Source of the DNA: an uncultured Saprospiraceae bacterium
GTDB lineage: Bacteria; Bacteroidota; Bacteroidia; Chitinophagales; Saprospiraceae
Reading direction: 5' to 3'
DNA: 64,000 nt
NCBI GenBank assembly: GCA_937921775.1
Contig: CAKZUK010000033.1
Span: forward strand, 62,001-126,000
Part shown: piece after piece, positions 1 to 64,000 of the stretch
Layout: each line of letters opens with the position of its first letter
How positions within the stretch are numbered: the first letter of the stretch is position 1
Translations under genes and position numbers: made by a program
Notes under the pieces: model-generated
Told to the model about the DNA's origin: nothing
The model's input: the letters and a program-made list of their open reading frames with translations, nothing else
Database searches by the model: none

Positions 1-315
1 GGCAATTACGCCGTGATGTTTTTGAGGATCACGTGGATGTCGATTTTTATCTTCCTGATGTTTGAAAGAGTCATGCGTAAATGCAATAAGGCGAAGCTTT
101 CTTCTTGTTTCCTGACAAGAAAGCTGGAGCTTATCAACGTTATTCAAAACTTCTCTAATGTGAAATACGACTCTACCTTCAGGATGTCCAAATCTTGGAC
201 GCCCCCACAAGAGTCCCTCTCTGAAATCTGTTTGCCTCAGAAGGATCACTTCTATTGGATTTTCTGGATTTAACATCTCCTCCAAATTAGCATTTTGGCG
301 AAGTGCGCGCTCCAT
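1..315 (-). CDS. HD-domain-like hydrolase, N-terminal part, truncated by window edge
   Basis: Reverse strand is open from ATG at 315 (or in-frame GTG at 333) to base 1: MERALRQNANLEEMLNPENPIEVILLRQTDFREGLLWGRPRFGHPEGRVVFHIREVLNNV...LRLIAFTHDSFKHQEDKNRHPRDPQKHHGVIA. Absent from the ORF track because it has no stop in the window. His/HD spacing suggests an HD fold. Confidence 0.6.
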   Translation of the reverse strand, partial: MERALRQNANLEEMLNPENPIEVILLRQTDFREGLLWGRPRFGHPEGRVVFHIREVLNNVDKLQLSCQETRRKLRLIAFTHDSFKHQEDKNRHPRDPQKHHGVIA

Positions 316-702
316 ATAGTCTGGTTTAGTCACTACACTAATTTAAAAATTATTAAATAGTATTTGGTTTAATGACATTGGATTTGATTTATATTAGCAC
401 TAGGTATTAACTCTAATATAAACAAAATATAAATTCATTGCTTAGAAAATCGCAAAAACAATTCCAAAAGTCTTAGTGTATATTCAACAACTTCTATATC
501 TTGTATTGGCTGGCTTTCTAATTAAAAATAAAAGTAAAACGCTGTGCTAATCTTGCCAAAGTATTAATGTGAAAAGCCCTTACTGCATATAGATAATCTG
601 TGAAACACACTCAGGTAAATTTGTTTGACTAGAACATAAATCGGGAGGTATATTTTTTATCATAATAAGCCTGCAAAATAAAATTATATATAAATTTTAG
701 AC

Positions 703-1470
703 ATGAAAATTACGATCAAGTCACAAGGAAAAAATTATAATGCCAACCTTTCTAAGCCATTAGATATTTCTTTACCCTTACAAATGGGGCCAGATAACGT
801 TAATTGCTTCTACGCTCCTTCTCCAAATGCAAAACCTGTCATTGCAGGCGATTTTGTTGGATCTACAGCTCAGGGTGGTTTGGTCAACTTCATGAATGTA
901 CAAATCAATCCTCACGGGAATGGGACACATACTGAATGTGTAGGACATATTGCCAAAGAAATTTTTACTATCAATAATTGTCTAAAAAAGTTTAACTTTA
1001 TAGCGAAAGTTATTTCCGTGTATCCAAGCAAACTGGAGAATGGAGATTTCGTAATACTCAAGGAGCAAATTGAAGCACACCTGGAAAAAGAAGAAGCAAA
1101 GGCACTAGTCATCCGAACGCTCCCCAACGATCTTTCAAAAAAACAAAAACAGTACTCAGGCACCAACCCTACCTACTTACATTGGGAAGCTACCCAATAT
1201 ATAGTAGAGGCTGGAATTGAACACTTGTTGATTGATTTGCCATCTGTTGATCGAGAAGAGGATGGAGGAAAGCTGTTGTCACACAATGCATTTTGGCAAT
1301 ATCCCGACACCATCAAAAAAAATCGGAAAAAATGTACCATTTCGGAGTTAATTTTCGTCAAAGAAGAAATCAAAGATGGTTTTTATTTGTTAAACATTCA
1401 GATTGCCAGCTTTGAACTAGATGTAAGTCCTAGTAAACCAGTTTTATATAAATTAAAAGAACTGCCTTAG
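703..1470 (+). CDS. Cyclase family protein (kynurenine formamidase-like metal-dependent hydrolase)
   Basis: HGNGTHTECVGHI metal-binding-type motif; full-length ORF. Confidence 0.75.
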   Translation: MKITIKSQGKNYNANLSKPLDISLPLQMGPDNVNCFYAPSPNAKPVIAGDFVGSTAQGGLVNFMNVQINPHGNGTHTECVGHIAKEIFTINNCLKKFNFIAKVISVYPSKLENGDFVILKEQIEAHLEKEEAKALVIRTLPNDLSKKQKQYSGTNPTYLHWEATQYIVEAGIEHLLIDLPSVDREEDGGKLLSHNAFWQYPDTIKKNRKKCTISELIFVKEEIKDGFYLLNIQIASFELDVSPSKPVLYKLKELP

Positions 1471-1534
1471 AAATTGCTGTTGGCGATTAGTCAATAATTA
1501 ACAGCGAATAACTAAGTGTTAAAAAAATATTCTA

Positions 1535-2224
1535 ATGCCTACGCCCAGAGAAAAATATGCTTCAAAAGTTTATCTGAACTTCAAGGAAATTGGAGAACGG
1601 GAATACCAAACCATCGTTCGTTTTTTCGAGACGCATGAGGAGGATATTCATAAACTAACATTTGAAGAGTATTTTGAACTGCTCATGGCTTATACTGATT
1701 CTCTTTTTGAAATAGGTGCTTACTCCAATTATATTAACACTTGTGATTTAGCTATCGAATCTACGATTCACTTTAACGTCAAAATATTCCGTGGCGAAAA
1801 CATCTATCAGAAGTTATTGTTTAGAAAAGCGGCATCCTGTTATCATCTCATGCGATACGATGAAGCGGAGCACATTCTTCAGGAGCTCGTCAAAATAAAC
1901 CCAGATCATAAATTAGCGATTCGCTTTTTGAAAAAATGTAAAGTGTCTAGAATCCCAAAAATTGTTCAGCGAACTAGAGCAATTAGTATTGCATTGTTTT
2001 TCTTTTCAGCAGTGGTTATTGGCTTCGAGTTAATTTACGTAGAAACTTTGTTGTCAGAATATTTGGAACCGGTGAGGCTATCTAGAAATATTATTTTTGG
2101 AATTGGAATGTTCATGCTCCTTGGTGGAGAAATATGGATGCGTCACAGTGTAGAAAGTAAAGTAGATGAATTGGTTGATTCGGTTCGAATCAAAAAGTCA
2201 GAACACTCTAGCGAATCAGTATAA
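1535..2224 (+). CDS. TPR-like protein with C-terminal transmembrane helices
   Basis: Helical repeat-like N-terminus (YDEAEHILQELVKINPDHKLAIRFLKKC) followed by two hydrophobic segments. Confidence 0.6.
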   Translation: MPTPREKYASKVYLNFKEIGEREYQTIVRFFETHEEDIHKLTFEEYFELLMAYTDSLFEIGAYSNYINTCDLAIESTIHFNVKIFRGENIYQKLLFRKAASCYHLMRYDEAEHILQELVKINPDHKLAIRFLKKCKVSRIPKIVQRTRAISIALFFFSAVVIGFELIYVETLLSEYLEPVRLSRNIIFGIGMFMLLGGEIWMRHSVESKVDELVDSVRIKKSEHSSESV

Positions 2225-3950
2225 CAGTTCCCCTATCCGTAACTACACGCCCACCCGGTTGTGTGATCTTAATAAGGAAAGTATATGCTCCTCCCGGGAA
2301 TTGTGCAAAGCCTCTATTCCCCGTCCAACCTTCATCAATATCATTCGTCTCAAATATTTTTTGTCCCCAGCGATCCCAAATCGTCATTACATAATCTACC
2401 TGATCACCAAATACAAGCACTGGTTTAAACACTTTGTTTCTACCGTCTGGTGCAAAAGCATTTGGTGACATGATTCTGGAAAGTTGCTCAATACAAGTCG
2501 TATTCGAACGAGAAAAAACCAATGCTTCACCTCCACCAGGAATCGCAATTAAAACTTCAGCAACAATGTAATAACAAGCATTGGCATCTGACTCTAATCT
2601 CGGATCTACCCGATCCGTATACTGACGCTCATTTGGCTCTAATGTAGCAATAGATTGTACTCCATTAGCTTCTACCCGAAACAGCTCATAACTACGGACC
2701 GTCCCAATAGGTGATTCAAATGGCGTCCATCGGATTTGATTGTTAAATCGTTCGTCTGCTTCACCACTCAGGAAAATCGTTGCAGCATAATTTGAATGAG
2801 CGATACTATCACAGTCGTCCACGGTTTGGATGGTATAGAAAACAGGGCCGAGACCGGCAGCTGCCATGACATCCTGGTAACTATTCTCAAACAAAAGCAC
2901 ATTGTCAGGAGGAAAAGCGTCGATAGAACCGTAGTTCCCATTTTGACTTGAACTCAAAATTTGAACATTATTAATCTCTGCATTCGTATCCCATTGCCAA
3001 TTGAGGGCAACTTCATTATTAGCATCAACACTGACATTTTTCAAAACGATATTTCGCATGGGCTGAACAATGTCAGAGGTAAAGCAAGTTTGGTTGGAAA
3101 CAGAAAAAATAGGACTTCCGTTTTGGAAACTCCTAATTTGAAAACAGTAGTCTGTTGCATCATCTATATTTTCATAAACGAAGGAAGTCACGGATGGACT
3201 AAGCGTATCAAACAAGGAAGGCGTTCCTCCATTGATTTGGACCCAAAGCTCTTGACGCTCAATGCCACTATTCCACCCCTCATATAAATTCCAATTCAGT
3301 GTAACAGTTTGTTCACAAACAGAAACTTCAGATGCTACAAAAACAGTAAGATGAGGAAATTCCAGCAAACTGGTATTACCACATGCATCTAAAGCAATGA
3401 CGTAATAATTCGCCGGAGCCATGTTAGGATCAACCTCCGTATCAATATAAGTTGTGCCAGCGTATATCGTATCAATAGGGATGGTGCCGATATCCGTTAC
3501 CCGAAAAATAATGTAACCAATAACTTGAGGAGAAGGGCTTGTTTCCCATTGTACTTCTACATTACCGTTCACTATATTGACCACTAGTATTGGAGAAGAT
3601 TCGGGGGGAGAATTGTCTAAAGTATCAGAAGATAAAACCGCTTGCCCCGGACAAATATGATCACTCTGCAAATAGTAATACCAAACCATATTGCTAGGAT
3701 CGTCATGGAAATAACTATTTTGACTTGGATCTGTGATTGTGGCAAGCAAAGTATAAGGGCCAGTGATATTATCGCTTACGAAAATATTATAGGCATTAAA
3801 AGGTCCGCAAGAATTACTGGGTAGGTCCCAAAAGAGTGTATCACTCTTTACACATAAAAAGTCGGGAGCTTCAATCTGCGCGTTTAGATTGACAGCGAAA
3901 AAACAAATCATAAAGGATATGTGAATTAGTAATTTATTCATTGTATCCAA
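2208..3950 (-). CDS. Secreted protein with fibronectin-like modules and gliding-motility-associated (CHU_C) C-terminal domain
   Basis: Signal peptide; C-terminus MSPNAFAPDGRNKVFKPV...IWDRWGQKIFETNDIDEGWTG...FPGGAYTFLIKI typical of CHU_C / T9SS type B sorting domain. Confidence 0.85.
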   Translation of the reverse strand: MDTMNKLLIHISFMICFFAVNLNAQIEAPDFLCVKSDTLFWDLPSNSCGPFNAYNIFVSDNITGPYTLLATITDPSQNSYFHDDPSNMVWYYYLQSDHICPGQAVLSSDTLDNSPPESSPILVVNIVNGNVEVQWETSPSPQVIGYIIFRVTDIGTIPIDTIYAGTTYIDTEVDPNMAPANYYVIALDACGNTSLLEFPHLTVFVASEVSVCEQTVTLNWNLYEGWNSGIERQELWVQINGGTPSLFDTLSPSVTSFVYENIDDATDYCFQIRSFQNGSPIFSVSNQTCFTSDIVQPMRNIVLKNVSVDANNEVALNWQWDTNAEINNVQILSSSQNGNYGSIDAFPPDNVLLFENSYQDVMAAAGLGPVFYTIQTVDDCDSIAHSNYAATIFLSGEADERFNNQIRWTPFESPIGTVRSYELFRVEANGVQSIATLEPNERQYTDRVDPRLESDANACYYIVAEVLIAIPGGGEALVFSRSNTTCIEQLSRIMSPNAFAPDGRNKVFKPVLVFGDQVDYVMTIWDRWGQKIFETNDIDEGWTGNRGFAQFPGGAYTFLIKITQPGGRVVTDRGTVILIR

Positions 3951-4695
3951 TCGTCGCGTTAAATTTATCTTCTAGTTTGTCCATGGTATAAATTCCTTTC
4001 AGTTCGTATTCTAAAACAAAGTTATCGTCTATTTGTTTTTTGTAATAAACTAGGCCAATGCCTTTTGCATAGTATTCCTTGCCAGTATACTCTTTGCTTA
4101 GGTGTCCTACTTCTTCATTGTCCACTTCCTCTACCAGCTTAAATTCAACGCAGGGAAGCTCTGTTCCATTATAATTGTAGGTGGTTTTTCCTGCAAAGCG
4201 TCTATTTCGCGTCAGCGTAGTCGTAATTAATGGATCTTCCTGCATCACCCATTTCAACTGCATCAAAAATACAGATGTAGAATCTTCCACATCAAAGGGA
4301 AAGGCGTTACCATATTTTATCTCCGCATGTAACTGAGATTGCACCCCCGTAGAATCTTCAAAAGCAGTAATAAACTGATCTTGCAAAAGCAGCCCATTGC
4401 TTACTACCTCCGCTCTAAAAAACTGTCTAACAACAAACTGCTCATCATAGTAGGTCCCTGTAAAGTAAAAAGCGCTGTCTGTCTCCACACTTTTATGGTA
4501 CCAATATTCTGGCGGAGCATTCTTATCATTGACCGATTGGTATTCATAAACCATGCCTTCCATCAAGTCCTTGACTGGAAAATAGTAACCAGAGATGTTG
4601 GTATCTGATTTTGAATCTGGGTCGCAGCCCAAAATGAGCATAGTAAGGAGAACAAATAAGAGTTTTTTCATGATGTAGACGAATGTTTGCCGCAA
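3934..4695 (-). CDS. Hypothetical lipoprotein
   Basis: Lipobox MKKLLFVLLTMLILGCDPD; true start probably the internal Met of MKKLLF; overlaps the start of the downstream CHU_C gene. Confidence 0.65.
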   Translation of the reverse strand: MRQTFVYIMKKLLFVLLTMLILGCDPDSKSDTNISGYYFPVKDLMEGMVYEYQSVNDKNAPPEYWYHKSVETDSAFYFTGTYYDEQFVVRQFFRAEVVSNGLLLQDQFITAFEDSTGVQSQLHAEIKYGNAFPFDVEDSTSVFLMQLKWVMQEDPLITTTLTRNRRFAGKTTYNYNGTELPCVEFKLVEEVDNEEVGHLSKEYTGKEYYAKGIGLVYYKKQIDDNFVLEYELKGIYTMDKLEDKFNATIGYNE

Positions 4696-5119
4696 AGGTA
4701 CGGGAAAATGAAGTTTGTTTAGTGCGAAATCTATTATATCAATAACAAATCCTAGCTATATGATCAACTCATATTTAGTTCCTTATGCAATATCTAGCAT
4801 TGTCCCCATTCTGTCACCCACACCCATGCCCACTCTGCTATTCAAGCACCTACCTCATAATAAAAAGTGCCAAAATGGCATGAATCTAGTCCAAATTCAG
4901 GAATGGCCTAAAATATGTCGATAGACTAAAAGATATTGAATTGGAGCTTTTAAACAACTTCATTCAATCTATGCCTTTATCAAAGTCGGAAAATGTCCTT
5001 TTATTAGCCATTCCACTACAATTTGCGACTCATTTAAAGCGTATATATTCTATCTTTGCTCGGAAGTTCTCAGACAACTTCATTTACTAATTTGTAAAAC
5101 GGTTTAATTAACATATACA

Positions 5120-8100
5120 ATGCTGAAATTTATCACAAAATCTATTGGTAAGATATTCGGAACTAAGTTCGATAAGGATATTGCTATATATGCTCCTCGA
5201 GTAGAAGAGGTCAATGACGCATATGCCAAGTTGAGCAACTTAAGTCTGGATGATTTGAGGAATAAGACACTGGAATTTAGAAAAAGAATCAGTGAGCACT
5301 TGGCTGGTATTGACGAAGACATCAACAAGTATCAAGAAGAGGCAGACAATGAGGCTGACTTTGGTAGAATGGAAGATCTCTTTGCAGAAATCGATAAACT
5401 GAAAACGGAGCGAGATAAGCACCTCGAAGAAATTTTAGTTGAAATCCTTCCAGAAGCTTTTGCTGTAGTAAAAGAAACTTGTGGGCGCTTTACCAATAAT
5501 AAAACCTTAACTGTCACTGCAACAGAGCACGATCGTAATCTGGCTGCTAAAAAAGGTTACATAACAATAGAAGGGGATAAAGCCGTTTACAAAAATTCAT
5601 GGATAGCTGGTGGTGGTGAAATTACCTGGAACATGTTACACTACGACGTACAGTTGATTGGTGGTATGGTATTGCATGATGGAAAGATTGCGGAGATGGC
5701 TACAGGTGAAGGTAAAACATTGGTGGCAACTTTACCTGCATACCTCAACGGACTTTCCGGACAAGGTGTACACGTTATTACCGTTAACGATTATCTAGCT
5801 CGTCGTGACTGCGAATGGGTTGGACCTATCTTCGAATTCTTATTCCTTACTGTTGACTGTATTGATAAATATAAACCACATACGGAGGAGCGTCGTAATG
5901 CTTATCTCTGCGACATCACTTACGGTACCAATAACGAATATGGTTTTGATTACCTAAGAGATAATATGGTGCGTTCTGAATCCGAAAAAGTTCAACGCAA
6001 GCACCATTACACGATGATTGATGAGGTGGATTCTGTTTTGATTGATGATGCTAGAACTCCGTTGATTATTTCAGGACCAGTTCCAAAAGGAGCAGATGAA
6101 CAAGAGTATGAGGCTTTGAAGCCACGGGTTGAAAGACTAATTGCAGCGCAGCGCAAGTTGGCTACCGATTATTTAGCTGAAGCTAAAAGTTTGATTAAAG
6201 ATGGTATCGTAGGAGTAGAAGAAGGAGAAGCAGGAATGGCTTTACTTCGTGCGCATCGTGCACTTCCAAAATACCGTCCACTCATTAAATTTTTGAGCCA
6301 GGAAGGGATGTCTGTATTACTACAAAAAACAGAGAATCACTACATGCAGGAGCAATCTAAAAATATGCACCTAGTAGATGATCCACTCTATTTTACCATT
6401 ATTGAAAAGACCAGAACGATTGATCTTGTAGAAAGAGGAGCTGAGTATCTGGCAACAGGTGGTGAAGATCCTAACTTCTTCGTGATGCCAGATATCGCTT
6501 TGGAAATTATGCAGATTGAAAGCAATAATGAGGTTTCTGAAAGCGAAAAAGCTGCGAAGAAAGAAGAAGTGATTACAGACTTTTCGATCAAGTCGAAACG
6601 CTTGCACTCTATTCATCAGTTACTAAAAGCATATACACTGTTTGAAAAAGATGAGGAATATGTAGTGATGGATGGCGCGGTGAAAATTGTAGATGAGCAA
6701 ACAGGGCGTATGATGGAAGGGCGTCGTTACTCAGATGGATTGCACCAAGCTTTGGAAGCAAAAGAGAATGTAAAGATTGGAGATATTACACAGACATACG
6801 CAACGGTTACTTTGCAGAACTACTTTAGAATGTACCACAAGTTAGCAGGTATGACAGGTACTGCAGAAACGGAAGCGGGTGAATTTTGGGAGATCTACAA
6901 ATTGGATGTTGTCGTTATTCCAACCAACAAACCAATTGTTCGTGATGATCGTGAGGATATGGTTTTCAAAACTGCGCGTGAAAAATTTAATGCAGTAGCT
7001 GATGAGATTGTAAGACTTAGTAATGAGGGCCGACCGGTTTTGGTAGGTACTACTTCAGTAGATATTTCAGAAACATTGAGTCGAATGTTAAGAATGAAGG
7101 GCATCGACCACAACGTATTGAACGCCAAGCAGCACCAACGAGAAGCAGATATTGTTGCGGAAGCTGGTAACCCAGGAAAGGTGACCATTGCAACGAACAT
7201 GGCAGGTCGTGGTACGGATATAAAATTATCTGATGAAGTGAAGAAGGCTGGAGGTTTGGCGATCATCGGTACAGAGCGACACGATTCACGTCGTGTAGAT
7301 AGACAGTTGCGTGGTCGTGCAGGTCGTCAGGGAGATCCGGGGTCATCACAGTTTTATGTATCACTGGAAGATAATTTGATGCGTCTTTTTCAATCAGAGC
7401 GAATTGCAAAACTGATGGATAAAATGGGCTTGCAAGAAGGTGAAGTTATTCAGCACTCGATGGTATCTAAGTCAATCGAACGAGCACAAAAGAAAGTAGA
7501 AGAGAACAACTTTGGAACTCGGAAGCGTTTGTTGGAATACGATGATGTAATGAACATTCAGCGTGAAGCTATTTATAAGAAAAGAAATAATGCCTTGTCT
7601 GGTGATCGTCTTTCTGTTGACTTGTTTTCCATGTTTAATAACCTGACGGAGACGATGGTATTGACGCATCGAGGAAGTGGTAATTTTGAATCCTTTAGAG
7701 AAGAATCGCTACGTGTTTTGGGATTAGACCCAAAAATAGAAGCAGATGCTTTTGAAGCAGGAAGTGAAGATGCTGCAATAGAAAGTTTTCAAAATCAATT
7801 CCTCGAATTTTACGAAACTAAAAAGAACGCTGTCAATACTGCTTTGTATCCAATGATTAAGCAGGTTTATGAAAATGAAGGACATCGTTACAAGAAAATC
7901 ATGATTCCATATAATGATGGAAGTGCGCGTAAGCTGCCTATCTCAGCCGGTTTGAAAGAAGCTGTTGAATCAGATGGTAAGACAATTATGCACGATGTTG
8001 AAAAAGCGGTTGCTTTGGCAATTGTAGATGATGAGTGGAAAGAGCATTTGCGGTCGATGGACGAAATGAAAGACTCTACACAAGCGGCATCATTTGAGCA

Positions 8101-8449
8101 AAAAGATCCATTGGTAATTTATAAAATGGAAGCTTTCAAATTGTTTGAAGAGCTGGTTTATAGTGTGAATGAGCAAACAACGTCTTACCTTTCGAAAGGT
8201 AGAATAGAGTTGCCAGAAGGGAGGAATATGGAAGAAGCCAGAGAGCAAAAAACAGATTTGAGTAAGGTACAAACAAGTCGAAGTAGTGGAGCTGGAGAAG
8301 GTGCTGCCGCAGCTGCTGCAAAAAGAGCTGCAGAGGGAGTGAGCCGTAAAAAAATAGAAACGGTTAAGCGAGAAGAAAAGAAGGTAGGTAGAAATGAACC
8401 TTGTCCTTGCGGAAGTGGTAAGAAATATAAGAGTTGTCACGGGAAATAA
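5120..8449 (+). CDS. secA: Preprotein translocase ATPase SecA
   Basis: MATGEGKTLVATLPAYLNGL, TNNEYGFDYLRDNM, GRAGRQGDPGSSQFYVSLEDNLMR, C-terminal zinc motif RNEPCPCGSGKKYKSCHGK. Confidence 0.98.
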   Translation: MLKFITKSIGKIFGTKFDKDIAIYAPRVEEVNDAYAKLSNLSLDDLRNKTLEFRKRISEHLAGIDEDINKYQEEADNEADFGRMEDLFAEIDKLKTERDKHLEEILVEILPEAFAVVKETCGRFTNNKTLTVTATEHDRNLAAKKGYITIEGDKAVYKNSWIAGGGEITWNMLHYDVQLIGGMVLHDGKIAEMATGEGKTLVATLPAYLNGLSGQGVHVITVNDYLARRDCEWVGPIFEFLFLTVDCIDKYKPHTEERRNAYLCDITYGTNNEYGFDYLRDNMVRSESEKVQRKHHYTMIDEVDSVLIDDARTPLIISGPVPKGADEQEYEALKPRVERLIAAQRKLATDYLAEAKSLIKDGIVGVEEGEAGMALLRAHRALPKYRPLIKFLSQEGMSVLLQKTENHYMQEQSKNMHLVDDPLYFTIIEKTRTIDLVERGAEYLATGGEDPNFFVMPDIALEIMQIESNNEVSESEKAAKKEEVITDFSIKSKRLHSIHQLLKAYTLFEKDEEYVVMDGAVKIVDEQTGRMMEGRRYSDGLHQALEAKENVKIGDITQTYATVTLQNYFRMYHKLAGMTGTAETEAGEFWEIYKLDVVVIPTNKPIVRDDREDMVFKTAREKFNAVADEIVRLSNEGRPVLVGTTSVDISETLSRMLRMKGIDHNVLNAKQHQREADIVAEAGNPGKVTIATNMAGRGTDIKLSDEVKKAGGLAIIGTERHDSRRVDRQLRGRAGRQGDPGSSQFYVSLEDNLMRLFQSERIAKLMDKMGLQEGEVIQHSMVSKSIERAQKKVEENNFGTRKRLLEYDDVMNIQREAIYKKRNNALSGDRLSVDLFSMFNNLTETMVLTHRGSGNFESFREESLRVLGLDPKIEADAFEAGSEDAAIESFQNQFLEFYETKKNAVNTALYPMIKQVYENEGHRYKKIMIPYNDGSARKLPISAGLKEAVESDGKTIMHDVEKAVALAIVDDEWKEHLRSMDEMKDSTQAASFEQKDPLVIYKMEAFKLFEELVYSVNEQTTSYLSKGRIELPEGRNMEEAREQKTDLSKVQTSRSSGAGEGAAAAAAKRAAEGVSRKKIETVKREEKKVGRNEPCPCGSGKKYKSCHGK

Positions 8450-8560
8450 GACGCGTAGCGCGAATGTCAATTTTCAGTGTCAGTTTCAATGGCAATGACG
8501 ATATGGTTTGGTTTTTTCGAAAGCTTAGTCGTAGGGTTGTTGCCATTGTCATTGAAATAT
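8450..8560 (+). repeat. Post-stop hairpin element, copy 1 (after secA)
   Basis: ACGCGTAGCGCGAATG...GTTTCAATGGCAATGACGATATGGTTTGGTTTTTTCGAAAGCTTAG, one base after the secA stop. Confidence 0.6.
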
Positions 8561-8677
8561 AAAGGTGCAGTGTTGCGACTCTGTTTGTAGATTTTAACGA
8601 TAAAAATAGCTTGAAGTACTGGGTACTCTGGTACCCTCGATAGAATAGCGCTCTAAAATTGCAACGTTTTTCTTAAC

Positions 8678-9100
8678 TTGCGATGCATAAAAACAGTAAC
8701 TATGAAAAAGATCATACTAATACTCTCCTGTCTGATATTTAGCGTTTCATTTCTTAGCGCTCAGAATATTAATATTACGGAAGATTACAACGTATCCAGA
8801 GTGATGACTCGCTATGTAGATATTAATAAAAATGCGGTCGGTATAGAAGGTTGGCGTATTCAACTGGTAGCAACTACTGATCGTCGTAAGATGGAGCAAG
8901 ATCGCCAAAATTTCATGCAAAACTATCCAAACATTTCGGTTGATTGGACGCATGAAAAACCGTACTACCGTTTGCGTGCAGGTGCTTACCGAACTAAGCT
9001 AGAAGCTCTGCGTGCGATAAATATGTTGAAAAAAGATTATCCGAGTGCCTTTCCAGCCAAAGATAGTAACATCGAACCCCGAGAGTTTTTAAAACTATAA
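8678..9100 (+). CDS. SPOR-domain-like secreted protein
   Basis: Signal peptide; GWRIQLVATTDRRKMEQ...YYRLRAGAYRTKLEALRAINMLKKDYPSAF. Confidence 0.75.
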   Translation: MRCIKTVTMKKIILILSCLIFSVSFLSAQNINITEDYNVSRVMTRYVDINKNAVGIEGWRIQLVATTDRRKMEQDRQNFMQNYPNISVDWTHEKPYYRLRAGAYRTKLEALRAINMLKKDYPSAFPAKDSNIEPREFLKL

Positions 9101-9127
9101 ACCTAGCCGAGACGATAGTTACAGAGT

Positions 9128-10540
9128 ATGAGTAAACGGCAAAACAATTTCCTTCAAAGTGTTGACTTGATGACGCTTGTAATCTACTTTAGTATGATTG
9201 CATTGGGTTGGCTTATGGTATATACTGTAGGTTATGATGAGGAACGAACTTTTGCAGAAACAGTTTTTGATCTTGATACTAGTATTGGAAAACAAACACT
9301 TTGGGTTGGTGTATCTGTGGTGTTGATGATTGCTGTTATTGCGATTGATTGGAATTTTTGGAGGACCTTTGCTTATCCTATTTATGCGATGGCTATGTTC
9401 TCTTTGTTGGCGGTACTTGTGATTGGACTTGAGGTCAATGGGGCCACCTCTTGGTTTAAAATAGGTCCCTTTACGCTACAGCCTGGGGAGTTTGCCAAGT
9501 TTGCAACCTGTTTGGCCATGGCTGCGTTTTTGAGTACCTATGATACCAATCTAGATAAACCCCGATTCGTCTTAATCGCTTTTGGGATTATTGTCTTACC
9601 TATGGTGTTGATTATTTTGCAACCAGATCCGGGCTCAGCATTAGTGTTTCTTTCCTTTTTTATTGTGATGTTCCGAGAGGGACTTTCTCCAAGTTTACTG
9701 CTTTTTGGTATTGGATCTGCAGTCCTTTTGATTTTAGGATTAGTTTTTCCCTTAAGTCATGTTGTGTTAGGAATGATTTTACTAATCAGCTTTGCCATGT
9801 TGCGAAGTATTGGAGTTGATTATAGAGTTCTGCTTGGCTTTGTAGTCGTCGTTATTGCTTCTATTTTTGCGGTATTAAAAGGTTTTAAATGGTATGCACT
9901 TGGCGTAAATGCTTTAGCGATGTTGGTGCTAACTTACCTAATGAATAGCAAACGTAAATTATCGTTAGCACTTCGCTTTGGTGCTTTATTGTTGATCGGA
10001 ACTTTCTTGGCCGGAATCGCAGGATACACTTTTAATAATGTATTAAAGAGTCATCAAAGGGATAGAATTAATGTTTGGCTACAGCCATCAAAGTGTGATC
10101 CACAAGGAGCCTTGTACACGATGATCCAATCTAAAATGGCAATTGGTTCTGGTGGCTTACAAGGAAAAGGATTTTTGAAAGGTGATATTACTAAGTTGAA
10201 CTATGTACCAGAGCAAAACACAGACTTTATATTTTGCACGATTGGAGAAGAACAAGGCTTTATCGGAAGCTTAGGCATTATTGGATTGTTTTTGCTTTTG
10301 ATTAGTCGGATAGTCGTTATTGCTGAACGGCAAAATTCAGACTTTTCTAGGCAGTATGCCTATAGTTTCGCAGGAATTTTATTCATACATTTCTTTGTGA
10401 ATATTGGTATGACTATGGGCTTGGTTCCCGTTATTGGTATTCCTTTGCCTTTTATTAGTTATGGTGGCTCCTGTATCCTTGCTTTTTCCATTATGATGGG
10501 AGTGTTGTTGAAGCTGGATACTAAGCGATATATAGGCTAG
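9128..10540 (+). CDS. rodA: Rod shape-determining protein RodA (SEDS family)
   Basis: Polytopic; QPGEFAKFA, LQPDPGSALVF, YVPEQNTDFIFCTIGEEQGFIG, PFISYGGSCILAF SEDS motifs. Confidence 0.93.
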   Translation: MSKRQNNFLQSVDLMTLVIYFSMIALGWLMVYTVGYDEERTFAETVFDLDTSIGKQTLWVGVSVVLMIAVIAIDWNFWRTFAYPIYAMAMFSLLAVLVIGLEVNGATSWFKIGPFTLQPGEFAKFATCLAMAAFLSTYDTNLDKPRFVLIAFGIIVLPMVLIILQPDPGSALVFLSFFIVMFREGLSPSLLLFGIGSAVLLILGLVFPLSHVVLGMILLISFAMLRSIGVDYRVLLGFVVVVIASIFAVLKGFKWYALGVNALAMLVLTYLMNSKRKLSLALRFGALLLIGTFLAGIAGYTFNNVLKSHQRDRINVWLQPSKCDPQGALYTMIQSKMAIGSGGLQGKGFLKGDITKLNYVPEQNTDFIFCTIGEEQGFIGSLGIIGLFLLLISRIVVIAERQNSDFSRQYAYSFAGILFIHFFVNIGMTMGLVPVIGIPLPFISYGGSCILAFSIMMGVLLKLDTKRYIG

Positions 10541-10605
10541 CTCAGCAGCGTAGCTGCGAATGGCATAAAGTTGTAGTTTCAATTGCAATGACGTTATACT
10601 ATAGC
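10541..10605 (+). repeat. Post-stop hairpin element, copy 2 (after rodA)
   Basis: CAGCGTAGCTGCGAATG...AGTTTCAATTGCAATGACGTTATA. Confidence 0.6.
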
Positions 10606-10689
10606 TAGGTGTGTTTAGAATTTTGATTTCTGCTTTTGGGAAACAAGTTTTCCATTTTATAAAAAAAAATAGTTAAAAAAACATAGCTT

Positions 10690-11820
10690 TTGAAATTTAC
10701 GATAAGTAGTAAAGACGAAAATTCTAATGCCCGTGCCGGTGTATTGGAAACGGATCATGGAACGATCCATACGCCGATCTTCATGCCAGTAGGTACGGTT
10801 GGTTCTGTAAAAGGTATTCACCAACATGAGTTGGAGAATCAAATTAAGGCACAGATTATTTTAGGAAATACCTATCATCTTTATCTAAGACCGGGAACGG
10901 AAATTTTAGAAAAAACGGGTGGCTTGCACAAGTTTATTGGCTGGGACAAACCCATGCTGACGGATAGTGGTGGTTATCAGGTATATTCTTTGAGCGGTCG
11001 TCGAAAGATCAAAGAAGAAGGAGTTACTTTTCAATCGCATATAGATGGTTCAAAGCATTTTTTCAATCCGGAGAATGTAATGGATATTCAACGTCAGATA
11101 GGAGCAGACATCATCATGGCTTTTGATGAGTGTACACCCTACCCTTGTGACTATCATTATGCCAAACGTTCTATGGAGATGACTCACCGTTGGTTGAAGC
11201 GTTGTTGTGATCGCTTTGATGAGACAGCCGGTTTGTATGACTATAAACAAAGCTTGTTTCCAATCGTACAAGGAAGTTGTTATACAGATTTGCGTCGAAT
11301 TTCTGCAGAGACGGTTGCATCATTTAATCGAGAAGCAAATGCGATCGGAGGTTTGTCCGTGGGAGAGCCCGCTCCTGAGATGTATGAGATGACAGAAGTG
11401 GTGTGTGAAATTTTGCCAAAAGAAAAACCACGCTATCTAATGGGGGTTGGTACACCAGCCAATATATTGGAGTGTATCGCGTTGGGTATAGATATGTTTG
11501 ATTGTGTGCTGCCAAGTCGTAATGCTCGACATGGTTTGTTGTACACTTCAAAAGGAATCATCAACATAAAGAATAAAAAATGGGCAGATGATTTTTCAGC
11601 TATCGATGAAGATAGTACTTGTACGACAAGTCAGATTCATACAAAGGCATATTTGAGGCATCTAATTCAAAGTAAAGAATTGTTGGGGATGCAGATTGCA
11701 ACGCTACATAATTTGAGTTTTTATCTTTGGTTGGTTGGTGAAGCACGCAATCATATTGAGGCTGGAGACTTTGCTTCTTGGAAGAAAGGAATGGTAGAGG
11801 AAGTGCAGCGCCGGCTTTGA
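10690..11820 (+). CDS. tgt: Queuine tRNA-ribosyltransferase
   Basis: FMPVGTVGSVKG, LTDSGGYQVYSLSGRRKIKEEGVTFQSHIDGS, MGVGTPANILECIALGIDMFDCVLPSRNARHG; apparent TTG start. Confidence 0.96.
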   Translation: MKFTISSKDENSNARAGVLETDHGTIHTPIFMPVGTVGSVKGIHQHELENQIKAQIILGNTYHLYLRPGTEILEKTGGLHKFIGWDKPMLTDSGGYQVYSLSGRRKIKEEGVTFQSHIDGSKHFFNPENVMDIQRQIGADIIMAFDECTPYPCDYHYAKRSMEMTHRWLKRCCDRFDETAGLYDYKQSLFPIVQGSCYTDLRRISAETVASFNREANAIGGLSVGEPAPEMYEMTEVVCEILPKEKPRYLMGVGTPANILECIALGIDMFDCVLPSRNARHGLLYTSKGIINIKNKKWADDFSAIDEDSTCTTSQIHTKAYLRHLIQSKELLGMQIATLHNLSFYLWLVGEARNHIEAGDFASWKKGMVEEVQRRL

Positions 11821-12287
11821 TAATAAAAGGGGAAAGAACTGTACAGTGATTTCGGTCTTCGTTGACTTCAGTCCGGTAAAGAGTAGAAGACAAAGGCCGG
11901 GCTGAACAGGCTGAGCAAGAATGCAGTTATCTGAAATTTGGCTGCATCACTATTAGGATTTTTTTTAAATGTAAAACCGCAAAATGTAAAAGTGTCCGAA
12001 AATCGCGCTTTTCTGGTGTAGCATGTCGTTCACTGGCAATTTTACATTTTAGCTGGCGGCCTGTCTAACTACCAGATAGACTCGATAGGTTTTAAACTTT
12101 ATTTCAAACGCCAAAACCAATTGCTGGTCGATCGGTGAAGTCTAGTAACCGAAATCCAACTGAATTTATATAAAGTGCCTTCGCTTAGAGTCAGCACCTT
12201 ACTGAAATTTACAATGAAAATGAAAAGACCACTGACGAATTAATTATCCTTAAATAACTTCGACATCAAATTTAGAATTGAAGCTAA

Positions 12288-13376
12288 ATGCTGAAAAAGA
12301 TAGACGCATATATCATTAAAAAATATCTAGGAACTTTTTTCTTTACAGTTTTGATTTTTACGCTTATTGCAATCATTATTGATTTGAGTGAAAAAATTGA
12401 AGACTATGTAGATGAGAGTGTTCCTGTAAGTGAAATCCTTTTTGATTACACGGTTAATTTTATGTTGTATATCAATGGATTGTTATTGCCTTTATACGCT
12501 TTGATTTCGGTGGTATTTTTTACTTCAAGAATGGCATATAACTCTGAGATCATTTCCATATTAAATGCTGGTGTTAGTTTTCGTAGAATATTACTTCCCT
12601 ATATGGTAGCTGGAGGTTTTATTACTTGTTTGCACCTATTGGGTAATCACATATTGATTCCAAAGGGGAATGTCAATCGAGTTGAATTTGAGCACAAATA
12701 TATCTGGCATCGAAATGATAAAGGTAAGAAGAAGGATGTACATGCTTTTATTTCACCTAATACCAAAGTTTATATCAGAAGTTATCGGGAACGAGATTCT
12801 GTTGCTTTGAATTTTAGAATTGAAAAATTTAAGGATAATAAATTGGTTGCTTTGCTTAAAGCAAAAGAGGCGATGTGGCAAGGGCCACCTAATAAATGGC
12901 GACTCAGTGACTATGAACGCCGGTCTTTCGATGGAATGAATGAAGTTTTTGAAAATGGGAATGGTGCTTTTATCGATACGGCTATTAATATTACGCCTGC
13001 CGACTTTGTACGTTATCTGGAACATAAGGATATGATGGAGACAGGTAAGCTTATAGATTTTGTGAGAATCGAAAAGGAACGAGGAGTAGGGAATACAAAA
13101 ATCTACGAGGTTGAAATGCATAGAAGAAGCGCTGAACCCATCACAATTCTTATTCTGACAGTCATAGGTGTGTCTATTGCGGCACGTAAGGTAAGAGGAG
13201 GAATGGGTTTACATCTTGCTCTAGGTGTGGCCGTGGGAGCCATTTATATTTTTATGTCTAAATTTTCTACAACATTTGCTATTAATGAGAGCCTTCCAGC
13301 TGTCCTTGGTGTTTGGATACCGAATATCATATTTACTGTGGTGGCTGTTATTATGGCTGTTAAGGCTCAGAAATAG
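12288..13376 (+). CDS. LptF/LptG (YjgP/YjgQ) family permease
   Basis: MLKKIDAYIIKKYLGTFFFTVLIFTLIAIIIDLSEKIEDY and C-terminal TM helices typical of YjgP/YjgQ. Confidence 0.9.
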   Translation: MLKKIDAYIIKKYLGTFFFTVLIFTLIAIIIDLSEKIEDYVDESVPVSEILFDYTVNFMLYINGLLLPLYALISVVFFTSRMAYNSEIISILNAGVSFRRILLPYMVAGGFITCLHLLGNHILIPKGNVNRVEFEHKYIWHRNDKGKKKDVHAFISPNTKVYIRSYRERDSVALNFRIEKFKDNKLVALLKAKEAMWQGPPNKWRLSDYERRSFDGMNEVFENGNGAFIDTAINITPADFVRYLEHKDMMETGKLIDFVRIEKERGVGNTKIYEVEMHRRSAEPITILILTVIGVSIAARKVRGGMGLHLALGVAVGAIYIFMSKFSTTFAINESLPAVLGVWIPNIIFTVVAVIMAVKAQK

Positions 13377-13772
13377 ATAGACCTTCTTATGCTATCCGAT
13401 TGCCTACCTCTTTATTTTGTTTAACTTTTCTTACCTATCTCCTTCTACGCTTTTTGCCCTTTATTGCTTTATCTAGAGTCTTCAACATTCTAATTCTAAC
13501 GCCTAATTCAACTAAAAATCCACCGTTAATTCATTTTACTGTCTTTGATTAGATAAACTTTCAAATATTTTTGAAAGTTGTAAAAATACAGAAAGCTGTT
13601 TAACTTATGAGTTAAGTGACTGTCAGTCAAGTAGTTGTTGCTAGGTTGGTGTTTTGATGTACGTATATTGACTTGCTTGAGCTAATAAAAACTTCAATAA
13701 TCGCTTGTGTTTTGTTTAATGTTTACTTATCTTTGATTAAACAAAAGTTAAATAGCTAAAAAAAACCTGTAT

Positions 13773-14306
13773 ATGTCAACATTAGAATTTGATTCAAAAT
13801 TTAATCAGCTTTCAGCCTTGTTGCATTCATTTGCATACAACCTGACTAAGAATGTAGAAGACGCGAGAGACTTGTTTCAGGAAACTGCTTTTAGAGCCCT
13901 GACAAATAAGGAGAAATTTCGCGCAGGAACTAACTTTAAAGCATGGTTATTCACCATCATGAAGAATATTTTTATCAATAATTACCGTAAGAAGATGAAG
14001 TCTAATACGATTATTGATTCAACTGACAATCTATATTATATCAATTCTGGAGGGTCTTTGATTTCTAATCAAGCAGAGTCAAACATTCTTATGAATGAGC
14101 TGGAAACAATTATAGATAGTTTGGATGAGGGGATTATGATTCCTTTTATGATGCATTACGAAGGATTTAAGTACCAGGAAATTGCAGACAAGCTTGATTT
14201 GCCTTTAGGGACAGTAAAAAGTCGAATTTTCTTTGCTAGAAAAGAATTAAAAGAGATAATTAACAAGCGTTATGATAGATCACTTGAGCTTGAAAAAGAA
14301 GCTTAA
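13773..14306 (+). CDS. ECF-type RNA polymerase sigma factor
   Basis: Region 2 DARDLFQETAFRAL...NFKAWLFTIMKNIFINNYRK; region 4 FKYQEIADKLDLPLGTVKSRIFFARKELK. Confidence 0.92.
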   Translation: MSTLEFDSKFNQLSALLHSFAYNLTKNVEDARDLFQETAFRALTNKEKFRAGTNFKAWLFTIMKNIFINNYRKKMKSNTIIDSTDNLYYINSGGSLISNQAESNILMNELETIIDSLDEGIMIPFMMHYEGFKYQEIADKLDLPLGTVKSRIFFARKELKEIINKRYDRSLELEKEA

Positions 14307-14353
14307 AAGTATTTAAGATTTAAAAGGATTAAAAAAATAGTTTTGATTAATTT

Positions 14354-14393
14354 AGGCGGCAGCAAAGGAGACTTTGCTGCCGCCTATTTTTTT
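14354..14393 (+). terminator. Intrinsic terminator after sigma factor gene
   Basis: Perfect 14-bp stem AGGCGGCAGCAAAG-GAGA-CTTTGCTGCCGCCT then A(T)8. Confidence 0.92.
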
Positions 14394-14449
14394 TGCGTAT
14401 TTTGTATTTTAAGCCCTGCCAAACAGCTGAAGGATGATCGCCCAACACG

Positions 14450-15553
14450 ATGTTTTATATTATGAATGAGAAAAAGAAAGAACAGTATTTTACAGAAGGA
14501 CTACTTAATTGGTACAAAACTTCAGATCGTCCGATGCCATGGAAAGGAGAGCGAAACCCTTATTTGATTTGGCTTTCGGAAATCATTTTACAGCAAACCA
14601 GAGTGGAGCAAGGACTCCCCTATTACGAACGTTTCAAAGCCAAATATCCAACAGTTATAGATTTGGCAAATGCACCTGAAGATGAACTGATGAAACTATG
14701 GGAGGGACTTGGCTATTATTCTCGTGCTCGTAACTTGCATGCTACTGCCAAGATAATTACTACAGAATACAAGGGGATCTTTCCTAAAGACTATAAAACA
14801 ATTCTCTCGCTCAAAGGTGTTGGTCCTTATACCGCGGCGGCCATTTCATCTTTTGCATATGGTTTGCCACATGCTGTGGTCGACGGAAACGTATATCGAG
14901 TCTTATCACGATTTTTTGGTATAGACCTAGCTATTGATTCGACTCTTGGTAAAAAGGAATTTACGAAGCTGGCTCAAACGGTCTTAGATGTGACTGACCC
15001 TGGAGTTTATAATCAGGCAATTATGGATTTTGGAGCAACCTATTGTATGCCTAAAAAACCTAAATGTCAAAGTTGTAATCTAAAAAATAGTTGTGTTGCT
15101 TTTCAAGAGCAGGCAATTGCGAAATATCCATTCAAGGCTAAGAAACTAAAAAAGCGAAGCCGTTATTTCAATTTTTTACTTATTGAAAATGCTAAAGGAC
15201 AATTGTTAATTGAGAAACGGATCGGCAAAGATATTTGGCAACAGCTTTATCAATTCCCTTTAATTGAAATGGAAGCAATAGCAGATGAATCTATTTTGCG
15301 AGAACAAGACTTATTCAAACATTTACTGGAAGCAGATATTTTAGAAAACTTAAGTCCTTCCAAGCCATTTTCTCAGATGCTTAGTCATCAAAAGATAATA
15401 GCTACCTTTTGGAAAATAAAAGTAGCAAAGTATAGTAAAGCAGCTAAGTCGGACTTTAAAATTGTCTTTTCTGAAGAGCTAGAAAACTATGCTTTCCCTC
15501 GAATAATTGATTTGTTTTTACAGGATAAAACATTATATTTAGATGTACGTTGA
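14450..15553 (+). CDS. mutY: A/G-specific adenine glycosylase
   Basis: WLSEIILQQTRVEQGLPYYERF, LKGVGPYTAAAISSFAYGLPHAVVDGNVYRVLSR, Cys cluster CMPKKPKCQSCNLKNSC. Confidence 0.96.
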   Translation: MFYIMNEKKKEQYFTEGLLNWYKTSDRPMPWKGERNPYLIWLSEIILQQTRVEQGLPYYERFKAKYPTVIDLANAPEDELMKLWEGLGYYSRARNLHATAKIITTEYKGIFPKDYKTILSLKGVGPYTAAAISSFAYGLPHAVVDGNVYRVLSRFFGIDLAIDSTLGKKEFTKLAQTVLDVTDPGVYNQAIMDFGATYCMPKKPKCQSCNLKNSCVAFQEQAIAKYPFKAKKLKKRSRYFNFLLIENAKGQLLIEKRIGKDIWQQLYQFPLIEMEAIADESILREQDLFKHLLEADILENLSPSKPFSQMLSHQKIIATFWKIKVAKYSKAAKSDFKIVFSEELENYAFPRIIDLFLQDKTLYLDVR

Positions 15554-15737
15554 ATCTATTAGCGCTACTTGTTCGTTTAAGAGAAATAGTATTGTTAATG
15601 CGATATGAAGCTTTCGGAATAGGAAAGCAATAATTTAATCATTACTTACCTCGAAAAAGATATTATTTCCTAAAAAATGCGGACTTTTGTAATGGCTCTA
15701 TATTAAACATACTTTAATCGTTTAAATTGAATCTGAT

Positions 15738-16166
15738 ATGATAAACAAAGTAATCTTAATTGGAAATTTGGGCCGTGACCCTGAAGTCAGACGCCTCGAA
15801 TCTGGAGCTGCTGTTGCGAAGTTTTCTGTAGCAACAAGTGAAAGTTATAAAGACAAAAATGATGAGTGGCAAAAGTCTACAGAATGGCATGATGTAGTTT
15901 GCTGGAGAAATCTTGCTGAACGAGCAGAAAGAGACTTGAAAAAGGGCTCTCTGGTTTATGTCGAAGGAAAACTTACACATAGAAAGTGGCAGGATAAAGA
16001 AGGTAATGATCGCTATACTACTGAAGTGTTGGCTAATACGTTCCGTATGATGGAGAAACGGGAGGCTAGTGCTTTTCAAGGAGCTAGCGGTACGCCAAAT
16101 CAAGAAAAGGCTACGACACCTGCAACTCCAGCTCCTGCAGAGGGAGATGATGATCTACCGTTCTAA
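15738..16166 (+). CDS. ssb: Single-stranded DNA-binding protein
   Basis: MINKVILIGNLGRDPEVRRLESGAAVAKFSVATSE...acidic C-terminal DDDLPF. Confidence 0.96.
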   Translation: MINKVILIGNLGRDPEVRRLESGAAVAKFSVATSESYKDKNDEWQKSTEWHDVVCWRNLAERAERDLKKGSLVYVEGKLTHRKWQDKEGNDRYTTEVLANTFRMMEKREASAFQGASGTPNQEKATTPATPAPAEGDDDLPF

Positions 16167-16173
16167 AAAAAAG

Positions 16174-16210
16174 AAACCAGCCTTGGAACTTTAGCAAGGC
16201 TGGTTTTATT
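16174..16210 (+). terminator. Terminator-like hairpin after ssb
   Basis: AAACCAGCCTTG...CAAGGCTGGTTTT. Confidence 0.8.
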
Positions 16211-16230
16211 ATTTACCTTAATCCTTTACG

Positions 16231-17664
16231 TTGGAAATCGACCCAGATAGTTATATACAATTCTTTTATTTCTCTCCACTATTAGCGGTTACCGCTGCCG
16301 GCGTTTACTTCGCTTTGTTCTTCGTATTAATTTTATTGGCTTGCTCGGCGCTTATCTCCAGCTCAGAGGTAGCCTTTTTCTCGCTTAATATTAATGATGT
16401 TAAAAAATTAGAGCAGGAGAATTCTCATACTGCTAATCGAATCCTAGATCTACGTAGTAAACCACGTGAGTTGCTTGCTACAATTTTGATTAGTAATAAT
16501 TTTATTAATATTGGAATTATCATCTTGTCCGATTTCATTTTAGCCTATTTCTTAAGTGATCAGATACGGATTAATTGGTCTGAAAATATTTTCGAAGCCT
16601 TACCTTTTCTAGCGAGTTTCTGCTCGGAAGAAGGCTTAGCCAAAATAATTAATTTTTCGATAGCGGTGATTGGTGTAACCTTTCTACTTGTTTTGTTTGG
16701 AGAGGTTGCCCCAAAAGTTTACGCCAAGATTAACAAAATGAAACTGGCTAGGTTGATGTCTAAAACTTTAGGTGGTCTGATAGGTTTTTTTCGACCAATT
16801 AGTAGTCCATTAGTTATGGGGACAAATTTGATTGAACGAAAGTTGAAAAATCGAAGCAGTAATGGAATTACGAGTCGGGAAGAAATTGACCAGGCGATTG
16901 AATTGGCAGTAAAAGAAGATGAAAAAAATGCGGGGAAGGAAATTGATATTTTAAAAAGTATCGTAAAGTTTGGAGATGTATCTGTAAAGCAGATCATGCG
17001 ATCGAGAGTGGATGTGATGGCGATTGATTTTAGAATTGATTTTGATGAATTGTTGACAATAGTTAAAAATTCAGGCTATTCCAGGATTCCCGTGTTTGAT
17101 GAGGACTTTGATAATATTACTGGAATTCTTTATGGTAAAGATTTGTTAGGTCATTTGGATGAGAATGTAGATTATGAGTGGCAGGTTTTGATTCGTACGA
17201 ATGTAATGTATGTTCCGGAAGCAAAAAAAATTAATGATTTGCTTCGTGAGTTTCAGTTGGAACGGATGCATATGGCAATCGTGGTTGATGAGTATGGGGG
17301 GAGTTCAGGATTAGTTACTTTGGAGGATATCATGGAAGAGGTGATTGGTGAAATCAAAGATGAGTTTGATGATGACATTGAAGTTGATTTTCAAAAAATT
17401 GATGATTTCAATTATAGCTTTGAGGGAAAGACCTTATTAAATGATGTTTGTAGAGTAATTGGAGTGGATACAGAAACGTTTAATATTGTAAAGGGAGATG
17501 CAGACTCAGTAGCTGGTTTGTTATTAGAATTGACGGGTCAGATTCCAAAAATCGGAGCTGAAGTATTATATGAAGATTATAAGTTTAAGATCATCTCTGT
17601 GAATAGACGTCGTATAGAAAAAATTCAAATTACCCTTCCTCCTGATCCTGAACAAGAGCAATAG
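16231..17664 (+). CDS. gldE: Gliding motility-associated protein GldE (HlyC/CorC-like, CBS domains)
   Basis: DUF21 membrane domain, CBS pair (VKQIMRSRVDVMAIDF...VVDEYGGSSGLVTLEDIMEEVIGEI); located between ssb and gldD; TTG start. Confidence 0.9.
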   Translation: MEIDPDSYIQFFYFSPLLAVTAAGVYFALFFVLILLACSALISSSEVAFFSLNINDVKKLEQENSHTANRILDLRSKPRELLATILISNNFINIGIIILSDFILAYFLSDQIRINWSENIFEALPFLASFCSEEGLAKIINFSIAVIGVTFLLVLFGEVAPKVYAKINKMKLARLMSKTLGGLIGFFRPISSPLVMGTNLIERKLKNRSSNGITSREEIDQAIELAVKEDEKNAGKEIDILKSIVKFGDVSVKQIMRSRVDVMAIDFRIDFDELLTIVKNSGYSRIPVFDEDFDNITGILYGKDLLGHLDENVDYEWQVLIRTNVMYVPEAKKINDLLREFQLERMHMAIVVDEYGGSSGLVTLEDIMEEVIGEIKDEFDDDIEVDFQKIDDFNYSFEGKTLLNDVCRVIGVDTETFNIVKGDADSVAGLLLELTGQIPKIGAEVLYEDYKFKIISVNRRRIEKIQITLPPDPEQEQ

Positions 17665-17679
17665 GGGGCTTATCTAAAA

Positions 17680-18336
17680 TTGTCCTTCTGCGGCTTTTCC
17701 AAGGAAGTTAAAAAAGTAATATTAATGTATCATCTTCTTTCAAAATGTTATCCACTTGTTTTATTTGTTGGATTTTTTTTATTGTTATCAGCTTGTGAAG
17801 ATCCGATTTATATTCCTAAGCCTAGAGCCTACCCTAAAGTTGTTTATCCGGAACGCTCTTACCAATCATTTACTGAAGACTATTGTAGTTTTACGTTTGA
17901 GTATCCAAAATATACCATCATTGAACAGGATACTTTATTTTTTGGTGAAAAGCCTGACAATGCGTGTTGGTTTGATTTATATACCAAATCATTAAATGCT
18001 AAAATCTATTGTAGTTATGTACCTATCGATAAAAATAATTCCTTTGAAAAACTTCGTGATGATGCCTTTTTAATGGCGGATGAGCATATTGTAAAAGCAA
18101 ATTACATTGATCGTATTCCTATTCAAAACAAGAATGGTGTTTCCGGTTTTGCTTTTAATCTAGAAGGGCCAGTTGCCTCTCCTTTTATGTTTTATTTGAC
18201 GGACAGTACGGATCATTTTTTGCGTGCTTCCCTCTATTTTAATTCGAGAGCAGAGCCTGATTCTTTAGCGCCAGTTGTCAAATTTGTGAAGGATGATATT
18301 CTACATATGATCCAGACTTTTGAATGGAATGATTAA
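17680..18336 (+). CDS. gldD: Gliding motility lipoprotein GldD
   Basis: Lipobox LLSACEDP; PIYIPKPRAYPKVVYPERSYQSF...CSFTFEYPKY; directly follows gldE. Confidence 0.9.
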   Translation: MSFCGFSKEVKKVILMYHLLSKCYPLVLFVGFFLLLSACEDPIYIPKPRAYPKVVYPERSYQSFTEDYCSFTFEYPKYTIIEQDTLFFGEKPDNACWFDLYTKSLNAKIYCSYVPIDKNNSFEKLRDDAFLMADEHIVKANYIDRIPIQNKNGVSGFAFNLEGPVASPFMFYLTDSTDHFLRASLYFNSRAEPDSLAPVVKFVKDDILHMIQTFEWND

Positions 18337-18590
18337 ATTTTTTATGGGGATTGGAACGCAGATCTAACATATTGGAGGAGAGTTAGGAGGAATTTTTTCT
18401 TTTATTGTGCCCCAGTAATTAACTTAGCTTATGCTAAGCTTTCGCTAAGGATATGACTTACATGTGGCTTGGTCGTAACTTAATTAATTTCAGCTTGATG
18501 CGATCTAAGCATTTAGCTTCAACTAAGCACAGTCGGCGAACTCAGGTTGATTGTACTTGATAGGTCTAAGTTGGGGATTCATGTCTCACA

Positions 18591-18630
18591 AACAAAAAGC
18601 CATCCGGAGTTAACCGAACAGCTTTTTGTT
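18591..18630. terminator. Stem-loop between gldD and recA
   Basis: 10-bp perfect arms AACAAAAAGC / GCTTTTTGTT with internal CGG/CCG pairing. Confidence 0.7.
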
Positions 18631-18632
18631 TT

Positions 18633-18758
18633 ATAAGTTTGGTTCTTTGACAAATTCCGTGGTAGAACCCAATGTTAAAATAAAATCAACGTTTCCTTCG
18701 GTCACTTTTGCTTTCATTTTAACATTGGCCACGGGATTTGTCAAAGAACGATAAGTTT
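18633..18758. mobile_element. MITE-like inverted-repeat element with 8-bp flanking duplication
   Basis: Arms GGTTCTTTGACAAATTCCGTGG (18641) and CCACGGGATTTGTCAAAGAACG (ends 18750), inner arms CCAATGTTAAAAT / ATTTTAACATTGG, flanked by direct repeat ATAAGTTT at 18633-18640 and 18751-18758. Confidence 0.85.
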
Positions 18759-18788
18759 AAAGCGTTGAGCGCTTAGTTAAGACGTATA

Positions 18789-19901
18789 TTAAGATACACC
18801 ATTTTCGCTAGGCTCAGTAACACCTTTCTTTGCTTTTTTTGTCTTTGTAGTTTCAGCTACAGGAGCATCATCAGCTTCAGGTTCTTCAGGAGCCTCTGCA
18901 CCGTTTTCAACAAAGTCTTTAATTTTTGCTTCTATTTCTAGAGCAACTTCAGGGTTGTCAGCAAGAAATTGCTTCGCTGCTTCACGTCCTTGGGCAATCT
19001 TACCGCCGTTGTATGCATACCATGAACCACTCTTCTCGATTATGTCATGGTCAACACCCATGTCTACAATCTCACCAGTTTTAGAAATACCTTCACCATA
19101 CATAATGTCAAACATAGCGATTCTGAAAGGAGCAGCTAATTTGTTCTTAACTATTTTTACTTTCACGTGGTTACCAACTACATTTCCTTCTTTGTCCTTG
19201 ATGGCAGAACCACTTTTTCTAATGTCGATACGCACTGATGCATAAAATTTAAGTGCATTACCACCAGTCGTAGTTTCAGGGTTACCGAACATCACACCAA
19301 TCTTTTCACGTAACTGATTGATGAATACACAGCAGCAGCCAGTACGACCAATTGCTCCGGTAAGTTTACGCATTGCTTGAGACATCAAACGCGCTTGGAG
19401 GCCCATTTTAGAGTCACCCATTTCTCCTTCTATTTCAGCTCTTGGAACCAATGCTGCTACAGAGTCAATGACAATAATATCGATAGCACCAGAACGGATT
19501 AAATTTTCAGCGATTTCAAGCGCTTGCTCACCGTTGTCTGGTTGAGAGATCAAAAGATTTTCAACGTCTACACCAAGCTTTTCAGCATAGAAACGGTCAA
19601 ATGCATGTTCCGCATCAATGAAAGCAGCGATACCGCCAGCTTTTTGACATTCTGCGATAGCATGAATAGCAAGAGTTGTTTTTCCAGAAGATTCAGGGCC
19701 GTAGATTTCAACTACTCTACCTTTAGGTAGGCCATTGATACCAAGCGCTAAATCAATACTTAGAGAACCAGTTGGAATAGTATCTATTTCTACTACTTGC
19801 TTTTCACCCAACTTCATGACAACACCTTTGCCATATGTTTTTTCAAGACGGTCTACCGTCATTTTCAAGGCTTTTAATTTAGCGTCCTTCTCTTTTGACA
19901 T
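18789..19901 (-). CDS. recA: Recombinase RecA
   Basis: [23 protein letters not shown] Walker [36 protein letters not shown]. Confidence 0.98.
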
Positions 19902-20152
19902 TGTATAAAATTTTAGCGATTAATAAGATGTGTTCCTAAGTCTGTTAGTTAGCAAGACAATCTTTAAAAAGTATGAATAAAAATAAAACAAAAAATTGTT
20001 TTGACAACACAAATATAAACGAATTGTTTGTAAAAGCAAAATAACAGAACTTTTATTTTAAAATTATTTGTTTGATGTTGTATTTAGAGAAATCAAACAA
20101 ATGAGTTGGAAAGTATTAAGAGAACGAGTTTGAAGAAATGATAAAAAGTGAA

Positions 20153-20186
20153 AAAGCCCTTATCAACATAGGTTAATAAGGGCTTT
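20153..20186 (-). terminator. Terminator-like hairpin downstream of the 20209-20445 gene
   Basis: AAAGCCCTTAT...ATAAGGGCTTT; T-rich when read on the minus strand. Confidence 0.75.
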
Positions 20187-20208
20187 CCAAGACTAAGTAA
20201 AATTTCTT

Positions 20209-20445
20209 TTAATGCTGTGGTTCTACGGCATTCTGTGCAGAATATTTTAGAATATTCTGGATGGCATCTGGAGAAGGGTTAAACTTTGCTTTGGGGAGTT
20301 GATGATAAGCTGCTAAGACTTCCTCATATGCTTCATGCAGAGACCAGTCAGCGCTCAAGGCATCTTCGATCGCCAGAGACTCAGAAACCGTAGTTTCGCT
20401 GTAAATGTACTTAATCAAGATATTTGTAGAGATTTTTGACTTCAT
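20209..20445 (-). CDS. Small hypothetical protein
   Basis: 78-aa ORF followed by its own terminator-like hairpin. Confidence 0.6.
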   Translation of the reverse strand: MKSKISTNILIKYIYSETTVSESLAIEDALSADWSLHEAYEEVLAAYHQLPKAKFNPSPDAIQNILKYSAQNAVEPQH

Positions 20446-20564
20446 GAAGACTGTTTTTAATTAGATAATACGTGTTCCTTAAATTCAACTATTAAACTAA
20501 ATGGAATAAACAAATATTGTTCGGACAGATTTTTTTTTTAAGACCTTCTTAAGATTTAACATTC

Positions 20565-21002
20565 CTATTCAACACGATACCATTTCTGGCTTCGGCCTAA
20601 TGCTGAGAAACCTACATATCCTCTGACTTTTAAAGTATTGTTGTCTTCCAGCCATATGCTACACTTATAAATTTTCCCATTTTCGGGATCCATAATTTTA
20701 CCATAGCTCCAATAATCTTTATAAGTTTTTAAACTCCAGACAATGACCATTTCTATTAATGGTTGATCCTTCTTCTCGTCAGGACAAGCATCACAGGTGG
20801 TGTCTTCAGCATTCTGGAGTAGTTTTATAATCTTACCATGGAGTTTGCCGTCTTCAGTCTCATATATCTCTATATGTGATTTGGCCTCACCGGTATTGTC
20901 GTCTATCGTTTTCCAGACACCCACAGGAGTGGACTGGCCGATAGCGCTGCATATAAGGGACAGCGTGAAGAAAAAAGAGAGAAGTAAATGTTTAAATACC
21001 AT
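20565..21002 (-). CDS. DUF2147-like secreted protein
   Basis: Signal peptide; TPVGVWKTIDDNTGEAKSHIEIYETEDGKLHGKI...KVRGYVGFSALGRSQKWYRV. Confidence 0.85.
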   Translation of the reverse strand: MVFKHLLLSFFFTLSLICSAIGQSTPVGVWKTIDDNTGEAKSHIEIYETEDGKLHGKIIKLLQNAEDTTCDACPDEKKDQPLIEMVIVWSLKTYKDYWSYGKIMDPENGKIYKCSIWLEDNNTLKVRGYVGFSALGRSQKWYRVE

Positions 21003-21047
21003 ATCTTATGTTTGATGATCTGTGTTTCGATTTTTAAAACAATTGCA

Positions 21048-21213
21048 TTAAGTAATGTACGGAAATTGTGTTTACATTAGATTGAGATGAGTTTTTGTTT
21101 CAGACGACTTAATTTTTTTCGGTGTAGCCGTAGCTACAGCTAAAAAATTTAAGGAAGTATGAGACTAAAAATGGCTCCATCTAATAGTAAATTTAATCCT
21201 GTACATTACTTAA
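21048..21213. repeat. 166-bp imperfect palindrome (possible MITE)
   Basis: Two 81-nt arms around CGTA (21129-21132); outermost 13 bp TTAAGTAATGTAC / GTACATTACTTAA perfect; inner CTTAATTTTTTT / AAAAAATTTAAG and GTAGC / GCTAC paired. Confidence 0.8.
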
Positions 21214-21715
21214 GTAACGGGACCAAATTATTTAAATAATTCCGTTAAACTACTTATATAATGCTTAATTTAATCTAATTATACATTATGCCCAAAAATA
21301 TGATACTGAATTCAATATCTTTTAAGATACATAACAGTATCAAGCTTTGACCTATATACATTATCTCGATCGACCCCGTACGAAGTTAACCGAATAACAT
21401 ATGTCAGTCAAGGCAAAGCATGTTAAGCTGGTAGCTTTAACATCTGCTTTACTGCCTTTCATTTGGTAAAAGGGCAGTATGTTTGTTTTTCAAAATCCGA
21501 AAGAAGCGTTATGGCTATAACGATGGCGAGTTCTTCAATGGTAGTTGTTGCGCAATCTTAGAGAGTTTTACTTAAAATAGCTTATTCCCTCGATTACATT
21601 ACTTATGATAAATAACTGCCAATTGAAAAAAATATTTTACAAGAAAACTTAAAGTTTTTAACGTAAGTTATATCCTCCTTTAAACGGTAGAAAGCTTTAT
21701 TGTTTTTAACAAAAC

Positions 21716-21763
21716 AGAAAGAGGGAAGCTACTCTAATTTGAGTAAACTTCCCTCTTTGTGTT
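21716..21763. terminator. Terminator-like hairpin
   Basis: AAAGAGGGAAGcTACTC...GAGTAaaCTTCCCTCTTTGTGT. Confidence 0.7.
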
Positions 21764-21855
21764 AGCTTCAAATCTTGTACCGATGTTCTAACTAAGCAAG
21801 TACTAATGTATTTACTTCAAACCAAATAGTTGGACCTTGCAGTTTAGATCGCTTC

Positions 21856-22398
21856 CTATTTATAATCATCTAACAAGGACAACTCCATCTCTATTTTATG
21901 GAACCACTCCTTCTGTGCATTTCGATCAAGGCTATGTTCGGTATGTTTGTCAAACTCTTTTTGCTCGTTGTGCCATATACCAATAAAATTATTGATAGCT
22001 GCTTCAAATTGAACTTCCTCTCCACAACTGAAAGAGTTATCAGAAAGTAACTTGCGAAGCTTACGTGCATACAACTCCGTAATGTCGAAATGAATTTGTT
22101 CGTGAATTAAATGATGTTCTGTAAGTGCTTCTTCTTTTACCCAGGATTCCTGCTTTTCAAAATAAGCTCTTACGTTATAATCGATTTTGCCGTCTTTACA
22201 ACCTTTGTAGTGTACGATCCCTGAAGAAGTCAGGGCCGAAATTTGTTGATTCTCAAATCGAGGTTGACCTTTAAAATCAGCCCAATCAAGCTTGTAATCT
22301 TCTGACCAGTAAATGTTGTCTGGAGAATCTTTTCCTGCGCTGAATAGTATAAATAATACACCCAGCATTAACATAAATCCAAAATTTTTCTTTTTCAT
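21856..22398 (-). CDS. DUF922-like putative zinc metallopeptidase
   Basis: DYKLDWADFKGQPRFE; HEQIHFDITELYARKLRK HExxH motif. Confidence 0.7.
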   Translation of the reverse strand: MKKKNFGFMLMLGVLFILFSAGKDSPDNIYWSEDYKLDWADFKGQPRFENQQISALTSSGIVHYKGCKDGKIDYNVRAYFEKQESWVKEEALTEHHLIHEQIHFDITELYARKLRKLLSDNSFSCGEEVQFEAAINNFIGIWHNEQKEFDKHTEHSLDRNAQKEWFHKIEMELSLLDDYK

Positions 22399-22600
22399 AG
22401 TGCCATCCTTTTACAGCAGACAAGTCCATGGGAGAATTGTCGCGCCCGTTAGTAAATAGTTCTTTTAGGGTTAGTCGAGAACATTAGGTTTGTAAGTAGT
22501 TCATTTGTTTCTGTGAACGACTTTTAGGCGTTGTATCATTTGGTTTTAAGTGGCTTCAAATAAGGCACTTAAAAAATAGTATTAGGTGTTTTGTATTTTA

Positions 22601-22930
22601 CTATTCTTCTAATTCAATCGATGGATCCCATCGTAGTTCTTTAAAGCCTTGTACTTTGCTGTCTTCGATCTCTACTCCTTCACTCTCAAGCAGTTCTTGC
22701 ATCATCGTTGGCGAGGGAAAGAAATTTCGGCCACTGAGCTCTCCTTTGCGGTTAACAACTCTGTGAGCGGGTATACCATTTGACAACAAACTTTTGTTTA
22801 ATGCCCATCCAACCATTCTGGCTGAACCTAAATCGAGGTAGTCGGCAATAAGGCCGTAAGTGCTAACTCTACCTCGTGGTATCAATTGTGTTACTTCAAA
22901 AACTCTTTCTTGGTAGTTCTTATTCTTCAT
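22601..22930 (-). CDS. Alkyltransferase-like (ATL) protein, MGMT family without catalytic Cys
   Basis: GRVSTYGLIADYLDLGSARMVGWALNKS...IPAHRVVNRKGELSGRNFF; PAHRV replaces PCHRV. Confidence 0.85.
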   Translation of the reverse strand: MKNKNYQERVFEVTQLIPRGRVSTYGLIADYLDLGSARMVGWALNKSLLSNGIPAHRVVNRKGELSGRNFFPSPTMMQELLESEGVEIEDSKVQGFKELRWDPSIELEE

Positions 22931-23230
22931 AAACAGTAATTTATTTTTCTTGGATCAAAATTAATTACTTTTGTGACAACTAATAGCAAAATAAAAGTCT
23001 TTATCGTAGACATTTTATTTAGTATTTATACAGCAAACGCTGTTTGTGTAGAATAAAATTTGTTCAACTTGAAATAGACAAATATTATGCCTTTGTAATT
23101 TGACATTGTAGCTTTGCCCGTAAGTTAATGGATGGGGCTTGGGTCTATAAGAGTCTAAACAGAGCTAAAATTGATAAAGTTCCATTTATTGAAATTTTAT
23201 TTTATTATTTTATAAATAAACAGAATTGAA

Positions 23231-23887
23231 GTGCAGGATATATTAAAAACACGAATTAAAGCAGGGCAGATTACTAATTTGACAGATGCTAGATACTTTG
23301 CAGCCCGTGGAGTTAGTTGGCTGGGCTTTCAGCTAGATGCAGGAGGAGAGGGGCATGTGTCTCCACAGATGTTTAGTGCTATTAAAGAATGGGTCGAAGG
23401 TCCATTGTTTGTAGGTACTTTTGGGGCTTCAACAGCTGCTGACATCAACGAAAGTGCTGAGATATTAAAACTAGATATGATACAAGTGGGATTATTCTCT
23501 GGTTTGGATGATCTAAAGCAAATCAAAGGTGTTCCCATTATTAAGGAAATTGTCATTCAAGAGCCAAGTGACCTGACTCATCTGGAGCAAGAATTGGAAG
23601 CCTACAATACCTATGTTGATTCTTTTCTCTTGGATTTTGGCAAAAATGGAATTACTTGGGAATCACTACAAGCTTATCCCGAGTTTGTAGATTTACTCGT
23701 ACAATTTTGCAAAAACTACCGAATAATATTGAGTATTGTCAGCAAACCTGAGCAGGTAGTCGAAATTATAGACAAAATAAACCCACTCGGTTTTAACTTT
23801 GTAGGAGGTGACGAAGAAAAAGTTGGATTCAAATCTTTTGAAGATTTGGATGACATCTTTGACTTATTGGAAATAGAAGAAGAGTAA
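23231..23887 (+). CDS. TrpF-like beta/alpha-barrel protein (phosphoribosylanthranilate isomerase homolog)
   Basis: IKAGQITNLTDARYFAARGVSWLGFQLD, FVGTFG, DSFLLDFG; GTG start; no neighbouring trp genes. Confidence 0.65.
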   Translation: MQDILKTRIKAGQITNLTDARYFAARGVSWLGFQLDAGGEGHVSPQMFSAIKEWVEGPLFVGTFGASTAADINESAEILKLDMIQVGLFSGLDDLKQIKGVPIIKEIVIQEPSDLTHLEQELEAYNTYVDSFLLDFGKNGITWESLQAYPEFVDLLVQFCKNYRIILSIVSKPEQVVEIIDKINPLGFNFVGGDEEKVGFKSFEDLDDIFDLLEIEEE

Positions 23888-24093
23888 ACTCAAGGAATTG
23901 TTATAAAGACTAGACCTTGATCCCTACAGACAAAGCAGCGATAGTTATTACTTCATCCTTTTCTTGTCACCGTAACAGAGTACTAAGGCTACATGAACTC
24001 TCCCGATTAGGGGGCTGCTTGGCAAAAGAGCTTCGTCTCTTAACGTCATTTTATAAAAATTTCATTGTTTAACTCCTAACAATCCTTTAAAAA

Positions 24094-26193
24094 ATGAGTA
24101 TTAACCTAAAAAGACTTTCTTTCGTAAAATTGATTTTAATTTTTACCCTAATGAATACTGCCCAACTAACTAATGCACAAGTAGACTTCGTTCCTCCGAA
24201 GACTGAAAAAGTTCCAGTTGTAGATGATCTACATGGTTTAAAACTAACCGACAATTACCAATGGCTCGAAGATAAGACCGATCAAAAGGTTATTGATTGG
24301 ACTCGTGCCCAACATGATTATACTTTGTCTTACCTTAAGTCAAGTGGAAAAGAAATGGCTGGACTTGAAGGCGAAATTGCAGCCTACATCGACCGCGATA
24401 TCACCGGCCCCATTTTCCTTGCTGGTGAGCGACAATTTTTCTACGTAAAGAAAAAAGGGGAACAACAATATAAACTGTACACTCGATTAGGAGATGAAGA
24501 TGTTTTGGTTTTCGATCCAATCAGTATTGATGAATCAGGTATGTCTGCGATCTCTGGTGTTAATTTTACTAAGGACGGAGATAAGGTTGCAGTTGGTGTG
24601 CAGTACAAAGGTGCAGAGATTAGTACCTACCGTGTTGTTGATACCAAAACTGGAAAGATAATGGGTGATACAATTTCTGGTCTTCGTGGTTTTACCTGGA
24701 CCAAGGATGAGGAACATGCCTACATCACAGTTGGTACAAAAGAGATGCTCGAAAAGCAAATTCCACTTAAAACCTATAAGCATAAGATAGGAACAGACCG
24801 TAACAAAGATCAGTTTTTGTTCGCACCTGAAGATTCGAAAAACTTTGTGTCTACTTGGGATACGCGCGAAAGTGATATCTCTTTTATTTCCGAAGGTGAT
24901 TTCTATTCCAATACTTTAAAGATGCGTCCTGTTGGAACTTTAGATGATCCTAAAACAATTTATAGTAGCAAAAAATACCGTGCCTATCCAGATGCACAAG
25001 GGGATAAGATTTACTTTTTTACCAACCATGAAGCACCTAACTTTAAAATCATGGTAGCTGATAAAGCAAAGCCTGATTTTAAAAATTGGAAAGATCTCGT
25101 TTCTGAAAAGGAAGAGATGGTAATTGAAGGTTTTGAAGTAACAAAAGACTATTTGATTGTTCAAGCCAAAAAGGATGTGATTAGTCGATTATTTGCTTAT
25201 ACTCTGGATGGAAAGTTCATTAAAGAAATTGAAGCACCTGAAGTTGGAAACATTGCCGGATTCTCTTACCATAAAGAATCTAACACGATGTTTGTAAATC
25301 TTGCCACCTTCACTTCTCCAACAAAAATATTTAAGTTGGATGGAAGTAGTTTGAAATGGGATTTATATTTCGAAAGAGATGTCCCAATCAAAACGGATGA
25401 TATTGAAGCATCTATAAAATTTTACGAATCAAAAGACGGCACACGTGTTCCACTTTTCGTAATGCATAAGAAAGGAATGAAGCTGGATGGCAATAATCCA
25501 ACGCTGCTATATGGTTACGGAGGATTCAATATTGGTATGTCTCCAAGTTTTGTTGGCTTGCCTGCGACCTTCATCAACCGTGGTGGTGTATACGCTATCG
25601 CTTGTATTCGAGGAGGTGATGAATATGGAGAAGCTTGGCATGAAGACGGTATGTTATTCAAAAAACAAAACACTTTTGACGACTTTATCGCTGCGGCTGA
25701 ATATTTGATAGCAGAAGGTTATACGAACAACGAACGCCTTGCTTGTCGTGGTGGAAGTAACGGTGGACTTTTGATTGGGGCGGTTATTACTCAACGTCCT
25801 GATTTGTTTAAGGCTGCAATTTGTGCTGTCCCACTTTTAGATATGGTACGTTTTCACAAATTCCTGATCGCTCGTTATTGGATTCCAGAATATGGGGACC
25901 CAGAGAAAAAAGAAGACTTCCAAAACATCTTAAGCTACTCTCCTTATCACCATATCCGTATGGGAGTCAATGTTCCAAGCACAATGGTGATCGCTGGTGA
26001 AAACGACACTCGTGTTGATCCGCTACACGCTAAAAAGTTTGTGGCAGCTCTTCAAAATAATCCGGGACAAATCAACCCAATCTTATTGTACATGGATTTT
26101 GATTCAGGGCATGGCTCTGGTAAATCAACGGAGAAGCAGATAGAAGATATTAAGGCACAGTACAACTTTGTGATGGACCAGTTGGGTATGTAG
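24094..26193 (+). CDS. Prolyl oligopeptidase family serine peptidase (S9A)
   Basis: Signal peptide; RGGSNGGLLIGAVITQRPDLFKAAICAVPLLDM; GENDTRVDPLHAKKF; DSGHGSGKS. Confidence 0.95.
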   Translation: MSINLKRLSFVKLILIFTLMNTAQLTNAQVDFVPPKTEKVPVVDDLHGLKLTDNYQWLEDKTDQKVIDWTRAQHDYTLSYLKSSGKEMAGLEGEIAAYIDRDITGPIFLAGERQFFYVKKKGEQQYKLYTRLGDEDVLVFDPISIDESGMSAISGVNFTKDGDKVAVGVQYKGAEISTYRVVDTKTGKIMGDTISGLRGFTWTKDEEHAYITVGTKEMLEKQIPLKTYKHKIGTDRNKDQFLFAPEDSKNFVSTWDTRESDISFISEGDFYSNTLKMRPVGTLDDPKTIYSSKKYRAYPDAQGDKIYFFTNHEAPNFKIMVADKAKPDFKNWKDLVSEKEEMVIEGFEVTKDYLIVQAKKDVISRLFAYTLDGKFIKEIEAPEVGNIAGFSYHKESNTMFVNLATFTSPTKIFKLDGSSLKWDLYFERDVPIKTDDIEASIKFYESKDGTRVPLFVMHKKGMKLDGNNPTLLYGYGGFNIGMSPSFVGLPATFINRGGVYAIACIRGGDEYGEAWHEDGMLFKKQNTFDDFIAAAEYLIAEGYTNNERLACRGGSNGGLLIGAVITQRPDLFKAAICAVPLLDMVRFHKFLIARYWIPEYGDPEKKEDFQNILSYSPYHHIRMGVNVPSTMVIAGENDTRVDPLHAKKFVAALQNNPGQINPILLYMDFDSGHGSGKSTEKQIEDIKAQYNFVMDQLGM

Positions 26194-26213
26194 AAGGTAC
26201 TTGGTTTAAATAT

Positions 26214-26260
26214 AAAACAAACGACCGTTCGCATTTATTTGTGAACGGTCGTTTTGTTTT
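26214..26260 (+). terminator. Intrinsic terminator after prolyl oligopeptidase gene
   Basis: AAACAAACGACCGTTC gcatttattt gtGAACGGTCGTTTTGTTTT. Confidence 0.88.
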
Positions 26261-26304
26261 AAGGCTAGGAGTATTGGATAAAAATTGAATGAGAATCGAA
26301 TATC

Positions 26305-26454
26305 TTAGTATCATTTGCGAATATTTAAGTATCAAATCGTATCGTATTTTATGTTTTTGCTATTCAGTGGATTATTAGTTTTCAAAATAAAATGAACTAA
26401 AAAACTAATAATCGTATCAAAAATGAATATTATAGTATCAAATCGTATCGTTTT
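26305..26454 (+). promoter_or_regulatory. Iterated upstream motif cluster of Fic gene
   Basis: Direct repeat AGTATCAAATCGTATCGT at 26328 and AGTATCAAATCGTATCGTTTT at 26434, further TAGTATCA / CGTATCA half-motifs, and 12-bp inverted repeat ATTATTAGTTTT (26371-26382) / AAAACTAATAAT (26401-26412). Confidence 0.7.
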
Positions 26455-26480
26455 GTTTGTAATCTACCTATCTTGTAAGT

Positions 26481-27521
26481 ATGAAAAGTAAGGTTTACAA
26501 TTTTGAACTACTCTTAGATTGGCAGCTTCTAGGTACACTGAGTCAGATAGATCGCTACGATGCTAGTTGGTCAAGCATCGAAAAGCGGGAAGGGCAGAGT
26601 CTTAAGCAATTGAGGACCATTGCTACAATTCAAAGTGTGGGAGCTTCTACAAGAATTGAAGGTTCAAAATTGACAGATAGGGATGTTGAACGTTTATTGG
26701 ATAATATTGATGTTAGCAAAATTGAAGACCGCGACTCGCAGGAAGTTGTTGGTTATTTCAATGTACTTGATTTAATTATTCAAAGTTCTGGTGACATTGA
26801 AATTGCAGAAAATAATATCAAAAATCTCCACAACCAACTTTTGCGCATCAGCAAAAAAGACAATTGGCATCGCGGAGAATATAAGCAACACACTAACGCA
26901 GTGGAAGCTAATTTTCCAGATGGAAGCCGACAAATAATTTTTAGAACAACAGACCCAGGAATAGCAACTGAAGATGCCATGCGAGCACTTATTAAATGGT
27001 ATGGAAATGAAGATGAAGTTCATCCACTAATAAAAGCGGCTGCTTTCGCTTATGACTTTGTAAGTATTCATCCTTTTCAAGATGGAAACGGAAGGTTGAC
27101 AAGATTGCTGACTACCCTGCTCTTAATGAAAATGGGCTACAAATGGATTCAGTATGTGAGTCTTGAACACGAAATTGAATCGAATAAAAGAGCCTACTAT
27201 CAAACACTTCGAACTTGTCAAGCGCAACGGCCCAACGAAGATATTTCTGAATGGGTCAACTTCTTTTTACAATCGTTAATCAATATTCAAAACAAACTCG
27301 CGCTAAAATTAAAGGGAACGAGTATTGAGACCCAATTGTCAAATAAGGAAAAATTGATTTATATATTCATAGGAAATCACCCGGGATGTACATCCAATGA
27401 TTTATCGGTTGGCTTAAATATTCCCAAACCAACAGTAAAGAAATTATTAGCAAAGTTGGTTAATAATAACCTCATTGAAAGAAATGGACAAGGTCGTGGG
27501 ACTAGTTATGTTATAAAATAA
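26481..27521 (+). CDS. Class II Fic family protein with C-terminal winged-HTH
   Basis: Fic motif HPFQDGNGRLTR; inhibitory motif STRIEG near N-terminus; C-terminal HPGCTSNDLSVGLNIPKPTVKKLLAKLVNNNLIERNGQGRGTSYVIK. Confidence 0.93.
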   Translation: MKSKVYNFELLLDWQLLGTLSQIDRYDASWSSIEKREGQSLKQLRTIATIQSVGASTRIEGSKLTDRDVERLLDNIDVSKIEDRDSQEVVGYFNVLDLIIQSSGDIEIAENNIKNLHNQLLRISKKDNWHRGEYKQHTNAVEANFPDGSRQIIFRTTDPGIATEDAMRALIKWYGNEDEVHPLIKAAAFAYDFVSIHPFQDGNGRLTRLLTTLLLMKMGYKWIQYVSLEHEIESNKRAYYQTLRTCQAQRPNEDISEWVNFFLQSLINIQNKLALKLKGTSIETQLSNKEKLIYIFIGNHPGCTSNDLSVGLNIPKPTVKKLLAKLVNNNLIERNGQGRGTSYVIK

Positions 27522-27646
27522 TCCAGGTAAATTATATTATAATTTTGCTTTCTGATACCTCAACAAATTTTTGTATTCTTTTTTATAAACGGATCGACTA
27601 GGCTGCAGCTCTGAAAAGTAAAGGATTCATGGCCATACTTTTTATC

Positions 27647-30600
27647 CTAATAAAGAACTGTAATGTGCCCCTTCAAAACCTGACTAGTATTATCAAACTT
27701 AGTAGTATACTTGGCGATAAAAACATAAACGCCAACCTGTACTCGAGTACCTTTGTGAAAGCCATCCCAAGTATCATCCAAGCTAGTTCCAGTAAAAAGA
27801 CGTTGGCCCCAACGATCAAAAATTTGCCATTCAATCTCTTTAATAAATAGACCTTTAATTTGAAAGAAATCATTTTTGCCATCTAGGTTAGGTGTCATAG
27901 CATTGGGGGCAAAAATGCGATAATCTGCTTTGATACAAACGCCAACTTCATCTTCAGAAATACAATCCCCTTCATTTTCCAAGTGCAAAATGATATTATA
28001 ATTACCAACGGTATCGGGAAAAGTATGATTAACGCTTTCACCAAAAACATAAGGAACGCGAGGGCTTCCATCACCAAAATCCCAATAACCTCCGGTCGCT
28101 CCTACGCTGAAATCAATCAGCTGAATAGTAGGATCAATAGTTGAAATACAATCAGCAGTATTTGGTGAAAGATCAAAGTTGGCAGTAATCAAATCATAAC
28201 CAGCTAAGTCAACTTCCGTGTCAATTGAACAGCCTGTATCATTATTGGTGACTTCCACATTATAAGAAGTTGGATAACTTTGAATCGTGTTGTCTATCGT
28301 AGGAGGTTCGCTATCCCAAACGTAGGTGTAGTTACTCCCTGGCGAAGCAGTGATTGTCGCAAAAGTACTTTCGTCAAAACAAACTTCCGGACCAGTAGTG
28401 TACGATGTTTGTATTTGGTCATGAACAAATACGGTCGTCGTCGCAGTAGCAGGGTCTGAGCAACCATCAGCAACAGAGACGATGTATGTCGTCGTGTTTG
28501 TCGGATCAACAAAATGAGTTTTTCCAAAACCTAAGCCTTGAGTCCAGGTGTAGGTATACTGCCCGTTCGAGCTACTGCCGATAGCTTCAGCAGCAATGGT
28601 AATTGCGTTGCCATAACAAATACTATCTAGTAGAAAAGTAGTGCTTGCAACAATTGGAGAACCCACTTCAACGATGACATTCGTTTCACTCAAACACTGT
28701 CCCGCGCCAATAGAGTAAGTAATGTTATAAATACCTTCGCCATAAGAGGCCGGATTAAAGAAGTTAGCAGTAACTCCATTAATTGTTAGCTGTCCACCTG
28801 CTGGTGAAGTCGGAATATTAATCAGGGTATCTTTGTAGCAATAATAGTCTGGAATCTCATCAATCACTGCTTCCATAAATGGCGTTACATTAACGGAACC
28901 CTGTCCAATACAACCAAAGGTGTTTTCCAAATAAATAGTATGCACACCAACTCCTGCAATTATTGGATCAAAAACACCATCCATGTTATTGACAATACCA
29001 GTTCCTGTCCAGATCCCAATTTGACTCCCAACTAAATTGATAGGAAACTCTCCTTCACAAATAGTCAAGGGTGAAATAATTGGGCTAGCATGTACCATTA
29101 CAGTCATGAAATCGGAGCAATCATTTTTAGCATAAGTTAGATTATGCGTTCCTACGCCTGCTTGCTCGGGATCAAATTGCCAAATGTTATTTCCTAAATT
29201 TGACATGCCTGCTCCCGTCCAAATCCCACAACAAGGAACATAGTCCATTACGTTTCGACTGACCTCAATCGGATCGTCGTACACACAAAAATGAATAGTG
29301 TCTTCTATGTAAATTTCTGTTTGACGAATGTAAGCAATTCTTGAATCGATGCATCCGTCTACAAAGTATAGTAAGGTGTCATTAGTGAAATTGGGAAGAA
29401 TAGAAGGGTCATACAAACCGGTAAGCGGATCAATAATACCAGCGCCAGACCAAAGGCCACCTGTTGGATTCCAATCACCTTCAAGAATGAAAGGCGCCTG
29501 ATCAGGACATGCAGAAAAATCCCAAGCGGCATCAATTGCTTTTATAATTAGATTGATAGAATCCACACAACCGTTAATGGTGTATACTAAAACATTGTCT
29601 CCTTGAATACCTACCTCCGGATCAAACATGCCTGTGTCCTCATCAACGATTCCTGTGCCCGCCCAAGTCCCACCAAATGGTGTAACTGGAATCATAAAAG
29701 CAGGAGTTGATTGACAAATAGAATCAAGCGCTGGCATTTCAATTTCTCCAACATTAATCCACTTACTTCCAGCACAACCATTGGGATGTGTATAAGTTAC
29801 TAGAAAACTACCACTGTCAGCGGGAGGCGTAAATAATCCATCTGTTGTAATGTTCAGTCCGCTCCAAGTACCGCCCACAGGTAATCCACCTGATACGTAA
29901 AAAGGAGCTTCTCCAGGACAAGATGCATCGTCATTACCTTGATCCAAAGGAGTGAAATCAATAAATATTTGACTACTACAACCAGCAGCATCTGCATAAG
30001 TAATGGTGTCTCGTAAGTAAGGAACCAAAGAAGGATCATAGTAGCCATTCTCTTGGCTGTCTTCGTCGATTCCATTTGCAGACCATGTTCCGCCAACAGG
30101 ATTTGCTGTCAGAAAAAAAGGATCAGCTGATTGGCAAATAGTGGTGTCATTATTAATGATTGTTGGAGCGCCTTGTATTTCTATAAAAATAGAATTGACG
30201 GCACTTGCACCATTATTATCGGTAACTGTAACGGTATAAGTGGTACTTATATTTGGGCAAACCTCAACATTGGTACTATTGGGCAAACTAGGATTCCAAT
30301 TGTAATTATAAGTAGATGAGCCACCGCCAAATGCTTCTACTAGCAGAAAAGTACAAGCACCTTCACAAATTGGATTGGCATCTGCAGTCACCGTAATGCT
30401 AAGCGGACAATCCACAACAGAAAAATTTTGTTGAGAAACCAAAGGTGTAGCATCCGTGCAGGGGTCTTCATATATGGTGGTGTAGGTAAGCGTGTAGTTA
30501 CCACTTGAGCTTATCGGGTTATCTAAAGTCAAAACAACGGTACTTGCTGTTCCTCCAGTACATGGGGAGGGGGTAGCTGAAATGACAGAGGGTGATTGCG

Positions 30601-31150
30601 GGCCTATGATTGAAAAGGCGGCAGCTGTGATTTCATTACAAGGAATTGGCTCTGCAAAAGTGATGATTAAAGAATTTGATTCGCAAGGAATAGTGCCTAT
30701 TGTTTCAATGGGGACGGGCTCAGGAATTGGAGGTTCAACACACCAGCTGGCAAACCAACCGGTACAGGTTACACTAGGGTCGCTGATGAAATTGACCGTC
30801 AAACAACCGCTGGTAGCGGTGATGGGAGGAGGTTCTACTTCGCCAGTATAGACAGGTCCAATTTGAGCAGACAAAGTATCCGGCCCGTCATAGAAACGCA
30901 TATAATCGAAATCAAGTTCTGTGCAAAACGAAGTGAAATTTAAAGTAATTTCAGGTACTCCAGGAATACAAATAGAAAAAGTGAAGTTTTCATTGTGATC
31001 GTAGTTGCCGCCAACGTCTCCGTTCTCACTGTCTAGGAGAAATCCTTTACAGTCGTCTACCGTTAGGTTGTCCATATAGTAAGTTGGTTGAGCATAAGCA
31101 AACATGCTGAACAAACAAAATAAAGTCACAAGGGTACAAATTCTCTTCAT
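27647..31150 (-). CDS. Large secreted protein: CUB-like N-terminus, repeated G-T-W-S-G modules, CHU_C C-terminus
   Basis: Signal peptide; CUB-like start; many GGTWSGxGI..D..TGxFDP repeats; RIFAPNAMTPNLDGKNDFFQIKGLFIKEIEWQIFDRWGQRLF. Confidence 0.88.
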   Translation of the reverse strand: MKRICTLVTLFCLFSMFAYAQPTYYMDNLTVDDCKGFLLDSENGDVGGNYDHNENFTFSICIPGVPEITLNFTSFCTELDFDYMRFYDGPDTLSAQIGPVYTGEVEPPPITATSGCLTVNFISDPSVTCTGWFASWCVEPPIPEPVPIETIGTIPCESNSLIITFAEPIPCNEITAAAFSIIGPQSPSVISATPSPCTGGTASTVVLTLDNPISSSGNYTLTYTTIYEDPCTDATPLVSQQNFSVVDCPLSITVTADANPICEGACTFLLVEAFGGGSSTYNYNWNPSLPNSTNVEVCPNISTTYTVTVTDNNGASAVNSIFIEIQGAPTIINNDTTICQSADPFFLTANPVGGTWSANGIDEDSQENGYYDPSLVPYLRDTITYADAAGCSSQIFIDFTPLDQGNDDASCPGEAPFYVSGGLPVGGTWSGLNITTDGLFTPPADSGSFLVTYTHPNGCAGSKWINVGEIEMPALDSICQSTPAFMIPVTPFGGTWAGTGIVDEDTGMFDPEVGIQGDNVLVYTINGCVDSINLIIKAIDAAWDFSACPDQAPFILEGDWNPTGGLWSGAGIIDPLTGLYDPSILPNFTNDTLLYFVDGCIDSRIAYIRQTEIYIEDTIHFCVYDDPIEVSRNVMDYVPCCGIWTGAGMSNLGNNIWQFDPEQAGVGTHNLTYAKNDCSDFMTVMVHASPIISPLTICEGEFPINLVGSQIGIWTGTGIVNNMDGVFDPIIAGVGVHTIYLENTFGCIGQGSVNVTPFMEAVIDEIPDYYCYKDTLINIPTSPAGGQLTINGVTANFFNPASYGEGIYNITYSIGAGQCLSETNVIVEVGSPIVASTTFLLDSICYGNAITIAAEAIGSSSNGQYTYTWTQGLGFGKTHFVDPTNTTTYIVSVADGCSDPATATTTVFVHDQIQTSYTTGPEVCFDESTFATITASPGSNYTYVWDSEPPTIDNTIQSYPTSYNVEVTNNDTGCSIDTEVDLAGYDLITANFDLSPNTADCISTIDPTIQLIDFSVGATGGYWDFGDGSPRVPYVFGESVNHTFPDTVGNYNIILHLENEGDCISEDEVGVCIKADYRIFAPNAMTPNLDGKNDFFQIKGLFIKEIEWQIFDRWGQRLFTGTSLDDTWDGFHKGTRVQVGVYVFIAKYTTKFDNTSQVLKGHITVLY

Positions 31151-31330
31151 GGTTATTTTTGTGGACTTAAGTGCTGGGACTAAATTAAGTTATAGTTTAA
31201 TCACAGAGTCTTTTAGTCCTACTTTTCCCAAATTTTAGGCTACAGCCAAAAGGATGAAGACTAAAATTTAGTCAATTAGAACTAAAATCTTTCACTGATT
31301 AATGTTAACCCAATTTTGTCCAAGCACTTA

Positions 31331-31771
31331 CTATTTTATGATTGTTATTGGTTCTGTTTCTATAACATTACTTTTGTTGCCATTTCGGTCAAGCATGTAA
31401 ATTGTAAAAGTGACGAACTCTGTGTTTGCATTTCCTAAGATAAAAGTACTAGCAAGCTCAATCGTCAAATTTCCAGTAATGGAAATGCTTTCACCAACAG
31501 GAGCAAGCGGTTGAACGTAAAAGGCATCTTCATTTTGTAAACGACTATCTTTTACGAAAAGTGAGTTTATATTCGGGTCAGGATTGCCCAAGTCGCCATC
31601 GCCATCTTCATAGCTAATCGAAAAAGAAATGGATTCTTGAAATTCTATAATCGTGTCGTTGGAAATAGATAGTAAGTCAATTTTGGGTGTTGTGTCAAAA
31701 CTGAGTTCATTCGATTCCTTGGTACAGGAAGCAACGAACAAGGTGATCAGTAAAAATGTAATTCGACTCAT
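31331..31771 (-). CDS. Hypothetical lipoprotein
   Basis: Lipobox LLITLFVASCTKES; start overlaps stop of upstream gene at 31771. Confidence 0.75.
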   Translation of the reverse strand: MSRITFLLITLFVASCTKESNELSFDTTPKIDLLSISNDTIIEFQESISFSISYEDGDGDLGNPDPNINSLFVKDSRLQNEDAFYVQPLAPVGESISITGNLTIELASTFILGNANTEFVTFTIYMLDRNGNKSNVIETEPITIIK

Positions 31772-32727
31772 TACTCAATTATGGTAAATGAAAAATAATC
31801 TTTTATATAATCGGCGCCAGCATCCGCAGGAATTTCAATGACAGGATTATCGTTGTCTTTGATTTTTGCTCGGAAGTAAATAGTCTCGCCAAGAGCAGCA
31901 TAATCCTGCGGATTGATGGTGATACTATGGTAGTAGCTGACATTGTTGCCAAAGTATCCTACTTGTTGTTGGGCGGAACTATTGATTTGCAAATTCATCA
32001 CTTCAGCATTTTCAAAATCATCTTTTTGACTTGAAAAGCGAAGGGTATTTTCTGTTAAGTCCTGTGAGCCAGTAGCATCATCAGAAAATGCGAAGAACAG
32101 TTCAATGCTATTGACCGTTTCAAGAATAGAAATGCTGCTTTGTCCATTGCCGGATCGTTCAAGCCAGAGACCGTTGGCACGTGCCATAGCACCTTCCATT
32201 TGAGGTAGTTGATTGGAAGTATTAGGGCTGTTGCCAAAAATATCTTTTGCACCAGCTTGAATCCAGTCACTAACATTTTGCTTGTAAGTTTCTGCATTGT
32301 CCGGCCAATCCGAATCTGGTTCAAGGGCAAGTGGCATGATGCCAGAGTTGTTGTCAATATCAAAAGTAAGTCGTGCCATCAAAACAGATTCATTGATGCT
32401 TCCCGGCTTTACCCGAAAGGTGTATGAACCCTGTGGATCGTTTTTGATAATGGCTTGATAAACGAGCGTATTGTAGGTACTACTGACCGTCCGGAAATCT
32501 GGTTCGAAAGTGCCATCATGACAACCAGAGTTTGCACAGGTTGGCCTAAATATATTGGCGTGTAAACCTTCAATACTCGTAGCATTGAGTTGTACAATAG
32601 TAGAATCTTTTGTCTCCTCTTCTTCGAGTTGATCAAATGGATTTTCATGTTCCTTGCTACAGGAAGCCATCCAAAGGCTCAATGATAAGCAAGCTAGAAA
32701 TGATAATATGGTGAATCTGTTTTTCAC
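31771..32727 (-). CDS. Lipoprotein with cytochrome-like CANSGCH motif
   Basis: Lipobox LWMASCSKEH; LHANIFRPTCANSGCHDGTFEPDFR, C-x4-C-H spacing. Confidence 0.75.
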   Translation of the reverse strand: MKNRFTILSFLACLSLSLWMASCSKEHENPFDQLEEEETKDSTIVQLNATSIEGLHANIFRPTCANSGCHDGTFEPDFRTVSSTYNTLVYQAIIKNDPQGSYTFRVKPGSINESVLMARLTFDIDNNSGIMPLALEPDSDWPDNAETYKQNVSDWIQAGAKDIFGNSPNTSNQLPQMEGAMARANGLWLERSGNGQSSISILETVNSIELFFAFSDDATGSQDLTENTLRFSSQKDDFENAEVMNLQINSSAQQQVGYFGNNVSYYHSITINPQDYAALGETIYFRAKIKDNDNPVIEIPADAGADYIKDYFSFTIIE

Positions 32728-32778
32728 TGTTCTATTTTTTTTCTGGCAAAATGTTTATGGTTCTTTGACAAAGTTTTT

Positions 32779-34131
32779 TTAAATCCGATCAAATAAAGAC
32801 ATAGCACCAGGATGTAATAAACCGGCTGACATGACTTCATTTTTTATTCCTAAAATATCTGCGATGGTTGGTACTACATCAGCAGCGTCTCCTATTGGAT
32901 TGCTAGGAGATCCCACTATTAAGTTGGCATCAATTCCAGGGCCTGCCATCATGGTGAAAATTCGTCGAGAGTTGGCATCTGAATCGTGGTCAAAAGCAAA
33001 CCAATCGTTTTGGTCAAGTACTGCATTGTGTTCATAATTTCGACCATGCTCTGGCATGACGATCATAGCGGTGTCACCAGCCATTTCAGGAATCTGCTCT
33101 TGAATGAATTTCCATAAATGACCAACGGCGTGATCTGCTCGGTGTAAACTCTGGAGGTAGCCCGTATAGCTATCATGACAAACATCAATGGCACTCATGT
33201 TGACAACCGTTAATTTTGGTTTAAACCATTTGAGTAGTTCGGTAGTATAGCCAATCGTTGCAGTATCTTGATTGTCGGTAACTGGAGGGAATGCAATTTG
33301 GTCGTTATCTAGTTGATCAAACACGTGTTGAATAAAAGCCTTAATGTCTTCTTTTTCTTCTTTTGTGTTATTAAGGTTTGGAATGCCACCACCTTGCGCC
33401 ATAAAATTTTGATTGAGAAATACGCGCATCTTTTCAATAGGATCTAGTTCCTCGTCTGGGTGATAAGTTTTAAAACCATTTAGAAATTCACCGCCTTCAC
33501 GTTCGAAAGTAACCGTTGGAGCAAAAAAGTTTGCACCATATTGAGCTCCATATCCTGAATGACCAGAATGGTTGAGCAAAGGAATGGAATTACCGGTACC
33601 TGTGCCCATAAACCAAACATCGGTTGCTTTGTAACCAGCATGTCTGCGTAGGTATTCAAATATAGTTGGGTGAAGTGGTCTGTTTTGTAAACCTTGGGTG
33701 AGTCCATAGTGCCCAGACAGGCCAGTACTTAATCCTGAATAATGGCCAGTACCTCCGTTGGAGTATCGGACTTCAGGGAACAAGGTGCCCTGTAGTTGAA
33801 GTGGTGTTTCTAAAATAGAAGCAATCGGCTCGCCACCTGGTTGACCATCTGCACTTTCCACGCCATAGACAATTTTGAGTTCAGGGACGTCCCCCGTAAG
33901 CATGTTGTACATGATGTTCCCTTCAATGTCTAGTCCTTGGCTTTCGGCCAAATATCGTTTGAGCATCGACTCTTGTTGGCGTACCCCGCCTGCAAAGAGT
34001 ACGAGCACTACGTGCCCAGCTGTTGCAGCTCCAGTCTGAGCGAATAAACGACCAGATGGAAGTAGGTATGGAACAGCAATAGAAGAAGCTGCAGTGAGTC
34101 CGGCTTTTTTTATGAATGATCTTCTTTTCAT
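32779..34131 (-). CDS. DUF1501 domain protein (alkaline-phosphatase/sulfatase-like), Tat signal
   Basis: MKRRSFIKKAGLTAASSIAVPYLLP twin-Arg-type leader; VVLVLFAGGVRQQESMLKRYL; DTAMIVMPEHGRNYEHN. Confidence 0.82.
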   Translation of the reverse strand: MKRRSFIKKAGLTAASSIAVPYLLPSGRLFAQTGAATAGHVVLVLFAGGVRQQESMLKRYLAESQGLDIEGNIMYNMLTGDVPELKIVYGVESADGQPGGEPIASILETPLQLQGTLFPEVRYSNGGTGHYSGLSTGLSGHYGLTQGLQNRPLHPTIFEYLRRHAGYKATDVWFMGTGTGNSIPLLNHSGHSGYGAQYGANFFAPTVTFEREGGEFLNGFKTYHPDEELDPIEKMRVFLNQNFMAQGGGIPNLNNTKEEKEDIKAFIQHVFDQLDNDQIAFPPVTDNQDTATIGYTTELLKWFKPKLTVVNMSAIDVCHDSYTGYLQSLHRADHAVGHLWKFIQEQIPEMAGDTAMIVMPEHGRNYEHNAVLDQNDWFAFDHDSDANSRRIFTMMAGPGIDANLIVGSPSNPIGDAADVVPTIADILGIKNEVMSAGLLHPGAMSLFDRI

Positions 34132-34134
34132 GAC

Positions 34135-34623
34135 TTAGTAAAAATAATATTCGTTAGAAGTTGCAAAAGAAAAATAGATGTGCTCTGGGCCAATGTTGGG
34201 GTGTGATTGGATAAAGTTGACAAAATATGTTTTCTCTGCTTCGGTTGGAATGCGAACGTAAAAGCGTTTGTAGGTTTCCGTTACAAAGGCTGGAATGTCA
34301 GCGTCCATACTGCTTTTGCTAGGGATTTGAATTTCGGGGTCTGTCATCATCTTAGCAATAATGGTTTCGTAAGCAATCTGCTTGTCTCCAATAGAGTTAG
34401 CAAGATTGATGAGATCCACTAATTTGTTTGGACTAAGTGGTTTTTGATATAGATTGGCGTAAAGTATATTGATATATTGAGCGGGAGATTTTTCTTTTCC
34501 TTTATTCGAATTGTTGGATTCGACTGTAAGATCGTTGACCTCATAGATATATGATTCCTCCTTGCAAGAAAACAAGCAAAGTATTGAAAAGAAAAGGATG
34601 TAATATTTTTTTGTAAAACTCAT
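34135..34623 (-). CDS. Hypothetical lipoprotein with helical RxPTxxE-type module
   Basis: Lipobox ILCLFSCKEE; YINILYANLYQKPLSPNKL...FYVRIPTEAEKTYFVNFI. Confidence 0.75.
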   Translation of the reverse strand: MSFTKKYYILFFSILCLFSCKEESYIYEVNDLTVESNNSNKGKEKSPAQYINILYANLYQKPLSPNKLVDLINLANSIGDKQIAYETIIAKMMTDPEIQIPSKSSMDADIPAFVTETYKRFYVRIPTEAEKTYFVNFIQSHPNIGPEHIYFSFATSNEYYFY

Positions 34624-34655
34624 GAAGCTCTATTTGATTTTTTCTTGTTAGCAAT

Positions 34656-35528
34656 TTAAAAGTTGGCATATTCGTCAGTGATCATAATATGGTGTTGAAT
34701 GTCTTGAATTTTTTTGTTGGAAACAAAGTCCTCTAAAAGTTTAACCGTCTCTTCGGTAGATGGTCTGCGTGAAAGTAATTGTTGGTAAACCCAAATGATC
34801 ATTCCTTCATACATTTCAGTTGAGTTAATCAAAATGTTGACATAATCTTCTTTGGTTTGCCCATTGATTCCAAAAAGGCTGGCGGAGTTATTATTTTCTA
34901 CCATAGAAAAACCGGCGTTGAATTCAGCATCCGTAGGGAAGCGCCAAAATAAATTGTCAAAGGTCGCATTGACAAAATTGAAGCTGTTCATATTGATCTG
35001 ATCATAGATGTCATTTGAAACCACTCGACCAAGCATCTCATTGAACTGAATGGTTCCGTTTTGCATATCTTCTCTTGATTTAATAATGTTAGTCAATCTG
35101 AGTATCGCGAGCTCATCTTCTGTAATATTAATGAACTCTTCGATTAGTGCATCAGAAGCACCTTCGATACAGCGAATTTTTGCCTGATTATATAGGTGTT
35201 GGTGATAAGCTCTTTGATAAGAAGTATCTCCTTCTATAAAGTTAGTATTGTTTTGAAGTTTGGAAATCAAGGCTGACCTTGATGAGGTAGATATTTGTGT
35301 GGATTTAAGAGCATCTACCTCTGTAGCCATTTCATTGTCGAGTGGCTCACGACCAATGAGGTCGATAAATACCCGATTGACATAGCTTTCTATACGAATT
35401 TGTGGGACGTAATTAACTGAAGGAGGCTCGTTGTCTCCAACCGTTATGGTCTCCTTTTTACAACCTGTACAAACAAGAAGTAGCAAGAAAAAACCAACAT
35501 ATATTCGTGTAATTAATGTATAAGTCAT
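34656..35528 (-). CDS. Hypothetical lipoprotein with DUF1549-like / helical RxPTxxE modules
   Basis: Lipobox LLVCTGCKKE; YVNRVFIDLIGREPLDNEM, NLFWRFPTDAEFNAGF, QLLSRRPSTEETVKLLEDF. Confidence 0.75.
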   Translation of the reverse strand: MTYTLITRIYVGFFLLLLVCTGCKKETITVGDNEPPSVNYVPQIRIESYVNRVFIDLIGREPLDNEMATEVDALKSTQISTSSRSALISKLQNNTNFIEGDTSYQRAYHQHLYNQAKIRCIEGASDALIEEFINITEDELAILRLTNIIKSREDMQNGTIQFNEMLGRVVSNDIYDQINMNSFNFVNATFDNLFWRFPTDAEFNAGFSMVENNNSASLFGINGQTKEDYVNILINSTEMYEGMIIWVYQQLLSRRPSTEETVKLLEDFVSNKKIQDIQHHIMITDEYANF

Positions 35529-36019
35529 GTTGTAAATCGCCTTTTATCTAAGATATAAAAAAGTGCTTAAACACGAGCTATTCAGCAAGGCCTTTAAGCT
35601 TGTATTGTAATATCGTTTACATGAAAAGTTAATAAGAGTTCTATTGACCTAGATAGGGAACACAATTAAGATTTTAAACGAAAATAGTTGTAAAAAAGTG
35701 TGTTAACTTTGATAGGAGGTCGTTTAAAATGTAGGAAGTGGAAGTTTAACTCATTAAATAGACTCTGCGAAAGTTATATTTTTCTAATGACAACTGTTTT
35801 GCCTGCTTCCGAGAGTTTATAAATGGGCGGTTTTTAAAAAATATTAGCTGAGAATTAAAACGTAAATTTTACACAGGTATTAAAAAAAAACATATGAGAA
35901 GTCTACTTCTTTTTTTTGGTATGACTACTTTTAATAGGACAAATCACCTTCAATGTTGCTATTGTCAAGGGAGTATCAATAAGTAGGTGGCTGATTATAT
36001 ATTTTAGATTGTTTACGAA

Positions 36020-36056
36020 TGAAGTAATATCAAGATGAAATCTTGATATTACTTCA
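36020..36056 (-). terminator. Perfect long hairpin downstream of RND operon
   Basis: GAAGTAATATCAAGAT-gaa-ATCTTGATATTACTTC, 16-17 bp perfect stem; no clear U tract. Confidence 0.55.
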
Positions 36057-36074
36057 ATGAAGGGCTTGACTACT

Positions 36075-39000
36075 TTACTCTTCCATTAACTTTTCATCAA
36101 ATACATAATCCTTATAGCTCACCTTAAAGAGAACGCTATAAAAAGCAGGAATAAAAAACAATGTAATTATTGTACCAAACAATAAACCAATCATAATAGA
36201 AACAGCCATACCTTCCCACATTTCTCCGCCTGTTAAATACAAGGGAATCAAACCTAAAACGGTGGTAAATGTAGCTAGTAATATTGGTCTAAAACGTTGT
36301 AGGCAAGCTGTGATTACAGCGTCTTCTTCTTTTCGTTTTAGTTCGTTCTGTTCCACTTCCATTCTGTCAATTAATACGATTGCATTATTAATAATAATTC
36401 CTGCCAATGCAATGATTCCTAAGAATGGCATAAATCCAAATGGTTCTTGAAAAACAAGCAAGCCAACCGAGACTCCAATGAGCGATAAGGGAATGGTACA
36501 GTAAACCATTATCATTTTTCTAAAGGAATTAAATTGTATAATCAATAGGAGTAAAATGATAAATCCACAAAGCGGTAAATACTTGATTACTGCTCCCATG
36601 TTTTCGGCTGTGCTTTCAGCATCTCCACCAAATTTATAGGTATATCCAGGGCTCCAATTTTTAGCTTGCTCGTTTAGCCAAGGTGTAATTTCAGCAGTTA
36701 CCACAGAGGCATTTCCACCTTCCCTCAATTGACTTGAAATTGAGATGGTCCGATTAATGTTCAATCGTTTTATTTTAGCATATTGCCAAACCGGTTTAAT
36801 ACTTGCGACTTGTAATAAAGGTACATTTCTACCCGTACTTTGAGAAAAAATACTTAGGATTTCGATAGACTCTAAAGTCTGTTCTTGACTTTTATCACTC
36901 CGCATCACGATAGGTATAGACTTATCTCCTTCTCTGTATTCACCAGTAGTAAATCCATCCAAAACGGTTTGTAAAGAAATGGCAATATCTTGACTGGAGA
37001 CTCCTGCGGATTGCGCTCTCACTTGGTCAACATCAATAATGAACTTCTTAGATTTTGGCCCCCAATCATCTTTTATATTTTTGGTTCCAGCAATGGAGTT
37101 AAGTTTTAGCTTTATTTGTTCCGAGATGGTAGAGAGTATATCAGGGTCGTCCCCCATTACTTTTATTTCAATCGGATCTCCTCCAGGGCCAGCGGCCAAT
37201 AGTCCGACTTTAATCTCTGCGTTTGGAAAACTATTATAACAATAAGTATCCAATTTATTGATGATATTTTGATTGGCCTCATAACTAGAAGTGTTGACCA
37301 AAATATGGCCATAACTTGAATTGGCTTCATCTTGTTGATATCCTTGGTCGTAAGGGGTTGGTCCTTCTCCTACGTAGGAAGACCAATCTACAATGCCGTC
37401 CGTTTTGGTTTTGGAGGTTTTTAACTCTTTTGAAATATATGCTTCAATCCCAGACACGACTTGAGTTGTACGCTCAATCTTAGTTCCTAATGGCAAATTG
37501 ATGTCAACCGTAATCATATTTCGATCACTATCTGGAAAGAATAAAAAAGCAACTTTCGTAAAGCCAAATAATGCTAGGACAAACATCCCAACGATAAGTA
37601 ACATCGTTTTTCCTTTGTGCATTAATGCAGTTAAAATAAGTTTTTTGTAATATTCTTTTAACCATTCTATTGACCGGTCAATGATGCTTTTTTTAGCATC
37701 CTTATCTACTTTCATAAATAGGTAAGCGAGCAAAGTAATTACAGTAAGTGAAGTCAACCAAGATGACACCAATGCAATAGTGATAACTAAAAATATAGGA
37801 CCAACAATGTCCCCCATCACTGATTCTGCTAAGTAAAAAGAAAGGAAGGCTGCTGAGGTAGTCAAGGTGGAAATCAAAAGTGGCGTAAATAATTCCGAAC
37901 AGGCTTGGATGGCTGCGTCTTTTCTATTGATGCCTTGTCCTAGTTTTACAACGATAGTTTCGGCAACCACAATTCCATTGTCAACCATCATTCCCAATGC
38001 CATAATTAGTGCCGCCAAGGATACTTTATTAATACCTATATCCATTATACCCATCACCATAAATGTGGCTACAATTACCATTGGAATTAAAGCCGTAATA
38101 ATTAAGCCTGTTCGAAAGCCTAGAAAAAATAACATCACAATAAATACAATGGCTACAGATTGAGCAAGGCTTACCATAAAGCTACTTACTTGGTCGTCAA
38201 CATATTTATCCAGAGAAGACAAGGTATGAAGTTTTAAGCCAACTGGTAATGATGCATTCCATTTTGCTTTTACCGCATCCACTTCTTCTCCTAAATTAAT
38301 AATGTTTGCGCCACTTTTTAGGGAAACATGTAAGGTGATCGCATTCATTCCATTGACACTAACTTTTTGTTTTGCAGGAGAAATGTATCCTTTTTTTACG
38401 ATGGTAATATCTTTTAAATAAACTAACTGACTGCCATCGCCAACTGGAATTAACATGTCCTGAATATCAGAAAGTGTGTTGAAGTTTCCAGTAGGTTCTA
38501 AAACAATCCGTTCATCTTCTACATTAATTTGGCCACCAGAACTCAATATATTTTGGGTCGCAATAATACTGCTTAATTTTTGAGAAGATAATCCATACTC
38601 CTTTAGTCTAGAATCATCAAATTCTACAAATACCCGTTCGTCTTGTTCTCCTCCTAATTCTACTTCAGCAGCATTGTCTAATTTTATTAAATCATCTTTG
38701 ATGTCATCTACGTATTCTTTCATTTCAGCATACGAAAAACCATCACTTGTAATACCTAAAACAATACCATACACATCGCCGATGCCTTCATCATTTAAAT
38801 TAGGCTTCACTCCTTCTGGCAAACTTTGAATGCCATTTAATTTTCGACGCAACCGATCCCAAACACTTTGTAATTCTTCAGGTGCAACTTCATCTTTAAG
38901 CGTCACTTGGATTACCGATAAACCTGTTCTAGAAGTACTCGCCACTTCTTTTAGTTCTGGTAATTCTTGAACTACTTTTTCAATCTTATCGGTAAGCAAT

Positions 39001-39248
39001 TCCTCCACTCTTTCTGGTGCCGCACCTGGGAATACGGAGACTACCGTTGCCATTTTTATGGTCATTGGCGGCATACTATCTCTGGGTAGTGTTTGGTATA
39101 AAGCAAAGCCTAGTATTATTATCGTAGCTATTAGTGTATAGGTAATTCTATTTTTTTCTATGGAAAACTGAGTAAGATTCATTGATTTATTGGTTGATGT
39201 TTTGGAAACACTATATTGACTTGACCTTAGATATTGTACGTTCGACAA
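36075..39248 (-). CDS. RND efflux transporter permease (AcrB/HAE1-like)
   Basis: NRITYTLIATIIILGFALYQTLPRDSMPP, FPGAAPERVEELLTDKIE, ALIMALGMMVDNGIVVAE, GIIINNAIVLIDRME. Confidence 0.95.
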   Translation of the reverse strand: MSNVQYLRSSQYSVSKTSTNKSMNLTQFSIEKNRITYTLIATIIILGFALYQTLPRDSMPPMTIKMATVVSVFPGAAPERVEELLTDKIEKVVQELPELKEVASTSRTGLSVIQVTLKDEVAPEELQSVWDRLRRKLNGIQSLPEGVKPNLNDEGIGDVYGIVLGITSDGFSYAEMKEYVDDIKDDLIKLDNAAEVELGGEQDERVFVEFDDSRLKEYGLSSQKLSSIIATQNILSSGGQINVEDERIVLEPTGNFNTLSDIQDMLIPVGDGSQLVYLKDITIVKKGYISPAKQKVSVNGMNAITLHVSLKSGANIINLGEEVDAVKAKWNASLPVGLKLHTLSSLDKYVDDQVSSFMVSLAQSVAIVFIVMLFFLGFRTGLIITALIPMVIVATFMVMGIMDIGINKVSLAALIMALGMMVDNGIVVAETIVVKLGQGINRKDAAIQACSELFTPLLISTLTTSAAFLSFYLAESVMGDIVGPIFLVITIALVSSWLTSLTVITLLAYLFMKVDKDAKKSIIDRSIEWLKEYYKKLILTALMHKGKTMLLIVGMFVLALFGFTKVAFLFFPDSDRNMITVDINLPLGTKIERTTQVVSGIEAYISKELKTSKTKTDGIVDWSSYVGEGPTPYDQGYQQDEANSSYGHILVNTSSYEANQNIINKLDTYCYNSFPNAEIKVGLLAAGPGGDPIEIKVMGDDPDILSTISEQIKLKLNSIAGTKNIKDDWGPKSKKFIIDVDQVRAQSAGVSSQDIAISLQTVLDGFTTGEYREGDKSIPIVMRSDKSQEQTLESIEILSIFSQSTGRNVPLLQVASIKPVWQYAKIKRLNINRTISISSQLREGGNASVVTAEITPWLNEQAKNWSPGYTYKFGGDAESTAENMGAVIKYLPLCGFIILLLLIIQFNSFRKMIMVYCTIPLSLIGVSVGLLVFQEPFGFMPFLGIIALAGIIINNAIVLIDRMEVEQNELKRKEEDAVITACLQRFRPILLATFTTVLGLIPLYLTGGEMWEGMAVSIMIGLLFGTIITLFFIPAFYSVLFKVSYKDYVFDEKLMEE

Positions 39249-39278
39249 ACATTATTCTAAGCACTTTGTAAGGGCTAT

Positions 39279-40460
39279 TTATTGTAACCTCACTTCTTGC
39301 CCTTCCAGCAAGGTTTGTAAACCTGCTACGGCAATGTTTTGACCAACTGTTAAACCTTTGATTACGACAAAACCTTCGGAAGTTAGTTTTCCAACACTTA
39401 TCGGTTGCTTCTTGACAATGGTTTTACCACCACCAGCATCAACAATTAAAAACACAAAATTTCCTTTTGCATCTTCACCGACTGACACTGCAGGGATCAC
39501 CAAATTTTTAGTTGCAGACTGTTGATTACCAAATTGAAAAGTAACATTAGCCGCCATTCCTGGCCGTATTTGTTTTGAATTATTGACGCTAACGATAACT
39601 GGATATGTTGGTGAGTTTCCAGATGCAAAAGCTACCTTTTGTATTTGGCCATTAAATGCTTGATTTGGGATAGAGGGTATTTCGACCGTAACTTGTTGAC
39701 CTTTTTTAAAATTATTAATGAGTACTTCGGGAACGCCTACTTCAATTTCTGGGTTACCTACACTACTCAATACTGCAATAAGACTACCTGCCCCCACGCC
39801 TTCGTTAGCCTCCACCATTACAGAAGTAATAATTCCATTCATCGGTGCATAAAGTCTAGTGTAATTGGCTTGATTTCCTGCTGCTTGAACTTGTTTTCCT
39901 GCAGTTGTTACTTGCGTTTTTGCGGATGCCAGTTGTGCCAAGGCTGCGTCATATTGTGCTTTCGAGGAGGCATATCCAGATTTAGCTTGCTGAAAATCAC
40001 TTATCGGCACACTATTGTTTTCGTATAATCTCTCTACCCTTTCAAAACTAGAACGGGAATTGATTAACTGGCTTTCTGCACTTTTGACATTAGCCTCGGC
40101 ACTTTGCACGTTAGCCTCCGAACCTTCTTCTTGGGACCTAGCCTGATCCGTTTGAATGGTATAATCTATTGGGTCAATGCTCGCAATCAACTGCCCCTTT
40201 TTTACTTGATCTCCAAGTTCCACCTTGACTGTATTTAAAGTGCCCCCCACCTTAAAACTCAATTTGGTTTCGTGTTCTGCTTTTACTACTCCAGGAAAGC
40301 TATGGATTTGGCTTCCTGTCGAGTAGCCGATTTTTTTGTACTTGACAGGCTTGATAATTGCGACCGGTTCTTCTTTTTTTTCACTACAGGAAATTAGAGA
40401 AAATGCTAAAAAGAAAAGGAAGAAATATGCTTTCATTTTAAGTGTATTTTTCATCTTCAT
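39279..40460 (-). CDS. RND efflux periplasmic adaptor (membrane fusion protein)
   Basis: Lipobox FSLISCSEKK; VELGDQVKKGQLIASIDPIDY; coiled-coil hairpin; same operon as RND permease. Confidence 0.93.
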   Translation of the reverse strand: MKMKNTLKMKAYFFLFFLAFSLISCSEKKEEPVAIIKPVKYKKIGYSTGSQIHSFPGVVKAEHETKLSFKVGGTLNTVKVELGDQVKKGQLIASIDPIDYTIQTDQARSQEEGSEANVQSAEANVKSAESQLINSRSSFERVERLYENNSVPISDFQQAKSGYASSKAQYDAALAQLASAKTQVTTAGKQVQAAGNQANYTRLYAPMNGIITSVMVEANEGVGAGSLIAVLSSVGNPEIEVGVPEVLINNFKKGQQVTVEIPSIPNQAFNGQIQKVAFASGNSPTYPVIVSVNNSKQIRPGMAANVTFQFGNQQSATKNLVIPAVSVGEDAKGNFVFLIVDAGGGKTIVKKQPISVGKLTSEGFVVIKGLTVGQNIAVAGLQTLLEGQEVRLQ

Positions 40461-40522
40461 CTGTTTAAAATATTGTAAGTACTAAGTTATAATGATTAGG
40501 TATTCGATACCTGCGGCATTTA

Positions 40523-42847
40523 TTATTGATTGAAATATTGTTGAATTCTTTGGAAAAAATCATTTTTATCAGAAGATGTTGCTAAGAAATTAAAGTAGCC
40601 GATAGAACGCTCTAGACTCAAGAAGTCTTGAATAAAAGTATACACCGCATTAGTGGCTTGTAGTTCGGTTCCTAGGGAATTACTCTGAGCATCAATCAAA
40701 GTAGTGATATTAGTTTGACCAGCGGAATAAGCATCTTGAACGATCTCATAATTTTTAAGAGAGGCATTCGCCGCCGTTTGAGCAAGTGTCATTCTAGAAA
40801 AAGAAGCACCTACATTTTCTAAACTTGCTCTGATAAAAAGTTCCAATTGATTCTCTGTGTTCTTTCGAGTATTCTGCAATTGAATCACGCTAAGCTTTGA
40901 TTGTTCGATGAGTTTTTTTCGACTATTGCCTTGAAAAATAGGGTAAGAAAGGCCCAAGCCGACATCCCAAGTAGTAGCTTTGTCCGAAGGTGGAAAAACT
41001 TCAGGAATCTCAAGTCTTCCAAGTACCCGATTGACAGAACCACTCATGGCCACCGAAGGTAAATACATGGCCCGTTCTCGTGATAGTTGCAATCGTTCCT
41101 GCACTTTTAAACCCAAGTCAATCTGTGCTAACTCGGGTAAATTGTCTTTTGCATAATCGACTAAAAAATTAGAAAGCTTATCTAAACTCCCATAGTCATT
41201 AATAAAGACCATTCGTTCATCAGATAAAATAAGCATTGATTCTGCAATGGTCGATTCGCTAATATCGACAGGTTCGTTGATTGGTCGATTGAGCAATTGA
41301 TTGAGTTGAAACTTTCCTTGACGCAAAGCTGCAAAAGCATTGTTCAGTTCAATGTTCGCATTCGCTAGTTCTGCCTCCCAACGATTGATGTCAGAAGCCC
41401 CTGAAGAACCAATGGCCTCTTTAGCTTTGGAAATATCAAAATTATCTTTATTCCGTTCCACATTTTGTTGTTGGATATTGAGGTTGCTTTTTGCAAATAG
41501 AATATTCATATAAGCATTGGTCACGTCAATCACCACGTCTAATTGAGTTTGCAATAATTGCTTTTCTTCACTTTCCTTGAGCATTTTTTGAATGGCAACA
41601 TTTGCCAAAACAGGTTCTGCAAAAACAACTTGAGAAGCACTTCCGCTCAAAAGCCAATTTCCTCTTCCCTGTGCGCCTTGTCGGGACAAAGCGGTTAATT
41701 CATCGGTATAGGATAGGCTAGTAGAAACATCAATTTGGGGCAGTAAATCCGCTTTGGCAATTCCAATTTCAGTATCGGCAATACGTACATCTGCTTGTTC
41801 AATCTTTATTTCTAAATTATTTTGCAGCGCCTGTGCAATTGCTTTTTGCAAAGTCAATTTGTTATCCGTTTGAATATTTTCAAGATTGATCAAGGTCGCA
41901 TTTGCCATGACATCAAAACTAGGGTAGATTTCAATTTGGCGAGCCGTTTCCATATTGATAATAAGATTTTCTCCATAAGTCTGTACTTCCACCGAAAGGT
42001 CAGCAGCCAGTTGACCTTCTACAATTTTCATCACCGTAAGTGCCGTTCGTCGAGGAATTTTTTGTAGATTATCTTTGGTCTCATAAGCCGCCAAAGCACC
42101 AGCAGCAATATTTCGCTCTCCAAAAAGAGCGGCCGAGGGTATTTTGTTTTCATTAATAGTTTGATAAATATTCTTTAGCTGACTCGTGTCTTTTCCAAAA
42201 TAAGGTAAAGCATAAACGGCTACTTTTTTATCCGCCATATCCGTAAAGTGTTCCTCAATATTCTCGCTGTAAAAAATGTGATCCACTGTTACATTCCTTC
42301 CTTGGAGATATTTATCAAAAAGTTGTTTAATAAAAGGCGTTTCTCCAATCGTTCCTTTTTCTGTAACCACTTCCAAATGATCAAAAGGATAAATACTGTA
42401 CAATAAATTAAGATCCCGTTCCATATCAAATGGCGACTCCGTATAAGTAAAATTTTCAATGCCAGATGTTCCTGCAGGAGTCTTCTGCAAACCTTGCAGT
42501 TGAGCATCTAATACAATAGAAGCAATTGTTGGTTTGGGATACTTTTTCAAGCTAATTGCATAGTTTGAGGTATTTGTCCCAAAGCCAACTACAATATCGT
42601 TTTCAGTATAAGCATCTGAAAATGATTTTGCCATATCTACTTTACTTGAAGTAGCGTAATACATATTGATCGTTGCTTCATAACGATGTTGGAGCAACAA
42701 CAAAATTTCTTCTTTAAGATTCTTTTCATATTGTAATTCCAATTTGCTATCAGGAGAGCTATCGCTAATGACTGCAATGTTTACTGGAGTTTGTGCCATC
42801 AAAGGGTGAAGCCCTAAGAGGAAAAAAAGGAGGAGTAGGTTTCTCAT
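40523..42847 (-). CDS. TolC-family outer membrane factor with N-terminal periplasmic-binding-like domain
   Basis: N-terminal ~300 aa: VNIAVISDSSPDSKLELQYEKNLKEEILLLLQHRY...DIVVGFGTNTSNYAI; C-terminal ~430 aa TolC repeats (KLTLQKAIAQALQNNLEIKIEQADVRIADTEIGIAKADLLPQIDVS). Confidence 0.85.
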   Translation of the reverse strand: MRNLLLLFFLLGLHPLMAQTPVNIAVISDSSPDSKLELQYEKNLKEEILLLLQHRYEATINMYYATSSKVDMAKSFSDAYTENDIVVGFGTNTSNYAISLKKYPKPTIASIVLDAQLQGLQKTPAGTSGIENFTYTESPFDMERDLNLLYSIYPFDHLEVVTEKGTIGETPFIKQLFDKYLQGRNVTVDHIFYSENIEEHFTDMADKKVAVYALPYFGKDTSQLKNIYQTINENKIPSAALFGERNIAAGALAAYETKDNLQKIPRRTALTVMKIVEGQLAADLSVEVQTYGENLIINMETARQIEIYPSFDVMANATLINLENIQTDNKLTLQKAIAQALQNNLEIKIEQADVRIADTEIGIAKADLLPQIDVSTSLSYTDELTALSRQGAQGRGNWLLSGSASQVVFAEPVLANVAIQKMLKESEEKQLLQTQLDVVIDVTNAYMNILFAKSNLNIQQQNVERNKDNFDISKAKEAIGSSGASDINRWEAELANANIELNNAFAALRQGKFQLNQLLNRPINEPVDISESTIAESMLILSDERMVFINDYGSLDKLSNFLVDYAKDNLPELAQIDLGLKVQERLQLSRERAMYLPSVAMSGSVNRVLGRLEIPEVFPPSDKATTWDVGLGLSYPIFQGNSRKKLIEQSKLSVIQLQNTRKNTENQLELFIRASLENVGASFSRMTLAQTAANASLKNYEIVQDAYSAGQTNITTLIDAQSNSLGTELQATNAVYTFIQDFLSLERSIGYFNFLATSSDKNDFFQRIQQYFNQ

Positions 42848-43363
42848 TAGTTTTTTTTATTCTAAATTATTGTCGAATGACATTCCCGATCATTCTAAAA
42901 TTTCAAGACATTACTTTTTTAGGTTAAATATTTTTCTGTTATGAAATTCGACTTGTTTGATTTTTGGATCTCTTGTGCAGGTATATTTCGAAATATAACC
43001 ATATTTTTCACTTACTCGGCTAAGTGACTGGACAAAATTATTTGGGATTTTACTATTTTTCTAAATTTAATAAGCGGTTGACCGATAAAGAATTAGCGTG
43101 TAAATTTATAAAAATGTCAAAAGGAGGATGCCAAATAATTCCGTCAAACTAAGTACTCATAACATAAATTTTTTTAATTTTAGAATGTTCTTTTTCAGCG
43201 ATGACTTCTTCCAAATTTTCTCAAATAGCTTAGGCTATTCTTAAAAATAGTGGAATCGACCTCACTAAAAAACAATGCATTCAAATTCTTAACATAACTT
43301 ATGTTACAGGGTACTAAAACGCTATGCTTTTATAAGAGAAAGATCAGCCATATTACTACTTGT

Positions 43364-44263
43364 TTAATATTGAACACCAGTCATCTTTTCAGATAAGTCC
43401 CAAAGCCGTTCTGCATTCAATTCGTTGTGTGATAACTTGTTAGATTTTACAATAAATGGGTGACCTCTCAGTTCAAATAACTTGGTGGGCCCATAGTAAT
43501 CGCCCGATTTCGCATTCTCGTCAATAGCAGCCCTAAGTGTGGGTAATGTCCCCATCTCTACGGTCTGAGCAACGATATTCCCAAGAAACTGGAAAAGTCC
43601 GGAATGCCTATCTAATTCTGTTTTAGTCCATCCAGGATGTGATACAGTTACCATTGGAGCATTCTCTTTATTTTTAAGTTTCCTTGCCAACTCATAAGCG
43701 AAATACAGGTTTGCTAATTTACTATCTCCGTATGCCTTTCCTGTTTTATAGTTTCTGTTTTCCCAATTAATATCATCGAAATTAATATCTCCTTGGCGAT
43801 GCGCAACACTGGAGGTAACAACAATTCTTGAAGATTTTGTTTTTTTCAATAATGGCATTAAATGTCCAGTTAGAGCAAAATGTCCAAAATGATTGACCCC
43901 CATTTGGATTTCAAAATTATCTTTTGTTTTTGAAAAAGGACAAGCCATTACGCCGGCATTGTTAATTAAAATATCTAAGCGATTGTAAGACGTTTTGATT
44001 CCATCAGCAAAAGCTTGTATCGACTTCAGGCAGTTGAGTTCAAGTAACTTAATTTCAATTTTTACATTTGGAAATGTTTTTTTAATTGCTTGAATTACTA
44101 CTGTTGCTTTTTTCGTATTTCTAACAGCCATTATAACAGTAGCATTATTCCCTGCTAAGACCTTTGTTGCTTCTTTACCTAAGCCACTTGTTGCTCCAGT
44201 TATGATAACTACTTTACCTTCTTGATTGGGAATGTTATTACTATCCCATTTTTGTTTTGACAT
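43364..44263 (-). CDS. SDR family oxidoreductase (retinol dehydrogenase-like)
   Basis: VVIITGATSGLGKEA, DILINNAGVMACP, YGDSKLANLYFAYELARKL. Confidence 0.92.
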   Translation of the reverse strand: MSKQKWDSNNIPNQEGKVVIITGATSGLGKEATKVLAGNNATVIMAVRNTKKATVVIQAIKKTFPNVKIEIKLLELNCLKSIQAFADGIKTSYNRLDILINNAGVMACPFSKTKDNFEIQMGVNHFGHFALTGHLMPLLKKTKSSRIVVTSSVAHRQGDINFDDINWENRNYKTGKAYGDSKLANLYFAYELARKLKNKENAPMVTVSHPGWTKTELDRHSGLFQFLGNIVAQTVEMGTLPTLRAAIDENAKSGDYYGPTKLFELRGHPFIVKSNKLSHNELNAERLWDLSEKMTGVQY

Positions 44264-44348
44264 AAGTTGATTCGATTTTAAAATATTGTCTAGTAGATTA
44301 GATCTGGCAAATAACTAGATAGCCCGACAGCTTTGAATTTTTTTTGAT

Positions 44349-44907
44349 TTAATTAGCTGCTTCACTAATCTTCTTCAGGGCCTCATTCATCAGCTCATAT
44401 CGTTCAGTCATGTTCTTCTTTGTTTTCTTTGTCAGAACGAAAGACTTCACCAGCCCTTTCATCTTTTCGTAGTGTACTAGACGTGTTCCTTTCCCATTAT
44501 TGATTGGTTCAAAAATAAAGACGTGGTTGGCCTTCAGATACCATCGTTTAAAACCCCAATCAAATACTTCTTCGTTATTTTCATAAACGACAGGGTTTAC
44601 AGGAGCTGGAGCAGGATCATTTTTTCTACCAAAATCTAAGGTCAAGGTCAAGGGTAGGTTTAGTGTCCAAATTATTGATGTCTCCACTTTTGATTGCAAT
44701 TTTAGGAATCACAGCATTCCATTCAGGCCACTTTTTAAAGGCTAAAAATTTTGCACGAACGATTTCCGGTGAGGCATTTATAAGTATCTCCGTAAAAACA
44801 GTGCGCTTTCCCTTTACCTCACTTGCTTGTCGGGTATAAGTGTCTTGTGCACTTAAAGTCATGCATAGTCCGCTAAAAAAAAATAATGCTAAAAATAAAA
44901 ATCTCAT
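44349..44907 (-). pseudogene. SRPBCC-domain protein split by a frameshift
   Basis: Two overlapping minus-strand ORFs (44626..44907 and 44349..44699) in different frames form one SRPBCC protein: FTEILINASPEIVRAKFLAFKKWPEWNAVIPKI... then ...LDFGRKNDPAPAPVNPVVYENNEEVFDWGFKRWYLKANHVFIFEPINNGKGTRLVHYEKMKGLV. Confidence 0.82.
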
Positions 44908-45262
44908 TCGTGTTATTTTTGTGAATTAGTAATAACACAAATTTGAGCCTTTTGAATTAAGGAAATCTATACATTTCGCAGAAGCTTGTATATATTTCGC
45001 AGATGCTTGAATAGATTTTGAAAAGGATCCTTTTATTTGCTTTTCCCTTCTAAGTTGTTTAACCTAATTATTTTGTTCCGTCACTTATCCAAAGTAGAAT
45101 TATTCGACCTAGCACAGAACATTAAGCCTTTCGGCAAATGGACGTTCAAATCAGGTACTCCAGTTTTAGTGGCATGCATGACATCTAAATTCCCTTTTAG
45201 ATTCCTTTTGTTGTCGGACATTTATTGGGATAGCTTCAAGTTATACATTCGATTTAGGACTA

Positions 45263-46549
45263 TTAAAAAAGGCGATTGAACATATCGGCATATTTTTTAA
45301 TAACATCAATAGTATTTTTGTCCTTTTCATAAACGGAGTACCAGCCTTGAAATTCATGTGGCGGATCACCAGTAAAGTCATCACCCGCCTTCCAGATTGC
45401 TTTTGTACTAGCAGGGCGTCCTTCTCCTGACCATGCCCAAAAATTGCAACCTACCATTGGACTTCCTTCTTTAGCATGTTGGTAAATGGTTTCAAACATC
45501 AATCTGTAATACTTATCTCGCATAGCCGTTGCAGCGGCAGGATCGTGATCATCTAAGTCACGAGATATTCCAAACTCTTCCAAGACGAGTGGCTTTTTTA
45601 GTTTTTTGGAAATAGCCAAATGCTCATTTATATAAGCCCTGGCCTTGCTAAGCCCAATTTCAAATGTACTATCTGCTTGAAGAGGATCATACCATCCCCA
45701 GTTTTGTACCCAGATATGAATAGTGGTATAGTCAATATGTTTGAACTTATGATCCTTGTAGAAATCATTTCCATTGGCGGTAGCCGTATTGCCCTCGCTA
45801 CCGATAGTAAGGAGATGCTTACTATCCATCTTTTTTATGTAACGAGCTGTTTTTCGAATCCATCGTCGGTAAGCTCTTGGTTTTTCCATGCCACGGGGTT
45901 CATTTGCAATTTCCCAAGACATAATGGTCGGATCATTTTTGTAAAGGATTCCCGTAATGCTATTGGTTCGGTTAATGATTTTATTCAGATGTTGACGAAA
46001 CGCTTTTTTTGCTTTTCTATTGGTATAAAATTTTGAAGTAAATTCCATATAGGTCCACCACTCATTTGTGCCAATGATCGGAGGGTAAGGAATGGCAGCA
46101 TCCTTTTTGCTCCAGCTATAATACTGAGCCATACCACCTGACCAGGGCCAGAAATTATTGAGGCAAATGACGGCATAGATTTCTCGTTTGGCAAGTTCAA
46201 GTATTAAAAAGTCAAGTGCTTCAAGCAAATCCTGATTGTATTGTCCAGGGGATTCCTGAAGTGCTGGTTGCATTCGACCTGGTTCAGAAGATGGACCTTC
46301 ACTGGCAGCCATGATGCGAACATTGCTAATACCAATACTTTTCAAATGGTCAAGCTCGCGTAGTAAACGGGGACGATCTCCTCCTTCGCCTTTGGATGCC
46401 AGGTTGATGGCGTACCACAAATTGGTGCCCATGAAATGGTATATTTGGTCTCCCTTCATGAGTTTAGTTTCCTTTACAGAAATGAAGGATTGACCCTGAG
46501 AAGAGATGGATAGGCTTAACATTAGGAGCAAATAAAGGTATTTTTGCAT
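45263..46549 (-). CDS. GH5-like secreted glycoside hydrolase (endo-beta-mannanase-like)
   Basis: Signal peptide; FMGTNLWYAINLAS, PTIMSWEIANEPRG, KPLVLEEFGISRD, GCNFWAWSGEGRP. Confidence 0.88.
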   Translation of the reverse strand: MQKYLYLLLMLSLSISSQGQSFISVKETKLMKGDQIYHFMGTNLWYAINLASKGEGGDRPRLLRELDHLKSIGISNVRIMAASEGPSSEPGRMQPALQESPGQYNQDLLEALDFLILELAKREIYAVICLNNFWPWSGGMAQYYSWSKKDAAIPYPPIIGTNEWWTYMEFTSKFYTNRKAKKAFRQHLNKIINRTNSITGILYKNDPTIMSWEIANEPRGMEKPRAYRRWIRKTARYIKKMDSKHLLTIGSEGNTATANGNDFYKDHKFKHIDYTTIHIWVQNWGWYDPLQADSTFEIGLSKARAYINEHLAISKKLKKPLVLEEFGISRDLDDHDPAAATAMRDKYYRLMFETIYQHAKEGSPMVGCNFWAWSGEGRPASTKAIWKAGDDFTGDPPHEFQGWYSVYEKDKNTIDVIKKYADMFNRLF

Positions 46550-46656
46550 TTTGAAATTCTATGGCGATAGTTTAACATGTCTTGTAAAATAGCTATGTTT
46601 ACAGAGAAGTTGTTGAGCAACTTCGTTAAGTGCAAATTAAGCCCATTAAATAGACT

Positions 46657-48525
46657 ATGCGAAATTTACTGTTCATATATCTGCTGTTTTTGTCCGCTCC
46701 TGTCTTTGCAGGAGGAGATACGCTGCATATTGCCTTTACGACTCAAGAGTTGGCTGCTTACCCTGAGGCAACGGAAGCAATCATGAAAGGACAACAATCT
46801 TTTGATGAAAGGGAAGTTGACCAAGCTTTGATGAATTATCAGAAAGCTCTGATAGAATTGGTGCCTGGCTTTTCTAATACTGATCCAGACGAGAATCCTG
46901 ATAAGAAAAATTTTTACGCTAATACCTTATTATCAAAAGCATTTGAAGGGAAAGCAAAAACATATGAAGCAATAGCAAGGAGAGAAACAGGAATAGATGC
47001 ATTTGAAAAAGCATTGACTTGTCGGGAATTAATATTTGAAGTAGATAGGCATCTCGCTCATATTGGAAAGGTGTACGATCCAATACATTATGATGAATTG
47101 GTCGCTCAAGCATTTAATCTTTACGAAAAAACAAATAACCCTTCCGTTCTTTTACGGGTCTTTAGGTCTGTAGAAAAATGCCGAAAAATACGAACACTCG
47201 AAAGTTTGCGAGACCCTTCAACTAAGCAAATTGCAAATGTACCTGTTGAATTAATTGCCAATCTACAGCAACAAAAAATAAGTCTAGATCAAGAATTGAA
47301 ACGCTATCTCTCTTCCAAAGGAACTGCTAACGAGACCAAAACCGAAGAAGCTTACAAGGCCATTAGAAAGACTTATCAAAACGCACTATTCGATTCGAAA
47401 AAGAAATATCCCGATTTTTATCGTTTGCAATATGATGAATCAGTAGTGACTGTTGGTGAAATTCAAAACCGTATTTCTGATAAAGAAGAAGCGGTCATTG
47501 CTTTTTATGATACTGCAGACCAATTATATATTTTTGTTATTGGACAAAATGGTTTTCGTGGCAGACGAATCGCAAAAGACTTTCCAATTGGAAATTGGGT
47601 TAAGCAACTGAGAACAGAAATTCAGAATTACGGGAACGGAGATAAGGTGGCGGCCTGTACTGGATATAGAGAAATGGCCTATAAATTGTATCAAAAAATT
47701 GTAGAACCTTTAGGGGCACTTCCAACGAGCTTGGTGATTATTCCAGATGGAGTTGTTGCACAATTGCCATTTAGTGCCTTGCTGTCTGAGCAGGTTTCAG
47801 ATTGTACTTTTAATAAGTACCCATTTATGCTTCGGGATCATCAGATCAGTTATCATTATGGAGCAGACCTTTACGCAAGGGCCGCTTATCTAGAACATGA
47901 AAGTTATAAAAATGTAGTAGGTTTTACTTCTGGTAGAGATCTGAGCGCAATAACTAAGGTTATGGGAGGGAAAGTGTTTGGCGCGAAAAGAGATAACTTT
48001 GAGGAAGCAGCAGTCACAGCTAGTCTCTTGCATTTATCTATACCAACTCAAACTAATAATGAAAAAAAACCTTGGTTTTCATTTCAACTTTCTGACGATA
48101 GTCCATTTCTAGAAAAGGAAATTTATAATCTAAATCTAGCATCTCAAATGGTGGTACTTAGTGATTGCACATTAGGAAATGGTACCACAGGTTTGCTATC
48201 TATCGTTCAAGGGTTTCAATATGCTGGTGCGCAAAGTGTGGTGACTACCTTATGGAAAAATGATGAGGGCTCTATGCGAACAATGATGAATGATTTTTAC
48301 ACACAACTTCGAAATGGTATGACCAAAGATGCTGCACTTCGGAGTGCTTGCCTTTCTTTGTGGAAAGAAAAAGATGCAGATTTATGTCATCCCTTACATT
48401 GGGCAACTTACATACCGATAGGTGATATGGATGCGGTCAAAGAAAAAAATTGGTATTTATATCTGATAGGGATTGCACCGCTCGTTGCCTTATTTTATTT
48501 TTGGAGAAAGTATCGTACGGCATAG
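46657..48525 (+). CDS. CHAT-domain protein with signal peptide and C-terminal TM anchor
   Basis: IIPDGVVAQLPFSALLSE, VVLSDCTLGNGTTGLLSIVQGFQYAGAQSVVTTLWKNDEGSMRTMMNDFY, HPLHWATYIPIGD; terminal YLYLIGIAPLVALFYFWRKYRTA. Confidence 0.88.
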   Translation: MRNLLFIYLLFLSAPVFAGGDTLHIAFTTQELAAYPEATEAIMKGQQSFDEREVDQALMNYQKALIELVPGFSNTDPDENPDKKNFYANTLLSKAFEGKAKTYEAIARRETGIDAFEKALTCRELIFEVDRHLAHIGKVYDPIHYDELVAQAFNLYEKTNNPSVLLRVFRSVEKCRKIRTLESLRDPSTKQIANVPVELIANLQQQKISLDQELKRYLSSKGTANETKTEEAYKAIRKTYQNALFDSKKKYPDFYRLQYDESVVTVGEIQNRISDKEEAVIAFYDTADQLYIFVIGQNGFRGRRIAKDFPIGNWVKQLRTEIQNYGNGDKVAACTGYREMAYKLYQKIVEPLGALPTSLVIIPDGVVAQLPFSALLSEQVSDCTFNKYPFMLRDHQISYHYGADLYARAAYLEHESYKNVVGFTSGRDLSAITKVMGGKVFGAKRDNFEEAAVTASLLHLSIPTQTNNEKKPWFSFQLSDDSPFLEKEIYNLNLASQMVVLSDCTLGNGTTGLLSIVQGFQYAGAQSVVTTLWKNDEGSMRTMMNDFYTQLRNGMTKDAALRSACLSLWKEKDADLCHPLHWATYIPIGDMDAVKEKNWYLYLIGIAPLVALFYFWRKYRTA

Positions 48526-48600
48526 CCGCAAATCGAAATTGCAATCTAAATGGGAAGAGCAATGCACTATGATTTGCTCTTTCGAAGGCTAATCTTGTAA
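48518..48600 (+). repeat. Post-stop hairpin element, copy 3 (overlapping CHAT stop codon)
   Basis: CGGCATAGCCGCAAAT...GCAATGCACTATGATTTGCTCTTTCGAAGGCTAATC; similar to the 3' half of copy 1. Confidence 0.5.
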
Positions 48601-48791
48601 AGATTATTGTTAAATCGAATCGCAAGTTAATATTCTAAGCAAAAAAACTGCAGACGCATCTACCGTTTTCTAAACAATTCTCACACTTTAGTCCTGTAGA
48701 GTCACCATTACGTAAAGAGCTGTTTCAAATACGATGTATGAGACTTATATTTGTACTGTGTAGTTTCTCATAGTATTTATTGTTTTTTAAT

Positions 48792-48832
48792 TCTCCTACG
48801 TCATCAGCCTCCGATGTAGGAGATTTTTTTTT
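48792..48832 (+). terminator. Intrinsic terminator far downstream of CHAT gene
   Basis: TCTCCTAC...GTAGGAGA followed by T9. Confidence 0.8.
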
Positions 48833-48954
48833 GTAAAAAATATAGGTGAGAACTTGGTGGTGAGAAGCTGGAAGGCCACTAAGACGTGTAGCCTTGAGTT
48901 ATCGGTGTCTTCTAAGATACTATTCTCCGACTTTCAACTTCAACTTCATCGCCA

Positions 48955-51900
48955 TTAGTGATGAATCACCAGCTTTTTCAATATCTCTTCCTCTCCAAAA
49001 ATAGTTTCTAAAAAGTAAACACCATTTGCCCATTCCTGAACATCAATCTCTAGTTCCTGTGTCACCGGACCAGCTTCTAATTCTTTGATGAACACTTGTT
49101 GTCCAATCGAGTTATAAATTCGTATAAGAAAACGAGTTGTAGTGAGTTCGCCATATTTTATCGTCAATATAGTGTTTGATGGGATAGGGTAAATCTGAAA
49201 AACAGACTCAGGATCGGAACTTGGTGGCGGTGGTGGTGGTGGTGGTGGTGGTGGATCAACTTCGCCATCCTTCTGAAATATCGGAGTAAGAACAGAGGTG
49301 GTATTCGCTGCAAAATTAATAGTAGTAGTAGTGTCTCCCGTTTCTTCCCAGCGAACGAAGTGATATCCTTCATCAGCAATGGCTTTTATTTCAATGGGGA
49401 CATTATTAAAATATTGAGCCTCATATTGATAAGGAATAGGCATTTCATTATTATGAAAAACAACCGTACCAGGAGTCTCCGCATCATAATTAATATTCAA
49501 ATCAAAATGCCCATTATAACTAAAGTGGCTTTCAAAGTTATTTAAAACATAAGGAAAGCGGATATTAAAAAAGTTAATAAAATTGGAAAGGTGGTTTTTC
49601 CATGCAAAGTAGCTTCCTCCTACAGGATTATCACCCCAATGTACCCAATTGGATGGTGGATTATTGAATTTAGTGACTATTTGAGGTACCTCACTATCAA
49701 TACGAGCTGAAAGACTATCAATAAAGTGAAGTGTGCGGTCTGGTGCAAAAATCGTTTGGGCAAATGTACAGGTACGTTGTGTAAACTCATTTTTAAATTC
49801 CTGATTGTTTAGCATCTTTCTTAAGAACAAAGTACTAGCTTCTCCATTGGGCCATAAGTTGCCAGAAGTTGTGGTAGCATGATTAATGGCATCGTAATCT
49901 GCCAATGCAGGAGACCATTGACCAAAACCAGAACTAATATCGGTGTCAAACAACATCCAGCGCCATCTACCATTATTGCGGTCACGCCAAACACTAACGT
50001 TGTTGGCCGGCCAGTCGTAATTGACGACATAAATTTGTGCGATATGATAGTTGATAAATTCGTTGATGTCAACTCTTGTTTCGAGCTCATCCATATTATC
50101 TTGATTCGTAAATGAATTGGTTCGAATGAAATCGGTCAAGTCAAGCCAGTCGTTAGCGTCTCCTTCCCTTACATCAAGAGTGTAGTATGGATTTTTGAGC
50201 AAATCAATATTGTCTTGAGAGACGCCATGATGCGCTTCCACATAATGCTTGGTGAAAAATTCACGAATACCATAGAAGCCCCAATAGTCTCCATTCAAAT
50301 AAACAACAGCAGGTGTATAAGCCATCAGGTCAATGTCTACCTGATTGAAAAGGAGACTTTGAATCGTTGCGTCTCGAATCATGGTAAGTGGATAGTCGGT
50401 ACCACTGCCACGTAACTTAAATCGTTTGAAAGTATTGACATCGAAATTTTCAAAAAGGGGATAATCCACTATGTCATCACCATATTCCTGTTCCCGAAAA
50501 AAGAGATTAAACATTTTTAAAGCGTAGCCTCTAGAACAGCCACCTCCTATCTTCATTCCAGCATTTAGCTGAAAAGCCATGCTTCCATCTGGTTCAAAAT
50601 AACGAACCGTGGCGGGGCGTTCCCAGTCCTGATTCCAATTTCGGGGTATGTCATTGGAACAAAAACCAGTGATACCATTAGCTCCGGTAACATACATGCC
50701 TTCTTGCTCGTCCCAAAGATATTTAGAATCAATACTCAGTTGTATTACGGGTAATTCATGATCACTACCGATAAGATAAAAGGCATCTTTTTGTGGACTG
50801 GAAGCATAGCCTTGCTTGAAGGCAGCAGCTCGTAGTAGGCTAGTTTGATCAATGAAAAATTGACCAGTGTAAAGGGTAGAGCTTAGTGTTGGAGTACTTC
50901 CGTCTGTTGTTATTCTGATTTGAGCACTTGGATCACTACAGGATATACTAAGGGGAAAGCTGGTATTGAAGGACCCACTTTCTACAGAGAATGTAATGGT
51001 GGCATTGAGGTATAAACCATTTCCATTGTTAGATTCCTTGGGGCTGTATTCTCCAAAGGAAACCCAATTACTGTTACCATCCGTTTCTCTGCCGTAACTT
51101 ACATTCTCTGGCAGATTTCCAAATGTGATTTCATCCAGTAGTACCAATTCCCCTGCCTGTTCTTGTGAAAGAAATAGAGATTCTCCAGAACTACTGAGTT
51201 TGAATGGAGCGTGATTAGTGCCTTGGTCTACTTGGTCATCAAGCCAAAATACTGAAAAGCTATTTGGAGGAATGACAAGCGCTCCTTCTATTTGCCATTT
51301 TGTTCTGTCGTTGGCATCATCAGAAAGATAAAGACCGGTGAGGAGTACACTGGTGTCGTTGGCATTATATAGTTCTATCCAGTCATCTTTCTCACCATAT
51401 TCATCATCAATGACATTATTTTTTGCCATGAGCTCATTGATATAAATCTGACTAAGGTTGTCATCTAGAACGGGTACCGCCACCTCGATGTTTAGTTTGG
51501 CTGAATTACTTTGATTGCCTTCGTAAGCATGTGCGACTCTTCTGCCGCTACCATTCATGATGAAGTTAATGGCATTTCCCTCTTGCCAATTTGGCCGGTC
51601 AATAATTTCTTGAACGATATTGGTGAGGTTCGAAGTTCGTTGTGCGTCGTTGGCTTCGTTTTGTATCCACCAGTCAAGGGGCGACCAATTGACAGATTGA
51701 GTCGTAAGTGTTCGATTGGTGATATTGAAAACTGTGTTTGAGAAACTATTGGCGTTATCAGCAGCTTCACCATAAATTTGAATGGAGCAATTACCATTTG
51801 AAATTTCGTCTGTTTGAAATTGAATACTGGCATTTTGAATAATAGCTCCTTGAGGGATTTGGATGCCTGAAAAATGCAAACCGATGGTTTGTGAACCTCC

Positions 51901-52131
51901 ATTGTCGGGATCTTCAGAAAGTTCAATGTCAGTTGAGTTTGGAAGCATTTGTCCGCTGCTTAGTTCCTCCATATCATCATAAGCAGATTGAATGGAATAA
52001 GTCAAAGGTATTATAATAATGGTATCCTGAACTTTTGCAGAAAGGCTATTGCCAAAGGATAAGAGGATGCAGTACAGAACAATCGTTTTAAGTAATTTCA
52101 TTAGGATGAAAATATTTTGAAGCAGTTTCAC
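48955..52131 (-). CDS. CotH-kinase-like secreted protein with lamin-tail-like, chitobiase-C-like and T9SS type A sorting domains
   Basis: INELMAKNNVIDDEYGEKDDWIELYNAND (lamin-tail-like); FNTSFPLSISCSDPSAQIRITTDGSTPT; KLRGSGTDYPLTMIRDATIQSLLFNQ...NYDWPANNVSVWRDRNNGRWRWMLFDTDISSGFG (CotH); poly-Pro linker; C-terminal FQIYPIPSNTILTIKY. Confidence 0.88.
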   Translation of the reverse strand: MKLLQNIFILMKLLKTIVLYCILLSFGNSLSAKVQDTIIIIPLTYSIQSAYDDMEELSSGQMLPNSTDIELSEDPDNGGSQTIGLHFSGIQIPQGAIIQNASIQFQTDEISNGNCSIQIYGEAADNANSFSNTVFNITNRTLTTQSVNWSPLDWWIQNEANDAQRTSNLTNIVQEIIDRPNWQEGNAINFIMNGSGRRVAHAYEGNQSNSAKLNIEVAVPVLDDNLSQIYINELMAKNNVIDDEYGEKDDWIELYNANDTSVLLTGLYLSDDANDRTKWQIEGALVIPPNSFSVFWLDDQVDQGTNHAPFKLSSSGESLFLSQEQAGELVLLDEITFGNLPENVSYGRETDGNSNWVSFGEYSPKESNNGNGLYLNATITFSVESGSFNTSFPLSISCSDPSAQIRITTDGSTPTLSSTLYTGQFFIDQTSLLRAAAFKQGYASSPQKDAFYLIGSDHELPVIQLSIDSKYLWDEQEGMYVTGANGITGFCSNDIPRNWNQDWERPATVRYFEPDGSMAFQLNAGMKIGGGCSRGYALKMFNLFFREQEYGDDIVDYPLFENFDVNTFKRFKLRGSGTDYPLTMIRDATIQSLLFNQVDIDLMAYTPAVVYLNGDYWGFYGIREFFTKHYVEAHHGVSQDNIDLLKNPYYTLDVREGDANDWLDLTDFIRTNSFTNQDNMDELETRVDINEFINYHIAQIYVVNYDWPANNVSVWRDRNNGRWRWMLFDTDISSGFGQWSPALADYDAINHATTTSGNLWPNGEASTLFLRKMLNNQEFKNEFTQRTCTFAQTIFAPDRTLHFIDSLSARIDSEVPQIVTKFNNPPSNWVHWGDNPVGGSYFAWKNHLSNFINFFNIRFPYVLNNFESHFSYNGHFDLNINYDAETPGTVVFHNNEMPIPYQYEAQYFNNVPIEIKAIADEGYHFVRWEETGDTTTTINFAANTTSVLTPIFQKDGEVDPPPPPPPPPPPSSDPESVFQIYPIPSNTILTIKYGELTTTRFLIRIYNSIGQQVFIKELEAGPVTQELEIDVQEWANGVYFLETIFGEEEILKKLVIHH

Positions 52132-52550
52132 TTTCTTGTTTAGTGAAATATACGGAGTTTGAGATTTAATAGTTGTTGGTAAGTCTTGTAAAGAAGTACT
52201 TGTGTAGTAAAGTAGTATGCAATATCTGTGATCTTGCTGCGGTTAGGTAGTTTTTTAGACAAAGATTTGATGCATTTATTGTTGCTTCTCTTGTTATATG
52301 TAGCTAGCGAAATTACTTAGTTGCGTTGAAAAAAGATTACTCATCAACTTAGCTGTTGGAGTAGCTCTAGCTAATTAAAAATCTAAAAGGTTAAGAATAT
52401 TAAATTTTTTTAATATCTTCAGTCTAAATTACTTTTGAAAATGTGCGCGAATTATCGCACAATCGGTCTACAACAAAGTTATCAATCCAATCCAATTGAC
52501 TCCGATCTGATTTAATATAATTATTTCAAGTATTTTCAAAATGTGTTTTC

Positions 52551-55500
52551 ATGAAACTGAAACTTACCCTTTCTTTAGTTGTACTATTGATGTACGCTAG
52601 TCTTTCTAATGCGCAAGATTGTGGCAGTAATAATGGACAGCCGACACCGAATTGTAATGATGCTCCTTTTATTTGTTTGGATGGATATACCTCTACGCTT
52701 GATGAAGTGACAGGAGTAGGCCCAAACCCTTTATGCTCAAATGGAGGAGGTCCACACAATATTCAATGGGTTGCTTTTGAAGCACAATCCACCGATTTAG
52801 AAATTACAATTATTCCATCAAATTGCCTAAATGGTGGAGGGATGCAGGCAGGGGTTTATACGGACTGTTCATTTACCACGGAAATGGCTTGTCAAGGTGT
52901 TTGCCAAACAGGAACCTTTTCTATTTCTGGAAATGCTTTTGAAGTTGGAGTAGTCTATTATTTTTTCGTAGATGGATGTGCTGGAGATATTTGTGACTAT
53001 GTCATTGATATTACTCAAGGAATGGTAGGTGGCGATTTTCCGCCACCCGGAGATGTTCAACCTATCGTTGGGCCTGAAACAGTTTGCGAAGGTCAATCAG
53101 ATGTTTTGTATTCTGTCCCATGTATCGATAATGCACAGACCTATGAATGGACTATCCCACCAGGAGCTACATTTGTAAGCGCCAATACTTCGGGTAATGA
53201 AATTCTTGTAAACTTTGAACTTTTAGGCGGGCAGATATGTGTAACAGGAATGAGCACTTGCCCTCCTGCTCCATCCGAACAAGTATGTATTGATGTAATA
53301 ATGGAACCAGCTCCAGTTGGAACTTTAGAAGATTATATTTGCGAAGGATACCCTTATTTTTATGAAGGGGAAGAATACCTTTCCGGTTATTATGAAGTCA
53401 GATTAGATGGACAATCTTATGCAAGCTGTGATTCAGTGGTCTTACTGACCTTGACCGATTATGTAGTTGAGGACTTTGATCTTTATGTCAATTACTGTCA
53501 GGGTGAATTTTATAACTATGAAACTGATGGGGGAGATTATACAGAAGGTGTTTATAATATTACACTTTTTGCATCTTCGTATTTGAATTGTGATAGTACA
53601 GTTATACTTCATGTTGCAGAACAAGTAGCTACTGAAGGTATTTTTGAAATAGCAATTTGTCAGGGTGAATCATATGAGGTATGTCAGGATCCTTTCGAAG
53701 AAGAAGGGAGTTATGTCTATGATTGCAATCCCAATTTTTACGGTTGCGATAGTTTAATTATTTTAGACTTGATAGTCTTAAATCCTATAGCAGATATATT
53801 TTTTACTGGAACGCTGGGCTGTGACCTCAATACTCCTTTTTTCCTAGATGGACTTAATTCGGAAGGTGATTCATACTTTTGGACAACTACAGGTGGAGAT
53901 ATTTGCGATAGCGAAACCTCCCCCTTTATACAGATTTGTGCACCTGGTGAATATTGCCTTGAAGTGACTTCCTCTGTTGTAACAGCAGATCAAGGATTGG
54001 TAGAATGTACCGACCAGATTTGTGTAATAGTAGAAGCTGATAGCAGTCTTCCAATAGCATCCAACTCTAGCACAAATGTCGCTTGTAATGGTGAAGAAAA
54101 TGGTTCTATCAATATTACGGTAACTAACGATAGCATAGGTCCCTTCACCTACGATTGGACCCCTAACGTTAGTTCTAGCGAAACCGCAAACGATCTTCCC
54201 GCAGGAACTTACACTGTTGTAATTACCGCCGAATCTAATGGATGTGATGTGACAGAAATAATAGAAATTTTAGAACCAAGCTTAATCGATATCACGCTTT
54301 CGCAAACAGATATCCCATGCAGTAATGACGAAACAGGAACAGCGACTGCAATGCCTTCTGGCGGAACGGGGCCATACTCCTATCTGTGGTGTAACGCACA
54401 AACAACTGATGTTGCCACCGACCTTCCCGCAGGTCCTTGCATCGTCGTTGTTACCGATGCTAACGATTGTACTCAATCCATAACTGCAACTATTCTCGAA
54501 GCATCTGAACTAACGGTGACACTAGATGAAACGAATGTTATTTGCAACGGAGGTTCTACTGGGTCAGTTACCGCTAATCCAGGTGGAGGAACAGGGCCTT
54601 ATACTTACCTTTGGTGTGATGGTCAGATTACACAGACGGCTATAAATTTATCTGAGGGAACTTGCTCAGTGGTTGTTACTGACGCTAGCGATTGTTCTAT
54701 TACAGAAATAAGTACATTAACAGAACCATCAATAATCGACTTAGAAATAAGTCAAACTAATGTCCTCTGTAATGGAGATACCAACGGAACAGGTACCGTA
54801 ACTCCCTCTGGAGGAGTCGGGCCATATACCTACTTATGGTGCAACAACGAAACCACGCAAGTTGCTACAGGTCTAGGCGTTGGACCATGTGCAGTGATCG
54901 TTACAGATGCGAATGGTTGTACCCAAACATCAAGTGTAGCCATAGAGTCACCAACTACAATAATTCTTACGACAACTCAAACAGAAGTACTCTGTGATGG
55001 AGCTTCAAACGGAACGGCAACTGTAACACCAGATGGAGGAGAAGCTCCATTTACCTATCTGTGGTGCAACAATCAAACTTCTGCAACAGCAACAGATTTA
55101 CCAGCGGGTCCCTGTGAAGTAATAGTAACAGATGCAAATAATTGTACTCAAATGGCAAGTGTAGATGTCGCTGCACCAACAGCAGTTACCGTTAGTACGA
55201 CGCAAACAAATATTTTATGTAATGGAGATAATGATGGAACTGCAACAGCTACACCGGAAGGAGGGACTGGTCCTTATACTTACCAATGGTGTAACGGCCA
55301 AACCGAAGAAACGGCCACTGATCTTCCTTTTGGAAATTGCCAAATCATAATAACAGATGACAACGGTTGTATCGCAACCGCGATAGTTGATATCGAAGAA
55401 ACGACATCTATTAGCGTTGAGATTGCTTCAACAAATGTATTGTGTAATGGGGAAAACAATGGAACAGCTACCGCAACGCCTAGTGGAGGTGCTGGAGGCT

Positions 55501-58500
55501 TTTCTTATGAATGGTGCAACGGAGAAACGACTGCTACGGTGGATAATTTACCTGCCGGTGCTTGTATTGTAATCGTAACAGATGCAAATGGCTGCTCTGA
55601 ATCAGAAAGTGTTACACTGACTGAACCAACTACTGTAAATGTCTCAGCAAACGCAACTGACATTTCCTGTAATGGCGCTAATGACGGAACTGCTACCGCG
55701 AGTGGTTCGGGAGGAAGTGGAACAATTACTTATTTATGGTGTAATAATCAAACTTCATCAACAGCAACAGACCTACCAGCGGGTCCTTGCGAAGTAATCG
55801 TAACAGATGCAAATGGTTGTACCAATAGTGCCATAGTAAACCCCACAGAGCCAGACGCAATTGTACTAGGTATTACTTCTGAAGATGTTACCTGCTTTGG
55901 TGAAAGCAATGGAACGGCAACTGTAACACCTTCTGGCGGAACAGGACCGGGAACCTACAGTTACTTGTGGTGCAATAATCAGGCAACGCAAACGGCAATT
56001 GATTTAGATGTCGGCCCTTGCGAAGTGATCGTTACAGATGGAAATGGTTGTACACAAACGACTAGTATTGACCTAAGTCAACCGAACTCAACTCTTGAAG
56101 TAAGTGGTACCTCACAAAACGCTACATGTGGAACCGATGATGGTTCTATTTCTTTAGTGGTAACTGGAGGGACAACGCCATATTCATACGACTGGAATGA
56201 CCCAGCAACGGATGTACAGAATCCAAACGATTTGGGGCCAGGTAATTATACTGTTGTTGTAACTGATGGAAATGATTGTACCACTTCTTTCTCTATCGGT
56301 GTGATGACACCTACAGGTTTAGACGTTGATCCAGATTGGACCAATGTTTCTTGTAATGAAGGGGAAGACGGAACAGTGTCAGTTCTTGTAGTTGGAGGAA
56401 CTCCTCCTTATGAATACGACTGGGACTCTCCATTGATTACACCAGATTCACCAACAGGTATGAACTTACCAGCGGGTGGCTACAACGTAACCGTAACGGA
56501 TGCTGATGGTTGTACTTTTGTAACAAGTGCAGCAATTGAAGAACCAGAAATGATAGAGATTAGTGGAAATGCAACGGAAGAAACTTGTGGAGAATCGAAT
56601 GGTACTATTTCTACCGTCGTTCAAGGAGGAACTAGCCCTTATACTTATGATTGGAGTAGTAATGATAATACACCAAATATTGATGACTTGCCAGCTGGTA
56701 ATTATATTTTAGACCTGACAGATGCAAATGGCTGTACGGCTACTTTTGAAATATCAGTAAGCACTCCAAACGCATTAGCAGTTACGAATTCACAAGAGAA
56801 TGTAAGTTGCTTTGAAGGTAATGATGGAAGTATTGACCTGGAGGTAACTGGAGGAATTGGACCTTTCGTTTATGACTGGGATAATGCCGGACCAGTAGAA
56901 AATCCAGATAATTTAGAAGCAGGAATCTACAACGTAATCATAACTGATGCAACAGGTTGTTCAATCGTTGATCAGGTAACTATAACCGAACCAACTGAAA
57001 TAGTTGTAGTTGAACTGGTTCAGTTAGCAATCTGTGACGAAGACAATGGTGGTGTTAGCTTGATGGTTTCCGGAGGATCTGCCCCTTATACTTATCAATG
57101 GAGTAATAACACATCGTTAGATAACGTAAGTGATCTCCCTGTAGGAACGATAATAGTAACAGTGACAGATAACAATGGCTGTGAAGCGATTAAAGCAATA
57201 GACGTTGATGCCATTCCTCCTATGTCTTTAAACGTAAGTGGGACAATGACTTCTTGTTTTGAAGGAGTGGATGGTGAAATTGATTTATCAGTAATCGGAG
57301 GAACCGGACCATACAATTACTTGTGGACAAATAATTCTATTGATGAAGATCCGACAAACCTTGAACCGGGTGTCTACTCTGTTGTGGTGACAGATGCAAA
57401 TCAATGTACAGAAGAGACGAGTATTACAATAGGAGAACCCACTGCAATCGAGATATCAGGATCAACGACTAACGCAACTTGCGGAAATACAAACGGATCG
57501 GCTTCTATAGCTGCAACTGGTGGTACAAGTCCGTATACTTATTCATGGACCGGTACAACAAGTACTGATCCTAACCCCATAGATTTAGGGCCAGGTAACT
57601 ATTGTGTTATAGTAACGGATGCCAACGGTTGTACAAACACAGAGTGTTTTGATGTAGAAACACCAGATGGATTAGCTTTGACTCCTAGTGTTACTAACGT
57701 AAATTGTTTTGGAGATTCTACGGGAACAGTATCAATAGAAGTAGTTGGAGGAATTGGTCCCTTCACTTATTTGTGGCAAACTGGTGAGGAGACTGCTGAG
57801 TTAAGTAATGTTCCAGCTGGTACATATAACGTAGTGGTAACGGACACGAATACCGGTTGTGAAATTGTTACCAGTGCTTTAGTTGAAGAACCGACCATGA
57901 TAGACATTAGTGGAAGTGAATTGCAGGCTACTTGTGGAGACGCAAACGGATCGGTAAGTTTGACGGTCTCGGGAGGTACTGGTCCTTATACGTATTTATG
58001 GACGCCAAGTATGTCAATCGAACAAAACCCGACGGGGCTTGAAGCAATAGAACATACTGTTGAAGTAAGCGACTCTTATGGCTGTACGCAGACGTATAGT
58101 ATCACTGTGACAAGTGCTTCAGAGTTAATCAGTTCTGCAGTAGGGACGGATGTTAGTTGTTTTGGTGGAGCAGATGGTGTGGTAGATATTACCGTTGAGG
58201 GCGGAACGCCACCCTATTCCTATGCTTGGAGTAATGCATCAATCCTTGAAGATCCAAATGATTTTTCTGCGGGTATTATTACGGGTACTGTAACAGATTT
58301 TTATGGCTGTACATCAGAAGTAAGTCTTGTATTGAGTGAACCAGAAGCTATTGCGGTATCAAGTGAGAGTACCGATGAAACCTGCGGAGAATCTAATGGA
58401 ACGATTAGTTTGACGGTGACCGGAGGAACAGGGCCATTTTCTTATGCTTGGACGCCAGCCTTACCAGATACACCAAATCCAACTGACCTTACAATTGGTG

Positions 58501-61500
58501 ATTACTGTGTTGATATAATCGATGCAAATGGATGTATACTCAATTACTGTACTTCAGTAAGCACTCCTAATGCCTTGACATTAAATACGGTTATATCAGA
58601 TGCAGCATGTAATGGGACTGAAGATGGATTTATTGATTTGACAATAACAGGAGGAGTTGGACCTTTTACGCAAGTATGGACACCAGGAGGATGGACAGGC
58701 GAAGATCTACTTGATATTCCTGCCGGGACTTATACGGTAGTCGTAACCGATGCAACATTGTGTTCTAGCACGACAACAGAAATTATTGGAGAACCTACTA
58801 TCATAGAAATATCTGATGTAAGTACTCCAGCAATTTGTGGCGAGAGTAACGGAACTACTGATATTACAGCTACTGGAGGTAATGGTGTGTACACCTACCT
58901 ATGGAGTAATGATTCGGTAGAAGAAGATCCGGATGATTTTGCTTCAGGAAATTATATTGTTACAGTGACCGATGGAAATGGATGTACGGGTACACATGAG
59001 ATCAGTGTTGTACCTCCTAACGGTCCAATGATTTCGGTGACTCCTACAGATGCAAATTGTAACGGAGCCTCAGATGGAGCAGCTGATTTGTCAATTGTAG
59101 GAGGTATGCTACCGTTTACTTTTGTCTGGAGTGTAGGTGGAGCAGTGACAGAAGATGTAGCAACTTTACCGGCAGGTAACTATTCCGTAACGGTAACAGA
59201 TGGAGACGGTTGTACTTACACTGCATCTACTTTGATAGAAGAACCGGATGCAATTATAGTTGTTGGAAACCCAACAGAAGAAACCTGTAATCTTTCGAAT
59301 GGAACAATAACGACTTCGGTATCGGGAGGTACTGGTGATTACACCTATGCCTGGACACCAAGTGGATCTACCTTAGCAAATCCAACGGGATTGGCAGCGA
59401 TGGATCACACTGTAGTGGTCACGGATGCAAACGGATGTACAGGATCTTTGGTTGTTACAGTAGATGCACCAAATGCTTTGACAGGAAGTGTATCATCAAC
59501 GAATGTAAGTTGTGATAGCGGGCTAGATGGCCAAATTTCTGCAACTATTTTAGGAGGTAACGGCCCATATAGCTATCTCTGGTCTCCAATAGGAGGAACA
59601 GAAAGTGTTGCTACAAATTTACCAGCAGGAACTTATACCTTATTAGTTACTGATGCAGATGCTTGTGAATTTACTTTGACAGAAATACTGACAGCACCGG
59701 CAGCAGTTACACTTTCTGGAACATCAACCGACGCGCTTTGTGGGGATGAAAACGGATCAGTTACAGTTGTTGCAGATGGTGGTGTAGGAGGATACAATTA
59801 TGAATGGATACCCGCTTTATCCAATACACCAAATCCAACTGACTTGGCAGCAGGTAGCTACACTTGCATTGTAACGGATGCGAATGGTTGTACTGCAGAG
59901 ACAACAGTAGCGGTCAACACGCCAGGTATGTTAACGGTAACTGCAAGTCCCTTTGATGCAACCTGTAGTGGAGGTGAAGATGGTTTTGCAACAGCTACTC
60001 CTTCCGGCGGATCAATGCCTTATACTTACTTATGGATGCCGGGTGGTTCTATCGAACAAAATCCAGCAGGATTGGCAGCGGGAACTTATACGGTTGCTTT
60101 GACAGATGCGACGAATTGTGTAGTAACTGCATCTATCGTAATCGGTGAACCAACAGCTATTAGCATTTCGGATACGACAACGCCAGCCTTATGTAATATG
60201 AATAATGGTTCAGCTGATCTGACAGTGACTGGAGGTACAGCACCTTATACCTACCTGTGGAATACAACTTCTACAGAAGAAGATCCGATTGATTTTGGTC
60301 CCGGTAATTATACTGTTGTAGTGACGGATGCAAACGACTGTACAGCTTCACATGAAATTATGATTGATTCACCAGGTCAACCAACGGTAACTGTAGAGCC
60401 CTATAGCGCGACTTGTAATGGTGATTCAGATGGAGGAATTAACCTGACAGTCAGTGGAGGAACAGGTCCGTTTGTATATGCTTGGAATACAGGAGGAGTC
60501 ACCACTGAAGACTTAGCTGATGTTCCTGCAGCAACTTATTCAGTTTCTGTTACAGATGCGAATGGATGTACTTATGAATATTCCGGATTAGTAACTGAGC
60601 CAGATGTGTTATTTGCTGATGCACCTGGTCCGACCAGTATTCTTTGTAATGGAAATAATAATGGGAGTGCTGATTTGACGGTAACTGGAGGGACAGCACC
60701 TTATGTTTATTTATGGACACCTAGTGGAAATACCACCCCTAATCCGACTAACCTTGTAGTAGGAGATAATACGTTTGTAGTGACGGATGCAAATGGATGT
60801 ACCGTTACGGATGTGATTACTTTGACAGAACCGGATGCATTGGTTTTATCGGCTCAATCTGAGGCGACCCTTTGTGGGAATGGATCAGATGGTAGTATTG
60901 ATTTGACAGTAGTTGGAGGAACGCTGCCATTTACTTTTGCATGGAGTAATGCCTCGACGGATGAAGATCCTGTGGGCTTGTCAGCAGGCGTTTACATCGT
61001 TTTGGTGACGGACGACAATGGTTGTACAGCGACATTGAATGAAACTGTAGAGGAGCCAACAGAAGTTGCAGTCGTAGTGACCAACATTTCGGAATATGGT
61101 ATTTACAACTTAAGTTGTGAAACATCCGAAGATGGTTCAGCTGAAGCAGGAGCTAGTGGAGGATCAGGGCCATATACTTTTGTCTGGGACAACGGAACCT
61201 TGGGAGCAGAGCTATCGTCTGTATCTGCTGGAACCTACACCGTAGTTGCCACAGATATTAATGGTTGTACTGGAACAAGCCAGCTTAGTTTGGAGGCACC
61301 AACGGGAGCGGTCGTTAGCTTTTATACAGAAGCAATTAGTTGTTTCGGAGAAAGTGACGGAGCCATATTTGTTGAAGAGATAACAGGAGGAACACCTCCA
61401 TATCAATACTCAATTAATGACAGTGACTTTAGTGGAACGGGATTGTTTGGAAGTTTATCTGTTGGAAGTTATGATATTGTTATTCAGGATGCCAATGGTT

Positions 61501-62099
61501 GTACCAATACAGAAAGTGTACAATTAGATGAACCTGCAGAGCTAGTCGTTAATCTAGGAGATGATATTGAAATTCAACTAGGAGAAGAACCGTTCAACAT
61601 TGAAGCGATTGTAAATGTAGGAATAGATTCAGCCTCCTTGCAATATTGGGAATGGACGCAAGGGAGATTCTTTACAACAGACAGTACCCGTTTTGATGGG
61701 GAACGAGCAATTAATCCCTTGGAAACAACTTTGTATGAGTTCTATGCTATTGATACTTTCGGTTGTGTGGGGATCGATCAAATGCTAGTCAGTGTTCGTA
61801 AAGATCGCAAGGTGTACATTCCGAATGCGTTTAGTCCAAATGGAGATGGTAACAATGATATCTTCTATATTCAATCAGGTATAGAGTTGGAGCGAGTGAA
61901 GACCTTTAAAATATTTAACCGCTGGGGAGAAATAGTTTACGAGTTGAGTGACTTTTATGCCAATGATCCCAATAATGGTTGGGATGGGATGTTTAAAGGA
62001 GAGGAGTTGAATCAGGCGGTGTTTGTCTTCTGGGTGGAGCTGGAGTTTAAGGATGGTTGGACGGAGATAGTGAAAGGGGATGTAACTTTGTTGAAGTAA
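52551..62099 (+). CDS. Giant SprB-repeat surface adhesin with CHU_C C-terminal domain (3182 aa)
   Basis: Signal peptide; about 33 GG-x-x-P-[YF]-x-Y-x-W modules; C-terminus IPNAFSPNGDGNNDIFYIQSGIELERVKTFKIFNRWGEIVYELSDF. Confidence 0.95.
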   Translation: MKLKLTLSLVVLLMYASLSNAQDCGSNNGQPTPNCNDAPFICLDGYTSTLDEVTGVGPNPLCSNGGGPHNIQWVAFEAQSTDLEITIIPSNCLNGGGMQAGVYTDCSFTTEMACQGVCQTGTFSISGNAFEVGVVYYFFVDGCAGDICDYVIDITQGMVGGDFPPPGDVQPIVGPETVCEGQSDVLYSVPCIDNAQTYEWTIPPGATFVSANTSGNEILVNFELLGGQICVTGMSTCPPAPSEQVCIDVIMEPAPVGTLEDYICEGYPYFYEGEEYLSGYYEVRLDGQSYASCDSVVLLTLTDYVVEDFDLYVNYCQGEFYNYETDGGDYTEGVYNITLFASSYLNCDSTVILHVAEQVATEGIFEIAICQGESYEVCQDPFEEEGSYVYDCNPNFYGCDSLIILDLIVLNPIADIFFTGTLGCDLNTPFFLDGLNSEGDSYFWTTTGGDICDSETSPFIQICAPGEYCLEVTSSVVTADQGLVECTDQICVIVEADSSLPIASNSSTNVACNGEENGSINITVTNDSIGPFTYDWTPNVSSSETANDLPAGTYTVVITAESNGCDVTEIIEILEPSLIDITLSQTDIPCSNDETGTATAMPSGGTGPYSYLWCNAQTTDVATDLPAGPCIVVVTDANDCTQSITATILEASELTVTLDETNVICNGGSTGSVTANPGGGTGPYTYLWCDGQITQTAINLSEGTCSVVVTDASDCSITEISTLTEPSIIDLEISQTNVLCNGDTNGTGTVTPSGGVGPYTYLWCNNETTQVATGLGVGPCAVIVTDANGCTQTSSVAIESPTTIILTTTQTEVLCDGASNGTATVTPDGGEAPFTYLWCNNQTSATATDLPAGPCEVIVTDANNCTQMASVDVAAPTAVTVSTTQTNILCNGDNDGTATATPEGGTGPYTYQWCNGQTEETATDLPFGNCQIIITDDNGCIATAIVDIEETTSISVEIASTNVLCNGENNGTATATPSGGAGGFSYEWCNGETTATVDNLPAGACIVIVTDANGCSESESVTLTEPTTVNVSANATDISCNGANDGTATASGSGGSGTITYLWCNNQTSSTATDLPAGPCEVIVTDANGCTNSAIVNPTEPDAIVLGITSEDVTCFGESNGTATVTPSGGTGPGTYSYLWCNNQATQTAIDLDVGPCEVIVTDGNGCTQTTSIDLSQPNSTLEVSGTSQNATCGTDDGSISLVVTGGTTPYSYDWNDPATDVQNPNDLGPGNYTVVVTDGNDCTTSFSIGVMTPTGLDVDPDWTNVSCNEGEDGTVSVLVVGGTPPYEYDWDSPLITPDSPTGMNLPAGGYNVTVTDADGCTFVTSAAIEEPEMIEISGNATEETCGESNGTISTVVQGGTSPYTYDWSSNDNTPNIDDLPAGNYILDLTDANGCTATFEISVSTPNALAVTNSQENVSCFEGNDGSIDLEVTGGIGPFVYDWDNAGPVENPDNLEAGIYNVIITDATGCSIVDQVTITEPTEIVVVELVQLAICDEDNGGVSLMVSGGSAPYTYQWSNNTSLDNVSDLPVGTIIVTVTDNNGCEAIKAIDVDAIPPMSLNVSGTMTSCFEGVDGEIDLSVIGGTGPYNYLWTNNSIDEDPTNLEPGVYSVVVTDANQCTEETSITIGEPTAIEISGSTTNATCGNTNGSASIAATGGTSPYTYSWTGTTSTDPNPIDLGPGNYCVIVTDANGCTNTECFDVETPDGLALTPSVTNVNCFGDSTGTVSIEVVGGIGPFTYLWQTGEETAELSNVPAGTYNVVVTDTNTGCEIVTSALVEEPTMIDISGSELQATCGDANGSVSLTVSGGTGPYTYLWTPSMSIEQNPTGLEAIEHTVEVSDSYGCTQTYSITVTSASELISSAVGTDVSCFGGADGVVDITVEGGTPPYSYAWSNASILEDPNDFSAGIITGTVTDFYGCTSEVSLVLSEPEAIAVSSESTDETCGESNGTISLTVTGGTGPFSYAWTPALPDTPNPTDLTIGDYCVDIIDANGCILNYCTSVSTPNALTLNTVISDAACNGTEDGFIDLTITGGVGPFTQVWTPGGWTGEDLLDIPAGTYTVVVTDATLCSSTTTEIIGEPTIIEISDVSTPAICGESNGTTDITATGGNGVYTYLWSNDSVEEDPDDFASGNYIVTVTDGNGCTGTHEISVVPPNGPMISVTPTDANCNGASDGAADLSIVGGMLPFTFVWSVGGAVTEDVATLPAGNYSVTVTDGDGCTYTASTLIEEPDAIIVVGNPTEETCNLSNGTITTSVSGGTGDYTYAWTPSGSTLANPTGLAAMDHTVVVTDANGCTGSLVVTVDAPNALTGSVSSTNVSCDSGLDGQISATILGGNGPYSYLWSPIGGTESVATNLPAGTYTLLVTDADACEFTLTEILTAPAAVTLSGTSTDALCGDENGSVTVVADGGVGGYNYEWIPALSNTPNPTDLAAGSYTCIVTDANGCTAETTVAVNTPGMLTVTASPFDATCSGGEDGFATATPSGGSMPYTYLWMPGGSIEQNPAGLAAGTYTVALTDATNCVVTASIVIGEPTAISISDTTTPALCNMNNGSADLTVTGGTAPYTYLWNTTSTEEDPIDFGPGNYTVVVTDANDCTASHEIMIDSPGQPTVTVEPYSATCNGDSDGGINLTVSGGTGPFVYAWNTGGVTTEDLADVPAATYSVSVTDANGCTYEYSGLVTEPDVLFADAPGPTSILCNGNNNGSADLTVTGGTAPYVYLWTPSGNTTPNPTNLVVGDNTFVVTDANGCTVTDVITLTEPDALVLSAQSEATLCGNGSDGSIDLTVVGGTLPFTFAWSNASTDEDPVGLSAGVYIVLVTDDNGCTATLNETVEEPTEVAVVVTNISEYGIYNLSCETSEDGSAEAGASGGSGPYTFVWDNGTLGAELSSVSAGTYTVVATDINGCTGTSQLSLEAPTGAVVSFYTEAISCFGESDGAIFVEEITGGTPPYQYSINDSDFSGTGLFGSLSVGSYDIVIQDANGCTNTESVQLDEPAELVVNLGDDIEIQLGEEPFNIEAIVNVGIDSASLQYWEWTQGRFFTTDSTRFDGERAINPLETTLYEFYAIDTFGCVGIDQMLVSVRKDRKVYIPNAFSPNGDGNNDIFYIQSGIELERVKTFKIFNRWGEIVYELSDFYANDPNNGWDGMFKGEELNQAVFVFWVELEFKDGWTEIVKGDVTLLK
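54060..56090 (+). repeat. SprB subtype A tandem repeat block (about 9 units, extra Cys pair)
   Basis: Units of form NVLCNGxxNGTATATPSGGTGPYTYLWCNxQTxxTATDLPAGPCEVIVTDANGCTQ. Confidence 0.88.
56100..60640 (+). repeat. SprB subtype B alternating (dyad) tandem repeat block
   Basis: Units alternate ATCGxxNGS.. and VSCFxGxDG.. entries over about 20 consecutive repeats. Confidence 0.82.
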
Positions 62100-62146
62100 A
62101 TAGTTTAGAAGGAATTCTTTTGAGTTCTTAGTTAGGATATTTGGTG

Positions 62147-62187
62147 AATCGGTATTGCAATTTTGTGATACCGATTTATTTTTTTTG
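62147..62187 (+). terminator. Intrinsic terminator after SprB-repeat gene
   Basis: AATCGGTAT...ATACCGATT then T-rich tract. Confidence 0.88.
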
Positions 62188-62239
62188 TAAAGCGGTGCGT
62201 TTGAGGATGATTAATTGAGATTATTTTTTGGTTAGGATT

Positions 62240-63037
62240 CTATCTCGCAAATAACCAGGACACATAAATGCCATTTGGAATAGGATAGAAGCTTAGTTTT
62301 TTATCTTTTTCATTTTTATGTAAATGCGGTACTAAAATTCCTATACTAGCTCCTACGAAATAACCTGTAATTACATCGCTATAAAAATGTCTACCTGCCT
62401 TCACTCGCAAGTATCCAGTCGCAGCGGGAATGAGTGCCGCTCCTGTCCATACCAAAGGCTTATATTTAGAATCAGGAAAATAATCAGAGAAAACTTTTGC
62501 AGTGAAAAAGCAATTGGAAGAGGTAGCTGAAACATGTCCGGAGAAAAAAGAAAATTGAGCTTTCAACTTTTGTTTTTCTGAAAGACTGACTAAGTCATTA
62601 TAGATAAAAGGCCTAAGTCGTTTTGCGGATCGTTTGCTTAGTCTAGTTACACCTTTTGTTAAAAGTACGGTCTCTCCATAAAGGATTAAGATTTTGGTAA
62701 AATCTTTTCTGGGCTTTTTGTTTATCAAGACTAGACTCGAAACCAGATAGGAGCTAGTTCTAAAAACGTCACTTGTCCGCCTTGCTTTATTTGAAAAAAA
62801 GAAACTTGCTTTTCTATCGAAAGAATTGATGTCGGCTCTGTCAAGTGCATATATTTCTTCTATGGTTAAGGGGTTTATTTTAGACTCTAAATAATAACTA
62901 CCTGAATAAGTGAGCATTCCTGAACCAATAAGAATAGATTCCTTCTTCCAGTCGATATGATATGGTGATTGTGCAATTAATATTAAAGGAAATAAGTAAA
63001 GTAAAAGGAACACTATTCTGATTTGAATCATGCGCAT
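62240..63037 (-). CDS. PAP2-superfamily phosphatase
   Basis: KLKAQFSFFSGHVSATSSNCFFTAKVFSDYF and RVKAGRHFYSDVITGYFVGASIG motifs. Confidence 0.9.
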   Translation of the reverse strand: MRMIQIRIVFLLLYLFPLILIAQSPYHIDWKKESILIGSGMLTYSGSYYLESKINPLTIEEIYALDRADINSFDRKASFFFSNKARRTSDVFRTSSYLVSSLVLINKKPRKDFTKILILYGETVLLTKGVTRLSKRSAKRLRPFIYNDLVSLSEKQKLKAQFSFFSGHVSATSSNCFFTAKVFSDYFPDSKYKPLVWTGAALIPAATGYLRVKAGRHFYSDVITGYFVGASIGILVPHLHKNEKDKKLSFYPIPNGIYVSWLFAR

Positions 63038-63514
63038 TTATTTGTTGATGTTCATAAACTCTATTAGAGAATATGTACAGAGATTTTGTATGGAAGATGG
63101 AAATTGGACTTCCCATACGAAATTGCCAGACATAATCTCTATTGAATAAAATATAGTCCAATTTTTAGGTTTTCGAAAAATAATTTGATTATTTCAGATT
63201 TAGAAGTTGAAATTGACTCAAAATTCTTCATTAATCTTCTCTGTTTTAGTTAAGGCGACTTTCTAGAAGAGAATAGTTGCATTTTATAAAAAAATAAGAA
63301 TAACAAAGTTTATTTCCCAAAGCGAATCGTGTTGCTATACAACAAAAGATATGAGTCTATACGGGTATTCCATTAAGAATAGCTGTGTGTGTTGGATATT
63401 TTTGGAACAGTTAAGAATTTCTATTATTGGGGAAGGAATAAATAACTTTAAAGGGTGGCTGTAATAGAAGAAAGATATTTATGATTTTGAAGCAAAGCTT
63501 ATCCTCTGGTTCCA

Positions 63515-63550
63515 AAACAAAAAAAGCTCAACCCAATGGATTGAACTTTT
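63515..63550 (-). terminator. Terminator-like hairpin after tRNA-Cys
   Basis: Minus strand AAAAGTTCAA tccattggg TTGAGCTTTTTTTG. Confidence 0.75.
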
Positions 63551-63560
63551 AATTTTTCTG

Positions 63561-63632
63561 AGGACGGGAGCGGATTCGAACCGCCGTACAAGGTTTTGCA
63601 GACCTCTGCCTAACCGCTCGGCCACCCGTCCT
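63561..63632 (-). tRNA. tRNA-Cys(GCA)
   Basis: Reverse complement AGGACGGGTGGCCGAGCGGTTAGGCAGAGGTCTGCAAAACCTTGTACGGCGGTTCGAATCCGCTCCCGTCCT; acceptor AGGACGG/CCGTCCT pairs, loop CTGCAAA gives GCA, GGTTCGAATCC T-arm; CCA not encoded. Confidence 0.93.
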
Positions 63633-63979
63633 GATTAGAGGCACAAATATAGTGCAATTTTTATATACCAGTCAAGTGCTACAAGCATTTATATTCGAAA
63701 ATCTTGCCATTATTTTTAATTCATACGGGGAAAGTCAATTTTCTGCCTCTCTTTTTTTTTAAAAAGTATTTCTCAAACACTAAATCAGCTGATTTTATTT
63801 AAAAAATACTGTAAGACCGCCCCATAAACCTCCATATCCCTCATAGATTTTGGCTACCATCCTAGGTTTTCTCCTAGAACTCGTTAAATTTGGAAAGTTA
63901 TTGAGCTTTGTACACTAACTAGCTGGATAACTGAACTTGTTAATTAACTCCTTGAATTTCAAAACGAAAACCAACAAAC

Positions 63980-64000
63980 ATGGCTATTATTAGTTTTTTA
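63980..64000 (+). CDS. Possible start of a CDS truncated by the window end
   Basis: ATGGCTATTATTAGTTTTTTA open to window edge. Confidence 0.25.

Follow-up and report, generated by a model that had tools for sequence, protein, structure and literature searches.

The 110-bp near-perfect fold-back at positions 18641-18750 of the window (the whole 64,000-nucleotide stretch of DNA that we analysed) most probably represents a non-autonomous MITE that occurs about 40 times in the genome and would be moved in trans by an ISL3-family transposase of the L102/L181/L182 subclade; we give this reading a probability of roughly 0.9. That the element has been mobile is plain: its copies are dispersed, they are bordered by 8-bp duplications, and syntenic loci exist without it. 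The sequence-only reading of the same DNA had arrived at a non-autonomous ISL3-like MITE, and the copies, the duplications, the match of the ends to ISL3 elements and the empty syntenic loci now support it.

As listed in Table 1, the fold-back carries the octamer ATAAGTTT on both sides; the inverted-arm segment and the octamer repeats described earlier are thus real. The claim of an identical sequence at both ends had to be amended, because the left end GGTTCTTTGACAAATTCCGTGG and the right end CGTTCTTTGACAAATCCCGTGG (read inwards) are mismatched at base 1, an asymmetry present in most copies. The RNA fold of the element reached -49.9 kcal/mol (z = -9.3) and was equalled by none of 200 shuffles. 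The flanking genes encode GldD (+ strand, stop at 18336; PF25593) and RecA (- strand, stop at 18789; PF00154), whose strands make them convergent neighbours of the element, in agreement with the setting given by the sequence-only reading. A second, separate hairpin is located at 18590-18631, beyond the element as seen from recA. As the window copy differs from the family consensus at 2 positions only, it belongs to the younger copies. The right end also contains a sigma-70-like site on the - strand (18744-18716: TTGACA, a spacing of 17 nt and a TG-extended TAAAAT; 11/12), which points from recA towards gldD; promoters of Bacteroidota are commonly unlike the sigma-70 type, and the site may have no meaning.

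Table 1. Features of the element, its surroundings and related elements (positions refer to the window)
Feature	Position	Strand	Basis
MITE copy, 110 bp, no ORF	18641..18750	+	about 40 genome copies, 81-100% identity; 2 differences vs. family consensus
8-bp target duplication, left copy ATAAGTTT	18633..18640	.	sequence and flank comparison of copies
8-bp target duplication, right copy ATAAGTTT	18751..18758	.	sequence and flank comparison of copies
Left terminal inverted repeat GGTTCTTTGACAAATTCCGTGG, putative transposase-binding end	18641..18662	+	family end shares 19-20/22 with termini of complete ISL3 elements L102, L181
Right terminal inverted repeat CGTTCTTTGACAAATCCCGTGG, read inwards	18729..18750	-	CG start in common with both ends of ISL3 element L171/L182
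Inner fold-back arm CCAATGTTAAAATAAAATCAA	18669..18689	+	fold; pairing mostly kept among copies
Inner fold-back arm, pairs with 18669-18689	18708..18728	-	fold
Solitary match to element end, possible relic	32759..32772	+	exact 14 nt; 0 expected (shuffles)
MITEs of other genera with the same end			L146 443 bp, L158 144 bp, L130 199 bp, L152 64 bp, L139 110 bp

In the draft genome to which the window belongs (G000; 6.28 Mb, 259 contigs, 92.7% complete), we found the dispersed copies to comprise 38 near-full-length ones plus fragments, and their number and dispersal exclude a chance origin. In 30 of the 38 near-full-length copies, the flanks form direct repeats that agree at 7 or all 8 positions. 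The flanking octamers are exact at a length of 8 in 18/38 copies, exact at lengths of 5, 6 and 7 in 2 copies each, and at 9 or more in none; 29 of 30 octamers are distinct. For comparison, left and right flanks taken from different copies reached 7-8/8 in 2.9% of cases, and in a shifted register no more than 3 copies did so. The target consensus of the copies is TTA(N8)TAA and is AT-rich. The family thus combines terminal inverted repeats, many dispersed copies and differing target duplications with a short sequence devoid of a transposase gene (110 bp; longest stop-to-stop frame of 36 codons, found in the sister-species copies). The sequence-only reading had predicted many copies with different 8-bp flanks and had named a single copy as grounds for abandoning the MITE; the copies and their distinct octamers agree with the prediction and contradict the single-copy case. 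A repeat that is dispersed, palindromic and mostly intergenic could also be a REP/BIME-type palindrome mobilised by a RAYT (Y1 HUH) transposase, yet HUH single-strand transposition would not be expected to leave the exact 8-bp duplications seen at most copies, and the length and ends fit a DDE-type IS. We consider this origin extremely improbable.

Mobility was also visible in the sister species, for which the sole other genome of the genus in the comparison (G001, 71% complete) was used. This genome carries at least 16 copies of the element, at places other than in G000. For six G000 copies the joined flanks were queried against G001. Downstream of uvrB, the joined flanks were continuous in G001 without the element, with 81% identity across the whole joined stretch, and the same was seen at the L008 locus (78% identity); loci empty of the element, as anticipated in the sequence-only reading, therefore exist in the sister species for other copies. 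The exact pre-insertion octamer is hidden at these empty loci because the intergenic spacers are too diverged, and at the L007 locus the alignment was too diverged for placing the insertion site. At recA-gldD, where the sequence-only reading would look for an empty site, the assembly of G001 ends within recA and only part of gldD is matched.

The very stable fold and the position between convergent genes could suggest that the resemblance to a MITE is superficial and that the hairpin has a conserved function at recA, for example in terminating transcription from both sides, in stabilising the mRNA or as a small RNA. Such a role is hard to reconcile with about 40 copies at unrelated places with target duplications. 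The gene context of the 38 copies was co-directional for 14 + 8, divergent for 9, convergent for only 4 and inside a predicted frame for 3, as judged from crude gene calls; being mostly intergenic and in all orientations, the copies show no preference for gene ends. Furthermore, base pairs that changed among the copies were mostly broken (133, vs. 40 kept via a one-sided change and 30 changed on both sides), the site already possesses the separate hairpin, and Rfam matches were sub-threshold only, mostly to eukaryotic microRNA hairpins, which indicates a generic long stem. The predominance of broken pairs is as expected if the copies decay neutrally and form a few subfamilies. A simple scan detected no terminator at the element site, and we see no sign of a conserved job of the element at recA. 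We rejected the functional hairpin because the copies are dispersed through the genome, and regard it as very unlikely.

The preferred reading, a MITE of the ISL3 type, is well supported by comparison of the ends. The 22-bp family end GGTTCTTTGACAAATNCCGTGG agrees at 19-20/22 positions with the termini of complete 1.26-kb ISL3-family IS from other Saprospiraceae. These termini read GGTTCTTTGACAAATTTAGTGG at the start and finish of L102/L180, GGTTCTTAGACAAATCTCGTGG at both boundaries of L181 and CGTTCTTTGACAAATAGTGTGG at both boundaries of L182/L171, while the end of a Flammeovirgaceae element (L186) is GGTTCTTTGACAAAAAGTGTGG; terminal inverted repeats GGTTCTTTGACAAATnnnGTGG are common to the MITE and the ISL3 elements of the L102/L181/L182 subclade. 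The full 22-bp motif, the AAAT...GTGG part included, stands at both boundaries of complete ISL3 elements with several related transposases. The transposases of L102, L163 and L164 passed the curated cut-off of NF033550, and that of L102 also passed the cut-off of PF01610. In L103, L163 and L164, with an identity to L102 of about 40%, the inner end differs (GGTTCTTTGACAATTTTTGCAAA), so the MITE fits one ISL3 subclade (L102/L181/L182) and not ISL3 in general; Saprospiraceae ISL3 elements at large have ends GGTTCTTTGACAA or GG[CT]TCT, several of them with perfect 8-bp duplications. Similarity between IS and MITE is confined to the 22-bp ends and the core has no match: the ISL3 elements of Saprospiraceae and other Bacteroidota (L102/L180, L181, L182, L186; L103, L163, L164) are 1.26-1.28 kb long with a transposase gene of about 400 codons, and the ends are all that the MITE has in common with them. 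Complete ISL3 elements with matching ends, as the sequence-only reading had predicted, hence occur in the same bacterial family, and the ends of L102, L181 and L182 contradict the case that it had set against itself, namely that no IS with matching ends exists.

Duplications of 8 bp were found at ISL3 elements as well: L164 has a 7/8 match, and the more distant L125, L122, L162, L165 and L110 have 8/8. Among the best-matching complete IS (L180, L181, L182 and L186), a clear 8-bp duplication was not seen in the flanks present in the assemblies. Element L165 (G340:C221), at 1,709 bp and with a 542-codon transposase, is longer than the others; it has the duplication ACTATTGA (8/8) and ends GGTTCTTCGTCACTTTTGG.

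The element thus shares with ISL3-mobilised elements the ends and the 8-bp duplication; a transposase in the same draft genome was not found. Neither PF01610 nor a profile built from five sequences of the subclade detected, at E values up to 10, any ISL3 transposase or remnant in the incomplete drafts G000 and G001, so the mobilising IS must be lost, unassembled or external. Among 149 genomes of the family, an ISL3 transposase was detected in 22; the end-rich genomes G089, G227, G250 and G210 likewise have none. Inspection of the reading frames by single, partnerless ends in relatives (L135, L149, L150, L156, L157 and others) also identified no recognisable transposase gene. Fragmentation affects most of the end-rich assemblies, and many of these are MAGs, a type of assembly that often lacks multi-copy IS; even L102 forms a contig of its own, of 1295 bp. 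For these reasons the absence from the own genome is weak evidence, yet it stands as the one prediction that was not borne out.

This absence is compatible with movement by another family that duplicates 8 bp (for example IS6, IS1595 or IS256), the ISL3-like end then being coincidental; IS6 ends, which are of the GGTTCTGTTGCAAA type, have about 11/14 bases in common with the element end. Against this, the full 22-bp motif lies at both boundaries of complete Saprospiraceae ISL3 elements with several related transposases. MITE-type ends also occur beside such ISL3 elements or fragments: genome G382 has 17 of them together with the ISL3 element L171, and G031 has 15 plus a 3' fragment of an L181-like ISL3 ending in GGTTCTTAGACAAATCTCGTGG. 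Our searches, which were aimed at ISL3, did not bring up these ends on an IS from any other family. We therefore judge a mover from another family unlikely.

For the ISL3-type MITE, we propose that a DDE transposase of the ISL3 family, supplied in trans, would bind the 22-bp ends, and that an 8-bp staggered cut at TTA(N8)TAA would result in insertion of the element and duplication of the octamer. The element itself consists of the ends and the self-complementary core only. In the window, it landed between the recA stop codon and the pre-existing hairpin at 18590-18631 and, since that hairpin lies beyond the element, the latter is probably located within the recA 3' untranslated RNA.

The same end is widespread among relatives. 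A 21-nt end, GGTTCTTTGACAAATNCCGTG, with at most 1 mismatch was present in 49/396 Saprospiraceae genomes and 29/113 genera, with reversed-pattern controls giving 0 in every listed case. Elements bounded by it measure 64, 82, 105, 110, 111, 122, 126, 132, 134, 144, 146, 199 and 443 bp among others; their cores differ, and 8-bp duplications accompany most of them. The MITEs L146, L158, L130, L152 and L139 resemble the window MITE in the end and the 8-bp duplications, but differ in length and core and sit in other genera. The longest of these, L146 (G227:C40), is non-coding; its 21-nt MITE-type ends are perfect, and the octamer ATATTGTT is duplicated at its flanks. As the core of the window element has nothing obvious in common with the interior of the IS, these elements would share the ends alone and would not have arisen by simple deletion from a single IS. 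Tentatively, and at somewhat below even odds, the end of about 22 bp (GGTTCTTTGACAAATNCCGTGG), common to MITEs with unrelated cores in at least 29 genera, most of whose genomes have no detectable matching transposase, might constitute a pool of parasitic ends spread through the whole family: visiting ISL3 elements would set them in motion time and again, and the hairpin would afterwards shrink step by step (110 to 51, 44 and 19 bp) until it is erased, leaving the target duplication behind.

ISL3-type MITEs as a kind are already known. Microcystis aeruginosa PCC 7806 carries a 187-bp ISL3-type MITE, a gene-less stem-loop with more than 30 mostly intergenic copies, whose ends GGCTCTTCG match ISL3 ends and whose direct repeats are 8 nt (PMC11448079, doi 10.1186/s12864-024-10839-5). 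The window element resembles it in all these points: it has no gene, folds back on itself, exceeds 30 mostly intergenic copies, and combines ends of the ISL3 type with repeats of 8 nt. The Microcystis MITE is, however, cyanobacterial and differs in length and core, while the window element comes from Bacteroidota; the ISL3 partner of the Microcystis MITE resides in the same genome, whereas none was found in G000; and the matching end spans 9 nt, vs. 19-20/22 in the window element. In the open literature searched we found no Saprospiraceae MITEs with ISL3-type ends, and the family in the window appears to be new. With it, an abundant, little-studied group of environmental Bacteroidota gains a MITE family whose autonomous relatives are identified, and a recurrent hairpin that might be annotated as a regulatory RNA or terminator is explained. 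The end shared across genera and the deletion derivatives that keep the duplication may offer material for studying the origin and decay of bacterial MITEs.

Such shortened forms with the duplication kept occur in the genome of the window and are 51 bp (L072, 8/8) and 44 bp long (L041/L210, 8/8; L052/L212, 7/8). In addition, we observed 19-bp palindromes that correspond to two fused element ends: GGTTCTTTGACAAAGAACA in L038 (1501-1519) and CGTTCTTTGACAAAGAACC in L073 (1035-1053), both with 7/8 flanks, and a third in L076 (963-981) with 5/8. The two examples with 7/8 flanks suggest that the 19-bp forms are probable end points of hairpin collapse; alternatively, they may represent an unrelated GTTCTTTGNCAAAGAAC operator. 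An end pair in L074 has no duplication. The 14-nt match to the element end that the sequence-only reading placed at 32759 is genuine and beyond chance expectation; neither a partner end nor an octamer repeat was found nearby. The 44-bp form L212 lies on a 41.6-kb contig (G000:C170), of which 3,016 bp are 100% identical to L209 (G174:C22), although the two genomes are assigned to different genera; this points to misbinning in one of the assemblies or to a very recent transfer.
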